Assembly: GCA_003216465.1 (NCBI GenBank)
Contig: QCIU01000002.1
Span: 62,001 to 126,000, forward strand
Direction of reading: 5' to 3'
Source of the DNA: Prochlorococcus sp. AG-402-N10
GTDB lineage: Bacteria; Cyanobacteriota; Cyanobacteriia; PCC-6307; Cyanobiaceae
DNA: 64,000 nucleotides
The translations under genes and the position numbers were made by a program. Below, in pieces: positions 1 to 64,000 of this stretch (its first letter is position 1; each line of letters begins with the position of its first letter). The notes under the pieces are model-generated. The model worked only from the letters and a program-made list of their open reading frames with translations. It ran no database searches and was not told the DNA's origin.

Positions 1-538
1 CGCCTAATCCTTTTAATCTTACGGCAATAGTGTTAGCAAATTTAGGTTTTCTTGGACCTAAGTTGAAATATCCAGCCCATTGAGACTGCGAACCATCAGC
101 AATAACAAGGAATTTAGATTTATAAGTAACTTGATTGCTGCATTTAATTATCCAAGTCTTATCTTCTTGAATTATTTTTTCAACATATGCTGGCCTTACG
201 ATCTCCATGCCATACTTTTGAGATTCATTAAGTAATAATTTATCTAATTTTTCTCTTCTAATAATCCAAAAAGGTGATTCTCCAGAAAGGTCAGCGATAA
301 CATTATCAGAGGATTTCCATCTGAATTCAACATTCCTAATCTTAGATTCTATTGCTTGATCTATATCTATCGGTAGAAATTTTTTCATTGAGGATGCTAT
401 ACCTCCTGCGCATGGTTTAATATTTCCTAATTTTTCTTTTTCTATAATAAGAACAGAATATCCTTTTCTTGATAAGTTTAGAGCAGTCGAAGATCCTGAT
501 AGTCCGCCGCCAATAATTATGACGTCAAATTCCTTCAA
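1..538 (-). CDS. Geranylgeranyl-reductase-like FAD oxidoreductase (3' end outside window)
   Basis: The window cuts this gene; only about 179 N-terminal codons are present. A dinucleotide-binding GGGLSG motif lies at residues 10-15, followed by KPCAGG at 41-46, which resembles the conserved Cys-Gly-Gly segment of geranylgeranyl reductase (ChlP/BchP-type) flavoproteins. A later segment (VIADGSQS) fits the second FAD contact. The frame begins with TTG at 538, whose bases overlap the frr stop codon, so the two genes are probably co-transcribed and translationally coupled. Family membership is well supported; the substrate is not, because related flavoproteins act on isoprenoid chains, carotenoids or lipids. 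Confidence 0.65.
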
Positions 539-1083
539 ACTTTAAGTATTTCCTTCTCTTTTTCAGATAATTTGGTTTCTATTAAAGAAATATATTTGTC
601 AGTAAATTTTTGTATTTCTAATTGATTATCTCTTGATTCATCTATTGATATTAAACCTTGCTTTTCATCTTTTTTCTCTTTTTCAATAGCATCTCTTCTA
701 ACGTTTCTTAGAGCTACTTTACCTTCCTCTGCGTATTTGGAAGCTAACTTACAAAACTCTTTTCTTCTCTCCTCAGTTAGTGGGGGTACATTTATTCTTA
801 TAACCTTCCCATCATTGTTAGGGGTCATACCTAAATCACTAATTGAGATTGCCTTTTCAATAGCTTGTAAGCAAGAAACATCAAAGGGTTGAATTGAAAT
901 TGTTTGTGAATCTACAGTTGATATTGAGGCAAGTGATTTAATGGGGGTTTCTGCTCCATAGTATTCGACGCTAATTCTATCTAGTAATGATGCATTTGCT
1001 CGCCCAGTTCTTATAGTATTAAAGTTTCTTTGTGTGGCTTCAACACTTTTATTCATACTTGATTGAATTTCTTGTTTTTTCAT
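535..1083 (-). CDS. frr: Ribosome recycling factor
   Basis: This 182-residue protein has the full length of ribosome recycling factor, which with EF-G splits the post-termination ribosome in the cytoplasm. The segment [15 protein letters not shown] near residue 24 and the [15 protein letters not shown] segment near residue 100 are family hallmarks, and the rest is the expected long charged helical bundle. It lies 28 bases downstream of pyrH on the same strand, the common bacterial pyrH-frr pairing, and its stop overlaps the start of the next flavoprotein gene. No oddities seen. Confidence 0.97.
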
Positions 1084-1111
1084 AATTAGAAATTTGTAAT
1101 TTAGATAAGTT

Positions 1112-1816
1112 TTAACTTATTAAAGAACCTATATTGTCTCCTGAAACTGCTTTAGAGATATTCCCTTTTTTGAAAATATCAAAAACCATAATCGGAATAT
1201 TATTATCTTTGCAAAGAGCAATTGCAGTACTATCCATTACAGCAATTTCATCACTAAGAACTTGCTGATAACTAAGAGAGGAGTATTTTTTTGCTTTATT
1301 GAATTTATTTGGATCACAATCATAAACGCCATCAACTTTAGTAGCCTTCATTACAACTTCAGCATTTATCTCCGCGGCTCTCAAAGCAGCAGTTGTATCA
1401 GTAGTAAAAAATGGATTCCCACAACCGCCTCCAAATACTACAACTCTCCCTTTTTCTAAATGTCTCATTGCTCTTCTTCTAATATAAGGTTCAGCAATTT
1501 CTTGCATTTCTATCGCTGTTTGTACTCTAGTTTCTACACCAACTCTTTCTAATCCATCTTGAAGGGAAATAGCATTCATCACTGTGGCCAACATTCCTAC
1601 GTAATCTGCTGTAGCTCTATCCATACCATCAGCAGAACCTTTAAGGCCTCTAAAGATATTGCCACCGCCAACTACAATAGCGAGTTGAACATTATTTGCG
1701 ACTACTTTCTCTACATCTTCAGCAATTGATTGAACTATGGCGGGATCAATGCCATATGGCTTTTCACCCATTAGTGCTTCGCCACTTAGCTTTAAAAGAA
1801 CTCTTTTGTAAGTCAT
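1112..1816 (-). CDS. pyrH: Uridylate kinase
   Basis: UMP kinase of the amino-acid-kinase fold; it converts UMP to UDP with ATP in pyrimidine nucleotide synthesis. The 234-residue length is typical. The N-terminal [14 protein letters not shown] phosphate-binding segment, the [10 protein letters not shown] loop near residue 50 and the [12 protein letters not shown] segment near residue 140 are characteristic. It precedes frr in the usual order. An allosteric GTP/UTP response is known for the family but cannot be judged here. Confidence 0.97.
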
Positions 1817-1947
1817 TCCATAATGATACTTTTAAGACCATAGCAAGTAAAGATAAAGAATTACTTTTTTAAGATGATATTGCTTGCGTCTTTAAACATT
1901 TCTCTATCGGAGAATAGATAAATGAATAAAAATTGTGTTTAACTATT

Positions 1948-2643
1948 TTAAAATTCGATACAAGCTTGAGCTTTAATGCCTTGTTCTTTAAATGGGTGTC
2001 TAACTAATTTCATCTCTGTTACTAAGTCAGCTTGTTTAATAATTGATTTGGAGGCTCCTCTACCAGTTAAAACTATATGATTTTTTCTATCATTGATACT
2101 TTGTAAAAATGTAATTATTTCTTCTGAAGAGAGATATCCAAGTTTTATTGCGATATTAATTTCATCAAGGATTATAAGTTTATAAGATTTATCTGTGATA
2201 AACGTTTTAGCGATTTGCCAAGCTTTTTTGACTAATTCCTCATCCCGAACTCTATCTTGTGTTTCCCAAGTAAATCCCTCTCCTAATGAATGCCAAGAAA
2301 TATTGCATGATAAATTTTTAAAAGCTTTTTCTTCTCCAGTAGTCCAACCTCCCTTTATAAATTGAATAATAGCCACTTTGTGACCATGACCAATAGTTCT
2401 CAAAGCCATTCCTAAAGAGGCAGTTGTTTTCCCTTTCCCATCTCCAGTAAAAACAATTAATAAACCTTTTTTTGTTTTTCTTTCTTGTAACCTTTTTAAT
2501 TGAATGTCTTTTCTTTTTTGCATTCTTTTTTTGTAAAGCCTCTCATCAGTTTCAGGAGATAACTTGCCTCCAATTCCGAGTTCTTTAGCTTTAAGATCTA
2601 GCTCAGTAATTTTTCTTGAAGAGGGTTTTTCTTTACTAGGCAT
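1948..2643 (-). CDS. cobO: Cob(I)alamin adenosyltransferase (CobO/BtuR type)
   Basis: The protein adenosylates corrinoids in the cobalamin (pseudocobalamin in picocyanobacteria) pathway. A P-loop variant GDGKGKTT at residues 67-74 is the signature of the CobA/CobO/BtuR family, and LIILDEINIAIKLGYL near residue 148 matches the family's second core motif. The first roughly 60 residues are a lysine-rich extension that is longer than in many bacterial relatives. It lies 131 bases upstream of pyrH and 26 bases downstream of the recombinase gene on the same strand. I see no cobalamin riboswitch near it. Confidence 0.93.
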   Translation of the reverse strand: MPSKEKPSSRKITELDLKAKELGIGGKLSPETDERLYKKRMQKRKDIQLKRLQERKTKKGLLIVFTGDGKGKTTASLGMALRTIGHGHKVAIIQFIKGGWTTGEEKAFKNLSCNISWHSLGEGFTWETQDRVRDEELVKKAWQIAKTFITDKSYKLIILDEINIAIKLGYLSSEEIITFLQSINDRKNHIVLTGRGASKSIIKQADLVTEMKLVRHPFKEQGIKAQACIEF

Positions 2644-2669
2644 AGATTTTCTTTTATCTTTAATTATAG

Positions 2670-3842
2670 TTACTTATAATTCTCCCGTTTTTGATATTTT
2701 GAAAGTGCGTTATTAACAGCTTGTTGTTGATCTCGTTTGGTTATCCAATGATGGTATGTTTGGGTATGAAGGCTAACAGAATGGCCCATCATTCTTGCAG
2801 CTACGGTATCAGGTAGATCATAGAAAATTGTCCTAACTGCCCATGCATGTCTAAGGTCATAAGGCTTGACTTTTAGGGCATAACGCTTAAATTGACCTGT
2901 AATTTTTTTCCCAATATTTTGTAAAGTCGTAACTCTAAGATCTCTATTAATATTTGGAAGCAATTCTGGATTTTTGCCTAATTTATAAAGTTCAAACTTA
3001 TCTATCCATTGTGGATGGAAGGGCCAAACCTGATGTTCTCCTGTTTTAGTAGTAGGCAAAACTCTAATAATTTTGTCCCCATGACTTGTTAAGGAGCTTA
3101 AGTCACAAAAAAATACTTCATGATTTCTTAAACCATATGTAGCCATTAGCCCGAAAACATATTTCCATGATTTATTTGGTATTTTATCCCAGAGATTTTC
3201 AATCACCTGGTCAGTCGGAAGATCTCTAAAACTTGCTTTATTTAAACCATATCCTTTAGCCATTAATTTCCAATCTTCAGGAAGTTTATGTTCTAAATAT
3301 TTCGCTAAAACATTCAATGAGGTCGCGCATTGTTTTCTGCTTCTGCTCCCCTCTTTATAAGTTTTTAATGTTGTTATAAAAATATTATCTAAATTGTCAG
3401 TTTTAGAATCGTTGTAAGTGGATATCATTCTTTTAATGTAAGGCTTGTAAGAGCTTCTCCAAGTTGTTTTTCTAGTGCTTGTTAAATATTCGTTTTTATT
3501 TTCGCTGAAAAAATATTCCTCAAAATCATTAAGTCTGTTTAAAAATTTAAATTCATTTTTAATTAATTTCTTTTTCGGACTTTTTATCCAATCGATCCAA
3601 TTGAATTGATTTAATTCTAATTGCAAATTTACTAATTGTAATTTCTTCTTAGCTTCTTCTAACCCCGTAAAATCTGCTTTAAGGCCAAGAGATATTCGTT
3701 GAACTGTAAAATTATGTTTATCTTTTTTTGAAGGTAGTGAACCTCTAATATTTAATTTTTCACCCCTTTTTTCAATTCTAACCTTGCTCCCTTTGGTAGC
3801 AAATTTATCATTGATATTATTAATTTCCTGAATTAAGTTCAT
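2670..3842 (-). CDS. Tyrosine recombinase / phage-integrase family protein
   Basis: This 390-residue protein has a C-terminal catalytic domain of the tyrosine recombinase superfamily. Visible catalytic-type residues are R239 in ATYGLRNHE, K266 in TTKTGEH, R331 in YDLRH, H354 in MMGHS and Y363 in TQTYHHW. The first His of the usual HxxR box is Tyr328 here. The N-terminal 200 residues would be the core/arm-binding part. No excisionase, phage structural gene, tRNA or att-like repeat is seen beside it, and neighbours cobO and hemH are housekeeping genes. It may be a resident recombinase with a cellular role or a domesticated integrase; the function is unknown. Confidence 0.85.
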   Translation of the reverse strand: MNLIQEINNINDKFATKGSKVRIEKRGEKLNIRGSLPSKKDKHNFTVQRISLGLKADFTGLEEAKKKLQLVNLQLELNQFNWIDWIKSPKKKLIKNEFKFLNRLNDFEEYFFSENKNEYLTSTRKTTWRSSYKPYIKRMISTYNDSKTDNLDNIFITTLKTYKEGSRSRKQCATSLNVLAKYLEHKLPEDWKLMAKGYGLNKASFRDLPTDQVIENLWDKIPNKSWKYVFGLMATYGLRNHEVFFCDLSSLTSHGDKIIRVLPTTKTGEHQVWPFHPQWIDKFELYKLGKNPELLPNINRDLRVTTLQNIGKKITGQFKRYALKVKPYDLRHAWAVRTIFYDLPDTVAARMMGHSVSLHTQTYHHWITKRDQQQAVNNALSKYQKRENYK

Positions 3843-3907
3843 TAACTTATATAATTGACCTTATATTGACGTTTCTAATGTTTATTTTCAATCTCCATAA
3901 AGTTTAA

Positions 3908-5083
3908 ATGGAAAAAATAGGCGTTTTATTAATGAATCTTGGAGGACCTGAACGCATTACAGATGTGGGTCCTTTTTTATATAATTTATTTTCTGATCCT
4001 GAAATAATAAGGCTTCCAGTCCCTGCTTTTCAGAAACCTTTGGCATGGTTAATAAGTACGCTTAGGAGCACTACTTCACAGCAGGCTTATCTCTCCATAG
4101 GTGGAGGCTCTCCAATAAGAAGAATAACGGAACAACAAGCCAGAGAATTACAAAGCAAATTAAGAGATAAAGGTTTAAACGTAACAACTTACATAGCTAT
4201 GAGATACTGGCATCCGTTTACAGAATCAGCCATAGCTGATATGAAAGCAGATGGGGTAGAGCAAATTGTTGTTTTGCCTCTATATCCACATTTTTCTATC
4301 AGTACAAGTGGTTCAAGCTTTAGAGAATTAAAAAAATTACGAGATTCTGATTCTGATTTTAAAAAAATTCCAATGCGATGTGTAAGAAGCTGGTTTAGTC
4401 AATCAGGTTATTTAAAATCAATGGTTGAGCTAATTTCGGAGCAAATCTCACTTTGTGAATCACCTGCAAATGCACATATTTTTTTTACAGCTCATGGAGT
4501 TCCCAAAAGTTATGTTGAGGATGCAGGAGATCCATATAAAGAACAAATTGAAGATTGTTCACTACTCATTATCAATGAACTTGAAAAATATTTGGGGCAT
4601 AGCAATTCTTATACTCTTTCTTATCAAAGCAGAGTGGGACCAGTTGAATGGTTAAAACCTTATACAGAAGAAGTTTTGACAGCTCTTGGGAAAGCTAAAG
4701 TAAACGATTTAATTGTAGTCCCTATAAGTTTCGTAGGAGAACACATTGAAACGCTGCAAGAAATCGATATTGAATATAAAGAAATTGCTGAGAAGGCAGG
4801 GATTGTTAATTTTAGAAGAGTAAGAGCTTTAAATACCCACCCCACCTTTATAGAAGGCTTAAGCGATTTAGTTATTTCTAGCCTAGAAGAACCTATTGTT
4901 AATATAGAAAAAGCTTCAGAATTACCTGAGAAAGTTAAACTTTATCCTCAAGAAAAATGGCAATGGGGTTGGAATAATAGTTCAGAAGTTTGGAATGGCA
5001 GGGTTGCAATGATTGTTTTTCTCATCCTTTTTATTGAACTTATCACGGGATCGGGACCTCTACATAAATTAGGTATTTTATAA
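3908..5083 (+). CDS. hemH: Ferrochelatase with C-terminal CAB-type segment
   Basis: Ferrochelatase inserts ferrous iron into protoporphyrin IX, the last step of haem synthesis. The N-terminal [11 protein letters not shown], the FTAHGVP active-site His segment near residue 195 and the [12 protein letters not shown] segment are family motifs. At 391 residues it is longer than the minimal enzyme because of a C-terminal hydrophobic helix (residues about 355-385) carrying WNGRVAM and a distal ELITG, the chlorophyll a/b-binding (high-light-inducible-like) motif of cyanobacterial and plastid ferrochelatases. The tail implies thylakoid attachment and pigment binding. It is divergent from the recombinase gene. 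Confidence 0.97.
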
Positions 5084-5219
5084 ATTATATTTAATTGATT
5101 AAAAATGAAAAATATTTTAGGTTTTCTATAATCTTTCATAGTAATTTTTGACATTACGTTTCTAAACCGAGCAAAATTATTTAATTAAGTTTAAAATTTA
5201 AATAGATTTAGTTTCTTTA

Positions 5220-6983
5220 GTGACTCTCACTTCTATACCTTTATCAAAAGGTGATTCAGAAAAAAAATATCCCATATGGATTACAGGTGCTGAAGCGTTA
5301 ATGGATTCGCTAAAAATACATGGCGTAAAAGTTATATTTGGTTATCCAGGTGGTGCAATACTGCCTATTTATGATGCAGTGCATAAGGCAGAAAAAGATG
5401 GATGGTTAAAACACTACATGGTTCGACATGAACAAGGTGGTTCCCATGCGGCTGATGGCTATGCAAGAGCAACCGGAGAGGTAGGAGTTTGCTTTGGGAC
5501 TTCAGGTCCAGGGGCTACAAATTTAGTAACTGGCATAGCAACTGCTCAAATGGATTCAGTTCCATTAGTAGTAATTACTGGCCAAGTACCAAGGCCTGCA
5601 ATAGGGACAGATGCTTTTCAGGAAACTGATATTTTTGGGATTACTCTTCCTATAGTTAAACATTCATGGGTAATAAGAGACCCTTCTGATATCGCGAAGG
5701 TAGTCTCTGAGGCATTTTTTATAGCATCTTCTGGGAGACCCGGACCTGTTTTAATAGATATCCCAAAAGACGTGGGTCAAGAATTCTTTAATTATGAAAG
5801 AATCTTACCTGGTGCAATAATACCTAAAGGCTTTAAAAGAAATGGAGAAATTAATAATTCTGATATCGAAAAAGCTATTGAATTAATAAATAAATCTGAA
5901 CGACCTTTGTTATACGTTGGTGGTGGAGCGATATCTTCAGGTGCTCACAAGGAAGTAGAAACTTTAGCAAATAATTATCAAATTCCAGTTACTACTACAT
6001 TGATGGGGAAGGGGGCTTTTGATGAAAGAGATTATTTATCAGTTGGAATGTTGGGTATGCATGGAACTGCATATGCAAATTTTGCAGTAACTGAATGCGA
6101 TCTTTTGATTGCTATTGGAGCGAGATTTGATGATAGAGTTACTGGTAAATTAGATACTTTTGCTCCGACAGCAAAGGTTATTCATATTGATATAGATCCT
6201 GCCGAAGTTAATAAAAATAGGAATGTTGATATTGCAATAATTTCTGATGTAAATAAAGCCCTATCGAAAATTAATGAAAAATTTTTAATTAAGAAAACAT
6301 CCCCTAATACAAAAAATTGGCTTAAAAAAATTGACTTTTGGAAAAATAAACACCCATTATTTGTACCTCCAGCAGAAGGTGAAATTTATCCTCAAGAAGT
6401 TCTATTGAAAGTTAGGGATTTTTCTCCTGAAGCTTATATAACTACAGATGTAGGTCAGCATCAAATGTGGGCTGCTCAGTATCTCAGAAATTCTCCAAGA
6501 AGATGGATTAGTAGTGCTGGTTTAGGAACTATGGGATTTGGATTGCCTGCAGCAATGGGAGTCAAGGCCGCTTTACCTAATTCGAAAGTAGTCTGTATAG
6601 CTGGAGATGCCAGTGTTTTGATGAACATACAAGAATTAGGAACATTATCTCAATATGGTTTAGATATTAAGATAGTAATCATAAATAATCGTTGGCAAGG
6701 GATGGTAAGACAGTGGCAAGAAAGCTTTTATGATCAGAGGTACTCTTCATCGGATATGAGTTGTGGAGAACCAGATTTTGTTAAATTGGCAGAATCTTTT
6801 GGGGTAAAAGGATTCTTGATTAAAGAGAGAGAACATTTACTAAATCAATTTAAAACTGCTCTAGATTTTGATGGTCCAGCTCTAATTAATGTTCGAGTAA
6901 GGAGAGGGGAAAATTGCTATCCAATGGTTCCTCCTGGTAAAAGTAATGCTCAAATGGTTGGATATATTAATACTGAGGACTAA
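5220..6983 (+). CDS. ilvB: Acetolactate synthase large subunit
   Basis: Thiamine-diphosphate enzyme of branched-chain amino-acid synthesis; it condenses pyruvate to acetolactate or with 2-oxobutyrate to acetohydroxybutyrate. The 587-residue length is typical. Motifs include the [13 protein letters not shown] segment with the RHEQGG glutamate near residue 65, and the ThDP-binding GDASVLMN ... IINN block in the C-terminal third. Translation starts at GTG 5220; the preceding 130 bases are AT-rich without a clear regulatory structure. The small regulatory subunit IlvH is not in the window. Confidence 0.97.
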
Positions 6984-7045
6984 ATTACCATTAAATAATT
7001 GTAATCTAAATTCAAGTTTGTTCAAATTATTCTGGATTCATTAAA

Positions 7046-7396
7046 TTGAGAAATATTGTGAAATTTCTAATAATAATCTTTTTGATTATTTTTATTCCTA
7101 CAAGAACCAATTCTGCTGAAATACTACAAATCAATAGTTCTAGTAGTGTTTTGGTAGGAGATCAAAATAGAAACCTTCAAATTAAATTGTCTTGCGTAGA
7201 GGTTAAGGATAAAGATGAACAAACTGCATTAAGTCTTCTTAAGAGAGAATTTCCTAGGGGAAGCAAAGTAAAAATAAAACCTATTGGTTTTAAAGAGAAT
7301 ATTTTGCTAGCCAAAGTTTTTAATTTAAATGAAAGTAAGGAAATGTCAGAATTGTTAATTGAAAAAGATTTAACAAAAGAAATTTGCAGATATTAA
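7046..7396 (+). CDS. Small exported protein, possibly nuclease-like (SNase fold)
   Basis: The 116-residue product begins with a strongly hydrophobic stretch (about residues 4-18) followed by NSA, consistent with a Sec signal peptide, so it is likely periplasmic or thylakoid-lumenal. The mature part (LVGDQNRNLQIKLSCVEV, then RGSKVKIKPIGF) resembles the strand pattern of staphylococcal-nuclease-like OB folds, but I cannot identify a full catalytic set, so activity is doubtful. The start is TTG 7046 or GTG 7058, both in frame. It lies 62 bases after ilvB on the same strand and converges on the next gene. Confidence 0.6.
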   Translation: MRNIVKFLIIIFLIIFIPTRTNSAEILQINSSSSVLVGDQNRNLQIKLSCVEVKDKDEQTALSLLKREFPRGSKVKIKPIGFKENILLAKVFNLNESKEMSELLIEKDLTKEICRY

Positions 7397-7402
7397 TATC
7401 GA

Positions 7403-8185
7403 CTAAGAACTTATAAAACTCCATTGGCGTAAGAATGTTTTAGATCTTCTCCATGAATAAAATTCACAATTAGACTCATATGTACATAAGCAGGAGATAT
7501 CAATATTTGAGTTTTTTATATTCTCATATAAGAGTTGAATATATGCATTTTTTTTTAAATCTAATGAAATTAAGTCCTGCTCTTTAAATTTATTCAAAGT
7601 TTTCAAATTAAATAAAATCTCAAATTTTTCTGAAGAAGAAATTGATTCCATATAATTCGCGTTTTTATAAAACTCTTGAGCGGTTTTTTTATCAATTAAA
7701 TAAAATTTTTTTGAAATTGAAGGCCCTATAGCTACAAGTAAATCTTCTCTAGAAGAACCAATTTTATCAAATTTTTTCATTAGATTTCTTATAATTCTTT
7801 TTTCTAAACCCTTTCTTCCACAATGAATAGCAGCAATAAATCTATTTTTCTTATCAGCAAATAAAATTGGCATACAATCAGCTGTGTAAATCCATAAGTT
7901 TTGATCGCGTTTATCGCAAATCATTCCGTCAGCTTCCAATCTTTTATCCTGATGCATCAATGAATTAAAAACTATGCGATTGCTATGAATTTGATTTAAA
8001 GAATAATTCCTTTTTTTTACATTAAGTTGATTTGATAAAAGTGATAAATTTACTTCAGAACTAAGTTTTGTAAAAAAACCATGTTTGAAGTTGTTTTTAA
8101 TTAGATTGGGAGATAAATAATATTTAATTTTTTTTTGGCTTATAATTAACTCACTTTTTGGGAAATATTTTTTTTTAAAAGTCAT
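7403..8185 (-). CDS. Laccase-domain protein (YfiH/PgeF, DUF152 family)
   Basis: At 260 residues this matches the multicopper-oxidase-like laccase-domain family now linked in other bacteria to peptidoglycan editing or purine nucleoside phosphorolysis. Family segments are visible: NQIHSN near residue 66, TADCMPIL near 101, AAIHCGRKG near 118 (AVHAGWRG is the usual form), AIGPSIS near 147 and CTYE ... FYSWRRSK near the C-terminus. The His/Cys metal-site residues are kept. It is separated by only 8 bases from the Tab2-like gene upstream. The exact substrate in cyanobacteria is unknown. Confidence 0.88.
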   Translation of the reverse strand: MTFKKKYFPKSELIISQKKIKYYLSPNLIKNNFKHGFFTKLSSEVNLSLLSNQLNVKKRNYSLNQIHSNRIVFNSLMHQDKRLEADGMICDKRDQNLWIYTADCMPILFADKKNRFIAAIHCGRKGLEKRIIRNLMKKFDKIGSSREDLLVAIGPSISKKFYLIDKKTAQEFYKNANYMESISSSEKFEILFNLKTLNKFKEQDLISLDLKKNAYIQLLYENIKNSNIDISCLCTYESNCEFYSWRRSKTFLRQWSFISS

Positions 8186-8193
8186 AAATCTAT

Positions 8194-9099
8194 TTATGAA
8201 ATTAATTTAACATCTTTTAAGATCCAAAAACCTGCGAATTCTTCCACAAAGGGAGTTGATTGTATTGAAATAAATTGATAACCATAAGCATTATTTTTAT
8301 TTTTAGTAAATTTCCCATTTAATTCCTTGGCATCTTTTTCTGACAAATCTGTTACTAACCACCTATCGTCTTCAGAAGCCTCAAGTATAAGTTGATTCTT
8401 TTCAATTTGAAGCTTTACTGGTTCTAAACTACTAAACCAAGCAGCAAGAGCTAGAGATCTGTCTTTACTAAAAAGCCTAAGGCCGGGTACAAGATATTTA
8501 TCATTTAATGTTTTTTGGATTGGGAAAATGTCTCCAAATTGAATAGGCCAATTTTGCGCAGATTTTAGTTCTTCTATTGATATTTCAGAAATTGTTAATG
8601 CATCGCCTCTTACAGGCTCAGGCAAAGGTTTAGGGTTATTTGCAATACTAGAAGTAAATGCTGGAGCTAATACTCCTCTGACATATCCCTTCTCCTGAGG
8701 GTAAACTTGTTGCTCGAGAAATTTGATTCTCTCAAATAAGTCATAAGTTCTTCTGCTAATAAGAGGCTCAATTTCAACATTTTCGAGGGATTTCTTAATT
8801 ATTGATTTCATTGATGATCTCCAAAATCTTATTTTTGATGGCTTAGCCCAACCTTTTATTTTTGCTTCATTTAAAGCCTCATTTAAAGATTTAGTAAGCC
8901 ATATAGAGTTAACTTCGTTAGCAGGACATATCTTGTTCCAAAGGAAAATATCTTCTGTTTTGAAATTTTTTGTAGATGAAATAATTAATTCCCATCTTTT
9001 TTTTCCATTTTTTTCAATTATTGGTCTCGAATAAAAGTCCAGTTCCCAATCTGAAATCTTTAGCTCTAGATCAGAATCTATTTCTTCATTGATGTTCAT
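8194..9099 (-). CDS. Tab2/Atab2-like RNA-binding protein
   Basis: The opening DWELDFYSRPIIEKNGKKRWELII is the hallmark of the Tab2/Atab2 (DUF1092) family, whose algal and plant members activate translation of photosystem I psaB (and PSII) messages. The 301-residue length is normal. Its ATG overlaps the stop of the upstream S1-domain protein gene by 4 bases (9096-9099), so translation of the two is probably coupled; both products are predicted RNA-binding factors. A role in photosystem mRNA translation is inferred from the family. Confidence 0.9.
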   Translation of the reverse strand: MNINEEIDSDLELKISDWELDFYSRPIIEKNGKKRWELIISSTKNFKTEDIFLWNKICPANEVNSIWLTKSLNEALNEAKIKGWAKPSKIRFWRSSMKSIIKKSLENVEIEPLISRRTYDLFERIKFLEQQVYPQEKGYVRGVLAPAFTSSIANNPKPLPEPVRGDALTISEISIEELKSAQNWPIQFGDIFPIQKTLNDKYLVPGLRLFSKDRSLALAAWFSSLEPVKLQIEKNQLILEASEDDRWLVTDLSEKDAKELNGKFTKNKNNAYGYQFISIQSTPFVEEFAGFWILKDVKLIS

Positions 9100-10301
9100 T
9101 TTTCTTGATCTTTTTTATCGAAAAGAGATTTAGTTTTTTGAGCTCTTTCAGAGGCTTCAGTCATAACTTTACTCTTATCAACAATCAATTCCCCTGGGGA
9201 GTTCTCTAAAAGAGCTGTATTCAAACCTATTCTTCCCCTTTCAAGATCGATTTCTATTATAAGAGCCTTAATGATTTCACCCTCAATGAAGATTTCTCGC
9301 AAAGTTCGGATGGATCCTTTTGTGATTGAAGATTGATGAAGGAGGCCACTTGCTCCTCCTAAATCAACAAAGAAACCATAAGGTTTTACTGCCAAAACTT
9401 CACCCTCAATTAATTGTCCTAATTTTAGATTTGCAAATTTAGAAACTAATAGTGCTTTTTTTTCAGATAAAACGAGTTTCCTAGATTCTGGATTAACTTC
9501 TAGAAAAGCTACTTTTAAGTGTTTGCTTACAAAAGATTGATAATCTTTACCATCTTCAAGTTGTGATCTGGGGATGAAGCCTCTTAATCCATCAACATCG
9601 CAGGTAAGCCCACCTCTGTTGAAGCCATTAATTAAGACTTGAATTAATTCTCCATTTTTAGCAGATTTAGCGACTTTTTCCCAACTTTGTCTAAGAATTA
9701 ACGCTCTTGCACTTACCGTAACCATTCCATCAGCATTTTGTTCTTTAATAACTAAAACTTCCATTTCTAAACCAACAGAGAATTTTTCTTTGAAATTCGT
9801 AATCACTCCCAATGCGCATTCTTTTTTTGGCATAAAACCAGGCGCTTTACCACCAATATCTATGTACAAACCATCACTTTCTAGAGCTATTATTTTCCCT
9901 TTAATAGTTTCTCCAGTAGCCCCTATTGGCTCATTTTCGTTTAAAGCCTCTAAAAAAGCGCTTTCATCAAAATCAAATTCATCAACTTTTCTTTCAATTA
10001 CAAAATCTTGATCTTCTTCTTCATAATTGGTTGGTTTTTCTAACTCTTGAAAACTTTTATTCTCCAAATTTATACTATTTGGGTTGTTTTCTTTCCCTTT
10101 CTTAATTGAATCTTCAATGATAAGAGGTTTGATAGCTTTAATCTCGGTTTCATCTTCTTTGATAAGAGTTTCATTATCATTAAAAATTTCTTCTTTTTCT
10201 TTTTTACTTATATGAAGAACCTGAAGAGGTTTCTTTACCTCTTTCTGACTGCCCTTAATTTTTCCTTTATTTTGGGCATCTTTATTACTAACTCCCTTCA
10301 T
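9096..10301 (-). CDS. rps1b: Ribosomal protein S1 homologue with three S1 domains
   Basis: A 401-residue protein. Residues 1-125 form a charged, Lys/Glu-rich region of low complexity. Three S1 RNA-binding domains follow at roughly 130-200, 215-280 and 295-365; the first and third carry the GLYIDIGGKAPGFMP and GFFVDLGGASGLLH pattern. Cyanobacteria encode a main S1 and this second type (often called Rps1b/Nbp1), thought to act in mRNA binding. It is transcribed divergently from the creatininase gene and overlaps the Tab2-like gene downstream. Confidence 0.9.
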   Translation of the reverse strand: MKGVSNKDAQNKGKIKGSQKEVKKPLQVLHISKKEKEEIFNDNETLIKEDETEIKAIKPLIIEDSIKKGKENNPNSINLENKSFQELEKPTNYEEEDQDFVIERKVDEFDFDESAFLEALNENEPIGATGETIKGKIIALESDGLYIDIGGKAPGFMPKKECALGVITNFKEKFSVGLEMEVLVIKEQNADGMVTVSARALILRQSWEKVAKSAKNGELIQVLINGFNRGGLTCDVDGLRGFIPRSQLEDGKDYQSFVSKHLKVAFLEVNPESRKLVLSEKKALLVSKFANLKLGQLIEGEVLAVKPYGFFVDLGGASGLLHQSSITKGSIRTLREIFIEGEIIKALIIEIDLERGRIGLNTALLENSPGELIVDKSKVMTEASERAQKTKSLFDKKDQEK

Positions 10302-10364
10302 AGGTAAAATAAAAATAATTTATTATTAATATATTCTAAATGTTTGCACTCACAATTAAAAATA

Positions 10365-11153
10365 ATGAACCTTAAATCAATACCTAGAGAATTTGAATAT
10401 TTATCTTGGCCGGATGTGAAAAATATTTCAAGTAACAAAAGGTCAACAATTATCTGGCCTTTTGGAGCTATTGAACAACATGGACCTCATTTGCCTTTGG
10501 CCACAGATAGTATTTTTGTTAATGAAATTATTTTTGAAGTTTTAAAATTAATGCCTTCTGAAATACCTTTGAAGAAACTTCCAACTCAATATATGGGGTT
10601 TTCTCCAGAACATAAGGGGTTTGATGGAACTATTTCCCTAACCTCAAATTTAATAAATTTAATGATAAAAGAAGTGGGAGTTCAATTGGCTGACATGGGT
10701 TTTAAAAGATTGATATTAATCAATGCCCATGGAGGGCAAATTTCTCTATTAAACACCGCAGCAAGAGAATTAAGAGCTGTTGCGCCTAAATTATCTGTGT
10801 TCCCTTGCTTTTTATGGAGTGGAGTTGAGGGGCTAAGTGATTTGTTAACAAAAAATGAACTTGAGAATGGATTACATGCATCCTTAGCTGAGACCAGTTT
10901 GATGATGGCTTTAAAATCAGAACTTGTTGGAGAGGAAAGGCCTTCTGAAGTAGTTAAAGGTCGAATTCCAGAAGGTTGGAGTTTGGAGGGCAATGCACCA
11001 ACGGCTTGGCTTACAAAAGATTTTAGTAATTCAGGAGTTATTGGGGATAGTAGAGGTTCAAATAAAGAGTTAGGAAATAGTTTAAAGAGCTTGTTAATAA
11101 ATCATTGGTATAAATTAATTACAAATCTTATGGAGTCAGACTGGCCTAATTAA
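10365..11153 (+). CDS. Creatininase family protein
   Basis: The 262-residue product belongs to the creatinine amidohydrolase superfamily of metal-dependent amidases. The metal-binding segment GAIEQHGPHLPLATD lies near residue 34, and LILINAHGGQ and HASLAETS supply further His/Glu ligands. An in-frame TTG at 10344 would add seven residues; I prefer the ATG at 10365. In other organisms relatives act on creatinine, formamidopyrimidines or in cofactor synthesis, so the substrate here is open. It is followed by the ADO/AAR genes on the same strand, with a gap of about 120 bases. Confidence 0.88.
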   Translation: MNLKSIPREFEYLSWPDVKNISSNKRSTIIWPFGAIEQHGPHLPLATDSIFVNEIIFEVLKLMPSEIPLKKLPTQYMGFSPEHKGFDGTISLTSNLINLMIKEVGVQLADMGFKRLILINAHGGQISLLNTAARELRAVAPKLSVFPCFLWSGVEGLSDLLTKNELENGLHASLAETSLMMALKSELVGEERPSEVVKGRIPEGWSLEGNAPTAWLTKDFSNSGVIGDSRGSNKELGNSLKSLLINHWYKLITNLMESDWPN

Positions 11154-11227
11154 AATAAAAATCATTAATTGAATGATTAATGTGGTTTAACAATTGAAAC
11201 TATTTTCATCATATTTAAATAAACTCA

Positions 11228-11236
11228 CTATAATTG
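11228..11236 (+). promoter_or_regulatory. Candidate -10 element before ADO
   Basis: A consensus TATAAT hexamer (11230-11235) sits about 38 bases upstream of the preferred ADO start codon. I do not see a well-spaced -35 hexamer, so this is only a suggestive promoter call. Confidence 0.3.
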
Positions 11237-11273
11237 TGTAAAACTAATGCATAATGAGCTAAAGATTATCGAC

Positions 11274-12005
11274 ATGCAAACACTCGAATCAAATAAAAAC
11301 ACAAATATTGAAAACTCTCACGAGGAGAATTTAGTTGACTTACCAGACTTTACAACAGATTCATATAAAGATGCTTATAGCAGAATTAATGCAATTGTTA
11401 TTGAAGGTGAGCAAGAGGCACACGATAATTATATTTCAATAGCAACTTTAATCCCCAACGAATTAGAAGAATTGACCAAACTTGCAAAAATGGAGCTTAA
11501 ACATAAAAGAGGCTTCACTGCTTGTGGAAGAAATCTTGGAGTAGAGGCAGATATGATTTTCGCAAAAGAATTTTTTTCCAAATTACATGGTAATTTTCAA
11601 GTTGCTTTAAGAAATGGCAATTTAACAACATGTCTTTTGATACAGGCAATTTTGATAGAGGCTTTTGCTATTTCTGCATACCATGTTTATATAAGAGTAG
11701 CTGATCCTTTTGCAAAAAAGATTACACAAGGTGTTGTTAAGGATGAGTATCTGCATTTAAATTACGGACAGGAGTGGCTCAAGGCAAACCTATCCACCTG
11801 TAAGCAAGAATTAATGGAAGCCAATAAAATTAACCTCCCATTAATTAAGAAAATGTTAGATGAAGTAGCTGAAGATGCATCAGTATTAGCTATGGATAGA
11901 GAAGAATTAATGGAAGAATTTATGATAGCTTACCAAGATACACTTCTAGAGATAGGTTTAGATAATAGAGAAATTGCTAGAATGGCAATGGCAGCAATTG
12001 TTTAA
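11274..12005 (+). CDS. ado: Aldehyde deformylating oxygenase (alkane synthesis)
   Basis: This ferritin-like di-iron enzyme converts fatty aldehydes to odd-chain alkanes and formate. The EGEQEAHDNY, MELKHKRGF, EAFAISAYH and DEYLHLNY segments supply the Glu/His ligands of the diiron site in a four-helix bundle. I chose the second ATG (11274, protein beginning MQTLES), which gives 243 residues, the usual picocyanobacterial length; the upstream ATG at 11247 would add nine residues. It is followed by the acyl-ACP reductase gene, the standard cyanobacterial pairing, which makes the assignment firm. Confidence 0.96.
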   Translation: MQTLESNKNTNIENSHEENLVDLPDFTTDSYKDAYSRINAIVIEGEQEAHDNYISIATLIPNELEELTKLAKMELKHKRGFTACGRNLGVEADMIFAKEFFSKLHGNFQVALRNGNLTTCLLIQAILIEAFAISAYHVYIRVADPFAKKITQGVVKDEYLHLNYGQEWLKANLSTCKQELMEANKINLPLIKKMLDEVAEDASVLAMDREELMEEFMIAYQDTLLEIGLDNREIARMAMAAIV

Positions 12006-12113
12006 TATTCTTTAGATTCAATAAATACCTTTAATAATAATTTTTATCAATTTAGTTAATAGCACTGTGCTATTGTTCATATCAATATATAGATTCTATC
12101 GATAAGTTAATCA

Positions 12114-13154
12114 ATGTTTGGGTTAATAGGTCACTCAACTAGCTTTGAAGATGCAAAAAGAAAGGCCTCATTATTGGGCTTTGACCATATTGCTGATGGT
12201 GATTTAGATGTGTGGTGTACAGCACCACCTCAACTTGTTGAAAATGTAGAAGTTAAGAGTGCTACGGGGATAGCAATCGAAGGATCTTATATTGATTCAT
12301 GTTTTGTTCCCGAAATGCTTTCAAGGTTTAAAACAGCAAGAAGAAAAGTATTGAACGCTATGGAATTAGCTCAAAAAAAAGGAATCAATATTACTGCTTT
12401 AGGAGGGTTCACTTCTATAATCTTTGAGAATTTTAATCTCCTTCAGCATAAAAATATCAGGAATACTTCTTTAGAATGGGAAAGGTTTACCACTGGGAAT
12501 ACACATACTGCGTGGGTTATTTGCAGACAATTAGAGATAAATGCTCCTAAAGTAGGAATTGATCTTAAAAGTGCTACGGTTGCTGTAGTTGGCGCTACAG
12601 GCGATATAGGAAGTGCTGTTTGCCGATGGTTAATTAATAAAACGGGGATAAGGGAACTTCTTATGGTAGCAAGGCAAAAAGAACCATTGGATTCTTTACA
12701 AAAAGAATTAGATGGTGGAACTATCAAAAATTTAGATGAAGCTTTACCAGAAGCAGATATTGTTGTGTGGGTAGCAAGTATGCCAAAGACAATGGAAATT
12801 AATACAAATAATCTAAAAAAACCATGCCTAATGATTGATGGAGGTTATCCAAAAAATCTAAATGAAAAATTCCAAGGAAATGATTTACATGTTTTGAAAG
12901 GAGGTATAGTAAGATTCTTCAATGATATTGGATGGAATATGATGGAATTAGCGGAAATGCAAAATCCTCAGAGAGAAATGTTCGCATGTTTTGCAGAAGC
13001 TATGATCTTAGAATTTGAAAAATGTCATACCAATTTTAGCTGGGGTAGAAACAATATATCTCTTGAGAAAATGGAATTTATTGGAGCAGCCTCTGAAAAA
13101 CATGGATTCTCTGCTATTGGCCTAGACACACAACCAAAAGTATTAGCAGTTTAG
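12114..13154 (+). CDS. aar: Long-chain acyl-ACP reductase
   Basis: The 346-residue enzyme reduces fatty acyl-ACP to aldehyde with NADPH, feeding aldehyde deformylating oxygenase. The N-terminus [18 protein letters not shown] is characteristic, and a Rossmann segment [15 protein letters not shown] lies near residue 158. The catalytic Cys is expected in the C-terminal domain ([11 protein letters not shown] region). It is 108 bases after ado and only 3 bases before accA, so alkane production and malonyl-CoA supply may be transcribed together. Confidence 0.96.
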
Positions 13155-13157
13155 ATC

Positions 13158-14165
13158 ATGCCAAGACGTTATCTGCTTGATTTTGAAAAACCTCTTGTAG
13201 AGCTTGAGAAGCAAATAGAGCAAATAAGAGAACTAGCTAGAGATTCAGAAGTAGATGTTAGTCAACAGTTGTTACAGCTTGAAACTCTCGCTACAAGAAG
13301 AAGGGAGGAGATATTTAGATCCCTTACACCCGCTCAAAAAATTCAAGTAGCTAGACACCCTCAAAGGCCTAGTACTTTGGATTTTATTCAAATGTTTTGT
13401 GATGATTGGATTGAATTACACGGGGACAGAAACGGTGGAGACGATATGGCCCTAATTGGAGGTATTGGATCGATAAATAATATTCCTGTGCTTTTATTAG
13501 GTCATCAAAAAGGTAGAGATACTAAGGAAAATGTTGTTAGAAACTTTGGAATGGCAAAACCTGGAGGTTATAGAAAAGCTTTAAGGTTAATGCAACATGC
13601 TGATAGGTTTTCATTGCCTATTCTTACTTTTATTGATACTCCTGGAGCATATGCAGGGCTCTCTGCTGAAGAACAGGGTCAAGGAGAAGCAATAGCAAGA
13701 AACCTAAGAGAAATGTTTGGTTTAGAAGTTCCAATAATTGCAACAGTTATTGGCGAAGGTGGATCTGGAGGTGCTTTGGGGATTGGCGTAGCGGATAGGT
13801 TGTTGATGTTTGAGCATAGTGTCTATACAGTGGCGAGCCCAGAAGCTTGCGCTTCAATTTTATGGAGAGATGCTACAAAAGCTTCTGAAGCTGCAACAGC
13901 ATTAAAAATAACAGGTAGAGATCTTATTAAATTAGGAGTAATAGATGAAGTTTTATCTGAACCTGCTGGTGGTAATAACTGGTCTCCAATAGAAGCTGGT
14001 AAGACTCTTAAAGCGGCAATTGAGAGACATCTTAATGAATTATTGGAGCTAAGTAAAGATGAACTTTTAGAACAAAGATACTCAAAATTCAGGGTTTTGG
14101 GAGAATTTATTGAAAGAATTAATGTTGAAGAAGTGCAGAATGAAATGCCTCAAAAAATTGAGTAA
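13158..14165 (+). CDS. accA: Acetyl-CoA carboxylase carboxyltransferase subunit alpha
   Basis: AccA, with AccD, transfers carboxyl from biotin to acetyl-CoA, the committed step in fatty-acid synthesis. The 335-residue length is typical. The N-terminal [23 protein letters not shown] near residue 90, [11 protein letters not shown] near 155 and [12 protein letters not shown] near 195 are signature segments. It lies immediately after aar (3-base gap) and abuts the next dehydrogenase gene, whose ATG begins at the base after its stop, pointing to one transcript. Confidence 0.97.
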
Positions 14166-14873
14166 ATGAAATTAGCATTAATAACAGGAGCCTCAAAAGG
14201 TATTGGTAGATCTACCGCAATTACTTTTGCAAAAGCTGGTTGGAATTTGATTTTACTTTCAAGAAATTTAGAGATGATGGAAACATTGAAAGAAGAATTA
14301 TCAAATACTCAATCAATAATAAATCTTGTAAAGTGTGATTTATCTAATGTAGATGAAATTGAAAACTCAATAAATGAATCAATAAATAAGTATGGCTGCC
14401 CTACAGTTTTAATAAATAATGCAGGATATGCTTTTAATGGGAATTTAATAGAAATGCCCATAAAAAAATGGCAAGAAATAATTCAAATCAATCTTTCAAG
14501 TATTTTTCAAATTTGCAGCTTAATTGTTCCGCAAATGCGAAACAATGGTGGTTTAATTATTAATGTTAGTAGCCATGCTGCTTATAACGCTTTCCCTCAA
14601 TGGGGAGCTTATTGTGTATCAAAATCAGCTTTAGCAATGTTTACTAAATGTTTAAGAGAAGAGGAGAGGTGCAATTCAATTAGAGCTTGCACAATTACTC
14701 TGGGTTCTGTTAATACTCCACTTTGGGAATCTAAATCAATTAATTCAGATTTCGATAGATCATCTATGCTTTCTTCAACTAATGTCTCAAATGCTATTCT
14801 TTATATCGCTGAACAACCAGACTCACAACTAATAGAAGATATTACACTTATGCCTGCTGGAGGGGCTTTTTGA
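14166..14873 (+). CDS. Short-chain dehydrogenase/reductase
   Basis: A 235-residue classical SDR. The NAD(P)-binding TGASKGIG is at residues 7-14, NNAGYAF near 86 and the active-site YCVSK (Tyr-x-x-x-Lys) near 154, preceded by the catalytic Ser in INVSSHAAY. The substrate is unknown. Its position directly after ado, aar and accA suggests a lipid, fatty-acyl or fatty-aldehyde substrate, which is an inference only. Confidence 0.88.
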   Translation: MKLALITGASKGIGRSTAITFAKAGWNLILLSRNLEMMETLKEELSNTQSIINLVKCDLSNVDEIENSINESINKYGCPTVLINNAGYAFNGNLIEMPIKKWQEIIQINLSSIFQICSLIVPQMRNNGGLIINVSSHAAYNAFPQWGAYCVSKSALAMFTKCLREEERCNSIRACTITLGSVNTPLWESKSINSDFDRSSMLSSTNVSNAILYIAEQPDSQLIEDITLMPAGGAF

Positions 14874-15027
14874 GTAGATATATTCAAATTTTTACATATA
14901 TTTAGTATTTTTATAGGGCACTTAAGAACCCGAATAAACATAAGAATGTGATATAGTGTACTAGCAAATATGCTTCAGATAAATATAGTTAATTAAGTTT
15001 GCGTACTTTTTTACCGTTAAGATTTTT

Positions 15028-15768
15028 ATGACTTCTACATTGCCCAACGATAATATTAAAAACTTTGATGAACAAATTTCTAATAAATTAATATCTGAAA
15101 TAATTAGAGATCGAATTAAGAGCAAGAACACAAGATTTAGTGCAAATGACAATATTGCTGATTTTATTAATCCAGGTGAATTAGAAATTTTAGAAAAAGA
15201 AGTAGCTTCAAGAATTAAAGATTTATTAAAATCCTTAGTCATTGATGTCGATAATGATCACAACACACAGGAGACTGCAGAAAGAGTCTCTAAGATGTAT
15301 CTAAACGAAGTTTTTAAAGGTAGATATCATGAACAACCAAAAGTTACAAGCTTCCCCAACGATAAAAATCTTGATGAAATTTATACTGTTGGACCAATAA
15401 CTGTAAGGTCTGCTTGCTCTCATCATTTAGTACCTATTCTAGGTGAATGTTGGATAGGTATTAAACCCGGGAACAAAGTTATAGGACTTTCTAAGTTTGC
15501 TAGGGTCGCAGATTGGGTTTTTTCTAGACCACATATTCAAGAAGAAGCCGTGATGATTCTTGCAGATGAAATAGAAAAATTATGTGAACCTAAAGGGCTT
15601 GGTATTATAGTTAAAGCGCAACATTATTGCATGAAATGGAGGGGAGTTAAAGAACCTAATACTAGTATGATAAATTCAGTTGTCAGAGGAGATTTTAGAC
15701 ATGATTTAAGTCTAAAACAAGAATTTTTTGAACTAGTTAAACAGCAATCATCTCCTAATAATTATTAA
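15028..15768 (+). CDS. folE: GTP cyclohydrolase I
   Basis: The enzyme opens GTP to dihydroneopterin triphosphate, first step of folate and pterin synthesis. The zinc-site segments TVRSACSHHLVPILGECWIG (Cys-His near residue 130) and IVKAQHYCMKWRGVKEP near the C-terminus are present. At 246 residues it carries an N-terminal extension of about 40 residues of low similarity before the catalytic domain. It lies about 150 bases after the SDR gene and its stop abuts that of trpF on the opposite strand. Confidence 0.96.
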   Translation: MTSTLPNDNIKNFDEQISNKLISEIIRDRIKSKNTRFSANDNIADFINPGELEILEKEVASRIKDLLKSLVIDVDNDHNTQETAERVSKMYLNEVFKGRYHEQPKVTSFPNDKNLDEIYTVGPITVRSACSHHLVPILGECWIGIKPGNKVIGLSKFARVADWVFSRPHIQEEAVMILADEIEKLCEPKGLGIIVKAQHYCMKWRGVKEPNTSMINSVVRGDFRHDLSLKQEFFELVKQQSSPNNY

Positions 15769-16428
15769 TCATTTATATTTTCTTAACTCTTTCATAAATA
15801 AATTAACTTTATCTATATCTTTAATCCCTGGAGAAATTTCAACACTACTCGAAACGTCTATACCGTTTGGCTGGATTTTTTTCAAAATCTCTTCTAGCCA
15901 CTCTTTGGAAACTCCACCCGCAAGCCACCAAGGTTTTCTAAAACTTATCTCTTCCAAATATGTTTGCTTTATCCTCTCCCCAGATCCTCCATAGGTTTCT
16001 TTGTTCCATGAATCTAGTAGTATTGCCTCTACAAAATTTTCATAGGTTTTAATCTTATCAAGATCTTTTTTATTCTTTATTCTGAAAGCTTTCCATAAGC
16101 TAATGTTTGGAATCTTTTGCTTTAATTTTTGAATGTAATCAATATCCTCATCTCCATGGAGTTGAATTATAGATTCGTTTGGTTCTCCTAAGAAATTTTT
16201 AATAATTGAGTCTATTGAACTATTTTTTAAAACTGAAACCCTCTCAACGTGGGGATATAAAAATTTTATAGTTTTAAAAATTTCCTGTTTCTTTTCTGGT
16301 GAAATATATCTTGGCGATTCTTCAACCGAAATGATACCTATTGCATTAGCTCCTAACTCGGCAACTTGAATTGCTTGATCTACTGTGGTTATTCCACAAA
16401 TCTTAACTAAAGTTTTGGTCTTGAGCAT
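15769..16428 (-). CDS. trpF: Phosphoribosylanthranilate isomerase
   Basis: TrpF catalyses the Amadori rearrangement of phosphoribosylanthranilate in tryptophan synthesis. The 219-residue TIM barrel begins VKICGITTVDQA with the catalytic Cys, followed by GANAIGIIS, LHGDE and AGGVSKEWLEE; the catalytic Asp lies in GIDVSSSVE. It converges on folE with no spacer and is divergent from the M50 protease gene, with a short intergenic region of about 55 bases. Confidence 0.95.
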   Translation of the reverse strand: MLKTKTLVKICGITTVDQAIQVAELGANAIGIISVEESPRYISPEKKQEIFKTIKFLYPHVERVSVLKNSSIDSIIKNFLGEPNESIIQLHGDEDIDYIQKLKQKIPNISLWKAFRIKNKKDLDKIKTYENFVEAILLDSWNKETYGGSGERIKQTYLEEISFRKPWWLAGGVSKEWLEEILKKIQPNGIDVSSSVEISPGIKDIDKVNLFMKELRKYK

Positions 16429-16483
16429 ATCTATATCTTATATATGGAATAATATTATTTGTAAATATAATGGAGATTATTTT

Positions 16484-17710
16484 TTGAGGCTTTTGCAAAT
16501 TTTTAAAATATGGGGAGTACCCTTTAAAATTCATCCTTATTGGTTTGCAATCTTATTTTTATTCTCCTGGAGCATAACTAGTCAAATTAATTTAAATGCC
16601 AGTCAAATTTATAATATAAAGGAGGCCTGGATAATTGGCTTCTTAACTTCTTTTTTCTTATTAAGCTCAATTATATGCCATGAAGTATTCCATACTTTTG
16701 TTGCATTAAATCAAGGGGTAAAAATAAAAAATGTTACCTTTTACTTTCTAGGGGCAATTTTGCAAATTGATAAGGATTGTCAAACTGCTTTAGGTAGTAT
16801 AAAAATTGCTATAGTCAGACCCTTATTATGTTTCTCTACAGCATTAAGTCTTCTTTTTATTACTTATCTAAGTGAGTCTAAAGAACACATATTAATAAAT
16901 ATATTTACAAGAGTAGCTTTTTTAAATCTTTTTCTGGGCTTCTTAAACCTAATACCTATGGGATCTTTGGACGGAGGAAATCTATTAAAGGGTATCGTGT
17001 GGTATTTCTCAGGTAGTAAAAATAAAGGAAGAAATTTCTTAAATAAACTAACTTTAAATTTATCAATATTAGTTCTATTATTTGGAATTATATGTTTATT
17101 TAGTTTCAGCTTTTTTTATGGTTTTTTATTCTCTCTATTAGGATTGATTGGTATTAATTCATCAAAATCTGAAAGTCAATTTTTTAAAATTGAAAATATT
17201 TTAAAAGTAAGTAAAGTTTCTGATCTTAAATTAAGTCCATTAAGAAAAATAGAATTTAACTCCAATTTTATTGAGTTAAATAATCTTGTTAAAAACAAAA
17301 AAGAGAATCATAATAAATATCTATTTTTGACTAATAATGGAAGATGGGATGGGTTTATTGAAGATAATATTCTTAAATCAGTTTCAATAAAAAAATGGGA
17401 CCGTACTTTTGTCGGAGATTTTCAGAAGTCAATTAATAAATTTGAAAGTGTATATAGTAATACTGAGTTATGGAGAACTATTGAAAAATTAGAAAAAACA
17501 AATGAAGGTATTATACTGGTGATCAATTCTGCGGAAATACCTCTGGGAATTGTTGACAGAAATAAAATTGGCTATTTTATATTTAATAAATTGGGACTAA
17601 ATTTACCTTCTAATCTTATAAGTAAATTTAATAATAAGAATAAGTATCCATTGGGAATTGAATTACCTAGAATAATAAAAATAATGAGAAAAAAAGGTGA
17701 GATCGAATAA
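16484..17710 (+). CDS. M50 site-2-type membrane metalloprotease with CBS-like tail
   Basis: The product is a multi-span membrane protein with the zinc-protease HEVFH motif (HExxH) and a distal LNLIPMGSLDGG segment that supplies the third metal ligand, as in S2P/SpoIVFB-type intramembrane proteases. The C-terminal 150 residues (NNGRWDGFIED, then GIILVINSAEIPLGIVDR) resemble paired CBS repeats. I place the start at TTG 16484 because GGAG lies eight bases upstream and the product then begins MRLLQIFKIWGVPFKIHPYW, the family's usual N-terminus; the longer frame from 16385 would overlap trpF. It gives 408 residues. The substrate is unknown; anti-sigma factors are common substrates in this family. 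Confidence 0.88.
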   Translation: MRLLQIFKIWGVPFKIHPYWFAILFLFSWSITSQINLNASQIYNIKEAWIIGFLTSFFLLSSIICHEVFHTFVALNQGVKIKNVTFYFLGAILQIDKDCQTALGSIKIAIVRPLLCFSTALSLLFITYLSESKEHILINIFTRVAFLNLFLGFLNLIPMGSLDGGNLLKGIVWYFSGSKNKGRNFLNKLTLNLSILVLLFGIICLFSFSFFYGFLFSLLGLIGINSSKSESQFFKIENILKVSKVSDLKLSPLRKIEFNSNFIELNNLVKNKKENHNKYLFLTNNGRWDGFIEDNILKSVSIKKWDRTFVGDFQKSINKFESVYSNTELWRTIEKLEKTNEGIILVINSAEIPLGIVDRNKIGYFIFNKLGLNLPSNLISKFNNKNKYPLGIELPRIIKIMRKKGEIE

Positions 17711-17717
17711 ATTTAAA

Positions 17718-18425
17718 TCAAAGTAATTTTCTAATATCTTCATTTTTATATTTAATAATTTTAATTCCTAAATTTGATTGATTTTCTAAAAATGAATTTG
17801 TCAAATATTTAATTATTTCTTTTTTAGTAAGACTTAAATCTATTTGTGGAGGAGATTCTTCCGCAAATAAATTGAGCCATAAATCTCTTGGGGGGTTAAG
17901 TTGAATTTCACCATGCTGAAGGAAACAATTTTTCTTTCTAAACTGGGCACTCCCTATCCTTTTAAATCCATATTGATCAACTAAATCAGATATGTATGAT
18001 GAGCCAAAACAGTTTTCCTTGATTACTGATTTTTTTAATTGACCTTTTTCTAAAAGCAAACCTAACTCATTAAAACTTTTAATCAACCAATCATTTACTA
18101 AATCATAACCAAAAATCTTATAAGAGGGTTTTTTAAAAGTTAAAGCATATGTAATTCCTCCAGAATGAAGGACCGCGCCTCCTCCTGAAGGTCGCCTAAC
18201 AATTTTAATAACCCCTTCTTTAAAAAGCCTTTCCCAATGAGGAGGGAGAACTTTTTGATGATATCCAAGAGAAAGCCAATCCCCCTCCCATTGATAAAAT
18301 CTTAATGTAAATAAAATTTCAGTTTTGGAAATAGTCTTTTCTAAAAAATGTAAATCTAAAGCCATTTGCTCAACTCCAGGTAACTTTAATGTTGAAATAA
18401 TTAAACCTTCTTTATCGAGTATCAA
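17718..18425 (-). CDS. Lipoate-protein ligase A family protein
   Basis: The 235-residue protein belongs to the biotin/lipoate A/B ligase family, with GVEQMALDLHFLEK near residue 17, YQWEGDWLSLGYHQ, and the substrate-binding RRPSGGGAVLHSGGITYAL near residue 77. It may be a lipoate ligase or an octanoyl/amido transferase such as LipM; sequence alone does not separate these. The start is a TTG at 18425. It is convergent with the M50 protease gene and divergent from psaM. Confidence 0.85.
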   Translation of the reverse strand: MILDKEGLIISTLKLPGVEQMALDLHFLEKTISKTEILFTLRFYQWEGDWLSLGYHQKVLPPHWERLFKEGVIKIVRRPSGGGAVLHSGGITYALTFKKPSYKIFGYDLVNDWLIKSFNELGLLLEKGQLKKSVIKENCFGSSYISDLVDQYGFKRIGSAQFRKKNCFLQHGEIQLNPPRDLWLNLFAEESPPQIDLSLTKKEIIKYLTNSFLENQSNLGIKIIKYKNEDIRKLL

Positions 18426-18467
18426 AGCTATTCCTAGTTAAATGAATGGTTATAAATTTTTAATTAA

Positions 18468-18483
18468 TTACGTAATTACGTAA
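18468..18483. promoter_or_regulatory. Perfect 16-bp palindrome upstream of psaM
   Basis: TTACGTAATTACGTAA is its own reverse complement and consists of two tandem TTACGTAA units. It lies in the divergent region between the lipoate ligase and psaM, 70 bases upstream of the psaM ATG. It is a plausible site for a dimeric regulator; the binding factor is unknown. Confidence 0.4.
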
Positions 18484-18552
18484 CAGCATTTTGTAATAGT
18501 GTATCAATTTTTCACTTTTGGGTAGAGAATAAAGGAAATAAATTTATTTATT

Positions 18553-18657
18553 ATGGAGCCATCTCAAACAATCAATTTAATTGCACTTAGTCTCATTGTA
18601 GTAATTCATGCGGGAGTATTGGCTTTAAGACTTGGCATAAGTTTAGGAAGAACATAA
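18553..18657 (+). CDS. psaM: Photosystem I subunit XII (PsaM)
   Basis: A 34-codon gene. The product starts [17 protein letters not shown] and ends [11 protein letters not shown]; it is a single hydrophobic helix with the LALRL pattern shared with PsaM of other cyanobacteria. PsaM is a peripheral single-span subunit of photosystem I that stabilises the trimer interface. It sits upstream of a small membrane protein gene and por, on the same strand. A stop codon directly follows the threonine. Identification is by similarity to the family pattern and length; the protein is too short for strong proof. Confidence 0.8.
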
Positions 18658-18746
18658 ATAACTAATTTGGATTTCAAGGAATTTATGTTAATAATTAAAT
18701 AAGACTTAAAATTGCAGTCTTGTAAAAGTCACACAAACCTAATAAT

Positions 18747-19094
18747 TTGCCTAAGGATTTTTATAAAAGTAGTGTTACTGATAAAAGATCTCTAGCATCT
18801 AAAATTCAATTAAATTATAAAGATCAAGAAGATTTTATAAGTTCTTTTTTTTTAGGCTTAAAAATTTGTTTTTTTCTTTTGGCAATTGTTAGTTTAGTAA
18901 AAATTGGATATACCTCAAAAGTTAGAATAACTAGATTGAGGGAAATTAAAGAGTCTTATTTGTATGAAAAATTGAGGTTTAAAGCTTTAAGTAGTAGGTT
19001 TGATGATTTATTTTCTTTTGGAGGGGAGCAAAGATTTATGAAGGATCAAGATCAAATGATTTCTAGGGACATAATCAGAGTAATATGGCGTTGA
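18747..19094 (+). CDS. Small membrane protein of unknown function
   Basis: A 115-residue protein, starting at TTG 18747, with one hydrophobic segment (about residues 30-50, FFLGLKICFFLLAIVSLVK) followed by a charged Arg/Lys/Glu-rich region. I do not recognise the family. It lies between psaM and por on the same strand, so a photosynthetic or membrane-associated role is possible but not shown. The frame is uninterrupted and fills the gap between its neighbours, which supports it as a gene. Confidence 0.55.
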   Translation: MPKDFYKSSVTDKRSLASKIQLNYKDQEDFISSFFLGLKICFFLLAIVSLVKIGYTSKVRITRLREIKESYLYEKLRFKALSSRFDDLFSFGGEQRFMKDQDQMISRDIIRVIWR

Positions 19095-19149
19095 TAAGAA
19101 TGATTAGAAAGTCATTTTTATTATCGAATTTAATTAATTTTTATAGCTA

Positions 19150-20154
19150 GTGACAAAGATTATTAAAGGTTTAGTTCTAATAACGGGAACTACATCAGGA
19201 GTAGGATTAAATACCCTAAAACCTTTGTTGAGATATGGATGGGAAGTCCTAGCGGTTAATCGCTCAAGCAAAAGGGCAATAAAAATAGCTCAGCAGTCCT
19301 TGACAGATTCTGAAATGCAAAATATTCACTTCATTGAAATTAATTTATCTGATTTAGAAGATGTTAGAAATGGTTGTAGTGAGATTTTAAAAAAATTTAA
19401 AAACCCAATAAACTCTATAATCTGTAATGCTGCAGTTTATAAACCAAGGTTAAGTAAACCTGAGAGGTCTCCCCAAGGATTTGAAAATACTATGGCAGTA
19501 AATCATTTTGGTCATTTTCTTTTAATTAATCTGCTTTTAGAAAATCTGTTGTCTTCTGAGAAGGAAATTGTTCTAAGGGGGAAAATTACTAAATTTAAGC
19601 CAAGAATCACTATATTAGGAACTGTCACTGCAAATTATTCAGAATTAGGCGGAAGAATTCCAATTCCTGCTCCAGCCGATCTTGGGGATTTATCTGGCTT
19701 CAAAAATGGATTTTTGTCTCCGATTAGTATGGCAAGTGGAAAAAAATTTAAACCTGGGAAAGCTTATAAAGATAGCAAATTATGCAATATGATAACAGTT
19801 CAAGAATTATCAAAACGATATTCTAAAGAAAAAATAGTCATTAATTCTCTTTATCCTGGATGTGTGGCAGATACCAATCTTTTTAGAGATACTCCTTGGC
19901 TGTTTAGATTTTTATTTCCAATTTTTCAAAAATTCATCACAAAAGGATATGTGTCACAAAGATTAGCGGGAGAAAGAGTTGCTCAAGTTGCAAGTCTCAA
20001 AGAATATGCTAAATCTGGAGTTCATTGGAGTTGGGGGAATCGTCAAAAATCTGGGAGAAAAGCTTTTTCACAAAAATTGTCAAAAAGAATTATTGATTCA
20101 AATATTTCAAAACGAACCTATGAATTAACTAAAAAATTGGTTCAATTAGATTAA
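19150..20154 (+). CDS. por: Light-dependent protochlorophyllide oxidoreductase
   Basis: LPOR reduces ring D of protochlorophyllide using NADPH and light. This 334-residue SDR-superfamily enzyme has the cofactor motif TGTTSGVGLNT near residue 12, NAAVYKP in the middle and the catalytic YKDSKLCN (Tyr-x-x-x-Lys) near residue 205, with the LPOR-specific insertion around PAPADLGDLSGF. It starts with GTG. It converges on chlL with a 6-base gap, so both the light-dependent and the dark-operative routes are encoded here. Confidence 0.96.
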   Translation: MTKIIKGLVLITGTTSGVGLNTLKPLLRYGWEVLAVNRSSKRAIKIAQQSLTDSEMQNIHFIEINLSDLEDVRNGCSEILKKFKNPINSIICNAAVYKPRLSKPERSPQGFENTMAVNHFGHFLLINLLLENLLSSEKEIVLRGKITKFKPRITILGTVTANYSELGGRIPIPAPADLGDLSGFKNGFLSPISMASGKKFKPGKAYKDSKLCNMITVQELSKRYSKEKIVINSLYPGCVADTNLFRDTPWLFRFLFPIFQKFITKGYVSQRLAGERVAQVASLKEYAKSGVHWSWGNRQKSGRKAFSQKLSKRIIDSNISKRTYELTKKLVQLD

Positions 20155-20160
20155 TAGACG

Positions 20161-21048
<888 letters not shown>

Positions 21049-21196
21049 TTAAAGCTAGAATTTGCACGTTAATACTTTTATATTCTTGCAGGTATAAGCT
21101 TCATAGAATATATTTCTCAACAAATAGTTATTTATTAAGATAAAAGATACAAGATATATCTTTATAACTAGATATTCTAGACTTATTATTTACATT

Positions 21197-21214
21197 ATGA
21201 GTGAAAATACTCAT
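21197..21214 (-). promoter_or_regulatory. Hairpin between chlB and chlL
   Basis: Arms ATGAGT (21197-21202) and ACTCAT (21209-21214) form a 6-bp stem with a 6-base loop, 28 bases past the chlB stop and about 150 bases before chlL. No long U-run follows on the minus strand, so it may be a processing or stabilising stem rather than a strong terminator. Confidence 0.3.
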
Positions 21215-21241
21215 GCCTAAATAATATTTTATTTGTATGAA

Positions 21242-22822
21242 TTAACCAAAAAATGCTTTTGCGTCATAGAGTGTCTCATCGCTAATTTCAGGGAGACCTT
21301 TTGAAAGAGCGTATTTCTCAGTATTTGATTTAACTTTACCTCTTACAAAAAATGGAACTTTTGTAAGTTCTGCTTTCCCAGATTCTGTCCAAAGAATACT
21401 TTTTTCTTTTTGAATATTTATATTACTTTGCTCGTGTTTATTCTCTTTACTATAAGGAGCTTTTGTTGCAGTATGACCTAGATGACTTTGATGCCCATCA
21501 ACGAATTCAAAGTCATGTTTGAACATATCAATAAGATGTTCTTCAAGACCCATCATTAGAGGATGAACCCAGTCGTCAAAAATCACATTTGCCCCTTCCC
21601 ATCCCATTTGAGGACTATATCTAGCAGGGACATCCTGGACATGCATTGGAGTACTTATCACGGAACATGGTATACCAAGTCTTTTTGCGCTATGCCTTTC
21701 CATTTGAGTCCCTAAAACTAATTCAGGGGATGCTTTTTTCATGGCATCCTCAACTTCTAGATAGCTATTGGTAATTAGTGCTTCTATATTTAAATCCTTA
21801 GCTACAGCTCTTACTTGTCTTGCCATTTCTCTGCTGTAGGTTCCTAGACCTACAACTTCGAATCCTAGTTCATCCTTGGCAATTTTAGCAGCGGCAATAG
21901 CATGAGTGCCGTCTCCAAATATAAAAACCCTTTTCCCTGTCAAATAATTTGAATCAACGGACTTTGAATACCATGGAAGTTTTGACTTGTGCTCTAGTTC
22001 TCCTTTATTCGTTAAAGGGAGGTCAAGTTTTTCATGAACTTCATGAATAAAATTAATCGTATTTTTTATACCAATTGGAATATTAGTGGTGTATTCCATT
22101 CCGAAATTACGCTTAAGCCACTCACAAGAAGTCTCTGCAATTTCGTGATACAGGCAAACATTAATATCAGCATCAGTTAATCTTTCAATATCATCTGGAC
22201 TTGAACCGAGTGGTGCAACAATATTAGTATCAATACCTTGTTCTGAAAGTATACGTTGAATCTCAATTACATCATCTCTGCATCTAAATCCTAATAATGT
22301 AGGTCCTAATATATTAATTTTAGGTCTTCGACCTAAGGACTTCCATCTTTGAGGATTGATCTTATCAATTTCATTTACCTTATCTTTCAAAAGAGTTCTA
22401 ACAATTTGATAAAAGGTTTCTGAAGCCCCCCAGTTTTCTTTTTTACTGTAAGCAGGGAGTTCAAGGTTAACTATTGGTATATCAAAACCCATACCCTTAG
22501 CAAGAGCACCTGGCTGATCTTGTATTAGTTCAGCAGTACAACTTTCACCTACTAAAAGAGTTTTTGGTTTAAATCTTTCTACTGCCTCAGTGATATTTCT
22601 TTTAACTAATTCCGCTGTATCTCCCCCTAAATCTCTAGCTTGAAAAGTTGTATAAGTTACAGGAGGTCTTTGACCTCTTCTCTCAATCATTGTGAAAAGG
22701 AGATCTGCATAAGTGTCACCTTGAGGTGCATGGAGCACGTAATGAATATCTTTCATTGATGAGGCCACTCTCATCGCACCTACATGAGGAGGCCCTTCAT
22801 ATGTCCAAAGAGTTAATTCCAT
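21242..22822 (-). CDS. chlB: Dark-operative protochlorophyllide reductase subunit B
   Basis: ChlB, with ChlN, forms the catalytic NB-protein, which binds an Fe-S cluster and protochlorophyllide and resembles nitrogenase NifK. This 526-residue protein starts [18 protein letters not shown] and contains [12 protein letters not shown] and [11 protein letters not shown] segments with conserved acidic and Cys residues, followed by [12 protein letters not shown]. It ends with the conserved C-terminal helical domain. It lies 4 bases after the chlN stop, so the two are co-transcribed. Confidence 0.98.
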
Positions 22823-22826
22823 AATT

Positions 22827-24092
<1,266 letters not shown>

Positions 24093-24240
24093 TTAGAGTT
24101 TATGATTCAAGCTTGCATAAACTTTTGGATTAATGAAAGTAATTGATAAGTTCTCTTACAAAATGTACACATTTAAAAAACTTATATGAATGTTTAAAAA
24201 CTTAAATGAGAGTTGAAAGATTGATTTTTAAAAATTTATT

Positions 24241-24609
24241 TTAATTCCTATAGAAGGAATTTCCTTGACTTGTTTTTGATAACTTCCATACATTTCTTGC
24301 GATTTTTGTTGCCAATAGGCCACCTCTTTCAAGTTTCGATTTGCCTGGTTTTGCTCCAATTAAGATTGTTATTTCTGAGGTAGTTAAAGGAGCTCCAGTA
24401 TTAAGTGCTAATTCGGTTAACTCAAGTCTATCTCTAAGATTTCTAAGATTTGCTTTATCTGATTTTTCATCTACTAACCAGTTGAAAGTTGGGTCTTTTT
24501 GAGATAATTTTTGCATTAAACTTAGGCTTACTAATCCAAGAGTCTGATCAGGGCTTAATTCATTTTCAGTACTAGAAGAATCTGGCACTTTTTTTTGAGA
24601 AGTTCCCAT
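24241..24609 (-). CDS. Conserved-looking small protein of unknown function
   Basis: A 122-residue hydrophilic protein starting [13 protein letters not shown]. It is predicted mainly helical and has a region like a small winged or hairpin domain ([35 protein letters not shown]). I do not recognise a family. It lies between the chlN gene and csoS1D, divergent from the latter with a gap of about 100 bases, so it may share a promoter region with the carboxysome shell gene. It has no membrane segments or signal peptide. No function is asserted. Confidence 0.6.
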
Positions 24610-24706
24610 AAATTTTCTTATCTTTTATTTGAAGTTATCGTTTTGTGCGAAGCATGCAAGTAAATTTAATAGAAAAAAAGAACCGTTATCCGTTATAGTC
24701 GCGTCA

Positions 24707-25477
24707 ATGGAACCAACTTCTAGCTTAAATAGAGGAGAACGAAAAAAAGGTAGTTCTCTCGTTACAGGATCTGAGGTGCAGTCTCAGGCCGGTGGAGCTA
24801 GCTGTTTTATTACGACTGACTCTGAAAAATCACTAGTATCTAGACAAGCAAGTCAAGTAGAACAAATTGAGCTAAGAACTTATGTTTTTTTAGATTCTCT
24901 TCAACCTCAACTTGCAGCTTATATGGGCACTGTAAGTAGAGGTTTTTTACCAATACCTGGTGATTCATGTTTATGGATGGAAGTTTCCCCAGGAATGGCT
25001 GTGCACAGAGTTACTGATATTGCTTTAAAAGCAAGTAATGTAAGATTAGGTCAAATGATAGTTGAGAGAGCATTTGGTTCTTTAGCTCTTTATCATAAAG
25101 ATCAAAGCACTGTTTTACATTCTGGAGATGTTGTCTTAGATGCAATAGGAAGTGAGGTAAGAAAAAGAACAAAACCATCGACAAGTTGGACAGAAGTTAT
25201 CCGTGCCATCACACCTGATCATGCAGTCTTAATAAATCGGCAAAATAGAAGTGGATCTATGATTCAATCTGGAATGAGTATGTTTATTCTTGAAACTGAA
25301 CCAGCTGGTTATGTATTAAAAGCGGCAAATGAAGCAGAAAAGGCTTCTAACATAACTGTTGTAGATGTTAAAGCAGTGGGGGCTTTTGGAAGATTAACTC
25401 TCGCAGGTAAAGAAGGGGATGTAGAGGAAGCTGCTGCAGCTGCAATTAGAGCAATTGAACAAATATCTAATTATTAA
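24707..25477 (+). CDS. csoS1D: Carboxysome shell protein CsoS1D (tandem BMC domains)
   Basis: A 256-residue tandem bacterial-microcompartment-domain protein. After a roughly 50-residue N-terminal extension, two BMC-fold halves follow ([12 protein letters not shown] onwards, and the second from [21 protein letters not shown] onwards). CsoS1D trimers stack and form a gated pore in the alpha-carboxysome shell. I place the start at ATG 24707, giving [13 protein letters not shown]; the longer frame from 24629 begins upstream. It is upstream of the main operon, separated by rdgB on the other strand. Confidence 0.94.
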
Positions 25478-25489
25478 AAGATTTTTTAA

Positions 25490-26071
25490 TTACAAACCAA
25501 TTTCTTTTTTTAAAAAAGGAGCAATATTCTTGGCCGCTTTCCCTCTACTTCCCAATTTACTTAATTGTGATTGATTGAGTTCTCCGTAAACACAATTAGC
25601 TTCTTTAACCCAAAAAATAGATTCAAATTCTCCATTTGGATATTTTGGTTCTCTAAGGATTTCTCCCCAGCAGATACCAGTTGAATCTTTTACGAGATTA
25701 CCTTCAGGATCACATAAAACCATGCAACTAATAAATTTTGCACTTCTATAAGGCGTATCACTAAGCTCATTAATTAACTTTTTGATTTTCTCAATATTAG
25801 TCTTCGCATATCTAGCAGAATAGATCCCAGGTCTCCCTTCTAAAAAATCCACCTCTAATCCTGAGTCGTCTGCTAATGCCCAGGTTTTCGTTGCTAAAGA
25901 AGCTGCTTTGGCTTTTAATAAAGCATTATCAAAATAAGTTGAACCTGTTTCTTCTACATTTAAGGTGTCTGGTTGTTTAATAACACTTAAAGACAAAACA
26001 TCTAACATCCCAGAAATTTCAGATACTTTCCTGTGATTTCCACTCGCAATAGTAAGTGTGGGAAGATTCAA
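25490..26071 (-). CDS. rdgB: XTP/dITP diphosphatase (Ham1/RdgB family)
   Basis: The enzyme hydrolyses non-canonical purine nucleoside triphosphates to keep them out of DNA and RNA. The 193-residue protein shows TIASGNHRKVSEI at the N-terminus, WALADDSGLEVD near residue 68 and PGIYSARYA near 83, all family signatures, although the C-terminal half is divergent. It lies between csoS1D and csoS1 on the opposite strand, converging on csoS1D with a 12-base gap. Confidence 0.93.
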   Translation of the reverse strand: MNLPTLTIASGNHRKVSEISGMLDVLSLSVIKQPDTLNVEETGSTYFDNALLKAKAASLATKTWALADDSGLEVDFLEGRPGIYSARYAKTNIEKIKKLINELSDTPYRSAKFISCMVLCDPEGNLVKDSTGICWGEILREPKYPNGEFESIFWVKEANCVYGELNQSQLSKLGSRGKAAKNIAPFLKKEIGL

Positions 26072-26133
26072 AATTTATTAAAGTTAGTAGACTTATTATC
26101 TTACTTTAAAATGTGATACGGAGACAGGAAAGG

Positions 26134-26147
26134 TTGAACATTCCACA
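26134..26147 (+). repeat. Direct repeat copy 1, TTGAACATTCCACA
   Basis: This exact 14-mer occurs again at 26366-26379, 18 bases before the csoS1 ATG. Both copies lie in the csoS1 leader. The distance between copies is 232 bases. Confidence 0.6.
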
Positions 26148-26246
26148 CCTGAGTAGACAGGGCCTGTCTCGTACGGAAATAACATAATGTAAATTTTTTC
26201 TTAACACAAGCGTATGTTTTGATGCTCTAACTGATTTCTATAAGTA

Positions 26247-26276
26247 TTGACATATCAATAGTATCAGGGCTGATAA
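26247..26276 (+). promoter_or_regulatory. Candidate csoS1 operon promoter
   Basis: A consensus -35 hexamer TTGACA (26247-26252) is followed after 18 bases by TGATAA (26271-26276), a fair -10. It overlaps the dyad at 26261-26296, which would place a regulator on the -10 and start region. It lies about 125 bases before the csoS1 start. The call is from hexamer match only. Confidence 0.35.
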
Positions 26277-26296
26277 GTTTAACTTATCAATGATAC
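26261..26296. promoter_or_regulatory. Nested dyad symmetry upstream of csoS1
   Basis: An inner 19-bp odd palindrome, TGATAAGTT-T-AACTTATCA (26271-26289), is flanked by outer arms GTATCA (26261-26266) and TGATAC (26291-26296). The outer arms are exact reverse complements. This could be an operator for a LysR-type CO2-response regulator of the CbbR/CcmR type or an RNA stem-loop in the leader. Confidence 0.45.
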
Positions 26297-26365
26297 AAAA
26301 AACATTAATACAGTTTTTAGTGTAAAAAGCTTGACTTATAAGTACCTAATGGACCATTCTTCCTA

Positions 26366-26379
26366 TTGAACATTCCACA
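26366..26379 (+). repeat. Direct repeat copy 2, TTGAACATTCCACA
   Basis: Second copy of the 14-mer found at 26134-26147. It lies directly upstream of csoS1, ending 18 bases before the ATG, and so would be within the 5' untranslated region. Confidence 0.6.
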
Positions 26380-26397
26380 TTTAGTAATTAGTAGGCA

Positions 26398-26709
26398 ATG
26401 GCTACAGAAACAATGGGTATCGCTCTCGGCATGATCGAGACACGCGGACTTGTACCTGCAATCGAAGCAGCAGACGCAATGACCAAGGCAGCAGAAGTTC
26501 GTCTTATTGGTCGTGAATTCGTAGGTGGCGGTTATGTCACGGTTTTAGTTAGAGGAGAAACTGGTGCTGTTAACGCAGCAGTAAGAGCAGGAGCTGATGC
26601 TTGTGAAAGAGTTGGCGACGGTCTTGTTGCGGCTCACATCATTGCTCGTCCTCATAGAGAAGTTGAACCTGCTCTTGGTAACGGTGATTTCCTTGGTCAA
26701 AAGGACTAA
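26398..26709 (+). CDS. csoS1: Carboxysome shell hexamer protein CsoS1
   Basis: The 103-residue BMC-domain protein forms hexagonal facets of the alpha-carboxysome shell with a central pore for bicarbonate and RuBP. The sequence ALGMIETRGLVPAIEAADAMTKAAEV is the BMC hallmark, and EFVGGGYVTVLVRGETGAV follows with the pore-lining glycines. Codon use here (more GC-ending codons) differs from the surrounding genes, as expected of very highly expressed genes. It is the first gene of csoS1-rbcL-rbcS-csoS2. Confidence 0.98.
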   Translation: MATETMGIALGMIETRGLVPAIEAADAMTKAAEVRLIGREFVGGGYVTVLVRGETGAVNAAVRAGADACERVGDGLVAAHIIARPHREVEPALGNGDFLGQKD

Positions 26710-26717
26710 TTAGCTAG

Positions 26718-26740
26718 TGCAAAATTCTTAGTTTTTTGCA
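26718..26740 (+). promoter_or_regulatory. Hairpin between csoS1 and rbcL
   Basis: Arms TGCAAAA (26718-26724) and TTTTGCA (26734-26740) form a 7-bp stem with a 9-base loop, 8 bases after the csoS1 stop. No strong U-tract follows, so it is more likely an RNA processing or stabilising stem than a full terminator. Confidence 0.35.
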
Positions 26741-26779
26741 AAATAATTATTTTCCCTACATAGACCTAAAATTATCGTT

Positions 26780-28195
26780 ATGAGTAAGAAGTATGACGCT
26801 GGGGTAAAGGAGTACAGAGATACCTACTGGACTCCTGAATATGTCCCCTTAGACACTGACTTATTAGCCTGTTTCAAATGTACAGGTCAAGAAGGTGTCC
26901 CTAGAGAAGAAGTTGCAGCAGCTGTTGCGGCTGAATCCTCAACAGGAACTTGGTCAACAGTTTGGTCCGAGCTTCTCACAGACCTTGAATTTTACAAGGG
27001 ACGTTGTTATCGAATAGAAGACGTTCCAGGAGATCCTGAGGCTTTTTATGCCTTTATTGCTTATCCTCTTGATCTTTTCGAAGAAGGTTCAATTACAAAT
27101 GTATTGACATCTTTAGTAGGTAATGTTTTTGGATTTAAAGCTCTAAGACATCTACGTCTTGAGGATATTAGATTCCCAATAGCTTTCATTAAGACCTGCG
27201 GTGGACCACCTAACGGAATAGTTGTCGAAAGAGATCGACTTAACAAGTATGGAAGACCTCTTCTTGGCTGTACTATTAAACCTAAATTGGGTTTATCCGG
27301 TAAGAACTACGGAAGGGTTGTATACGAATGTCTTAGAGGGGGTCTTGACCTAACTAAAGATGATGAGAATATCAATTCTCAGCCATTCCAACGTTGGAGA
27401 GAAAGATTCGAGTTTGTTGCTGAAGCAGTTAAACTTGCTCAGCAAGAAACTGGAGAAGTAAAGGGGCACTACTTGAATTGCACAGCTAATACCCCTGAAG
27501 AACTATATGAGCGTGCAGAATTTGCTAAAGAGCTCGATATGCCAATCATCATGCATGATTACATAACGGGAGGATTTACAGCAAATACTGGATTAGCCAA
27601 CTGGTGTCGTAAAAATGGCATGCTTCTGCATATACACAGAGCTATGCATGCTGTTATTGATAGACATCCAAAACACGGTATCCATTTCAGAGTTCTAGCA
27701 AAATGTTTGAGACTCTCTGGTGGAGATCAATTACACACTGGAACTGTTGTTGGGAAACTTGAAGGTGATCGTCAAACGACTCTTGGTTATATTGATAACT
27801 TGAGAGAATCATTTGTTCCTGAAGATAGATCAAGAGGTAACTTCTTTGATCAGGATTGGGGTTCAATGCCTGGAGTTTTTGCTGTTGCATCTGGTGGTAT
27901 CCACGTTTGGCACATGCCAGCACTGCTTGCAATATTTGGAGATGATTCTTGTCTTCAATTTGGTGGAGGAACTCATGGTCATCCATGGGGTTCAGCTGCG
28001 GGAGCCGCTGCAAACCGTGTTGCATTAGAAGCTTGTGTTAAGGCACGTAATGCCGGTCGCGAAATCGAAAAAGAGAGTAGGGACATTCTAATGGAGGCTG
28101 CTAAGCATAGCCCTGAATTAGCTATCGCACTTGAAACTTGGAAAGAAATCAAGTTTGAGTTTGATACCGTTGATAAGCTCGACGTTCAAGGCTAA
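26780..28195 (+). CDS. rbcL: Ribulose-bisphosphate carboxylase large subunit, form IA
   Basis: The 471-residue catalytic subunit fixes CO2 onto RuBP inside the carboxysome. [22 protein letters not shown] carries the catalytic Lys, [17 protein letters not shown] carries the carbamylated Lys and Mg ligands, and the [10 protein letters not shown] segment is in the phosphate-binding region. Form IA and its genes nested in a cso operon are the standard picocyanobacterial arrangement. It lies 70 bases after csoS1 and 88 bases before rbcS. Confidence 0.99.
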
Positions 28196-28211
28196 CTCAG
28201 ATTTCAAACAA

Positions 28212-28241
28212 GAGGAGAAAATTATTTCTCCTCAATTTTTT
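28212..28241 (+). terminator. Intrinsic terminator-like hairpin between rbcL and rbcS
   Basis: A 9-bp perfect stem, GAGGAGAAA (28212-28220) and TTTCTCCTC (28225-28233) with the 4-base loop ATTA, is followed by AATTTTTT (28234-28241). A second small stem, CTCGT/ACGAG at 28246-28258, follows. Because rbcS must still be expressed, this is likely a partial terminator or processing site. Confidence 0.55.
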
Positions 28242-28283
28242 AAACCTCGTTTTACGAGATTATCATTCACAAATCATTTAATT

Positions 28284-28625
28284 ATGCCTTTCCAGAGCAC
28301 AGTTGGTGACTACCAAACAGTTGCCACCCTGGAAACATTCGGTTTTTTACCACCGATGACCCAGGAAGAAATATACGATCAAATTGCCTACATTATTGCT
28401 CAAGGATGGAGTCCTGTTATTGAGCATGTACATCCAACTGGAAGTATGCAATCCTATTGGTCTTATTGGAAGCTCCCTTTCTTTGGGGAAAAAGATCTTA
28501 ACTTGATTGTTAGTGAATTAGAGGCATGCCATAGAGCATACCCTGATCATCATGTAAGAATTATTGGTTACGATGCTTACACACAAAGTCAAGGTACAGC
28601 TTTTGTAGTTTTCCAAGGGCGCTAA
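28284..28625 (+). CDS. rbcS: Ribulose-bisphosphate carboxylase small subunit
   Basis: The 113-residue subunit caps the L8S8 holoenzyme. The start is ATG 28284 (MPFQSTVGDYQTVATLETFGFLP); a longer frame begins inside rbcL. The segments FLPPMTQEEIYDQIAYI, YWSYWKLPFFGE, VRIIGYD and VVFQGR are typical of RbcS. It lies 88 bases after rbcL and 88 bases before csoS2. Confidence 0.99.
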   Translation: MPFQSTVGDYQTVATLETFGFLPPMTQEEIYDQIAYIIAQGWSPVIEHVHPTGSMQSYWSYWKLPFFGEKDLNLIVSELEACHRAYPDHHVRIIGYDAYTQSQGTAFVVFQGR

Positions 28626-28647
28626 ACCCTCATTTAGTTATAAATAT

Positions 28648-28689
28648 CTTTCTCCTTTTGAAATTAAGTTTTTATTGGAGAAAGTTTTT
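28648..28689 (+). terminator. Intrinsic terminator-like hairpin between rbcS and csoS2
   Basis: Arms CTTTCTCC (28648-28655) and GGAGAAAG (28677-28684) form an 8-bp stem with a 21-base loop, then five T residues (28685-28689). It lies 22 bases after the rbcS stop and ends 24 bases before the csoS2 ATG. It may reduce the level of the scaffold message compared with Rubisco. Confidence 0.45.
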
Positions 28690-28713
28690 AAAAGACTTTT
28701 ACATTTGAAGATT

Positions 28714-30988
28714 ATGTCAACAAAAACCAGTAGAGAGATTGCTTTAGATAGAAGAAAAGCCATGAGTGATGGTGGTAAAAAAGCTGCAATAAATTCTTCT
28801 TCAACTCAAGACAGAGTCAGATCATCTCAAGATATAAAAACTTTAGCAACAAAGTCTTCTGGTACAGGAAATATGACTAAATCAAGTAAAAAAGACATAC
28901 CTGTTAGCTCCGCCTCTTCAAAATTATCGAGTAAAGAGTTAGTTATTGAGAGAAGAAAAGCAATGTCAACTCATGGAAAATCTGCCATCAATTCCTCTGA
29001 TAGGACTCGCACTGAAATTAATAAATCATCAAAAGTAATCCCAGTTAAAGCAAATACAAATTCAGATATTTCTGAGAAAAAAGATATCGAAAGCATAGAA
29101 AATCATAAAGTTCAGAAAAATATAAAGAGGAGAGTAAGTCAAAAAAGAAAACCAATTACAAATACAAGTAGGGATATTGTTTTAGCGCGAAGAGAAGCAC
29201 AATCTAAACATGGAAAATCTGCTTCTAAACAAAATAATAGTGCTGCTTCTTTAGCGAGAAGAGGAGATCCAGATTTGTCTAGTAGAGAAATTTCTCAGAG
29301 AGTAAGAGAACTTAGAAGTAAAACTGGAGATAAATCTAAAAAGTCAAACAGTAAATGTAGACCATGTGGCCCTAATAAACATGGATCTAAAATGAATATT
29401 GCAGATGCAAGTTGGAAAGTTGGTAAAAGTGAAACTAATTCAGGACAAGTAGTTACAGGAACACAAGCCAACAGATCTCTAAAAAACTACAGGTAATGAA
29501 GCAAGTACATGTAGAAGTGTTACTGGGACACAATACTTAGGTGCAGAGATCACCAACGAATTCTGTAAAAACAAACCTGAATACAAGCAACCTGTTAGGG
29601 CTTCTGTTACATCAACATCTTCTGGTAATAAAGTTACGGGTAATGAGGTTGGTAGATCTGAAAAGGTTACTGGAGATGAGCCAGGAACTTGCAAAAATGT
29701 AACTGGTACGGAATATACTTCTGCAAATCAATCGAGTAAATATTGTGGAGAAGTTCCAAAAAATCCATCTAAGGTTAAACAAAGTAATACTACTGATGGA
29801 TTAAAAGTTTCCGGTTCCTTACCGGGTAGATCATCATTAGTTACTGGCGATGAGGCTGGATCAGGACATCAATTAACTGGTGATCAATATCTTGGTTCAG
29901 AACCCAATCCTAAAGGGAGATCTACTGAGAAAGTTGGCGAATATAACACATTAAATGGTAACGCTTTAACTGGTACTGGAGTTGGCAGATCTGAATTTGT
30001 TACTGGGAATGAACCTGGAAGTTGTAAAAATGTTACTGGGGATGAATATATTGGTTCACAACAGTACGAGACTTTTTGTAAATCTAAACCTAAAGCCGAA
30101 GCTAGAAAAGTTGGAGTAAGTCTCTCAAATAATGCTAATGAGATAAGTGGTACTCAAACAGGAAGGTCTAATCAAGTTACTGGAGATGAACCGGGAACAT
30201 GCAAAAATGTAACTGGTACTCCTTATGCAGGCTTAGAACAAGTAGAGGATAATTGTGATTCTAATTTGGTTAATGAAATCAAAGGTAAAGGCAAGGTTTA
30301 TTTAGGTAGTAGTTCAAATGCACGTCTTACTGGAATACAACCAGGTATTGGAGGGCAAATGACTGGAGCAGCCAAAGGTGCTTGCTTAAATCCAACTGGT
30401 ACTCCTTATGTAGGAGGAGATCAATTAGGTGATAATTGCTCAAATCATTCTTTTGAAAATGATTACGCTAATAGTGAAAGGAAAAATTTAAAAACATGGG
30501 AAGATTTTTCTGTAAATTCTCCTTCAAGAGATAGATACTCAGATAAAAAAAGAGAGGGAGTTACTGGTAATGAATATGAGAATGGTTCCAAAATTACTGG
30601 TCCTTTTGATATGGCTATAGATAAAGTAACTGGAACAGAACAATTCAGGTTTGATAAAAACAAAAATCAACTTTTAAATACCAAAAAAGATACAAAAGAT
30701 TTTGATCCTACAAAGGAGAGAGCACAATCTAGAATTACAGGTGAAGGTCAATCTGCTGGGTTAAAGATAACAGGAGATGATTGGGATAGGGGAGATAGGG
30801 TAACAGGTACTGAAGGAGCTTCTGCAAGAAAAAGAAACCCTACGAGACCAGGAATGACAAGCGCAATGCCGGTAATGGATATCAAAAGAAATGAAGAAAT
30901 GAAAGAGCCTGATTTTCTTATCACTGGATCTAGTGGGAATACTCGAGATGGTCAACTTGTAACTTTCTCGGGCGGTGCAAGAGGTTAA
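28714..30988 (+). CDS. csoS2: Carboxysome scaffold protein CsoS2, interrupted by a frameshift
   Basis: CsoS2 is the intrinsically disordered scaffold that binds Rubisco and CsoS1 during alpha-carboxysome assembly. Start is ATG 28714 (MSTKTSREIALDRRKAM). Four Rubisco-binding N-repeats of the SREIALxRRKAxS type lie near residues 6-21, 73-90, 152-170 and 192-205. M-repeats with paired VTG motifs and Cys pairs run from 29452. A C-terminal region ends LVTFSGGARG. The frame stops at 29494-29496 after a six-A run at 29481-29486; the remainder continues in the +1 frame without a stop to 30988. Dropping one A gives 757 residues. See the finding. Confidence 0.92.
29452..30443 (+). repeat. CsoS2 middle-region repeats
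   Basis: Six degenerate units of the type VTGTxxGRS...VTGDEPGTCKNVTGTEY span this range. Cys residues occur in each except the third (LVTGDEAGSGHQLTGD), which lacks both the CKN-type and the later Cys. These are M-repeats that bind shell proteins. Units are about 45-70 residues each. Confidence 0.75.
29481..29496 (+). other. Frameshift site in csoS2 (six A run)
   Basis: The run AAAAAA (29481-29486) followed by CTACAGG and TAA at 29494. In the incoming frame the codons are CTA AAA AAC TAC AGG TAA. In the frame that continues csoS2, ACT ACA GGT AAT begins at 29486. The heptamer A AAA AAC is in register for a -1 slip, but -1 leads to another stop within 20 codons; only +1 continues the protein. 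Confidence 0.85.
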
Positions 30989-30995
30989 TAAGTAA

Positions 30996-32525
30996 ATGCC
31001 TTTAAGGGGACTGGCTAAACGGAAGAATTATACATTGGGGCCTACGGCTCCGATGAAAACTTTCACAGAAAATATTCATAAACAATCTAATGATTTTAAT
31101 AATCAAATAAATTCTCATAAAACTCATAATTGGACAAACGTTTATCAGAATGAAAAACTCTATCAATATGAAAGTCAGATAAAAAGAAATTTTGATAACA
31201 TCGTCCCAACCTTAAAAGAAATCGCAAGTATACAACATCAAGATAATTTTATTGATACAGCTCAAAGCATTGCAAAAAATAATTTAGGGATAGAATTGCC
31301 GCTTCATATATTAGATAAATCTTGGGTTAAACCATTGGATATGAGAGCTTTATATGCTTGGTGCTCTTTTAAACAACATGAAAAATTAAGTGATGATTTT
31401 TTTGAAAATGATCCTTTAGATGGAGCGACTGGAGGTAGCAATGCAAAAGAGTTTGAAGATTTTATGTTGGATTGTGGCATACATTTGCTAGACATCACGC
31501 CCTGCTCTGATGGAAGATTAGCTCATTCAGTTGCCTATGTTATGAGAATTCCATTTAGTGCTGTTAGAAGAAGGTCTCATGCAGGAGCACTTTTTGATAT
31601 TGAAAATACTGTTAATAGATGGGTGAAAACTGAACATAGTAGATATAGAGAGAACACTCCTAATGAGGCTCTTAAAGATACAAGATATCTGAAGGTTGTA
31701 ACTTATCATTTTAGTTCTGTTGATCCTCTTCATCAGGGATGTGCCGCTCATGGTAGTAATGATGAATTAGCCGCAAAAGAAGGGAGCAAGAAATTACTTG
31801 CTTTTAGGGAGGCTGTTGAAAATAGTTTTTGTTGCGGTGCTTCAGTAGATCTTATGTTAATAGGCCTTGATACTGATACAGACTCATTAAAGATTCATTT
31901 GTCTACAAGCGAAGGTAATATAGATTTAGAAAAAACCATTTCAACTTTAGAAATATATAATTCAACAATAAATTTTTCAAAAGAAGAAGCTGAAAAAGAA
32001 ATCTGTCAAATTATCGATAGAAAATCTTCCAGGGATCAGCTAACAGGAATTAATAAATTTATTTTTAAATTAATAGTTAATAATATTTCTCAAATTGACT
32101 ATGTAAAAGAATTTCATACAGGTGCTTATGAGGATATTGGTCATGCTGAGAGATTTATTGGAGTTGGGATAGGTTTCAAAGAAGTACATCTAAGAAATTT
32201 AACTTATTTTGCACATTTAGATACTGTTGAAGAGGGAGCTCCAGATTTGGATGTTGGAGTTAAGATTTTTAAAGGATTAAATGTCTCAAATGATCTCCCT
32301 ATACCAGTAGTAATAAGATTTGATTACTCTGGCAAAGTTCCAGGGGCGAAAGAAAGGGCAATAAAAGATTGTGAGAGAGTAAATAATGCGATATCAATTA
32401 GATATAAAAATTTAGTTGATCAAGGTTTGTTGCATACTTGTCTTACTATTAGGGATAGGGACAACATACATTCCGCTCATATTATTGGAATGTCTTTTGA
32501 TAAAAAATTAGAGGAGGCTCACTAA
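30996..32525 (+). CDS. csoSCA: Carboxysomal carbonic anhydrase CsoSCA (CsoS3)
   Basis: CsoSCA dehydrates bicarbonate to CO2 inside the carboxysome. The 509-residue protein has the beta-CA-like zinc site with C170 and D172/R174 in CSDGR, H238 in VVTYHFSS and C249 in HQGCAAHGSND. An N-terminal region (about 1-100) is low in sequence similarity and probably recruits the enzyme to Rubisco. It starts 8 bases after the csoS2 stop and 2 bases lie between its stop and csoS4A, so it is in the same operon. Confidence 0.97.
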   Translation: MPLRGLAKRKNYTLGPTAPMKTFTENIHKQSNDFNNQINSHKTHNWTNVYQNEKLYQYESQIKRNFDNIVPTLKEIASIQHQDNFIDTAQSIAKNNLGIELPLHILDKSWVKPLDMRALYAWCSFKQHEKLSDDFFENDPLDGATGGSNAKEFEDFMLDCGIHLLDITPCSDGRLAHSVAYVMRIPFSAVRRRSHAGALFDIENTVNRWVKTEHSRYRENTPNEALKDTRYLKVVTYHFSSVDPLHQGCAAHGSNDELAAKEGSKKLLAFREAVENSFCCGASVDLMLIGLDTDTDSLKIHLSTSEGNIDLEKTISTLEIYNSTINFSKEEAEKEICQIIDRKSSRDQLTGINKFIFKLIVNNISQIDYVKEFHTGAYEDIGHAERFIGVGIGFKEVHLRNLTYFAHLDTVEEGAPDLDVGVKIFKGLNVSNDLPIPVVIRFDYSGKVPGAKERAIKDCERVNNAISIRYKNLVDQGLLHTCLTIRDRDNIHSAHIIGMSFDKKLEEAH

Positions 32526-32527
32526 TT

Positions 32528-32782
32528 ATGCTTATTTGTAAGGTAGTTAAACCACTTGTATCAACCAATAGAATTCCTGGATTTGAACATAGACATTTAC
32601 AAGTAGTTTTAGATGGTTCATCACAAAAAGTCGCAGTTGACTCTGTTGGTTGTAAACCAGGAGATTGGGTCATTTGTGTGGGCAGTTCTGCTGCTAGAGA
32701 GGCTGCAGGCAGCAAATCATATCCAAGTGATTTAACAATTGTTGGAATTATTGATCACTGGGATCCCGAAAATGAGACTTAA
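32528..32782 (+). CDS. csoS4A: Carboxysome vertex pentamer protein CsoS4A
   Basis: The 84-residue protein is a CsoS4/EutN/CcmL-type pentamer, forming the vertices of the shell. MLICKVVKPLVSTNRIPGFEHRHLQVV and the SVGCKPGDWVICVGSSAAREAAGS segment are characteristic. It follows csoSCA after 2 bases and precedes csoS4B. Confidence 0.96.
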   Translation: MLICKVVKPLVSTNRIPGFEHRHLQVVLDGSSQKVAVDSVGCKPGDWVICVGSSAAREAAGSKSYPSDLTIVGIIDHWDPENET

Positions 32783-32800
32783 TTGGAGGGATAATTAATT

Positions 32801-33049
32801 TTGGAAATAATGAAGGTTTGTGGAAGAATGGTATGTACTCAAAGAGTAGCAGGCTTGGGACATATGAATTTGAGGATTTTAGAAAATAATAAAGGTAAAA
32901 AAGTTGTTGCAGTTGATCCTGTTGGTGCTAGAGAGGGTAACTGGGTTTTTACTGCTAGTGGCTCAGCAGCAAGATTTGCTTGCCCTAATCCAGAAGTGCA
33001 AACTGATTTAACTATTGGCGGAATTATTGATTATTGGGAATCTAATTAA
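32801..33049 (+). CDS. csoS4B: Carboxysome vertex pentamer protein CsoS4B
   Basis: A second pentameric vertex protein of 82 residues. MKVCGRMVCTQRVAGLGHMNLRIL and PVGAREGNWVFTASGSAARFA match CsoS4A and EutN-type proteins. GGAGGG (32785-32790) lies 10 bases before TTG 32801, which supports that start; the ATG at 32810 is the alternative. Paired vertex genes are normal in cso operons. Confidence 0.95.
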   Translation: MEIMKVCGRMVCTQRVAGLGHMNLRILENNKGKKVVAVDPVGAREGNWVFTASGSAARFACPNPEVQTDLTIGGIIDYWESN

Positions 33050-33056
33050 AAAATTA

Positions 33057-33305
33057 ATGTGGAGTCAAAGAGAATCACCTTTAAGAGTTGAAAAAAGATT
33101 TGAGTTTGAGGAATATTCATGTATTAGTAAATTCATGAAAATGGTTGATGAATTATGTAAGGAGAAAAATATATTTCCAAATATTAGTTTTGGTAAGAAT
33201 TTTGTAAGTATTACAATCTTTTTAAACTCAGAAAATCTATCTTCAATTGAAAAGGATTTTTCCAATCAAATAGATAGTTTTTATTTAGAAATTAAGGTTA
33301 ATTAA
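33057..33305 (+). CDS. acRAF-like PCD-family Rubisco assembly factor
   Basis: An 82-residue protein, start ATG 33057, with weak resemblance to pterin-4a-carbinolamine dehydratase-like proteins (SFGKNFVSITIFLNSENLSSIEKDFSNQID). In alpha-carboxysome operons such a gene encodes acRAF, which assists Rubisco assembly. The conserved catalytic His pair of true PCD is not clearly visible, consistent with a non-enzymatic role. It begins 7 bases after csoS4B. Function is inferred from position and fold. Confidence 0.7.
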   Translation: MWSQRESPLRVEKRFEFEEYSCISKFMKMVDELCKEKNIFPNISFGKNFVSITIFLNSENLSSIEKDFSNQIDSFYLEIKVN

Positions 33306-33529
33306 TAATTATTAGGTTTATCAATATCTCTTTTAATTAGAGCCATTAAATAAGTAGGGGCTTTATACCTTCCAGGAAGGCATCTATTTAATGTTTCAAG
33401 ATGACCCCAACAAACTGTCCTCTCAATTTCTTTAAGTGAGTTGCCTTTTAAAATTAACAACCTTAGAGCTTTACAAAATAAAGGGTATCCTGCTTCTAGT
33501 TCGTCTATATTGAGCTTTGCTGCTGTCAT
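33302..33529 (-). CDS. DUF3136-like small protein
   Basis: The 75-residue protein starts MTAAKLNIDELEAGYPLFCKALRLLI and ends LPGRYKAPTYLMALIKRDIDK. The pattern resembles the small picocyanobacterial DUF3136 family of unknown function. It converges on the acRAF-like gene with a 4-base overlap of stop regions. It appears soluble, with no membrane segments. Confidence 0.65.
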   Translation of the reverse strand: MTAAKLNIDELEAGYPLFCKALRLLILKGNSLKEIERTVCWGHLETLNRCLPGRYKAPTYLMALIKRDIDKPNNY

Positions 33530-33614
33530 AGATCAAAGAAGAATTATTAATTAATAATCTATATAAATATGGTGCATTATTGGCTCTTATTTCAAATTTC
33601 TAAATAATTAGAAA

Positions 33615-34007
33615 TTAATCTAAAAATGCTACGCAATCTATTTCAATTAAAACGCCTTTTGGTAAAGAAGAAACTTCAACACATGCTCTCGCAGGGGGAT
33701 TATCTACCTTAAAGAAGTCACTGTAAATTTCATTAACAGTTTGAAAATTTTTTAAATCAGTTAAATAAATAGTTGTTTTAATAACATCTTTTGCTTTTGC
33801 CCCCCCTGCATCAAGAACAGCTAAAAGATTTTTCAAAACTTGAGTAGTTTCCTTCTCGATGTTACCAAGGCAATTTATTTCATTTGAAGCTGGATCAATA
33901 GCAATTTGACCAGAACAATAAATGAACCCACCTGCTTTGATTGCTTGGTTATATGGACCAACTGGATCTGGTGCATTAGAAGTCCTAATTACTTTTGTTA
34001 AAGACAT
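33615..34007 (-). CDS. ridA: RidA family reactive-intermediate deaminase
   Basis: The 130-residue protein matches the YjgF/YER057c/UK114 family that hydrolyses enamine/imine intermediates from PLP enzymes. GPYNQAIKAGGFIYCSGQIAIDP, KTTIYLTDLKNFQTVNEIYSDFF and PPARACVEVSSLPKGVLIEIDCVAF (with the key Arg) are all present. It lies 24 bases after gloB on the minus strand. Confidence 0.96.
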   Translation of the reverse strand: MSLTKVIRTSNAPDPVGPYNQAIKAGGFIYCSGQIAIDPASNEINCLGNIEKETTQVLKNLLAVLDAGGAKAKDVIKTTIYLTDLKNFQTVNEIYSDFFKVDNPPARACVEVSSLPKGVLIEIDCVAFLD

Positions 34008-34031
34008 TAGATTAAGGATATTTATATAAAT

Positions 34032-34772
34032 TTAAACCCATGAATCTTTATTTGCTCTTAAATAAGAAAATCTTTTTAAATTATCTGCTCTCAAAAACAG
34101 ATTAATTTTCAACTCTTCTTTAAGTAGAAATGGAATTGTAAGTTCTTTTAAAGCAATTTTCTTTTTAACTTCAATGAGTTTCTTTTTTAAAGTTTGATTT
34201 TCTGGTTCAATATCTAATGCCCACAAAAGATTTGACTTCGTATATTCATGCGCACAGTAAATAAGAGTGTTTTTTGGTAAAGACTTGATTTTTTTTAGAG
34301 AATTATACATTTGTTTATAAGTGCCTTCAAAGACTCGCCCACATCCAGCCGAAAACAAAGTATCACCAACAAAGAGAACAGGAGTTTCATTATTAAAATA
34401 AAAAGCTAGATGTGATCTTGTATGTCCTATTACTTCAATTACTTCAACTTCTTCATCTAATAGTTTTAACTTGTCTCCGTGCTTAACAGATAAATTTTGA
34501 AAAGGAATACGGTCTTTTTCTTTCGCTGAGGCTATGACTTTAACATTTGGCCATTCATGAATAAGCTCTTTAGTTCCCCCAATATGATCTGAGTGATGAT
34601 GTGTTTGTAAAATAGCCTCTAATTTAAGGTCATTAGCTTTCAGGTATTCTTTTACGGGTTGAGATAGGGCAGGATCAATTACTACTACATATTTATCATT
34701 TTTCCATAGCCAAATTACATTATCACTTAAAACTCTAAGCCCGATTATTTGTTGCTCTTTATTAAATTCCAT
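34032..34772 (-). CDS. gloB: Hydroxyacylglutathione hydrolase (glyoxalase II)
   Basis: The metallo-beta-lactamase-fold enzyme hydrolyses S-lactoylglutathione to lactate and glutathione. The metal-binding segment [12 protein letters not shown] (THxHxDH) is near residue 55 and HTRSHLAFY supplies a further His near 116, with [17 protein letters not shown] and CAHEYT later. The 246-residue length is typical. It is divergent from hisG with a 41-base gap. Confidence 0.94.
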
Positions 34773-34813
34773 TGTTACCTTAGAATTAAAAAATGTGTAA
34801 AAAAAATTGATCT

Positions 34814-35461
34814 ATGATTACTATAGCTTTACCTAAAGGAGCTCTGTTAAAAGATTCAATTTCAATTTTTAAAAAGGCAGGATTGAACTTCTCTGATGCA
34901 TTGTTAGAAAACAATAGATCATTAACAATTGATTCAAAATGTAAACGAGCCAAAGCCTTATTAGTAAGGAATGGAGATGTTCCAGTCTATGTAAGTTATG
35001 GACAAGCTGATTTAGGAATTGTAGGATATGACGTTTTGCAGGAATCTGAATTACAAGTAGCTAAATTGCTTGATTTAGAGTTTGGAGGATGTCATATGTC
35101 ACTTGCGGTCAAGAATTCTAGTAATTATTTAAAACCTACTGATCTGCCAGCTAATTGTAAAGTGGCAAGTAAATTCACAAAAACTGCTAGAGCTTATTTC
35201 GATGACTTAAATATACCAGTTGAGATTGTACATTTGACGGGTTCAGTTGAGCTTGGTCCTATCACTGGAATGGCCGAAGCCATAGTTGATCTGGTGGCGA
35301 CTGGTAAGACTCTTAGAGAAAACGGTTTAAGTAAAATTGACGATCTTTTTTATTCAACTGCAAGATTAATTGCCAATCCTCTTTCTATTAGATTAGATAG
35401 CAATCCTCTCCGAGATGTGATTTTATCAATAGAATCTCAAAAAGGAATACAACATACTTAA
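34814..35461 (+). CDS. hisG: ATP phosphoribosyltransferase, short form
   Basis: HisG commits PRPP and ATP to histidine synthesis. The 215-residue length is the short form, which lacks the C-terminal regulatory domain and usually needs His[24 protein letters not shown] at the start, [10 protein letters not shown] near residue 70 and [23 protein letters not shown] near residue 155 are the signature. hisZ is not in the window. It lies 4 bases before the ABC transporter gene. Confidence 0.96.
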
Positions 35462-35465
35462 ATAA

Positions 35466-37262
35466 ATGTTTTTGAATGATTTTAATAGAATCAAAAAATT
35501 AGGTAGATATTTAACTAAAGATAAGAAAACAATTTATCTGATTTTGATAGTCTTATTGCCTGTTTCTTTCGCAGGAGCTATTCAACCATTATTAGTTGGT
35601 CAGGCGATAACAATCTTAAAAAATGAAAGCACAGATGTATGGTTAAGTAAAACTTTCTTTGGACAATCTATTAATTTAATTATCATAACCCTATTAATAA
35701 CTGTTCTATTTAGATTGGTTTTGCAAGGATATCAATCATATAATATCCAAGCAGTTGGACAAAGATTAACAGCAAGGATTAGAAGAGAACTTTTCGAGCA
35801 TTCTATTTCTCTCTCGCTTAAATATCACGATAAAATGCCAGTAGGTAAATTATTAACAAGACTTACAAATGATGTAGATGCCTTATCAGAAGTTTTTGGT
35901 AGTGGGGCAGTTGGAGTAATTGCGGATTTTGTAAGTCTTATAGTTATTTCATTAACAATGCTTTCAATAGATAAAGGACTGGCTATTCTGCTACTTTTAA
36001 CTCAAATTCCTGTCTCTTATTTTATTATTTGGCTTCAAAAACGTTATAGAAAAGCAAACTATCAAGTTAGAGAGGAACTATCTCAACTTAATTCTGATTT
36101 CCAAGAGAACCTTCAAGGATTAGAAGTCGTTCAAATGTTTAGAAGAGAATCTTTCAATAGCAAGAAATTTTATAATACGGGGACTGCTTATAAGAAAGCT
36201 GTTAATGGAACCATCTTTTACGATAGTAGTATATCTGCATTTATAGAATGGATCTCTCTCGCGGCTGTCTCTTTAGTATTAGCTGTAGGAGGATATCTAG
36301 TAACTTCAGGTAATATTGGTTTAGGGACATTAACAACTTTTATTTTATATTCTCAAAGACTTTTCGAACCTTTAAGACAGCTAGCAGAGAGATTTACGCA
36401 GATACAAGGAGGGTTGACTGCAGTAGAGAGAATAAATGAGTTGTTAGATGAAGAAATTGAAATTAAAGATTCAATTTCTATAAAACAAATGTCTGGAGAA
36501 ACTTTAAGTAAGGATTATAAATTTAAGGGAAAAATTGAATTTCGAAATGTTAATTTCTTTTATAAACAAGGTGAACATGTAATAAAGGATTTATCTTTTT
36601 TAGTCAATCCAGGCGAACATGTGGCTTTTGTTGGCCCAACTGGTTCTGGTAAGACGACCATAATAAGGTTACTTTGTAGATTATATGAACCTCAAGAAGG
36701 TGAGATTTTAATAGATGATGTCAACATCAAGGATATACCAATAGCAAGACTTAGAAATATGCTTGGTGTGGTCTTACAAGATACATTTATTTTTAGTGGT
36801 AACGTTGCAGATAATTTAAAATTAAGTACTAATATTGATACTCAAGAATTAGAAAATATTTGTAAAGAGCTTGGTTTGGAGACGTTATTAAAAAAATTGC
36901 CTGATGGTTTAAATACATATTTAAGAGAAAGAGGAGGAAATCTTTCTTCCGGAGAAAGACAACTTCTTTCCGTAGCAAGAGTAGCTATAAGAAATCCAGT
37001 TATTTTGATAATGGACGAAGCTACTGCCTTTATGGATCCCTCTACAGAAGCTACTTTGCAAAAAGATCTTGAAAGGTTATTGAAAAAAAGAACTGCATTA
37101 GTAATAGCGCATAGATTAGCTACTATTGAAAAATCTGATAAAATATTAGTCTTAAAAGGGGGGACTTTAATTGAAGAAGGAAACCACAAAGAACTTAGAC
37201 TTAAAAAAGGACTATATTTTCAGCTCTCTGAACTTCAAGAAAAAGGATTTGCTAGTTTTTAA
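35466..37262 (+). CDS. ABC exporter, fused membrane and ATPase domains
   Basis: The 598-residue protein is an MsbA-type half transporter. The N-terminal half has about six hydrophobic segments (residues 25-300). The nucleotide-binding half carries Walker A GPTGSGKTT near residue 395, the LSSGERQ signature near 497, and Walker B VILIMDEAT near 515, ending with the HRLAT switch His. Exporters of this class move lipids, peptides or drugs; the substrate is unknown. It is tightly linked to hisG and to a GNAT gene by short or overlapping spacers. Confidence 0.93.
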   Translation: MFLNDFNRIKKLGRYLTKDKKTIYLILIVLLPVSFAGAIQPLLVGQAITILKNESTDVWLSKTFFGQSINLIIITLLITVLFRLVLQGYQSYNIQAVGQRLTARIRRELFEHSISLSLKYHDKMPVGKLLTRLTNDVDALSEVFGSGAVGVIADFVSLIVISLTMLSIDKGLAILLLLTQIPVSYFIIWLQKRYRKANYQVREELSQLNSDFQENLQGLEVVQMFRRESFNSKKFYNTGTAYKKAVNGTIFYDSSISAFIEWISLAAVSLVLAVGGYLVTSGNIGLGTLTTFILYSQRLFEPLRQLAERFTQIQGGLTAVERINELLDEEIEIKDSISIKQMSGETLSKDYKFKGKIEFRNVNFFYKQGEHVIKDLSFLVNPGEHVAFVGPTGSGKTTIIRLLCRLYEPQEGEILIDDVNIKDIPIARLRNMLGVVLQDTFIFSGNVADNLKLSTNIDTQELENICKELGLETLLKKLPDGLNTYLRERGGNLSSGERQLLSVARVAIRNPVILIMDEATAFMDPSTEATLQKDLERLLKKRTALVIAHRLATIEKSDKILVLKGGTLIEEGNHKELRLKKGLYFQLSELQEKGFASF

Positions 37263-37792
37263 TGATTTTTAGGAACCGAGGGTCATCTATTAAGAAAACA
37301 AAAACTCTTTCAGAGGATGAACTTTTAAAAAAATATGGTTTAAATTCTTATGAATTTACCCACAAAGATAAAAAAGAAGTTTTTGTTTGTAGTAAATATA
37401 AGGAATTAGATCTCATAGAGTTAGATCAACTTTTGCAGACTGTTGGTTGGAGTAGGCGGCCCATAAGGAGAGTAAAAAGAGCCTTAGAATATAGTATTCT
37501 TGTGGTAGGGTTATGGCGTCATGATGAAAAATTCCCCAGGCTTGTCGGCTTTGCTAGATGTACTGGGGATGGGGTTATAGAGGCAAACATATGGGATGTA
37601 GCTGTAAATCCCGTCTATCAAGGCTTAGGTTTAGGCAAAGAATTAATGAATTATATATTAAAAGAATTAAAAAGAATTGGGATATCAAAAGTTACTCTGT
37701 TCGCTGACGCCGAAGTTGTATCGTTTTATAAAAGACAAGGTTGGCTCTTGGAACCAAAAGGTACAAAATGTGCTTTTTGGTATGCAAATTAA
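37262..37792 (+). CDS. GNAT family N-acetyltransferase
   Basis: A 176-residue acetyltransferase with motif A VNPVYQGLGLGKELMNYIL near residue 118 and a conserved GWLLEPKG region in the C-terminus. ATG begins at the last base of the ABC transporter stop codon, so the pair is overlapping. The N-terminal 60 residues are highly charged. The substrate is unknown; the plastid GNAT-like branch is a possibility. Confidence 0.85.
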   Translation: MIFRNRGSSIKKTKTLSEDELLKKYGLNSYEFTHKDKKEVFVCSKYKELDLIELDQLLQTVGWSRRPIRRVKRALEYSILVVGLWRHDEKFPRLVGFARCTGDGVIEANIWDVAVNPVYQGLGLGKELMNYILKELKRIGISKVTLFADAEVVSFYKRQGWLLEPKGTKCAFWYAN

Positions 37793-37793
37793 T

Positions 37794-38477
37794 TTAATTC
37801 TTGTAGTAATCAAGATATATAGATTGTGTCGATTCCCCGCTTAACCACCTTTTTCTATAATTCCAATTCTTTAAGGCTTGAATAATAATATTAGTTTTTC
37901 CCCACTTTCTACTACTAGTAGAAATCGGGATATTTAACATTCTTAACTGTTCTTTATTCTTCAATCTTTTTATAAAATCTACATCTTCCATTAAGGGAAT
38001 TTTTCTGTAACCTTTATTTTTGAAATAGGATTTTCTGTGAATAAGTAATCCTTGATCTCCATAGGGATCTTTAAAAATATAGCTTCTAAGATTTACAACG
38101 ATTTCAAGAAATCTATAAATAATTTTTTTGTTATTAATTTTAAATTTAAAAAAATAAATTTTATTATCTTTATCGTTTGTGATTAGTTTTATTTTTTTTA
38201 ACCAATCTTGACTAAGCCTAGAATCGGCATGCATAAATAAAAACCACTTGCCCGTAGCTTTTTTGGCTCCAATATTTAGTTGCAACCCTCTGTTCTTCTC
38301 CTTTAACTCATATATCTTTGCTGCATAGAGATTGGCGATATCTTTTGTTTTATCTTTACTATTGCAATCAACAATTATAATTTCCACTTCTCCATTACTT
38401 ATTGATAAATCTGAAAGTAATAATGGTAAATGTTGAGATTCATTATAGGTAGGAATAATTATTGAGATTTTAGGCAA
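37794..38477 (-). CDS. Glycosyltransferase family 2 (TIGR04283-like)
   Basis: The 227-residue GT-A protein starts PKISIIIPTYNESQHLPLLL, with VEIIIVDCNSKDKTKDIA and LFMHADSRLSQDW (DxD-type metal site) in the middle and MEDVDFIKRL. It resembles the TIGR04283 group linked to arsenosugar synthesis in cyanobacteria. It lies 5 bases after the partner DUF2064 glycosyltransferase and converges with the GNAT gene. The arsM/arsS partner genes are not in the window. Confidence 0.82.
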   Translation of the reverse strand: MPKISIIIPTYNESQHLPLLLSDLSISNGEVEIIIVDCNSKDKTKDIANLYAAKIYELKEKNRGLQLNIGAKKATGKWFLFMHADSRLSQDWLKKIKLITNDKDNKIYFFKFKINNKKIIYRFLEIVVNLRSYIFKDPYGDQGLLIHRKSYFKNKGYRKIPLMEDVDFIKRLKNKEQLRMLNIPISTSSRKWGKTNIIIQALKNWNYRKRWLSGESTQSIYLDYYKN

Positions 38478-38482
38478 CTTAA

Positions 38483-39118
38483 TTATTCTCTTTTTTCAAT
38501 ATCTGATATTGTATCAATATCTATTTTACTTTGAAGAAAGTCATATTTTAAGACCATTGAAGAAAAGTTATTAATAGTTTGTTGGAGAACATTTTCTTTC
38601 CTCCATTTTATATTTATAAATGGTAAATATAAATTAGTAGATAATAATCTCTCTGAAAAAGCAATTAGCCAATATCCACCATCATTTGATGGGCCTAAAA
38701 TAAGATCATTTGTTTTTAGTTTTTGGAGCGTATTTAATAAATCTATATGACAAAAATCTGGAAGGTCGGTTCCAATTAAAATAATATTTTTCATTTTTTT
38801 ATAAAGACCTGATCTTTTATTTAAGAGGATTTGTCTTCTCATTTTTTCTCCTAAGCATCCTTTCCCTTGTAAATTAAAGTCTTTAATTCCTAATTCATCA
38901 GACCATCTTTTACTCTTTTTGAATCCAAGACCAGATATAGCTAAGGAAATATCAATTAAACCTTTCTTTTCAAGAGATCTAGCAACTAAAACTGTATGTT
39001 CTGTCATTTTTCTTTGTACATTCGCAGAACTTATTTTCCCTATATTTTTTGATAATCTAGTTTTACAACGACCATAAGCATGCCACTTAGCCATGATTAT
39101 GAGAAGTGCTTTCTCCAA
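38483..39118 (-). CDS. DUF2064/TIGR04282-type glycosyltransferase
   Basis: A 211-residue protein with LIIMAKWHAYGRCKTRLSKNIG at the N-terminus and LIGTDLPDF (DLP) and ILGPSNDGGYWLIAF in the middle, signatures of the DUF2064 family (TIGR04282). It is paired with the TIGR04283-like glycosyltransferase, an arrangement found in clusters proposed for arsenosugar formation. The exact role is inferred from the pairing. Confidence 0.82.
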   Translation of the reverse strand: MEKALLIIMAKWHAYGRCKTRLSKNIGKISSANVQRKMTEHTVLVARSLEKKGLIDISLAISGLGFKKSKRWSDELGIKDFNLQGKGCLGEKMRRQILLNKRSGLYKKMKNIILIGTDLPDFCHIDLLNTLQKLKTNDLILGPSNDGGYWLIAFSERLLSTNLYLPFINIKWRKENVLQQTINNFSSMVLKYDFLQSKIDIDTISDIEKRE

Positions 39119-39290
39119 TAAAAAATAAAAATAATTACATTTATTATACGGTTTTGCTAATAAATAGATTTTACTTTTTTATATTTTTAAGCTGCATTGT
39201 TAATAAATTTTAAATTTATCATGATCTTATGATTTGAGAATGACCAATTAACAAATCCCCACTAGATTAAATATCTATTGAATAGATTTA

Positions 39291-40682
39291 GTGCAAACAA
39301 CCAATCCTATTTGGGCAGAAGTTCAACAATTGCTTCAAAAGAATTTAAGCAAGCCATCCTTCGAAACTTGGATAAGGCCTGCGAAATTTAATTGTTTTGA
39401 AAATGGCTTGTTAACTTTAATTACTCCCAATAACTTTACGAGTGATTGGCTAAGAAAAAATTATAGTGAAACTATTGAAAAAGCTGCAGAAGAAATTTGT
39501 GGACATAATGTAAAAGTAGTGTTTAAGTCAGAAACCAATACCAACAACAATTTAAATAATCCTGATTTTGTTAGCCCACAAAATATTAATTCTCAGATGA
39601 AATCTTCATCGACAAGTGAGGTCAATAAGTTAATTAATAGATCAAAAAAATCTCATTCTTTAAATACACGTTATGTTTTTAAAAGATTCGTTGTAGGTCC
39701 TAATAGTCGCATGGCACATGCCGCAGCTCTAGCTGTGGCAGAATCTCCTGGGAGGGAATTTAATCCATTATTTATTTGTGGTGGTGTTGGCCTTGGGAAG
39801 ACTCATTTAATGCAAGCTATTGGTCATTATCGAGTAGAAATTGATCCAGAAGCGAAAGTTTTATATGTTTCAACTGAAACTTTTAGTAGTGATTTAATTC
39901 AATCTATAAGAAAAGATGGAATGCATGCCTTTAAAAATAAATATAGATCAGTAGATCTTTTATTAATTGATGATATTCAATTCTTAGAGGGAAAAGAATA
40001 TACACAAGAAGAATTTTTTAATACTTTCAATGCTTTATATGAGGCGGGTAAACAAATCGTCATCGCAAGTGATAGGCCCCCTAGTCAAATTCCTAAGTTA
40101 CAAGAAAGACTAATTTCAAGATTTTCAATGGGATTAATAGCAGATATTCAACCTCCTGATATAGAAACTAGAATGGCAATTTTGCAGAAAAAAGCAGAAC
40201 AAGAAAGAATGAGTCTCCCTAGAGATTTGATTCAATTTATCGCTGGAAGATTCTCCTCAAATATTAGAGAACTAGAAGGGGCTTTTACTAGGGCGGTAGC
40301 ATTTGCGTCAATAACTGGATTACCTATGACAGTTCAATCAATTGCTCCAATGCTTGACCCAAATAGTGTTGGAGTAGTGGTAACTCCTAAACAGGTATTA
40401 AAAAAAGTCTCGGACTTTTTTGAGGTTTCATCTGAAGAATTAGTTAGTTCAAGCAGAAGAAAGCCAGTTAGTCAGGCAAGGCAAATAGGCATGTATCTGA
40501 TGAGACAAGGAACTGATCTAAGCCTTCCAAAAATTGGAGATGAATTTGGAGGTAAAGATCATACAACAGTTATGTATGCTATTGAGCAAGTTGAAAAAAA
40601 ATTGTCAAGTGATCCAAATGTCGCCAGCCAAGTTCAAAAGATTAAGGATTTACTCCAAATCGACTCAAGAAAAAATTTATAG
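39291..40682 (+). CDS. dnaA: Chromosomal replication initiator DnaA
   Basis: The 463-residue AAA+ initiator binds DnaA boxes at the replication origin. Start is GTG 39291. Domain I is at residues 1-80, linker at about 80-125, the ATPase Walker [10 protein letters not shown] near residue 163, [24 protein letters not shown], and the DNA-binding domain [16 protein letters not shown] near residue 424. dnaN is not next to it, so this may not mark the origin; I see no DnaA-box cluster in the 172 bases upstream. Confidence 0.98.
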
Positions 40683-40685
40683 TAC

Positions 40686-41915
40686 TTAACTTAATATAAA
40701 TTTCGCAGGATCTTGATCATATCTATGTTTATCAGGAATCCTGTCAATTTTAGAATTAATACAAGGAGATTCTATTTTATTTAATGATTGTCTTAATAAT
40801 CTCGCTGATAGTATAGGCATGTCTCTTGGCACTGAAATTCTATTTTTTAAGTAGTTTATAGATATAGCTGCCTTATTTGGAATTTCATTAACTTCAGAGG
40901 TCATCATATAAGTCAGAGCACATTTTAATGCTTCCTCAAATAAGTCTTTTTGATAAGGATTAGCATTTATAATGTTATCTTTATGCTTTAGGACTCTTTT
41001 GAGAGCAAATTTAGCGTAATAATCCAAGTCTAGATCTTGATTAAATTCCAACTCCCCAAGTCCCTCTCCATTATTTATTAAATTAGAATAGGAAATTTGT
41101 TGTGCATTCATCTCTTTGAAACAGCTACCCATTTGAGGAGGTAAGTCATGGGAATGTGTATGAAAATCCCCTTGAGTACCTCTATAAATACTAGAATTTT
41201 CAAGGAGTGTAAACCATCTATCAATAAAAGGATAATTTTTTCTTAAATTGAATCCTTTGTAATAGCTTAAAGAAGCATTCATTCTTTCCAAATATGGAAC
41301 AAAAATGATATCTCCAGTACCTGGCTCTAATTTTTTAGAATCATATATTGGCGAATCTATAAATCCTGTTTTGGATAAACTTAATATTTTTTCAAGTTTT
41401 AAAATAGATTCTCTAAATTTGTTTTTGCTTAAGGATTGATCTAGATAACTAAAGTTTTTTTTACAAAGCCAATTACACCATGACCTAAAAATCTCTCTCT
41501 CTAAATTTCTAGCATCATGAAGACCTTTTGATAAGAGAGATGAACCAAGTGCTCCGAATTCATTTTCTAAGGAAGTAATTATGTTATCGCTTTCAGTAAT
41601 TAACTTTCCATTTAATTCTATCGCAGGTAATTTACCTGACCTTACTTTGTTGAGATACCATTTTTCTTTTTGGCCATAACAATACATATTTATTTTCTTT
41701 ACTCTGTAGGGGATTCTTTTAAATTCAAGCCATAACCAAATCTTTTGACAGTAAGGGCACCAAGAATGTCTATCTCGATATAAAATAACATCGACTTCTT
41801 TTTCAGTATGACTAAATAACCTTAAGTTTGAGTAAGAATTATTTATCCCATTAACTCTGTCAATATCATCAATGTTGAGTTTACTTAAATCGGCCCAACT
41901 CAAAACGTTTTTCAT
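40686..41915 (-). CDS. Glutathione S-transferase family protein, large
   Basis: A 409-residue protein whose N-terminal half carries a thioredoxin-fold GST domain with RDRHSWCPYCQKIWLWLEFKRIPYRVKKI; the CPYC is the glutaredoxin-type redox motif. The C-terminal extension of about 150 residues has no family I can name. It lies between dnaA and gor on the opposite strand from both, suggesting a role in glutathione metabolism, but that is inference. Confidence 0.82.
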   Translation of the reverse strand: MKNVLSWADLSKLNIDDIDRVNGINNSYSNLRLFSHTEKEVDVILYRDRHSWCPYCQKIWLWLEFKRIPYRVKKINMYCYGQKEKWYLNKVRSGKLPAIELNGKLITESDNIITSLENEFGALGSSLLSKGLHDARNLEREIFRSWCNWLCKKNFSYLDQSLSKNKFRESILKLEKILSLSKTGFIDSPIYDSKKLEPGTGDIIFVPYLERMNASLSYYKGFNLRKNYPFIDRWFTLLENSSIYRGTQGDFHTHSHDLPPQMGSCFKEMNAQQISYSNLINNGEGLGELEFNQDLDLDYYAKFALKRVLKHKDNIINANPYQKDLFEEALKCALTYMMTSEVNEIPNKAAISINYLKNRISVPRDMPILSARLLRQSLNKIESPCINSKIDRIPDKHRYDQDPAKFILS

Positions 41916-41966
41916 TTGTTGATATCAAGCCTTATATTTACGATATAATAAATGATTTAAAAGGTT

Positions 41967-43331
41967 TTGGATTTCGAATTTGACTTAATTGTAGTTGGGG
42001 CTGGTTCAGGAGGATTGGCTGCAGCAAAACGCGCTGCGAGTTATGGTGCAAAAGTTGCAATAATTGAAGTTAATAAAATAGGTGGGACTTGCGTTATTAG
42101 AGGTTGTGTACCAAAAAAACTGATGGTATATGCTGCTAATAATAGAAGTAATATGTATTCTGCTGAAGGTTATGGCTTAATAAGCAAAGAAATAACTTTT
42201 AAATCTAATATCCTACTAAAAAACGTTAGAGAAGAGGTTTCTAGATTAAGTGAATTACATTCAAACTCTTTAAAAAAATTAAATGTAGAAGTTTTTGAAG
42301 GCCATGGAAGATTTTTAAATCAAAATTTTATAGAAATAGTTTGTCCAAAAACAAAAAATATTTTAGGAAAAGTAAGTGCAAAAAAAATTCTTATTTCAGT
42401 TGGTGGTAAACCAAAAAAATTAAATATTCCTGGAATAGAGTATGCCTGGAGTAGTGATGATATTTTTGAATTAAAAGATTTTCCTAAGACATTATTAATA
42501 GTTGGTGGAGGTTATATCGCATGTGAATTTGCTTCAATTTTTAAAAACTTGGGTACTGAAGTTACACAATTAGTTAGAGGTAAGAACTTATTAAATGGCT
42601 TTGACAAAGACTTATCAGAATGTTTAGAAAAATCAATGACTGCTCTAGGTATAGATTTAAAATTTAAAAATCAATTAAAGTCTATTAAAAAAATAAATGG
42701 CAATCTAGAGTCAACTTTGGCTTCGGGGAATAAACTATTAACCCAAAATATACTAATTGCAACTGGACGAGAACCGAATCTAGAAAGATTGCATTTAGAA
42801 AATCTAAATCTAAAAATGGATGGCGCTTTTTTAGAGGTCAATGAACTGAATCAGACAAGTAATCCCAATATATTTGCTATTGGAGATGTAATAAAAAAAC
42901 CAAATTTAACTCCAGTAGCAATAGAACAAGGGCGAGTTTTTGCAGATAATTATTTTGCTTATCATAAAAGAAGAGTTAATTATAAAAATATTCCCAAGGC
43001 AGTCTTTACTATCCCAGAAATTTCAACTGTTGGACTTAGTGAGGAAGAAGCAAAAGAAATTTATTCGGAAGTAAATATAAAAATTTTCAAATGTAGTTTT
43101 AATCCTATGTCTAATACTTTTAAAAAAAATAAATCTAAATGTCTTTTAAAACTTGTTGTCAACAAAATGAATGATAAGGTTTTAGGTTGTCATATGTTTG
43201 GGGAAGCCGCTTCTGAGATTATACAAATGGTATCAGTCTCTTTAAATGCTGGAATTACTAAAAAGGATTTTGATACTACTATGGCTTTGCATCCAACTAT
43301 TTCAGAGGAATTTGTAACTATGTATGGCTAA
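41967..43331 (+). CDS. gor: Glutathione reductase
   Basis: The FAD-dependent disulfide reductase regenerates glutathione with NADPH. The 454-residue protein has the FAD-binding GAGSGGLAAAKRAA, the redox-active GGTCVIRGCVPKK (CVxxxC), a second Rossmann motif IVGGGYIACEFASI, and the C-terminal active-site LHPTISEEF. It starts at TTG 41967. It is divergent from the GST gene by about 50 bases, consistent with shared function. Confidence 0.96.
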   Translation: MDFEFDLIVVGAGSGGLAAAKRAASYGAKVAIIEVNKIGGTCVIRGCVPKKLMVYAANNRSNMYSAEGYGLISKEITFKSNILLKNVREEVSRLSELHSNSLKKLNVEVFEGHGRFLNQNFIEIVCPKTKNILGKVSAKKILISVGGKPKKLNIPGIEYAWSSDDIFELKDFPKTLLIVGGGYIACEFASIFKNLGTEVTQLVRGKNLLNGFDKDLSECLEKSMTALGIDLKFKNQLKSIKKINGNLESTLASGNKLLTQNILIATGREPNLERLHLENLNLKMDGAFLEVNELNQTSNPNIFAIGDVIKKPNLTPVAIEQGRVFADNYFAYHKRRVNYKNIPKAVFTIPEISTVGLSEEEAKEIYSEVNIKIFKCSFNPMSNTFKKNKSKCLLKLVVNKMNDKVLGCHMFGEAASEIIQMVSVSLNAGITKKDFDTTMALHPTISEEFVTMYG

Positions 43332-43336
43332 TGAAA

Positions 43337-44422
43337 TTATCTTCTAGAAACTTTAAACCTTTCTTGAGCAATAAGAAAAACTGTAAAAAATGCAAAATAA
43401 ATAAAAATACACACTCTCATTTGATATAGATTGCTAAATCCCCTTAAGAACAATAACTTATCAATGATGTAAAAAATATAAAGATTCAAAAGTATGAAGC
43501 CTTCAATTCTAGTGATTTTACCCTTGGTCCAAAAAATTGGAAGGCATGCAAAAGTAGTTAAAACCATAAATGGTAAGTCAACTTTTATTAGGCTTAGTTC
43601 AATTAGTAAACCTTTCAATCCAGAGAAAATACTGCAACTACCAAGTATAAGAAGCTGATTGAGCAAATTGCTTCCAATAACATTACCGATGGCGAGATCT
43701 GTTTTGCCTTTAAAAGCTGCAATTATTGATGTAACTAACTCTGGCAGGGAGGTTCCTGTCGCGACAATAGTAAGACCAATAGTAACTTCATTTACGCCTA
43801 GTAGAGTTGCTAACGATTGAGATCCATTTACTAAAATATTCGAACCGATACTTAGAAGAAGAATTCCAGATATAAATTTTAATATAATATTGAGCTTACC
43901 TCCCTCTATCCCTTGAGATTCTTCTATCTCAGGTTCAGCATTTCTAGTATCCTCTTCATTCTCCTTAATGGTATTTATTTCCCAAATTGTATTTAGAATT
44001 AAACAAAATATTAGAAAAATTCCTGCTTGCCAAGTTAATAGACCAGTTGAAGACATTGCCCAGACTGCACATGAAATAGCTATTAGAAGAGGTACATCTC
44101 GTCTGACAATTCTGCTTTTGACTTTTAAAGGTGTTATCAATGAGCTTATTCCTAAGACAACAAGAACATTAAAAATATTGCTTCCTATTACATTGCTAGC
44201 TGCAAGCGAGTCACTTCCCTTTAAAACTGAATTTAAACTTACTAACAATTCAGGTGAACTCGTACCCAAGGAAACTACAGTTAAACCAATTACTATTTGA
44301 GGTATCCCTAAAATTAACGATAAAGAAATCGCCCCTTGAATGAATAGTTCTCCACCTCCAAAAAGTAATATTATTCCTATTATTATCTCTATTATTGGCA
44401 ATATAAATTCACTCATATTCAA
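43337..44422 (-). CDS. Calcium/sodium exchanger (YrbG/CaCA family)
   Basis: The 361-residue membrane protein has two alpha-repeats, GLTVVSLGTSSPELLVSLNS (near residue 46) and GLTIVATGTSLPELVTSII (near 219), typical of cation:Ca2+ antiporters. About ten transmembrane segments are predicted, with a hydrophilic loop near residues 150-175. The C-terminal 90 residues extend beyond the usual core and end in a charged tail. It converges on gor. The cation is inferred from the family. Confidence 0.9.
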   Translation of the reverse strand: MNMSEFILPIIEIIIGIILLFGGGELFIQGAISLSLILGIPQIVIGLTVVSLGTSSPELLVSLNSVLKGSDSLAASNVIGSNIFNVLVVLGISSLITPLKVKSRIVRRDVPLLIAISCAVWAMSSTGLLTWQAGIFLIFCLILNTIWEINTIKENEEDTRNAEPEIEESQGIEGGKLNIILKFISGILLLSIGSNILVNGSQSLATLLGVNEVTIGLTIVATGTSLPELVTSIIAAFKGKTDLAIGNVIGSNLLNQLLILGSCSIFSGLKGLLIELSLIKVDLPFMVLTTFACLPIFWTKGKITRIEGFILLNLYIFYIIDKLLFLRGFSNLYQMRVCIFIYFAFFTVFLIAQERFKVSRR

Positions 44423-44523
44423 AAGACTTATTTAGATGATTATATCTTTAATTTATTCAATAACTACCTTAAAACTATTGTCAATTTTTATTTGCTGTTA
44501 AGATTAATTAAATAATAAAAATT

Positions 44524-45573
44524 TTGAAAGAATTAACTATATTAAAACCTGATGATTGGCATTTACATTTAAGGGAAGGTATTGTTTTAAAAAATATTAT
44601 TAGGTTTACATCCGAACTTTTTGGGAGAGCTATTGTGATGCCAAATACAAAAAATCCAATAACATCGATAAAAAAATGTATTTCTTACAAGAAATCTATA
44701 TCTGAAGCATTGCCTGAAAATTCCACATTTGATCCATTAATGACTATATATTTAACTGACGAAACAAAAAAAGATGAATTAACGGAAGGCTTTAACAAGA
44801 ATGTTTTCTTTGCTGCCAAATTATATCCTGCTAATGCGACAACCAACTCCAGTTTTGGGGTTAAAAAAATAGAAAATCTTTATGAAGTTTTTGAAGTTAT
44901 GCAAGAACTTGAAATGCCTCTTTTAATTCATGGAGAAGTGAATGATCCCGAAGTAGATATTTTTGATAGGGAAGAAGTTTTTATAGATAAAGAACTATCA
45001 CCTTTAATAAAAAAATTTCCAAAATTAAAGATTGTTTTAGAACATATAACTACAGCCCATGCTGTTGATTTTGTTCAAGATAATAACTTAGGAGCTACTA
45101 TTACTCCTCATCATTTACATATAAATAGAAATGCGATGTTCTTTGGTGGTTTAAATAGTGACTTTTACTGCTTACCTGTACCTAAGAGAGAAAAAAATAG
45201 AATTGCTTTAAGGAAAGCTGCTACTAGCGGAAAAGAATGTTTTTTCTTAGGCACAGATTCTGCACCTCATCTAAGACAGTGGAAAGCCTTTTGTGGTTGT
45301 GCGGGTATTTTTAATTCTCCAGTAGCAATAGAAAGCTATGTAAAAGTATTTGAGGAAGAAAATGCCTTAGATCAATTCGAGAAATTTGCAAGTTTGAATG
45401 GGCCAAAATTTTATCATTTGCCAATTAATAAAGAAAAAATAAAGTTGGTATCTATGTCGAATCAAATTCCAGAATTTATTGATGTAATTGAGGGAAAAAA
45501 GGTTTTGGGACAAATAAAACCATTTCATGGAGGTGAAACTTTATCTTGGCGAGTAGAGGGAATAGTTAAATAA
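44524..45573 (+). CDS. pyrC: Dihydroorotase
   Basis: PyrC cyclises carbamoyl aspartate to dihydroorotate. The 349-residue type I enzyme has the metal-site DDWHLHLREG near residue 12, LYPANATTNSSFGV, LLIHGEVND and TITPHHLHINRN in the barrel and LGTDSAPH near residue 240. The start is TTG 44524. A gap of 171 bases separates it from the tRNA downstream. Confidence 0.96.
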   Translation: MKELTILKPDDWHLHLREGIVLKNIIRFTSELFGRAIVMPNTKNPITSIKKCISYKKSISEALPENSTFDPLMTIYLTDETKKDELTEGFNKNVFFAAKLYPANATTNSSFGVKKIENLYEVFEVMQELEMPLLIHGEVNDPEVDIFDREEVFIDKELSPLIKKFPKLKIVLEHITTAHAVDFVQDNNLGATITPHHLHINRNAMFFGGLNSDFYCLPVPKREKNRIALRKAATSGKECFFLGTDSAPHLRQWKAFCGCAGIFNSPVAIESYVKVFEEENALDQFEKFASLNGPKFYHLPINKEKIKLVSMSNQIPEFIDVIEGKKVLGQIKPFHGGETLSWRVEGIVK

Positions 45574-45744
45574 AAAAATCTATTATCTTAAGAAAAATGT
45601 AAATAAGCAATTGTTCTTTAAATAATAAATTTAAAGATTGAAGATAAATTCTATTTTAAAGATTTCGAGAAAATGTAAATATTCGCATTTTTCTTGGTTA
45701 ATTGAGATACTTTCAGCTACGATTGGAAAGCGCAAATTCCTTTT

Positions 45745-45830
45745 GGGAGTGTGGCGGAATTGGTAGACGCGCCGGACTTAAAATCCGTCGAGCGCTTTAG
45801 CTCGTGGGGGTTCAAGTCCCCCCACTCCCA
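45745..45830 (+). tRNA. tRNA-Leu (UAA)
   Basis: An 86-base tRNA with acceptor stem GGGAGTG/CACTCCC and a TTCAAGTCC T-loop. The anticodon TAA (45779-45781) sits in the loop CTTAAAA, and the extended variable arm expected of class II leucine tRNAs is present. The discriminator base A is encoded; CCA is not. No intron is visible. Confidence 0.95.
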
Positions 45831-45910
45831 TTCTTAAACTATTTATTTTTAGTTCTTACGATAACTTTCAATAATTGTTATGTTTTAACTAAGAAAAACC
45901 AGAAATTTAA

Positions 45911-46144
45911 ATGGAAAGTATTTTTAATAGTTCATTTGCTACTCTAGTTGCCTACATTGCGATTATTTCTCTTTATTTAATAGTTTCCCCTCTAATTCTC
46001 TTTTATTGGATGAATAACAGATGGAATGTTATGGGCAAATTAGAGAGATTAGGAGTTTATGGATTAGTTTTTCTTTTTTTCCCAGGTTTAATTTTATTTT
46101 CTCCATTCTTAAATCTCAGATTAAGAGGAGATAGAAAAGGGTAA
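45911..46144 (+). CDS. ndhL: NAD(P)H-quinone oxidoreductase subunit L
   Basis: A 77-residue small membrane subunit of the cyanobacterial NDH-1 complex, involved in cyclic electron flow and CO2 uptake. Two hydrophobic segments (about residues 10-32 and 45-66) and the sequence [32 protein letters not shown] are characteristic. It lies 4 bases before the DUF3007 gene and shares its transcript with trpA. Confidence 0.93.
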
Positions 46145-46148
46145 ATAA

Positions 46149-46469
46149 TTGACTAAAGGTAAAGTTCTACAAATCGGCTTATTATTCTCTTTATTAGGAT
46201 TATTAAGTTATAAATTAGCACCACAATTTGGTATCGATAACTTTACAACTAGTACTATCTCAAATTTTATCTTAATTGTGATTGTAATAACTTGGGTATC
46301 ATCTTATGTATTGAGAGTTATAAGCGGAAAGATGACTTTTATGGAACAAAGGAAGCGTTATAGAAAAGAATATGAAAAAATTGTGAATGATAAACTAGAA
46401 ATCAAATTTAACTCATTATCAAAAGAAGAGCAGGATAAACTAATGAAAGATTTAGAAAAAAATCCATAA
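46149..46469 (+). CDS. DUF3007 family membrane protein
   Basis: The 106-residue protein has two hydrophobic segments (about residues 6-22 and 36-58) followed by a charged tail with KMTFMEQRKRYRKEYE, the signature of the DUF3007 family conserved in cyanobacteria. It starts with TTG. It is between ndhL and trpA, so a link to NDH-1 is possible but unproven. Confidence 0.82.
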   Translation: MTKGKVLQIGLLFSLLGLLSYKLAPQFGIDNFTTSTISNFILIVIVITWVSSYVLRVISGKMTFMEQRKRYRKEYEKIVNDKLEIKFNSLSKEEQDKLMKDLEKNP

Positions 46470-46507
46470 ACATCTTAAAAATTATCATATAAAAATTTCA
46501 AAAATTC

Positions 46508-47347
46508 ATGAAAGAAAAAAAGAAAAAGCAAATTACTAAAAATGAAACTTTATCAAAAATAAATGAGAAATTTTTGGAATTAAAAAAAAGCAATAAATTA
46601 GCTTTGATGCCCTTCATAATGGCAGGTGATCCTAATATTGAAATCACATCAGAAATTTTATTAAAGTTGCAAGAAAAGGGAGCTGATCTTATTGAATTGG
46701 GAATTCCATACAGCGACCCTCTTGCAGATGGACCGATTATCCAGTTTTCTGCCTCGCGAGCTTTAAATTCAGGAACTACTTCAAAGAAAGTTATCCAACT
46801 ATTGGAGTCTTTAAAAGGTAAGCTAAATATTCCAATAATACTTTTTACTTACTTCAATCCTATTTTAAGTTTTGGGTTTGAGGATTTTTGTGAAATAGCC
46901 TCCAAAGCAGGTGTCTCAGGTCTAATCATTCCTGATCTTCCATTGGAAGAAGCAAAAAAGTTTTCAGAAATTATTAGCAATTTTTCTATAGACTTAATAT
47001 TGTTAGTTGCACCCACTACTCCGTCTGACAGAATGAAAACTATAACTAAGAATACTAGAGGATTTACTTATTTAGTAAGCGTAACTGGAGTAACAGGAGA
47101 GAGAAATGAAATGGAAAATAGAGTTGAAAGTCTTATTACTAAATTAAAAGATATAAGCATTAATCCAGTCGCAGTTGGATTTGGTATATCTACTCCTGAA
47201 CATGTTAAAAAAGTTCGAAATTGGGGAGCTGATGGAGTAATTATAGGAAGCGCATTTATCAAAAGAATTTCTAATTCTGATGAAAAAGAAGTTGTTAATC
47301 AAATTGGAAACTTTTGCGAAGAAATGCGTATAGCTGCGGATCAATAA
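46508..47347 (+). CDS. trpA: Tryptophan synthase alpha chain
   Basis: TrpA cleaves indole-glycerol phosphate to indole in the alpha site of tryptophan synthase. The TIM barrel has LMPFIMAGDPNIEIT, ELGIPYSDPLADGPIIQ (with catalytic Asp and the conserved Glu) and VSVTGVTGER. The 279-residue length includes a lysine-rich N-terminus. It converges on the AbrB-type regulator gene. Confidence 0.96.
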   Translation: MKEKKKKQITKNETLSKINEKFLELKKSNKLALMPFIMAGDPNIEITSEILLKLQEKGADLIELGIPYSDPLADGPIIQFSASRALNSGTTSKKVIQLLESLKGKLNIPIILFTYFNPILSFGFEDFCEIASKAGVSGLIIPDLPLEEAKKFSEIISNFSIDLILLVAPTTPSDRMKTITKNTRGFTYLVSVTGVTGERNEMENRVESLITKLKDISINPVAVGFGISTPEHVKKVRNWGADGVIIGSAFIKRISNSDEKEVVNQIGNFCEEMRIAADQ

Positions 47348-47365
47348 AATTAAATAAAAGCTAAT

Positions 47366-47725
47366 TTATTTTGATTCGTTAGTAGGTAATAATCTTATTT
47401 GTTTTCTCCCTAATTTTATTTCAAACTCGTCCCCTGCTTTTAAATCTAAGAGTGCTGTATATGCTTTCCCTATTAATAAATTTCCGTTCCCTTGCACTGT
47501 TGCTACATAACTTAATTTTCTACCACCTTTGCCAATCCCTGCTACTCCCGCATCACCTAGGTTAACACCTTTTGCTTCAAGAAGGGCTTCATAAAATGCG
47601 GTGAAATTTAAACGTTCACCCCCGTTTTTTTTAGTGGAAACATATCCACAAGCGCGAACAAGATCAGACTTACTAATATCACCAAGTTCTTTAACTTTAG
47701 CAAGAAGATCGCTACCAGTGAGCAT
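47366..47725 (-). CDS. AbrB-type transcriptional regulator (cyAbrB)
   Basis: A 119-residue protein with the cyanobacterial AbrB pattern: MLTGSDLLAKVKELGDISKSDLVRACGYV at the N-terminus and AYTALLDLKAGDEFEIKLGRKQIRLLP at the C-terminus, where the AbrB fold lies. cyAbrB factors regulate nitrogen and carbon metabolism in other cyanobacteria. It converges on trpA. The target genes here are unknown. Confidence 0.87.
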   Translation of the reverse strand: MLTGSDLLAKVKELGDISKSDLVRACGYVSTKKNGGERLNFTAFYEALLEAKGVNLGDAGVAGIGKGGRKLSYVATVQGNGNLLIGKAYTALLDLKAGDEFEIKLGRKQIRLLPTNESK

Positions 47726-47824
47726 AATAAATTAATAAAAAGTTATTCTTAATTAACATAGCAATTAGTATGTAATTTGTGCAATTATTAATTATGTATT
47801 TATTCAATTAGTTATCTTTTAATA

Positions 47825-48094
47825 ATGGAAAAATTTGTAGTATTTGGAGTGTACTGTAAAGATGCGATTAATAAAAGGGAGCAATTTCGTACTCAACATC
47901 TTAAAAGGCTTAAAAATTTAAAAGATAGAAACATTTTAGTTACTTTAGGACCTACTAAATGTACAAAATATTTATTTGGTATTTTTAATGCTAAAGATAA
48001 AAATGAATTAAGAGAATTAATTGAAAAAGATATATATTGGCAAAAAGGTATATGGGTTTCTTATGATATTTATAATTGGATCCAAGCTTTTTAA
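47825..48094 (+). CDS. YciI-like protein
   Basis: The 89-residue product resembles YciI-like proteins (VFGVYCKDAINKREQFRTQHLKRLKNLKDR, a ferredoxin-like fold). The family is of mostly unknown function. It is expressed divergently from the AbrB gene. A 200-base AT-rich gap follows in which I see no gene. Confidence 0.75.
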   Translation: MEKFVVFGVYCKDAINKREQFRTQHLKRLKNLKDRNILVTLGPTKCTKYLFGIFNAKDKNELRELIEKDIYWQKGIWVSYDIYNWIQAF

Positions 48095-48294
48095 TTTAAA
48101 TTTAAAATAAAGAATAGATATGCATAATTTTTTTTTAATTAGTTAATTGTTCTTAAATAAACTTTTTATTACATAAGTAAGTATTTTCATTTATGAAAAC
48201 AAATAATATAAAATATTCTAGTATTAATAAAAATTAATTATAAAAATATTCTATTTAATAAATTAATTAATTCTTATAAAAAATATTAGCTAAA

Positions 48295-48624
48295 TTAAAT
48301 ATTTTGTTTGCTACTGTCATTTTTAATTTGGTTTACTAAAGAGTCAATATCTAATTGATTATATGGCTGGGTTTCGTTTATTTCTTTCGAATTAGTCTGA
48401 ATATTATTAAGCCAATTTTGCTCTATCTTTATAAGATTTTTTGCGATATTGAAAATGCCACCTTTTTTATAAAGTTCTTTTATTTTTTGGGTTATTTCAG
48501 ATGTCCTACTTGATTTGATCTTTAATTCATTAGCTAAATCTTTTTGGGTATATCCATGTGATTTTAACCAGTCTTTAATAAAAACGATTAGTTCTTTTTC
48601 TTCTTCATGAGATAGTTTAATCAT
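48295..48624 (-). CDS. Small helix-turn-helix-like protein
   Basis: A 109-residue protein. KDWLKSHGYTQKDLANELKIKSSRTSEITQKIKELY resembles an XRE-type helix-turn-helix DNA-binding domain. The C-terminal half (from about residue 65) is hydrophilic and Asn/Lys-rich. It starts directly where the DUF1232 gene ends, so the two are co-transcribed. The targets are unknown. Confidence 0.65.
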   Translation of the reverse strand: MIKLSHEEEKELIVFIKDWLKSHGYTQKDLANELKIKSSRTSEITQKIKELYKKGGIFNIAKNLIKIEQNWLNNIQTNSKEINETQPYNQLDIDSLVNQIKNDSSKQNI

Positions 48625-48996
48625 TTAATAAAAAGGGAATAATTTATTTAGTTTCCTTTCAGCTCTAGTTTTAATCGAGGGAGTCATATGATTACTCCAA
48701 ATACTTAAAACAGCAGTGAGAGCAACAAAATCATCACTAAAACCTACAAGAGGCATAAAGTCAGGGAATAAATCAAAAGGCATTATTAAGTAAGCTAATG
48801 CAGCTATTAAGGAGACTCTTACTTGCGTTGGAGTAAAAGGATCGATTGCCATCTCCAAAACTTCTAATGCAGGTTTGGCAATTGTTCTCCCTGCTCTTAA
48901 AAGAATTTTTATTATTATATTTTCATCCAACGAAGAGCTTTCTAAAACTTCTGCGTCATAAATTTTTTCTTTGTTCTTGTAGTAGCCTTCATTCAT
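48625..48996 (-). CDS. DUF1232/YkvA family membrane protein
   Basis: The 123-residue protein has VSLIAALAYLIMPFDLFPDFMPLVGFSDDFVALTAVLS, the signature of the YkvA/DUF1232 family, with hydrophobic stretches in that region. It lies between the sigma factor gene and the small HTH gene on the minus strand. Function is unknown. Confidence 0.86.
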   Translation of the reverse strand: MNEGYYKNKEKIYDAEVLESSSLDENIIIKILLRAGRTIAKPALEVLEMAIDPFTPTQVRVSLIAALAYLIMPFDLFPDFMPLVGFSDDFVALTAVLSIWSNHMTPSIKTRAERKLNKLFPFY

Positions 48997-49022
48997 ATTT
49001 TCAAATTAATTTATTTGTTAAT

Positions 49023-49946
49023 TTAACTTACACTATCAACTAATCCATTTTGAAGTCCTGCTTTTCTAAGCTTCCTCAAAGCTCTTTGAACAACTTGTCT
49101 GCAATATTCTCTACTACAACTCATATGCCTTGCAACTTCAGCTAAAGTTCTCCATTCATTTGAACCATCTAAACCAAATCTTAGACTTACAATCTTCCTC
49201 TCTTTTTCCGTTAAATTGGCTTTATCCAATAGTTTCCAAGCAGAAGCTGTCCTCTCTGCTAATTCTGCTAATTCCATCGGAGGGGTTTGATCACTTGGAA
49301 GAATATCAACAAGTTCAGAGGGGTCGGACTTAGATTTGACAGTACCTTGAAGACTAACTGTTATACTTCGCAGCTCGCAAGAAAGTAATTCATCTATTTC
49401 TTCTTTAGTGATTTTCATCTCTTCGGCTAATTCAATGCTAGTAGGAGGGAAGCCTTTAAGCTGCATTAGCTTTGATTTCGCTGCTCTTAATTTAGTTAGC
49501 TTTTCATTAATGTTTACAGGTATTCTTATAGTTCTACTTTGTGTTGATAAAGCTCTATTTAATCCTTGTCTTATCCACCAATAAGCATAGGTGGAAAATC
49601 TGTGACCTCTTGAAGGATCATATTTTTCTACGGCTCTAGTAAGGCCTAATGTACCCTCTTGAATTAAATCTAATAATTCTAGACCTTTGCCTTGATATCT
49701 TTTCGCAAGATTCACTACTAATCTTAGATTTGCGGTAATCATTTCGTTCTTAGCTTTTTCACCAATTTTTATTGTCTTTTTTTCTGCATTCGAAAATTCA
49801 CATTCAGGCCCTTTGCCTCCTGCATTTTGACATCTGTTTACTAGTACAACCATTTCTTGGACTTTTCTGCCCATAGTGAGTTCTTTTTCAGGCGTCAAAA
49901 GTTGATGACGACCTATTTCTCCAAGAAAATCGCTCAATGAACTCAC
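49023..49946 (-). CDS. Group 2 sigma-70 family RNA polymerase sigma factor
   Basis: A 307-residue RpoD-like factor. Region 2 contains NLRLVVNLAKRYQGKGLELLDLIQEGTLGLTRAVEKYDPSRGHRFSTYAYWWIRQ near residues 80-135, region 3 follows, and region 4 has SLRFGLDGSNEWRTLAEVARHMSCSREYCRQVVQRALRKLR. Region 1.1 is absent, as expected for group 2 (alternative) sigma factors. Cyanobacteria have several such factors, used in light, stress and circadian response. It may be co-transcribed with the DUF1232 and HTH genes. Confidence 0.94.
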   Translation of the reverse strand: MSSLSDFLGEIGRHQLLTPEKELTMGRKVQEMVVLVNRCQNAGGKGPECEFSNAEKKTIKIGEKAKNEMITANLRLVVNLAKRYQGKGLELLDLIQEGTLGLTRAVEKYDPSRGHRFSTYAYWWIRQGLNRALSTQSRTIRIPVNINEKLTKLRAAKSKLMQLKGFPPTSIELAEEMKITKEEIDELLSCELRSITVSLQGTVKSKSDPSELVDILPSDQTPPMELAELAERTASAWKLLDKANLTEKERKIVSLRFGLDGSNEWRTLAEVARHMSCSREYCRQVVQRALRKLRKAGLQNGLVDSVS

Positions 49947-50006
49947 GATTTGCTCCTTTAGTTAATACATTTAACTTATAGTTAATTCTTTAAGAAGCTA
50001 TACATG

Positions 50007-50056
50007 TAATAATTAATTAATAATTAATTAATAATTATTAACTTATTAATTAATCA
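50007..50056. repeat. AT-rich simple repeat upstream of the sigma factor gene
   Basis: A low-complexity tract made of repeated TAATTAAT-like units in the region between the sigma factor and hisIE genes. It has no protein-coding potential that I can see. It may be promoter-associated DNA with unusual flexibility. Confidence 0.5.
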
Positions 50057-50105
50057 ATTTTGATGTAATTTTTAAATTTATAGTTATCAAATTTAAAATA
50101 TTTTT

Positions 50106-50768
50106 TTATTTAATTTTTCTTCTAGATTCAAGAACTGAAAGTACATCTCTCCAGTCAACCCCCTTGTGCAGCAATGCAACTTGAAGATGATAAATTATAT
50201 CAGCAGCTTCATTAGAGATTGAATTTTTGTCATTATCTTTGCAAGCCATAATAAATTCAGCTGTTTCTTCTCCTATTTTTTTTAAGATCGTATTACTTCC
50301 TTTTGTTAATAAATGATTTGTGTAACTTTTTTCTGAAGGGTTAATAGATCTTTCGTTAAGAGTATTAAATAATTCTGAGCAAATATTAGAAAAAGGGTTT
50401 GTTTTTTTTTCTTTTTTATTAATTGAATTATTATCTATTTCATTAAAAAAACAACTTTTTTCTCCTGTATGGCATGCCCCTGAACCATTTTGCTTTATGG
50501 ATAGAACAAGGGCGTCGTTGTCGCAATCAAATCTTATTTCTTTAAGAATTTGAGTACTACCACTTGTTGCTCCTTTTCTCCATATCTCAGACCTTGATCG
50601 GCTCCAGTAATGGACATTTTTTGTTTCAAGTGTTTTAAACAATGATTCTTTATTCATCCAAGCAAGCATAAGAATCGATCCATCTAGCCAATCTTGTGCA
50701 ATTGCAGGGATTAATCCATAATTATCAAAGCGAAGTTCTTCTATCGAAAAATTAGTTGAATAAGCCAT
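50106..50768 (-). CDS. hisI: Bifunctional phosphoribosyl-AMP cyclohydrolase/phosphoribosyl-ATP pyrophosphatase
   Basis: The 220-residue fused HisI-HisE enzyme carries out steps two and three of histidine synthesis. The HisI half has AWMNKESLFKTLETKNVHYWSRSRSEIWRKGATSG, FDCDNDALVL and GSGACHTGEKSCFF (metal-binding Cys/His). A linker of about 25 residues is followed by the HisE half with KIGEETAEFIMACK and NEAADIIYHLQVALLHKG. hisG is elsewhere in the window, so the his genes are scattered. Confidence 0.96.
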   Translation of the reverse strand: MAYSTNFSIEELRFDNYGLIPAIAQDWLDGSILMLAWMNKESLFKTLETKNVHYWSRSRSEIWRKGATSGSTQILKEIRFDCDNDALVLSIKQNGSGACHTGEKSCFFNEIDNNSINKKEKKTNPFSNICSELFNTLNERSINPSEKSYTNHLLTKGSNTILKKIGEETAEFIMACKDNDKNSISNEAADIIYHLQVALLHKGVDWRDVLSVLESRRKIK

Positions 50769-50831
50769 TATATTTAATGTGTTAGCCCTTTCCTCTTTGT
50801 TTTACATAAAAATCATTTTAACAGCTAATTA

Positions 50832-51296
50832 ATGAATATTCATTCTTCACAATTTTCTTGCAGCAAAAGTTATGAGGATTTTCCATGTTCTCATAGGCAA
50901 TGGCGTCATGAAGGACATTGTAGATTTGTGCATGGCTACTCTAGATCATTTACTTTTTGGTTTATGGCGAAAGAATTGGACGCAAATGGCTTTGTAGTTG
51001 ATTTTTCTAGATTAAAGCCTCTTGAAAAAAGACTAAAAGAACAATTTGACCATACATTTCTAGTAAATAAAGATGATCCCTTACTTCATTACTGGAAGGA
51101 ATTACATGACTTAGAGGCTTTAAATCTGAGGATAATGAAAAACGTTGGAATGGAATTTTCTTCTAAAATTGTTTGGCAATGGGCTAATGAATACTTAAAG
51201 GAAAAATATAAAGGAAGGGCATGCTGCTGGAAGACTGAATCAAAAGAAAATAAATCTAATTCGGCGAGTTATGAAAATTTTCCAGATTGGTTCTAA
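50832..51296 (+). CDS. 6-pyruvoyl-tetrahydropterin synthase / QueD family protein
   Basis: The 154-residue protein has SCSKSYEDFPCSHRQWRHEGHCRFVHGYSRSFTFWF, with the His zinc ligands (HCRFVHGYS) and the catalytic Cys upstream. FDHTFLVNKDDPLL further matches the family. It may be 6-carboxytetrahydropterin synthase (queuosine route) or a PTPS. It is divergent from hisIE. Confidence 0.87.
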   Translation: MNIHSSQFSCSKSYEDFPCSHRQWRHEGHCRFVHGYSRSFTFWFMAKELDANGFVVDFSRLKPLEKRLKEQFDHTFLVNKDDPLLHYWKELHDLEALNLRIMKNVGMEFSSKIVWQWANEYLKEKYKGRACCWKTESKENKSNSASYENFPDWF

Positions 51297-51352
51297 ATTT
51301 TTAATTTTAAAGATTTTATTCATAATTAATAATTAGTATTTGTAATAAATGA

Positions 51353-53935
51353 TCAATCTATAAATAAATATCCATCCTTAATTGAAATATTAACCTTTTT
51401 TTTATCTAAATAATTATCATTCAGTATGTGATTTGCAATTTTTGTCTCAATTTCTTTTTGAATAATTCTTTTTAGTGGTCTTGCTCCATAATTATTATCA
51501 AAACTATTTCTGACTAAGTACTCAACTGCCTCATCTGTAAATTGTAAGCTTAAATTATTTTTGAGGAGTCTATTTTCTAAAATTTTAAGTTGAATGTTTG
51601 CAATCTTTTTTAATTCGGTTAATTCTAAATTTTTAAAAATTACAATTTCATCTAGGCGATTTAAGAATTCCGGCTTAAAGAATCTCTTTAATTCAACATC
51701 TACAATATTTTTAATTTCATTTTTATCTTCATTCCTTATAGATAAATCATTGATTGATTGACTACCTAAATTACTTGTAAGAACGATTATTGAATTTTTA
51801 AAACTAATAGTTCTACCTTGTCCATCAGTAATAATCCCATCATCAAGAACTTGTAAAAGAATATCTAGGATATCTTTGTGAGCTTTTTCTATTTCATCTA
51901 GGAGTATTAATGAATAAGGATTTTTACGTACTGCTTCTGTTAATTGACCTCCAGATTCAAAACCTAAATATCCTGGAGGAGCTCCAATGATTTTGCTAAC
52001 AGAATGCTTTTCCATATATTCAGACATATCTAGTCTTGTAAACGAAGTACTTGAGTCAAATATTGTTTGTGCTGTTACTTTGCTAAGTTCTGTTTTGCCT
52101 ACTCCGGTTGGTCCTAAGAATAGGAAACTAGCTATAGGTCTATTAGGATCATTCAGGCCTGTCCTTGATCTCTTTATAGAATTTGCTACAGCGTAAATAG
52201 CATTATTCTGTCCAATAATTTTTTCCTTAAGAATTAATTCTAATTTTAAAAGCTTGTCTTTTTCAGATTGGTTTAAATTATTCACTGGAATAGAAGTCCA
52301 TTTTGAAACAACCTCAGCAATATCATTAAAAGTTACCTCCTGCCTTAAAAGATTCCCCCCCCCACTTTTAAAAGAATTTGCTAAGCTTTCACTTTTTTTG
52401 TTTAGCTTTTTTTGCAATGAAATTAAGGTTCCAAATTCTAATTCTGCTGCTTTATTGAGATCAAAGCTTCTTTTGGCTTGTTCTATTTTTAATTGTGTTG
52501 ATTCAATTTCTTCTTTGATATTACTTATCTCATCAATTTCTTCTTTCTCTTTTCTCCATTGAATATTTAATTCCGATTGTTTAATTTTAAGAACTTTTAG
52601 CTCATTATTAATTCTTTCAAGCCTCTCTAAAGAAAAATTATCTGATTCCCTTTTTAGGGATAAATTTTCCATTTCTAATTGCAAAACTTTTCTATCAATC
52701 TCATCTATTTCTTCCGGTTTAGAAGTTATTATCATATTTAATCTAGAAGCGGCTTCATCAATTAGATCTATTGCTTTATCTGGCAGATATCTATCGTTAA
52801 TATATCTTTCACTTAGGCTGGCAGCAGCAACTAGAGCATTATCAGAAATTCTTACACTATGGTGAACTTCATATTTTTCTCTGAGTCCTCTAAGTATTGA
52901 GACTGTATCATCTACGGAAGGAGCGCTAATTTTTATTTTTTGAAATCTTCTCTCAAGAGCGGGATCTTTTTCTATATTTTGTTTGTGTTCATTAATTGTT
53001 GTAGCACCTATACATCTTAGTTCGCCTCTTGCAAGCATAGGTTTTAAAAGATTACTAGCGTCTAAAGATCCTCCGCTAGAGCCTGCTCCAACAACTGTAT
53101 GTATTTCGTCAATAAAAAGAATTATTTTACCTGCAGAACTCTTAACTTTTTTTAAAACATTTTTAATTCTCTCTTCAAATTCTCCTCGATACTTGGCTCC
53201 AGCTATTAAAGAACCCATATCTAATGAGATTAACTGCCTATTGTGCAATGAAGAGGGAACATCTCCATTGACTATTCTTTGAGCTAAACCTTCTACTATA
53301 GCTGTTTTGCCAACGCCAGGCTCTCCTATTAGTACAGGATTATTTTTTGTTCTTCTACTTAAAATTTGTATAGTTCTTCTTATTTCTTCATCCCTTCCAA
53401 TAACTGGATCTAAGTTACCCTCTCTAGCTGATTTGGTTAGATCAATTCCAAATTTATTTAGTGATTCATTAGAACTTTCAAAATTATTTTTAATATTTTG
53501 ATCAGATTTCATATTATTTATTATTTCTAAAAGGTCTGGAATCCTTTTTCTATTTAAAATTAATTTTCCGCATACTTCATCATAAGACAAACCATATAGG
53601 ATGTGTTTTGTTGATATCACTACATCATTCAAGGAAACCCTAAAATCATTTGATTTTATAAAAACTTTTTGGAGAGTTTCTCCTATATATAATATTTTTT
53701 GCTTACTCTTCATTTTTGCTTTTGAGTTCAATAAAGCAATTAATTCTTTCTCTATATTGTTTATATCAACTTTATTTTTTTTTAGTAATTTTCTCGTAAG
53801 ATTATCTTTTTTTATTATTGCAAGTAATAAATTTTCAGAATCTATATTTTGCTGAAAATTATTAATAGCTATCTCTTTAGATAAAATAAAATAGTTCCAA
53901 GCACAATTTGAGAATTCACTTGGAACTACTTTCAT
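51353..53935 (-). CDS. clpB: ClpB-type disaggregase chaperone
   Basis: The 860-residue AAA+ protein resolves aggregated proteins with DnaK. The N-terminal domain is about residues 1-145, the first ATPase Walker [10 protein letters not shown] is near 203, the coiled-coil M-domain lies at about 410-520, and the second Walker [10 protein letters not shown] is near 600. A D2 C-terminal small domain ends the protein. Cyanobacteria often have two ClpB copies, and the relatively divergent N-terminus here suggests this may be the second type. Confidence 0.93.
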
Positions 53936-54012
53936 TTAAGAGAATTAAATTTACTTTTATTATTAAAAAAAGATCTCAAGATTTAGAAATATTTTTAAAT
54001 AAACAAAAGGTT

Positions 54013-54363
54013 TTATTCGACGATTACCTTGCCTACCATTCCTGCACCCCTATGAGGCTCACAGTAGTAGTCAAAAGTACCTGCGGTATCAAATGTTTCT
54101 TCCCAAGATTCACCAGGAGCGAAGGCTAGATCAGCATGACTTAGCTCTTCATGTCCATCAAAAACAGCATTATGAGGAGCTAATTTGTTATTGATGAATT
54201 TGACAGTATCACCTGTACTGATAGTTACCGAACTTGGCTCGAAAGCTAGCATTCCTGCATCAGTACCAAGTTTAACTTCAACAGTTTTAGCTGATACAGA
54301 TGAAATTCCTAGGCCAAGAGTTAAAACTATTGCAAAAAAGCCTGCAAAAATTGAACGTAACAT
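54013..54363 (-). CDS. petE: Plastocyanin
   Basis: The 116-residue blue-copper protein moves electrons from cytochrome f to photosystem I in the thylakoid lumen. A signal peptide covers about residues 1-25 ([25 protein letters not shown]). The copper ligands are His in [10 protein letters not shown] and Cys, His and Met in [14 protein letters not shown]. It lies 60 bases from the epimerase gene. I see no clear copper-response element. Confidence 0.97.
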
Positions 54364-54423
54364 AATTTAAATTTACTATATATATATATATTACAAGGTT
54401 TATGGAACTAAATCGCGAGAAGT

Positions 54424-55407
54424 TTAATTGATATTACAACTAGGTAACTTTGCTAACCTTAGAATATCTTGGATTGATTTAGCATGACTTTTTAAATTAA
54501 AAGTCTCAGGATTCGTTATGGGATCATGGTTAAAATCATATTTTTTTATGCTGAAGCTGTCCCATGGTGTGGTTTGAATAGGAAGAACTTTTAATAATAT
54601 TTTCATTATTCCTTTTGTAAGGGGAATAGAAAAATATCTATTCATTTGATTTCTTTTTAAGAGGATAGTAATGGCGTTATCAATTGAAATAAAGTTTTGA
54701 CCTAATACAAATTTCTTAAAACCTTTATACTTGCTTTCCTTATAGTTTTTTATTAGAAATCCACAAATTTGTGCAATATCATTGGCATGTATAAAGTGAA
54801 ATTTTGAATTAAGTTTTAGATATCTTGCTAACCAAAGCCATTTATTGATTTGTTTTAATCCACTAGTTAAATAACTTACTGGATACTTACTTCGTTTATT
54901 AAGAGTTCCTCCAAAAACTAATGTAGGGAAAACTACGAATGTTTTTTTTGCAAATGAACTCTCTTTAAGTCTCTCAAAACACCTATATTTTGTTTGAATA
55001 TATTCTGTTCCATAAGTTAATGATTCCCTCATTAATTCAGTATCTTTATTAAGAATGCTCGCCGTCGAAAAATAAATTATTTTCTCTAATTTATTTTTGT
55101 TAAGCATGCCTAATAACTCTTCAAAAGCTTTTATGTTTACTTCATAGGCTCTTTTTGGATCTCCCCAAGCTGTAGCAGTATGTATAAGAAAATTTATTTG
55201 ACTAATTTCTTTTCTATATCTATGGCATTCTCGAATATCACAGATAAGCAATTTAATTCTTTTATTTTTTTGAATAGAAAGGGATAACTTATTTTTATCT
55301 CTAACCATTAGATATAGCCTAAATCGAGTATATTTTAAAAACCAATCAATTAAATATTGACCAACGCATCCGTTAGAACCTGTTATTAATAAGTTTTTAA
55401 TAGCCAA
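54424..55407 (-). CDS. NAD-dependent epimerase/dehydratase family protein
   Basis: The 327-residue protein opens with LLITGSNGCVGQYLIDWFLK, an extended-SDR nucleotide-binding motif, and has a YxxxK-like segment (YIQTKYRCFERL) near residue 135. The substrate is not evident. The family usually acts on nucleotide sugars. It lies 8 bases from hemE on the same strand. Confidence 0.82.
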   Translation of the reverse strand: MAIKNLLITGSNGCVGQYLIDWFLKYTRFRLYLMVRDKNKLSLSIQKNKRIKLLICDIRECHRYRKEISQINFLIHTATAWGDPKRAYEVNIKAFEELLGMLNKNKLEKIIYFSTASILNKDTELMRESLTYGTEYIQTKYRCFERLKESSFAKKTFVVFPTLVFGGTLNKRSKYPVSYLTSGLKQINKWLWLARYLKLNSKFHFIHANDIAQICGFLIKNYKESKYKGFKKFVLGQNFISIDNAITILLKRNQMNRYFSIPLTKGIMKILLKVLPIQTTPWDSFSIKKYDFNHDPITNPETFNLKSHAKSIQDILRLAKLPSCNIN

Positions 55408-55415
55408 AATATAAA

Positions 55416-56456
55416 TTAATAAGTAAGATTTTTTCCATGTTCAAAAAATGTTTGAGCATTTTCTTCAGGTGTTCCAGGTAAGATACCATGACCTAAATTG
55501 AGAATATATTTTCTCTCTTTTGCTTTATTAAAAGTATTATCTATCCTCTCTTTTATCGATTCTTTATCCCCAAATAATATACCAGGGTCAACATTTCCCT
55601 GAATTCCAATTCCGACAGGAATTCTCTCGCAAGCCTCCTTAATATCTACAGTCCAGTCTAATGAAATTATATCTACCCCAGTTTTAGCCATTCTTTCTAA
55701 TACCCCAGCACTACCTGATATATATAAAATAATAGGAGTATTGGGGTATTGTTCTTTAACTATATCAACCACTTTTTTTTGATAAGGACCAGCAAAAATG
55801 TCATAGTCTTGAGGACTTAATTGTCCTGCCCACGAGTCAAAAATCTGTACAACCTGAGCACCTGATTTTATTTGATATTTTAAATACTCTCCGATTGATT
55901 TTGCAAAGTGATCAAGAAGTTTGTGAAGTAAATCAGGTTCTTTGAAAGCCATTGACTTTATTAAAGAATAGTTTTTACTACTTTTACCTTCAACTACATA
56001 TGCAGCAAGAGTCCAAGGAGCCCCCACAAAGCCAAGAACTGTTGCTTCATTATTTACATCTTTTTTTAAAGATGTAAGGACATCTCCGACAAAACTTAAA
56101 CTTTCATTTGGAATTAATTCTTTTAGATTTTTTATTTGTTGTATATTCCTTATAGGATCCTCTATTATAGGTCCCTTGCTTTCAATTATTTCAAAATTGA
56201 TCCCCATTCCAGGAAGAGGTGTAAGGATATCTGAAAAAAGAATTACGCCATCTGGCTTGAAAGCCTTGAATGGTTGCATTGAAATTTCATAAGAAAGTTC
56301 TGGGTTCTCAGACCTTTCTCTAAAGCTTGGGTAGCGTTCTCTTAAGTCTCTATATATTTTCATATATCTGCCTGCTTGTCTCATCATCCATACTGGAGGC
56401 CTATTAACTTTCTTACCTAAGGCAGCTGATAGTAAAAGTGGTAAATTCTCACCCAT
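55416..56456 (-). CDS. hemE: Uroporphyrinogen decarboxylase
   Basis: HemE decarboxylates uroporphyrinogen III to coproporphyrinogen III, on the way to haem and chlorophyll. The 346-residue TIM barrel has [14 protein letters not shown] near residue 18, [12 protein letters not shown] near 75 and [16 protein letters not shown] near 140, with [10 protein letters not shown] near 208. It lies 8 bases upstream of the epimerase gene and 124 bases downstream of glgB. Confidence 0.97.
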
Positions 56457-56580
56457 TTTTGGAGTTCAATATTTTTTTTAAAAAATTTAAAAAATCTTTA
56501 ATTTAAGAATTTTACAACGTTGAGCAGATTAAAATCATTATGTGAAGAATTAAATGAAATTCTCTAATTAAAAAGCTTAA

Positions 56581-58845
56581 TTATTTCTTTGGCTGATGTT
56601 TTAAGATGCTTACACTAAGTGGTGGTAAAACAATTTCAAGAGCATTTTCATAATTATGAATATTATACTTTAAAGTTTCTTTACCACCCATGTTCCCTTT
56701 ATTACTTCCTCCATATTTAGATCCATCTGAATTAAAAATCTCTTTATAAAACCCTTCTAAAGGAACGCCAATTTTATATGATTCATGAAAATTGGGTGTA
56801 AAGTTTGCGATAATTACAAGCCATTCATTACTGTCATTTTCTCTTCTCATAAAACTTATTACTGAATTAGAGGTGTCATCACAATCGATCCATTGGAATC
56901 CATAAGGATCAAAGTCATTTTTCCATAATGAAGGCTCACTTTTATAAAGTTTATTTAAGTCATCAACCAAGTTCCTTATCCCTTTATGAGGTTCAAATTC
57001 TAAAAGTTCCCATTGAAGATCATCCCAAACGTTCCATTCTTGTCTTTGCCCAAATTCCATTCCCATAAAAATTGTTTTTTTACCAGGATGTGTCCACATA
57101 TAGGTTAATAAAGCCCTGGTGTTAGCAAATTTTTTCCAGTCGTCTCCTGGCATTTTATGCAAAAGATGACTTTTCCCATGAACAACTTCATCATGGCTTA
57201 AGGCAAGCATAAAATTTTCAGTGTAATTATAAGTTATTGAAAAGGTCACACTGTTTTGATGGAATTGTCTAAACCAAGGGTCTATTTCAAAATAATCAAG
57301 CATATCATGCATCCACCCCATGTTCCATTTTAAATTAAAACCTAGTCCGCCTACATTTGTTGGCTCGGTAACCATTGGCCAAGTTGTCGATTCTTCGGCA
57401 ATAGAAAGGGCGCCGGGAAAATGTTGAAAAAGGACATGGTTTGCTTGTTGGAGAAATTTAACAGCTTCTAAATTTTCGTTACCGCCATTTTCATTTGGAA
57501 TCCACTCGCCATTTGGACGTAAATAATCTCTGTATAACATTGAAGCCACAGCATCAACCCTTATACCGTCAATGTGAAATTCTTCAAACCAATAAACAAG
57601 ATTTGCTACTAGAAAATTTCTTACTTCATTTCTACTGTAGTTAAAGATTAAAGTTCCCCATTCTTTATGCTCTCCTATACGAGGATCACCATGCTCATAA
57701 AGATGACAACCATCAAAGAACGCTAATCCATGCTTATCTTTTGGAAAATGTCCAGGAACCCAATCGAGAATTACACCTATACCTTCGGCATGACATCTAT
57801 TTATAAATTCTTTAAATTCATTTGGAGTGCCATATCTACTTGTAGGGGCATACCAACCTGTAACCTGATATCCCCAGGAACCATCGAAAGGATGTTCTGA
57901 AATAGGCATTAATTCGATATGAGTGAATCCTCTTTCTTTCACATATGGGATAAGTTTTTCAGTTAACTCTGGGTAAGTTAAAAACCTTGTACCAGGTTTT
58001 AAATCTGCTGCTGGCACAGGAACCCTTTTTTGCCCATTTTTTTCTATATATAAATTTTCTACTGAATCATGCATCCAACTTCCTAGATGCATTTCATAAA
58101 CAGAAATAGGTTTATTGATTTGACTAGATGAATCTCTATTAGATATCCAAGCGTTATCTTCCCAATTAAAATTATTTAATTTAGATATTATTGAGCCATT
58201 TTGAGGTCTGATTTCATGAAGGAAACCGTATGGATCTGCTTTCTCATAAATATGTCCTTGCTGTGTTCTTATTTCATATTTATACGCATCCCCTTCTTTC
58301 ATTATTGGAATAAACAATTCCCAAATGCCACCCAATCTTTTTTGCATAGGATGATGCCTACCATCCCAAGAATTTATATCTCCAATTATTGAAATTGATT
58401 TTGCATTTGGTGCCCAAATGCAAAACATAACGCCTTTTTGATTTGTATTTTCAAGGATGTGAGCTCCCATTTTCTTCCAAATATGATGATGATTTCCCTC
58501 GGCAAAAAGATGTCTATCTATCTCACCCATCCATTCATCCTTAAATGCCCATGGATCTTGCTGTGAATGAGAAATCCCTCCTCTTGATACATTTATTTGA
58601 TAATTAGTTTTAGGATTTTCTGGAAGTGATACTTCAAAAAGCCATTTATGATTTGAAGTGGTTGTTTTATATGTTTTATCTTTAAAAGTTATATTTACTT
58701 CATCTGCCTCTGGCATCCATACTCTTAAAATCCACTGCTCATTAAAAAAATGAGGACCTAAAATATTTAGCGGATTATCATTGCAACAATTTTCGAGGTT
58801 GATAGCTTCTGATTTAATCCAGTCTGCTTGAATAGTTTCTTTCAT
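56581..58845 (-). CDS. glgB: 1,4-alpha-glucan branching enzyme
   Basis: GlgB introduces alpha-1,6 branches in glycogen. The 754-residue GH13 enzyme has an N-terminal CBM48-type region, then [31 protein letters not shown] near residue 310, [12 protein letters not shown] with the nucleophile Asp near 423, [10 protein letters not shown] with the acid Glu near 478 and [10 protein letters not shown] near 545. It is in an opposite orientation to the small genes upstream. No anomaly is visible. Confidence 0.97.
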
Positions 58846-58899
58846 GACTGGTAGCAGTTAAGAAATTATCCTATCAAATTATCAACCAAATAAAAAAAA

Positions 58900-60477
58900 T
58901 TAATTGAAAAAAGGAGTCATTTTCATAATTGTTTTACTAAGTTCAAAACTTAAAGTTGTGATTTTGTGATTTATACTAGGTGCTCCATGCTTATCATCGC
59001 CAAATCCTGAATTAACACCAATAGCTGGATAAGCAGCAGCCGATATTGATAACCGAAGTTTTGTACCCTTGAGAAGCGAAATATTAGTAGGATGCATTGT
59101 GATTTTGCACTCACATTTTTCATTTATTTGTGCGTTTTTAACTCTTAAAAATCCTGTTGTAAATTGATTAACGGTTTTGTCATCTTCACTAACTAAGGAC
59201 AAAGCAAGGCATATATCAAAGCTAGGCTGATCACTTTTTACAGTGGTTTCAAGTATTGGAACTCCTGAAAAATAAAGTTCTTCCTCAAGATAATTGGTTT
59301 GAAAAACGCCGACATCTAATCTTTTATCAATAAAATCTCTATCAAATAATCCTGGATTTGGCCCTAAATGCCCCCCATCTGCTTGAGAGGGCCGCCAGGG
59401 ATCATGAACAATTGAAAACCTTCCTGAACCTTTTGAATTTAGTAGAAGACTCCCATCAATAATTTCGAAATTTGCTTTTCCATCACTTTGAAGGCCAAAC
59501 TCGTAATCAAGATTTTGATTGTCTTTAATTACATCCCAATTCTTTAATGATATATTCCAGATTTTTCTTTGATTAAATATATTTGTTTCATTAGATTCTT
59601 TACTCGTTTTTAAATGTTTATCAAAAAAATCCAATAAAGTTTTTTGAGACCCTTCCCACCAACTCAAATGAGTAGCATCGCCAATTATGATATTAGGATT
59701 TCCTCCTGCAGCTAATGATTTTTGATAGAGATCAAACGCACCTTCTAAATGTGGGTCCCAAAGCCCACCAATAATTAACATTGGTTTTTTTATCCATGAA
59801 GAAATTAGATCTATTTTTAAAAAAGATTTATCATTATTTAGGTTTTCAAGCCATTCAAGCACGAAGTTATTGGGATCATATTTTTTTATTAAATCTAATC
59901 CTTTTCTTAAATAGGTTCTATTTTCTAGGACTAATCTTATTTCCTCCCATCCTAAAGAATTATTTTCCCTTCTCATTTTTAATGCGGCTAACTGTAATCC
60001 CCACGAAATATTATTATTCCACCAAAAGGCTCCACCATCTGAACTCCAATGATTTTTAAAGTCAATCCCTGTCATAGCGGGTGATGAGCAATCAGGAGGC
60101 TTTGAATCTTTTGTCCCTATAAGTTGAGTTAAGCCTTGATATGAAAACCCATACAAGCCTAGTTTTCCATTACATTCTTCCAGAGATCTTACCCATTCGT
60201 GAGTTTCTGAAGTATCACTAGCTTCTTGAGAGAAGCCTTTAAATGATCCACCAGAAGAACCCTGACCTCTTACGTCTTGAATTACTACCATGTAACCTTT
60301 TGAAGCCCACCATTCAGGATGGGAATAAGTAATTGTTGAAGCTATTTCTTTTCCATATGGTTGTCTCATTAATAAAGCTGGCCAAGAATCTCCTTCTGTG
60401 GGAGTCCAAATTCTTGAGACTAATTCTATGCCATCCTTTAATTTTAAAGACTTGTCAAACCACTTTACTTCCCTCAT
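58900..60477 (-). CDS. CocE/NonD family alpha/beta hydrolase
   Basis: A 525-residue member of the X-Pro dipeptidyl-peptidase/CocE class. The nucleophile segment LYGFSYQGLTQ (GxSYxG) is near residue 119, IIGGLWDPHLEG supplies the acid near 248, and DATHLSWWEG the His near 274. A C-terminal jelly-roll domain follows. The natural substrate is unknown; CocE hydrolyses cocaine esters and other members act on peptides. It lies 8 bases after the small exported-protein gene. Confidence 0.86.
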   Translation of the reverse strand: MREVKWFDKSLKLKDGIELVSRIWTPTEGDSWPALLMRQPYGKEIASTITYSHPEWWASKGYMVVIQDVRGQGSSGGSFKGFSQEASDTSETHEWVRSLEECNGKLGLYGFSYQGLTQLIGTKDSKPPDCSSPAMTGIDFKNHWSSDGGAFWWNNNISWGLQLAALKMRRENNSLGWEEIRLVLENRTYLRKGLDLIKKYDPNNFVLEWLENLNNDKSFLKIDLISSWIKKPMLIIGGLWDPHLEGAFDLYQKSLAAGGNPNIIIGDATHLSWWEGSQKTLLDFFDKHLKTSKESNETNIFNQRKIWNISLKNWDVIKDNQNLDYEFGLQSDGKANFEIIDGSLLLNSKGSGRFSIVHDPWRPSQADGGHLGPNPGLFDRDFIDKRLDVGVFQTNYLEEELYFSGVPILETTVKSDQPSFDICLALSLVSEDDKTVNQFTTGFLRVKNAQINEKCECKITMHPTNISLLKGTKLRLSISAAAYPAIGVNSGFGDDKHGAPSINHKITTLSFELSKTIMKMTPFFN

Positions 60478-60485
60478 TTAAGCTT

Positions 60486-60746
60486 TTAAATAACCCTTGG
60501 GCAATGAAGGCCAATTACATAAATAGATAGAATTTCGGCATTAATAGGACTTAGTTTATTTTTTTTTGAAACATACTCAATAGCTTTATCTGAACCAGCT
60601 GAAATCCCTTTTGAGTTAAATTCTTTAAATTTATTACACATTTTTATTGCATCAGCAGGATTTTTTTTGACGCTTTCCAAAAGATTAGACTGACTAAAAA
60701 CAGGATTAAAATACAATAACGGTAAAAATAAAATAAAGTACTTCAT
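60486..60746 (-). CDS. Small exported protein of unknown function
   Basis: The 86-residue product begins MKYFILFLPLLYFNPVFSQSN, a clear Sec signal peptide with cleavage after FSQ or near it. The mature part is helical and contains two Cys residues (MCNKF and HCPRV), which could form a disulfide. I do not recognise the family. It lies directly upstream of the CocE-type hydrolase gene. Confidence 0.65.
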   Translation of the reverse strand: MKYFILFLPLLYFNPVFSQSNLLESVKKNPADAIKMCNKFKEFNSKGISAGSDKAIEYVSKKNKLSPINAEILSIYVIGLHCPRVI

Positions 60747-60799
60747 TTTTTATAATCTTTTTATGAATTCTACATTAAAAAAATCTTTTGACCAAGATT

Positions 60800-61207
60800 T
60801 CAAATAAATTTACTGATTTGATTAGCTCTTTTTATCCAATCTTTTAAAATAGATAAAGTTATTTTTGTTTGAGTTTTTGTTCTGAGACCTCTTTCCAATC
60901 TCCCAATTCTTTCTTTAAGATCATGAGGGTTCAAAATTGATAGTGATTTGATAGAACTTACTCCACAGTGTAAAAGCAAGTAAGATTCATGCGGCGAAAT
61001 TGAAAGCTCATTTTTAAAAATTGCAATAGTTCTAATTTTTCTTAAATTGTTTATTGTACATAAAGAGGAGAATTTTATAATAGTATTTAACTCGGAATCT
61101 TTAAGCTGACTTAATTTTTTAAAGTCGTTTAGTTTGGATTTAATTAAAAAAGATTTTTCGTGTCTGAAATTTTCAGGTAATACTTCTAAAAACTTTTCTT
61201 TTGTCAT
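60800..61207 (-). CDS. DUF4332-like helix-hairpin-helix protein
   Basis: A 135-residue protein with two tandem helical segments of the DUF4332/helix-hairpin-helix type (for example SYLLLHCGVSSIKSLSILNPHDLKERIGRL). The function is unknown; related proteins may bind nucleic acid. It lies 8 bases after the membrane-protein gene upstream on the same strand. Confidence 0.65.
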   Translation of the reverse strand: MTKEKFLEVLPENFRHEKSFLIKSKLNDFKKLSQLKDSELNTIIKFSSLCTINNLRKIRTIAIFKNELSISPHESYLLLHCGVSSIKSLSILNPHDLKERIGRLERGLRTKTQTKITLSILKDWIKRANQISKFI

Positions 61208-61215
61208 TAATCAAA

Positions 61216-61659
61216 CTAATTCATTTTAAAGCTTTTTTCGATTTCTCCAATAATTATTGGTTTACTAACATCACTAGAAATTTTCTCTAATTTCCTGATT
61301 TTAATTTTTACTTTTGATCCTGATCTACTTCCTTTTTTAAGATTTTCTGATAATTGTTTTAAAGTAGGCTCAATAGCATCTTCTGGAAATTCATCATCGG
61401 CTTTTGTAATAATCAAATCAAACCCATTATCATATACTGTTGGAACATATTTAGCTCCTTCTATTTTTATATTATCTGTATAGCTTTCTATAAAAGCCCA
61501 ACTGCTTAAAGAGAGTAATAATGAAAATATAGTGGCACCTGTAATTCTAAATTTAAAATTAAAATTAAAAATAAATGCAATTAAAGCACAAAGAAAAAGA
61601 CATATTCCTAAAAATCCAAATATCTTAGGTGTATTCTCTAATAGTTCAAAAAAAGACAT
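61216..61659 (-). CDS. DUF2518/Ycf51-like membrane protein
   Basis: The 147-residue protein has two hydrophobic segments near the N-terminus (residues about 12-32 and 38-57) and a soluble C-terminal part (KGSRSGSKVKIKIRKLEKIS). The layout matches the Ycf51/DUF2518 family found in cyanobacteria and red-lineage plastids. Function is unknown. It is divergent from the TamB-like gene by 63 bases. Confidence 0.7.
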   Translation of the reverse strand: MSFFELLENTPKIFGFLGICLFLCALIAFIFNFNFKFRITGATIFSLLLSLSSWAFIESYTDNIKIEGAKYVPTVYDNGFDLIITKADDEFPEDAIEPTLKQLSENLKKGSRSGSKVKIKIRKLEKISSDVSKPIIIGEIEKSFKMN

Positions 61660-61722
61660 TTACTGGCTTTGACCTCATTAATTTCTTATATTTTGTAAGC
61701 CTACTCTATTTTGGGTTCTAAC

Positions 61723-64000
61723 TTGAAAAAAATTAGATCTCTAAATTTTAATAAAAAACTTTTTTACTTAGGGACTGCTTTGTCAATAAGTTTTGTAGGA
61801 ACTTTGTTATTAAATAAATTTTTTGAAGATTTTTATAATAGTAGAAAGATAGTATTAGAAAACAGGATTGAGAATTTTTTAAATAAAGAAGTAGATTTGG
61901 GTAATTATTCTGGGATCAGATTTCTTGGAATTTCTATATCTAATTCAAAAATCGTTGATAGTGAGAATATTAATTCTGAAATCAAAGCAAAGAATATTTA
62001 TATAGGTATTATGCCTATTAGATCATTTTTAAATCAAAAATGGGTATTTAATATAACCCCTAAAAAAACCGAAATTGAAATAAACAAAGATTTTTTTAAA
62101 AGAGGGGGATTTGATAATAATGGAAAAATTTTTATTAAGAATAAAATAAAATATGATTTGAATTTTAACTTTAAAGAATTTACAAGTTTTAAATTAAAGA
62201 ATCTTGGGATAGAAACTAGATTAAAAGGAAATTTAATTTTTAAATCAAAATCTAATCAATTTTTTGGAAATATTAAGTCAACCTTTAAAGGTAAAGAAAA
62301 TTTAGAATTAAAAGTAAATGCTAATTTAAATAAAGGTTTATTAAATTTAGAGATTTTCTCTAATGGTATAAATTTAAATGGATCTGAATATATTCTTGGC
62401 GATAGAAAATTTACTTTAAAAAAAGGAAAACTCAAATCTAATTTTAAATTCTTTAAATCCTCTAAGGAAACTTATTGTAAAGGTAATTTTTCTTTAAATA
62501 ATTTAAAATTAACAACCACTAATTTAGTAGAAGATATAAAATCAGATTCAATAAAATTCTTATGCCAAGAAAATAATGTAATTGCAGCTACAAAAAATCT
62601 TAATTATGGGACCTTAATATCAGACATTAATCTATATATTCCTTTAAATAAAAATATTAATAACATAAATTTAAAAGGTAGTATTGGATATTTAGATAGT
62701 TTAAATCCTGAAATAGAACTATCAGGAAAGATTCCATATTGGGTTGATAAAAGGGGTCTAAATTTCGGAAATATTAATTCAAGTTTTATTCTTAATAGAA
62801 CCCAATTATCAAATTTAAATATTTTCCGTAAAAATAGAATCAGAGGTTTTGTAACTGCCAAAGGCGAATTAAGAGGTGAAATATTCAATCCTGATATTTT
62901 AGTTAAATTCAATATTGATTACCCACACTACAAGGGTATAAGAATTAGAGAAATATGGGAGGGTGAGATCAAAAATCAAAGTAATAAATATTTAATAAAC
63001 ATGAAGAATAGATATTCAAGAGTTCCTTCTTTCCTATCCTTTAATTTTGATACAAATAATAAATTAGAAAATTTAACATTCAGCAGAATATTTAACACTA
63101 ATAAAGGCAGCTTAAATCTAGTTAGAAATGATAATAATTATATTTGGAGTGCAAATAATTTCCCCCTAGATGAACTTGAATTGGCGATTAGTAATAATGA
63201 ATTCGATAGAATAAGTGGCCTTATTAATGGTTCAGGTATTATTTCTATCGATCAAACAAATTTTGATGGTCGGATAGCTTGGAGTTTAGGAAAATATAGG
63301 GATGTTAAGTTTGCTAACTCATTGTTTGATTTTAGCTATAGTGATGAATCTTATTATGTTAATTCATCATTATATCCAATCGATGGAGGTGTGATTGATC
63401 TTGAATTGGATTCAAAAAAAGATAATATAATTAAAATAGATTTTAATGATGTTAGTACTAGTTGGACATTACTTACAGCCCTTGATATTTTTGATCTTGA
63501 AAATAAAAAAGTTATTCCTAATGCTAAATCTAGTCTTTTGAATGATATAGAAATAAATAATATTGATAAATCTTTTAATGAAAATATTCTTCTTATTAAT
63601 AGTTTTTCAAATAAAAATCTAATTTTAGATGATAAATTATTTTTAAAAAAATACTTAAATAAATTCGACAGTAGATTTAATGCAAAGCTTACTGTTGAAG
63701 GGAATAATCCATCTAACTATCTATTAAAAACTAAAATAAATGGATTCCTAGATGTTAAAAATACTATTACAAAAAGCAAAAGAGAAAAGTTTTTTATAGA
63801 TTTAGAAGGTGGTATTTTTACGGGTAAAGGTAAATTAAAAATTAATAAACTGCCATTAAAAACTATAAATATATTTTTGGATAAACCTAAGCCTTTTGAA
63901 GGTAATTTGGATATCAATTTACTATATAATCTTGATACTAAATCTTTCTCTTCTTATACTACCTCTAATAATACTTATATTAATAATAATCCTATTGCTT
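61723..64000 (+). CDS. TamB-like translocation/assembly protein (5' part, runs off window)
   Basis: The frame starts at TTG 61723 and I read it open for at least the first 420 codons; the remainder looks like the same protein to the window edge. An N-terminal signal-anchor segment (LFYLGTALSISFVGTLLLNKFF) is followed by YSGIRFLGISISNSKI and a long beta-rich region with GFVTAKGELRGEIFNPDI, which are typical of cyanobacterial TamB/DUF490 proteins. They help insert or transport outer-envelope components. The conserved C-terminal domain lies outside. Confidence 0.8.
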   Translation, partial: MKKIRSLNFNKKLFYLGTALSISFVGTLLLNKFFEDFYNSRKIVLENRIENFLNKEVDLGNYSGIRFLGISISNSKIVDSENINSEIKAKNIYIGIMPIRSFLNQKWVFNITPKKTEIEINKDFFKRGGFDNNGKIFIKNKIKYDLNFNFKEFTSFKLKNLGIETRLKGNLIFKSKSNQFFGNIKSTFKGKENLELKVNANLNKGLLNLEIFSNGINLNGSEYILGDRKFTLKKGKLKSNFKFFKSSKETYCKGNFSLNNLKLTTTNLVEDIKSDSIKFLCQENNVIAATKNLNYGTLISDINLYIPLNKNINNINLKGSIGYLDSLNPEIELSGKIPYWVDKRGLNFGNINSSFILNRTQLSNLNIFRKNRIRGFVTAKGELRGEIFNPDILVKFNIDYPHYKGIRIREIWEGEIKNQSNKYLINMKNRYSRVPSFLSFNFDTNNKLENLTFSRIFNTNKGSLNLVRNDNNYIWSANNFPLDELELAISNNEFDRISGLINGSGIISIDQTNFDGRIAWSLGKYRDVKFANSLFDFSYSDESYYVNSSLYPIDGGVIDLELDSKKDNIIKIDFNDVSTSWTLLTALDIFDLENKKVIPNAKSSLLNDIEINNIDKSFNENILLINSFSNKNLILDDKLFLKKYLNKFDSRFNAKLTVEGNNPSNYLLKTKINGFLDVKNTITKSKREKFFIDLEGGIFTGKGKLKINKLPLKTINIFLDKPKPFEGNLDINLLYNLDTKSFSSYTTSNNTYINNNPIA

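Follow-up and report, generated by a model that had tools for sequence, protein, structure and literature searches.

A private one-base frame break at an A run in csoS2 of a Prochlorococcus genome, probably an artefact of amplification, sequencing or assembly

CsoS2 is an essential factor in the assembly of alpha-carboxysomes according to the available portions of two reports (PMC10484944, PMC11365436). In Prochlorococcus the protein is said to be produced in its full-length form only, according to excerpts of PMC11481516 and PMC12918739, and the former also mentions two CsoS2 forms, attributed to one study. The csoS2 gene of Halothiobacillus is subject to -1 frameshifting (PMC5009743, in the part available), and transcriptional slippage at a run of 11 A has been described for tssM (PMC4256274, likewise in part).

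The csoS2 gene characterized here lies in a stretch of 64,000 nucleotides (the window), which corresponds to bases 62001-126000 of contig C2 of a 1.56 Mb genome assembled in 35 contigs, with 97.6% completeness. Ten named relatives identify this genome as Prochlorococcus, and its source is probably a single cell, as suggested by contigs sorted by length and by the genomes nearest to it. The cso operon of the window displays the order csoS1, cbbL, cbbS, csoS2, csoSCA and two pentamer genes; according to Pfam, the neighbours of csoS2 are intact, and the csoS2 region itself is divided in two parts:

26398..26709, + strand: BMC shell hexamer, presumably csoS1, intact (Pfam PF00936)
26780..28195, + strand: Rubisco large subunit (cbbL), intact (Pfam PF00016, PF02788)
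28281..28625, + strand: Rubisco small subunit (cbbS), intact (Pfam PF00101)
28714..29496, + strand: 5' part of csoS2, 260 codons followed by TAA at 29494-29496 (translation and Pfam CsoS2_M)
29481..29486, + strand: six-A run, meeting point of both frames (sequence and orthologue comparison)
29486..30988, + strand: 3' part of csoS2, 500 codons open in the other frame (translation and Pfam CsoS2_M)
30996..32525, + strand: carboxysomal carbonic anhydrase CsoSCA, intact (Pfam PF20686, PF20687, PF08936)
32528..32782, + strand: shell pentamer, presumably csoS4A, intact (Pfam PF03319)
32801..33049, + strand: shell pentamer, presumably csoS4B, intact (Pfam PF03319)

An initial annotation, made from the letters alone, had proposed that csoS2 is split by one base at a six-A run located at 29481-29486, and the run was found at that place. 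Translation reproduced the frame structure that it described: positions 28714-29493 encode 260 residues with the C-terminus RSLKNYR before the stop codon at 29494-29496, and positions 29486-30985 encode 500 residues starting with TTGNEAST, the first stop being the TAA at 30986-30988. The earliest ATG, GTG or TTG codon of the 3' frame is the TTG at 30266, as had been stated, and an internal restart of the 3' part was discarded, as none of these codons occurs in frame upstream of that position. By arithmetic, both pieces minus one base sum to 757 codons, in agreement with the length anticipated for a restored product.

The attribution of the continuation to the CsoS2 M-repeats was sustained by the Pfam profile CsoS2_M (PF12288), which matched residues 152-257 of the 5' piece at profile positions 2-108 (E 1.9e-44) and residues 1-318 of the 3' piece at positions 109-425 (E 5.3e-141), so that the break falls at position 108-109 of 425. 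Since the pieces match adjacent stretches of the profile, they are more than a chance pair of open reading frames; in alignments, both are colinear with intact orthologues, with the six-A run as the single junction. From our reading of the repeat pattern, the 5' piece would extend from the N-terminal region that binds Rubisco into the beginning of the first M-repeat, and the 3' piece would comprise the remaining M-repeats and the C-terminal region, with the break inside the first M-repeat. The locus thus carries the CsoS2_M domain and occupies the place of csoS2 in the cso operon; its reading frame is not continuous, being closed by the stop at 29494-29496 and continued in another frame. Three CsoS2_M matches were found across the assembly, all within one csoS2 gene, and a second csoS2 copy replacing the broken one was consequently rejected for this 97.6% complete assembly. 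A copy with a shorter A run elsewhere was likewise discarded, as the pattern with five or six A matches only this genomic site, and virus contigs gave zero matches to the site with either number.

The same region was compared across the genus by a profile search for CsoS2_M in a draw of 200 genomes, including the genome of the window. The domain was present in 155 of them, and in 143 of these (as counted from the search listing) the whole CsoS2_M, profile positions 2-425, lies in one open frame. The remaining 12 correspond to nine genes cut short by a contig end, which lies directly at the point where they stop or no more than about 80 nt away (G008, G093, G014, G174, G020, G178, G071, G134 and G115), two genes running into a misjoin (G017 and G168), and the genome of the window, the only one among the 155 displaying a frame break within a contig. 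Further, six A in this context were found in 1 of 266 genus genomes, that of the window, with a pattern formed by the T before the run and the local context, which would miss variants with changed flanks, and in a set that includes genomes without an assembled csoS2 (208 of the 266 were matched when 1 kb of csoS2 served as DNA query). Ninety-one of 228 sequences span the site; 7 of them come from the window or the genome to which it belongs, and the 84 from relatives, which amount to 34 distinct sequences with some loci from the same genome, are all uninterrupted. The A run of the 34 distinct sequences has five A in 29, four in 3 and six in 2, the last two having a CAA codon and one base fewer before the run, which keeps them in frame. 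In the complete relative G208 (locus L172), a 26-base core is identical save for the extra A. The nearest named relative found, AG-679-P15, displays 93% identity to the 5' piece and 96% to the 3' piece. As the runs of the relatives are mostly of five and always in frame, the window carries one base too many, the simplest account being a five-A run that gained an A. The sequence therefore contains a break of a single base, which none of the other genomes searched shares.

Based on these findings, we consider it probable that the extra A is an artefact, because the six-A form is private to one genome and its flanks are conserved; a private one-base homopolymer indel between conserved flanks is the form that a singleton error takes. 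One base would have been inserted in the A run during genome amplification, sequencing or assembly, and we infer that it is missing from the cell itself, which most likely carries an ordinary unbroken csoS2 and would produce one full-length CsoS2, as is thought for its relatives. Selection on the two halves also argues for an artefact, as purifying selection on both is expected of a working gene. In comparison with AG-679-P15, the 5' piece has a dN/dS of 0.135 and, on the branch of the window, 15 synonymous against 3 nonsynonymous codon changes; for the 3' piece the values are 0.109 and 23 against 6, which brings the changes in both pieces to 38 against 9. Both halves are thus under ordinary purifying selection, the 3' half showing no decay so far, and an old pseudogene or old null was rejected on these grounds. 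If the break is real, it must therefore have arisen very recently or be bypassed; the undecayed 3' half is compatible with either, and also with an artefact. The initial annotation had considered a plain null unlikely given that CsoS2 is essential, an argument that favors an artefact no less than it favors recoding.

A real and very recent frameshift, private to this cell or strain, is a less probable explanation. In its favor, a one-base gain in an A run is a common type of mutation and the event may be too recent for the 3' half to show traces. Past the CTA codon that contains the break, translation would then read four more sense codons and end, leaving a product made of the Rubisco-binding part and half of the first M-repeat. 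The assembly of carboxysomes would be impaired, although slipping at the A run might provide some leakage at a low level. The essential role ascribed to CsoS2 (PMC10484944, PMC11365436, as cited above in part) weighs against such a mutation, as do the single copy of csoS2 in this assembly and the lack of any within-contig frame break in the other genomes of the 155 with CsoS2_M.

The quality of the assembly bears on both explanations. From 1.2 Mb of the complete G208, 1063 open reading frames with 100 codons or more were scanned against 1.18 Mb of this genome; 705 of them gave good matches, and csoS2 was the only one split, in a scan that recovered 78 of 100 planted one-base insertions and may thus miss about a fifth. 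In the reverse comparison, 699 of 1055 gave good matches and none was split. In the 699 compared genes, A runs of exactly six number 1239 and longer ones 876; with only one split against 1239 six-A runs, homopolymers are not a general problem here. A generally poor assembly was rejected on this basis, as the part scanned is of good quality and shows one isolated event; the lack of any other such break speaks for a real frameshift. An apparent second split near 34.8 kb, seen against 3 of 6 relatives' loci, was discarded: judged by position only, it appears to reflect a stop-to-stop frame of the relatives running antisense into the gene at 34814, which we take to be hisG, and the site lies upstream of the start of the frame at 34032-34772. 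For a Prochlorococcus single-cell workflow, 3.0 indels per 100 kb have been reported as a benchmark, and AG-679 and AG-418 are among the plates in its sample table (PMC6122165, in the part available). This figure would allow one break in 1.18 Mb and in that sense favors an artefact; the observed rate is far below it, although the benchmark workflow may not be that of this genome. The otherwise clean assembly, with a rate far better than the benchmark, counts against an artefact, and so does the infrequency of such splits in relatives, with none in 153 gene-locus pairs (173 kb, from nine single-cell or metagenome records and one isolate), a control too small to set a rate.

The positions at which csoS2 is interrupted in related assemblies were also located. 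In window-equivalent coordinates, contig ends or misjoins of the fetched loci fall at 29425 (two genomes), 29455, 29471, 29488 and 29504, and 11 others lie between 28856 and 30557; positions are the ends of blastn alignments, that of G168 at 30310 being approximate. Six of the 17 located breaks are therefore within 80 nt, 29425-29504 (simulation p 0.003 under uniform placement), for an interval picked post hoc and on fetched loci rather than a census, with some genomes giving two breaks. Because breaks and misjoins of the relatives' csoS2 gather near the site, this clustering suggests, without proof, that an amplification or assembly fault at this place is more believable, and it adds to the case for an artefact. 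The cluster surrounds the first M-repeat and comprises loci L045, L044, L046, L218, L048 and L039, from six genomes. In L048 (G017:C30), csoS2 is joined at about position 1239 to an inverted stretch resembling nusA, an assignment that we presume from its translation, and the contig is probably an amplification or assembly chimera; what looked like a recurrence of the frame break in G017 was discarded on account of this join. In L214 (G168:C34), csoS2 is joined at 1630-1721 to an inverted stretch equivalent to the window from 33568 onward, also a probable amplification chimera, and such chimeras are known from multiple displacement amplification. Separately, csoSCA lies in short open frames of 132-168 aa in G159, G059, G049 and G007, perhaps at contig ends, and none of these four is among the genomes listed with a CsoS2_M match.

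Functional recoding, by which some full-length CsoS2 would be made beside a short N-terminal form, appears highly unlikely. Two routes can be envisaged: a +1 ribosomal slip, with tRNA-Lys moving from AAA to the overlapping AAA, or RNA polymerase slippage losing one A. The former would re-pair perfectly (AAA 29482-29484 to AAA 29483-29485), and judging from these codons some +1 leakage at the A run is possible; both csoS2 halves are conserved, and the Halothiobacillus and tssM cases offer precedents. However, the privacy of the six A (1 of 266 genomes) and the single frame of all 84 spanning loci of the relatives, which is what the orthologue comparison suggested by the initial annotation returned, speak against recoding. 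The RNA downstream displays no unusual fold (z -0.10 for 80 nt and -0.86 for 130 nt, in pseudoknot-free folds), and the codon in the A site is AAC and not a stop. An in-frame A_AAA_AAC heptamer is present at the break, and heptamers of this kind serve -1 shifts; the -1 frame from 29487 stops at 29538-29540 after 17 codons, and -1 frameshifting was rejected since the CsoS2 continuation needs +1. In-frame copies of this heptamer number 70 in the 699 compared genes, a further point against recoding. As for the polymerase, the six A are fewer than the more than seven A of programmed transcriptional slippage (excerpt of PMC3711429); on runs shorter than eight A, a reporter detected no slippage by E. 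coli RNA polymerase, and none of the A runs examined gave a deletion with this enzyme, whereas three A sufficed for T7 polymerase to slip (PMC6260861, in part). These thresholds may not be those of the Prochlorococcus polymerase. The description of Prochlorococcus CsoS2 as full-length only (PMC11481516, PMC12918739) also counts against recoding. Literature searches on pseudogenes and ribosomal frameshifting returned no such break in Prochlorococcus csoS2 in the titles and abstract openings among the matches listed.

Taken together, a sequence error, or else a private mutation, is the most likely explanation, rather than new decoding. Of the three candidates of the initial annotation, an indel in the assembly and a real mutation remain, and recoding loses ground to the privacy of the six-A run. 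The consequences are mainly for annotation: simple gene callers would split csoS2 of this genome in two, and a survey of carboxysome loci might mistake it for a lost or recoded gene. If the six A were real in a growing strain, this would constitute a natural test of the amount of full-length CsoS2 required by a Prochlorococcus cell.

In relation to known systems, the window's csoS2 belongs to the same family and has the same repeats as the Prochlorococcus gene with its single full-length form, differing by the one extra base that breaks the frame in the first M-repeat. Halothiobacillus neapolitanus has the same gene, with the products CsoS2A and CsoS2B, and a shorter and a longer product are conceivable here. 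In that organism, however, the shift is -1, occurs in the sixth M-repeat and leaves the unshifted frame as the full-length one (available parts of PMC5009743 and PMC11481516), whereas here a +1 shift in the first M-repeat would be needed for the full-length form: the unshifted frame gives the short piece, and the site is not in a late M-repeat such as M6. A two-form csoS2 in Prochlorococcus, in which the six A would be real in the lineage and slipping would yield a short Rubisco-binding CsoS2 together with the full-length protein, is scarcely probable, and its shift would be opposite in sign to that of Halothiobacillus. In Citrobacter rodentium, tssM is likewise interrupted at an A run, one of 11 A to which an A is added (PMC4256274, in part), in contrast to the window, where the run has 6 A and an A would have to be lost.
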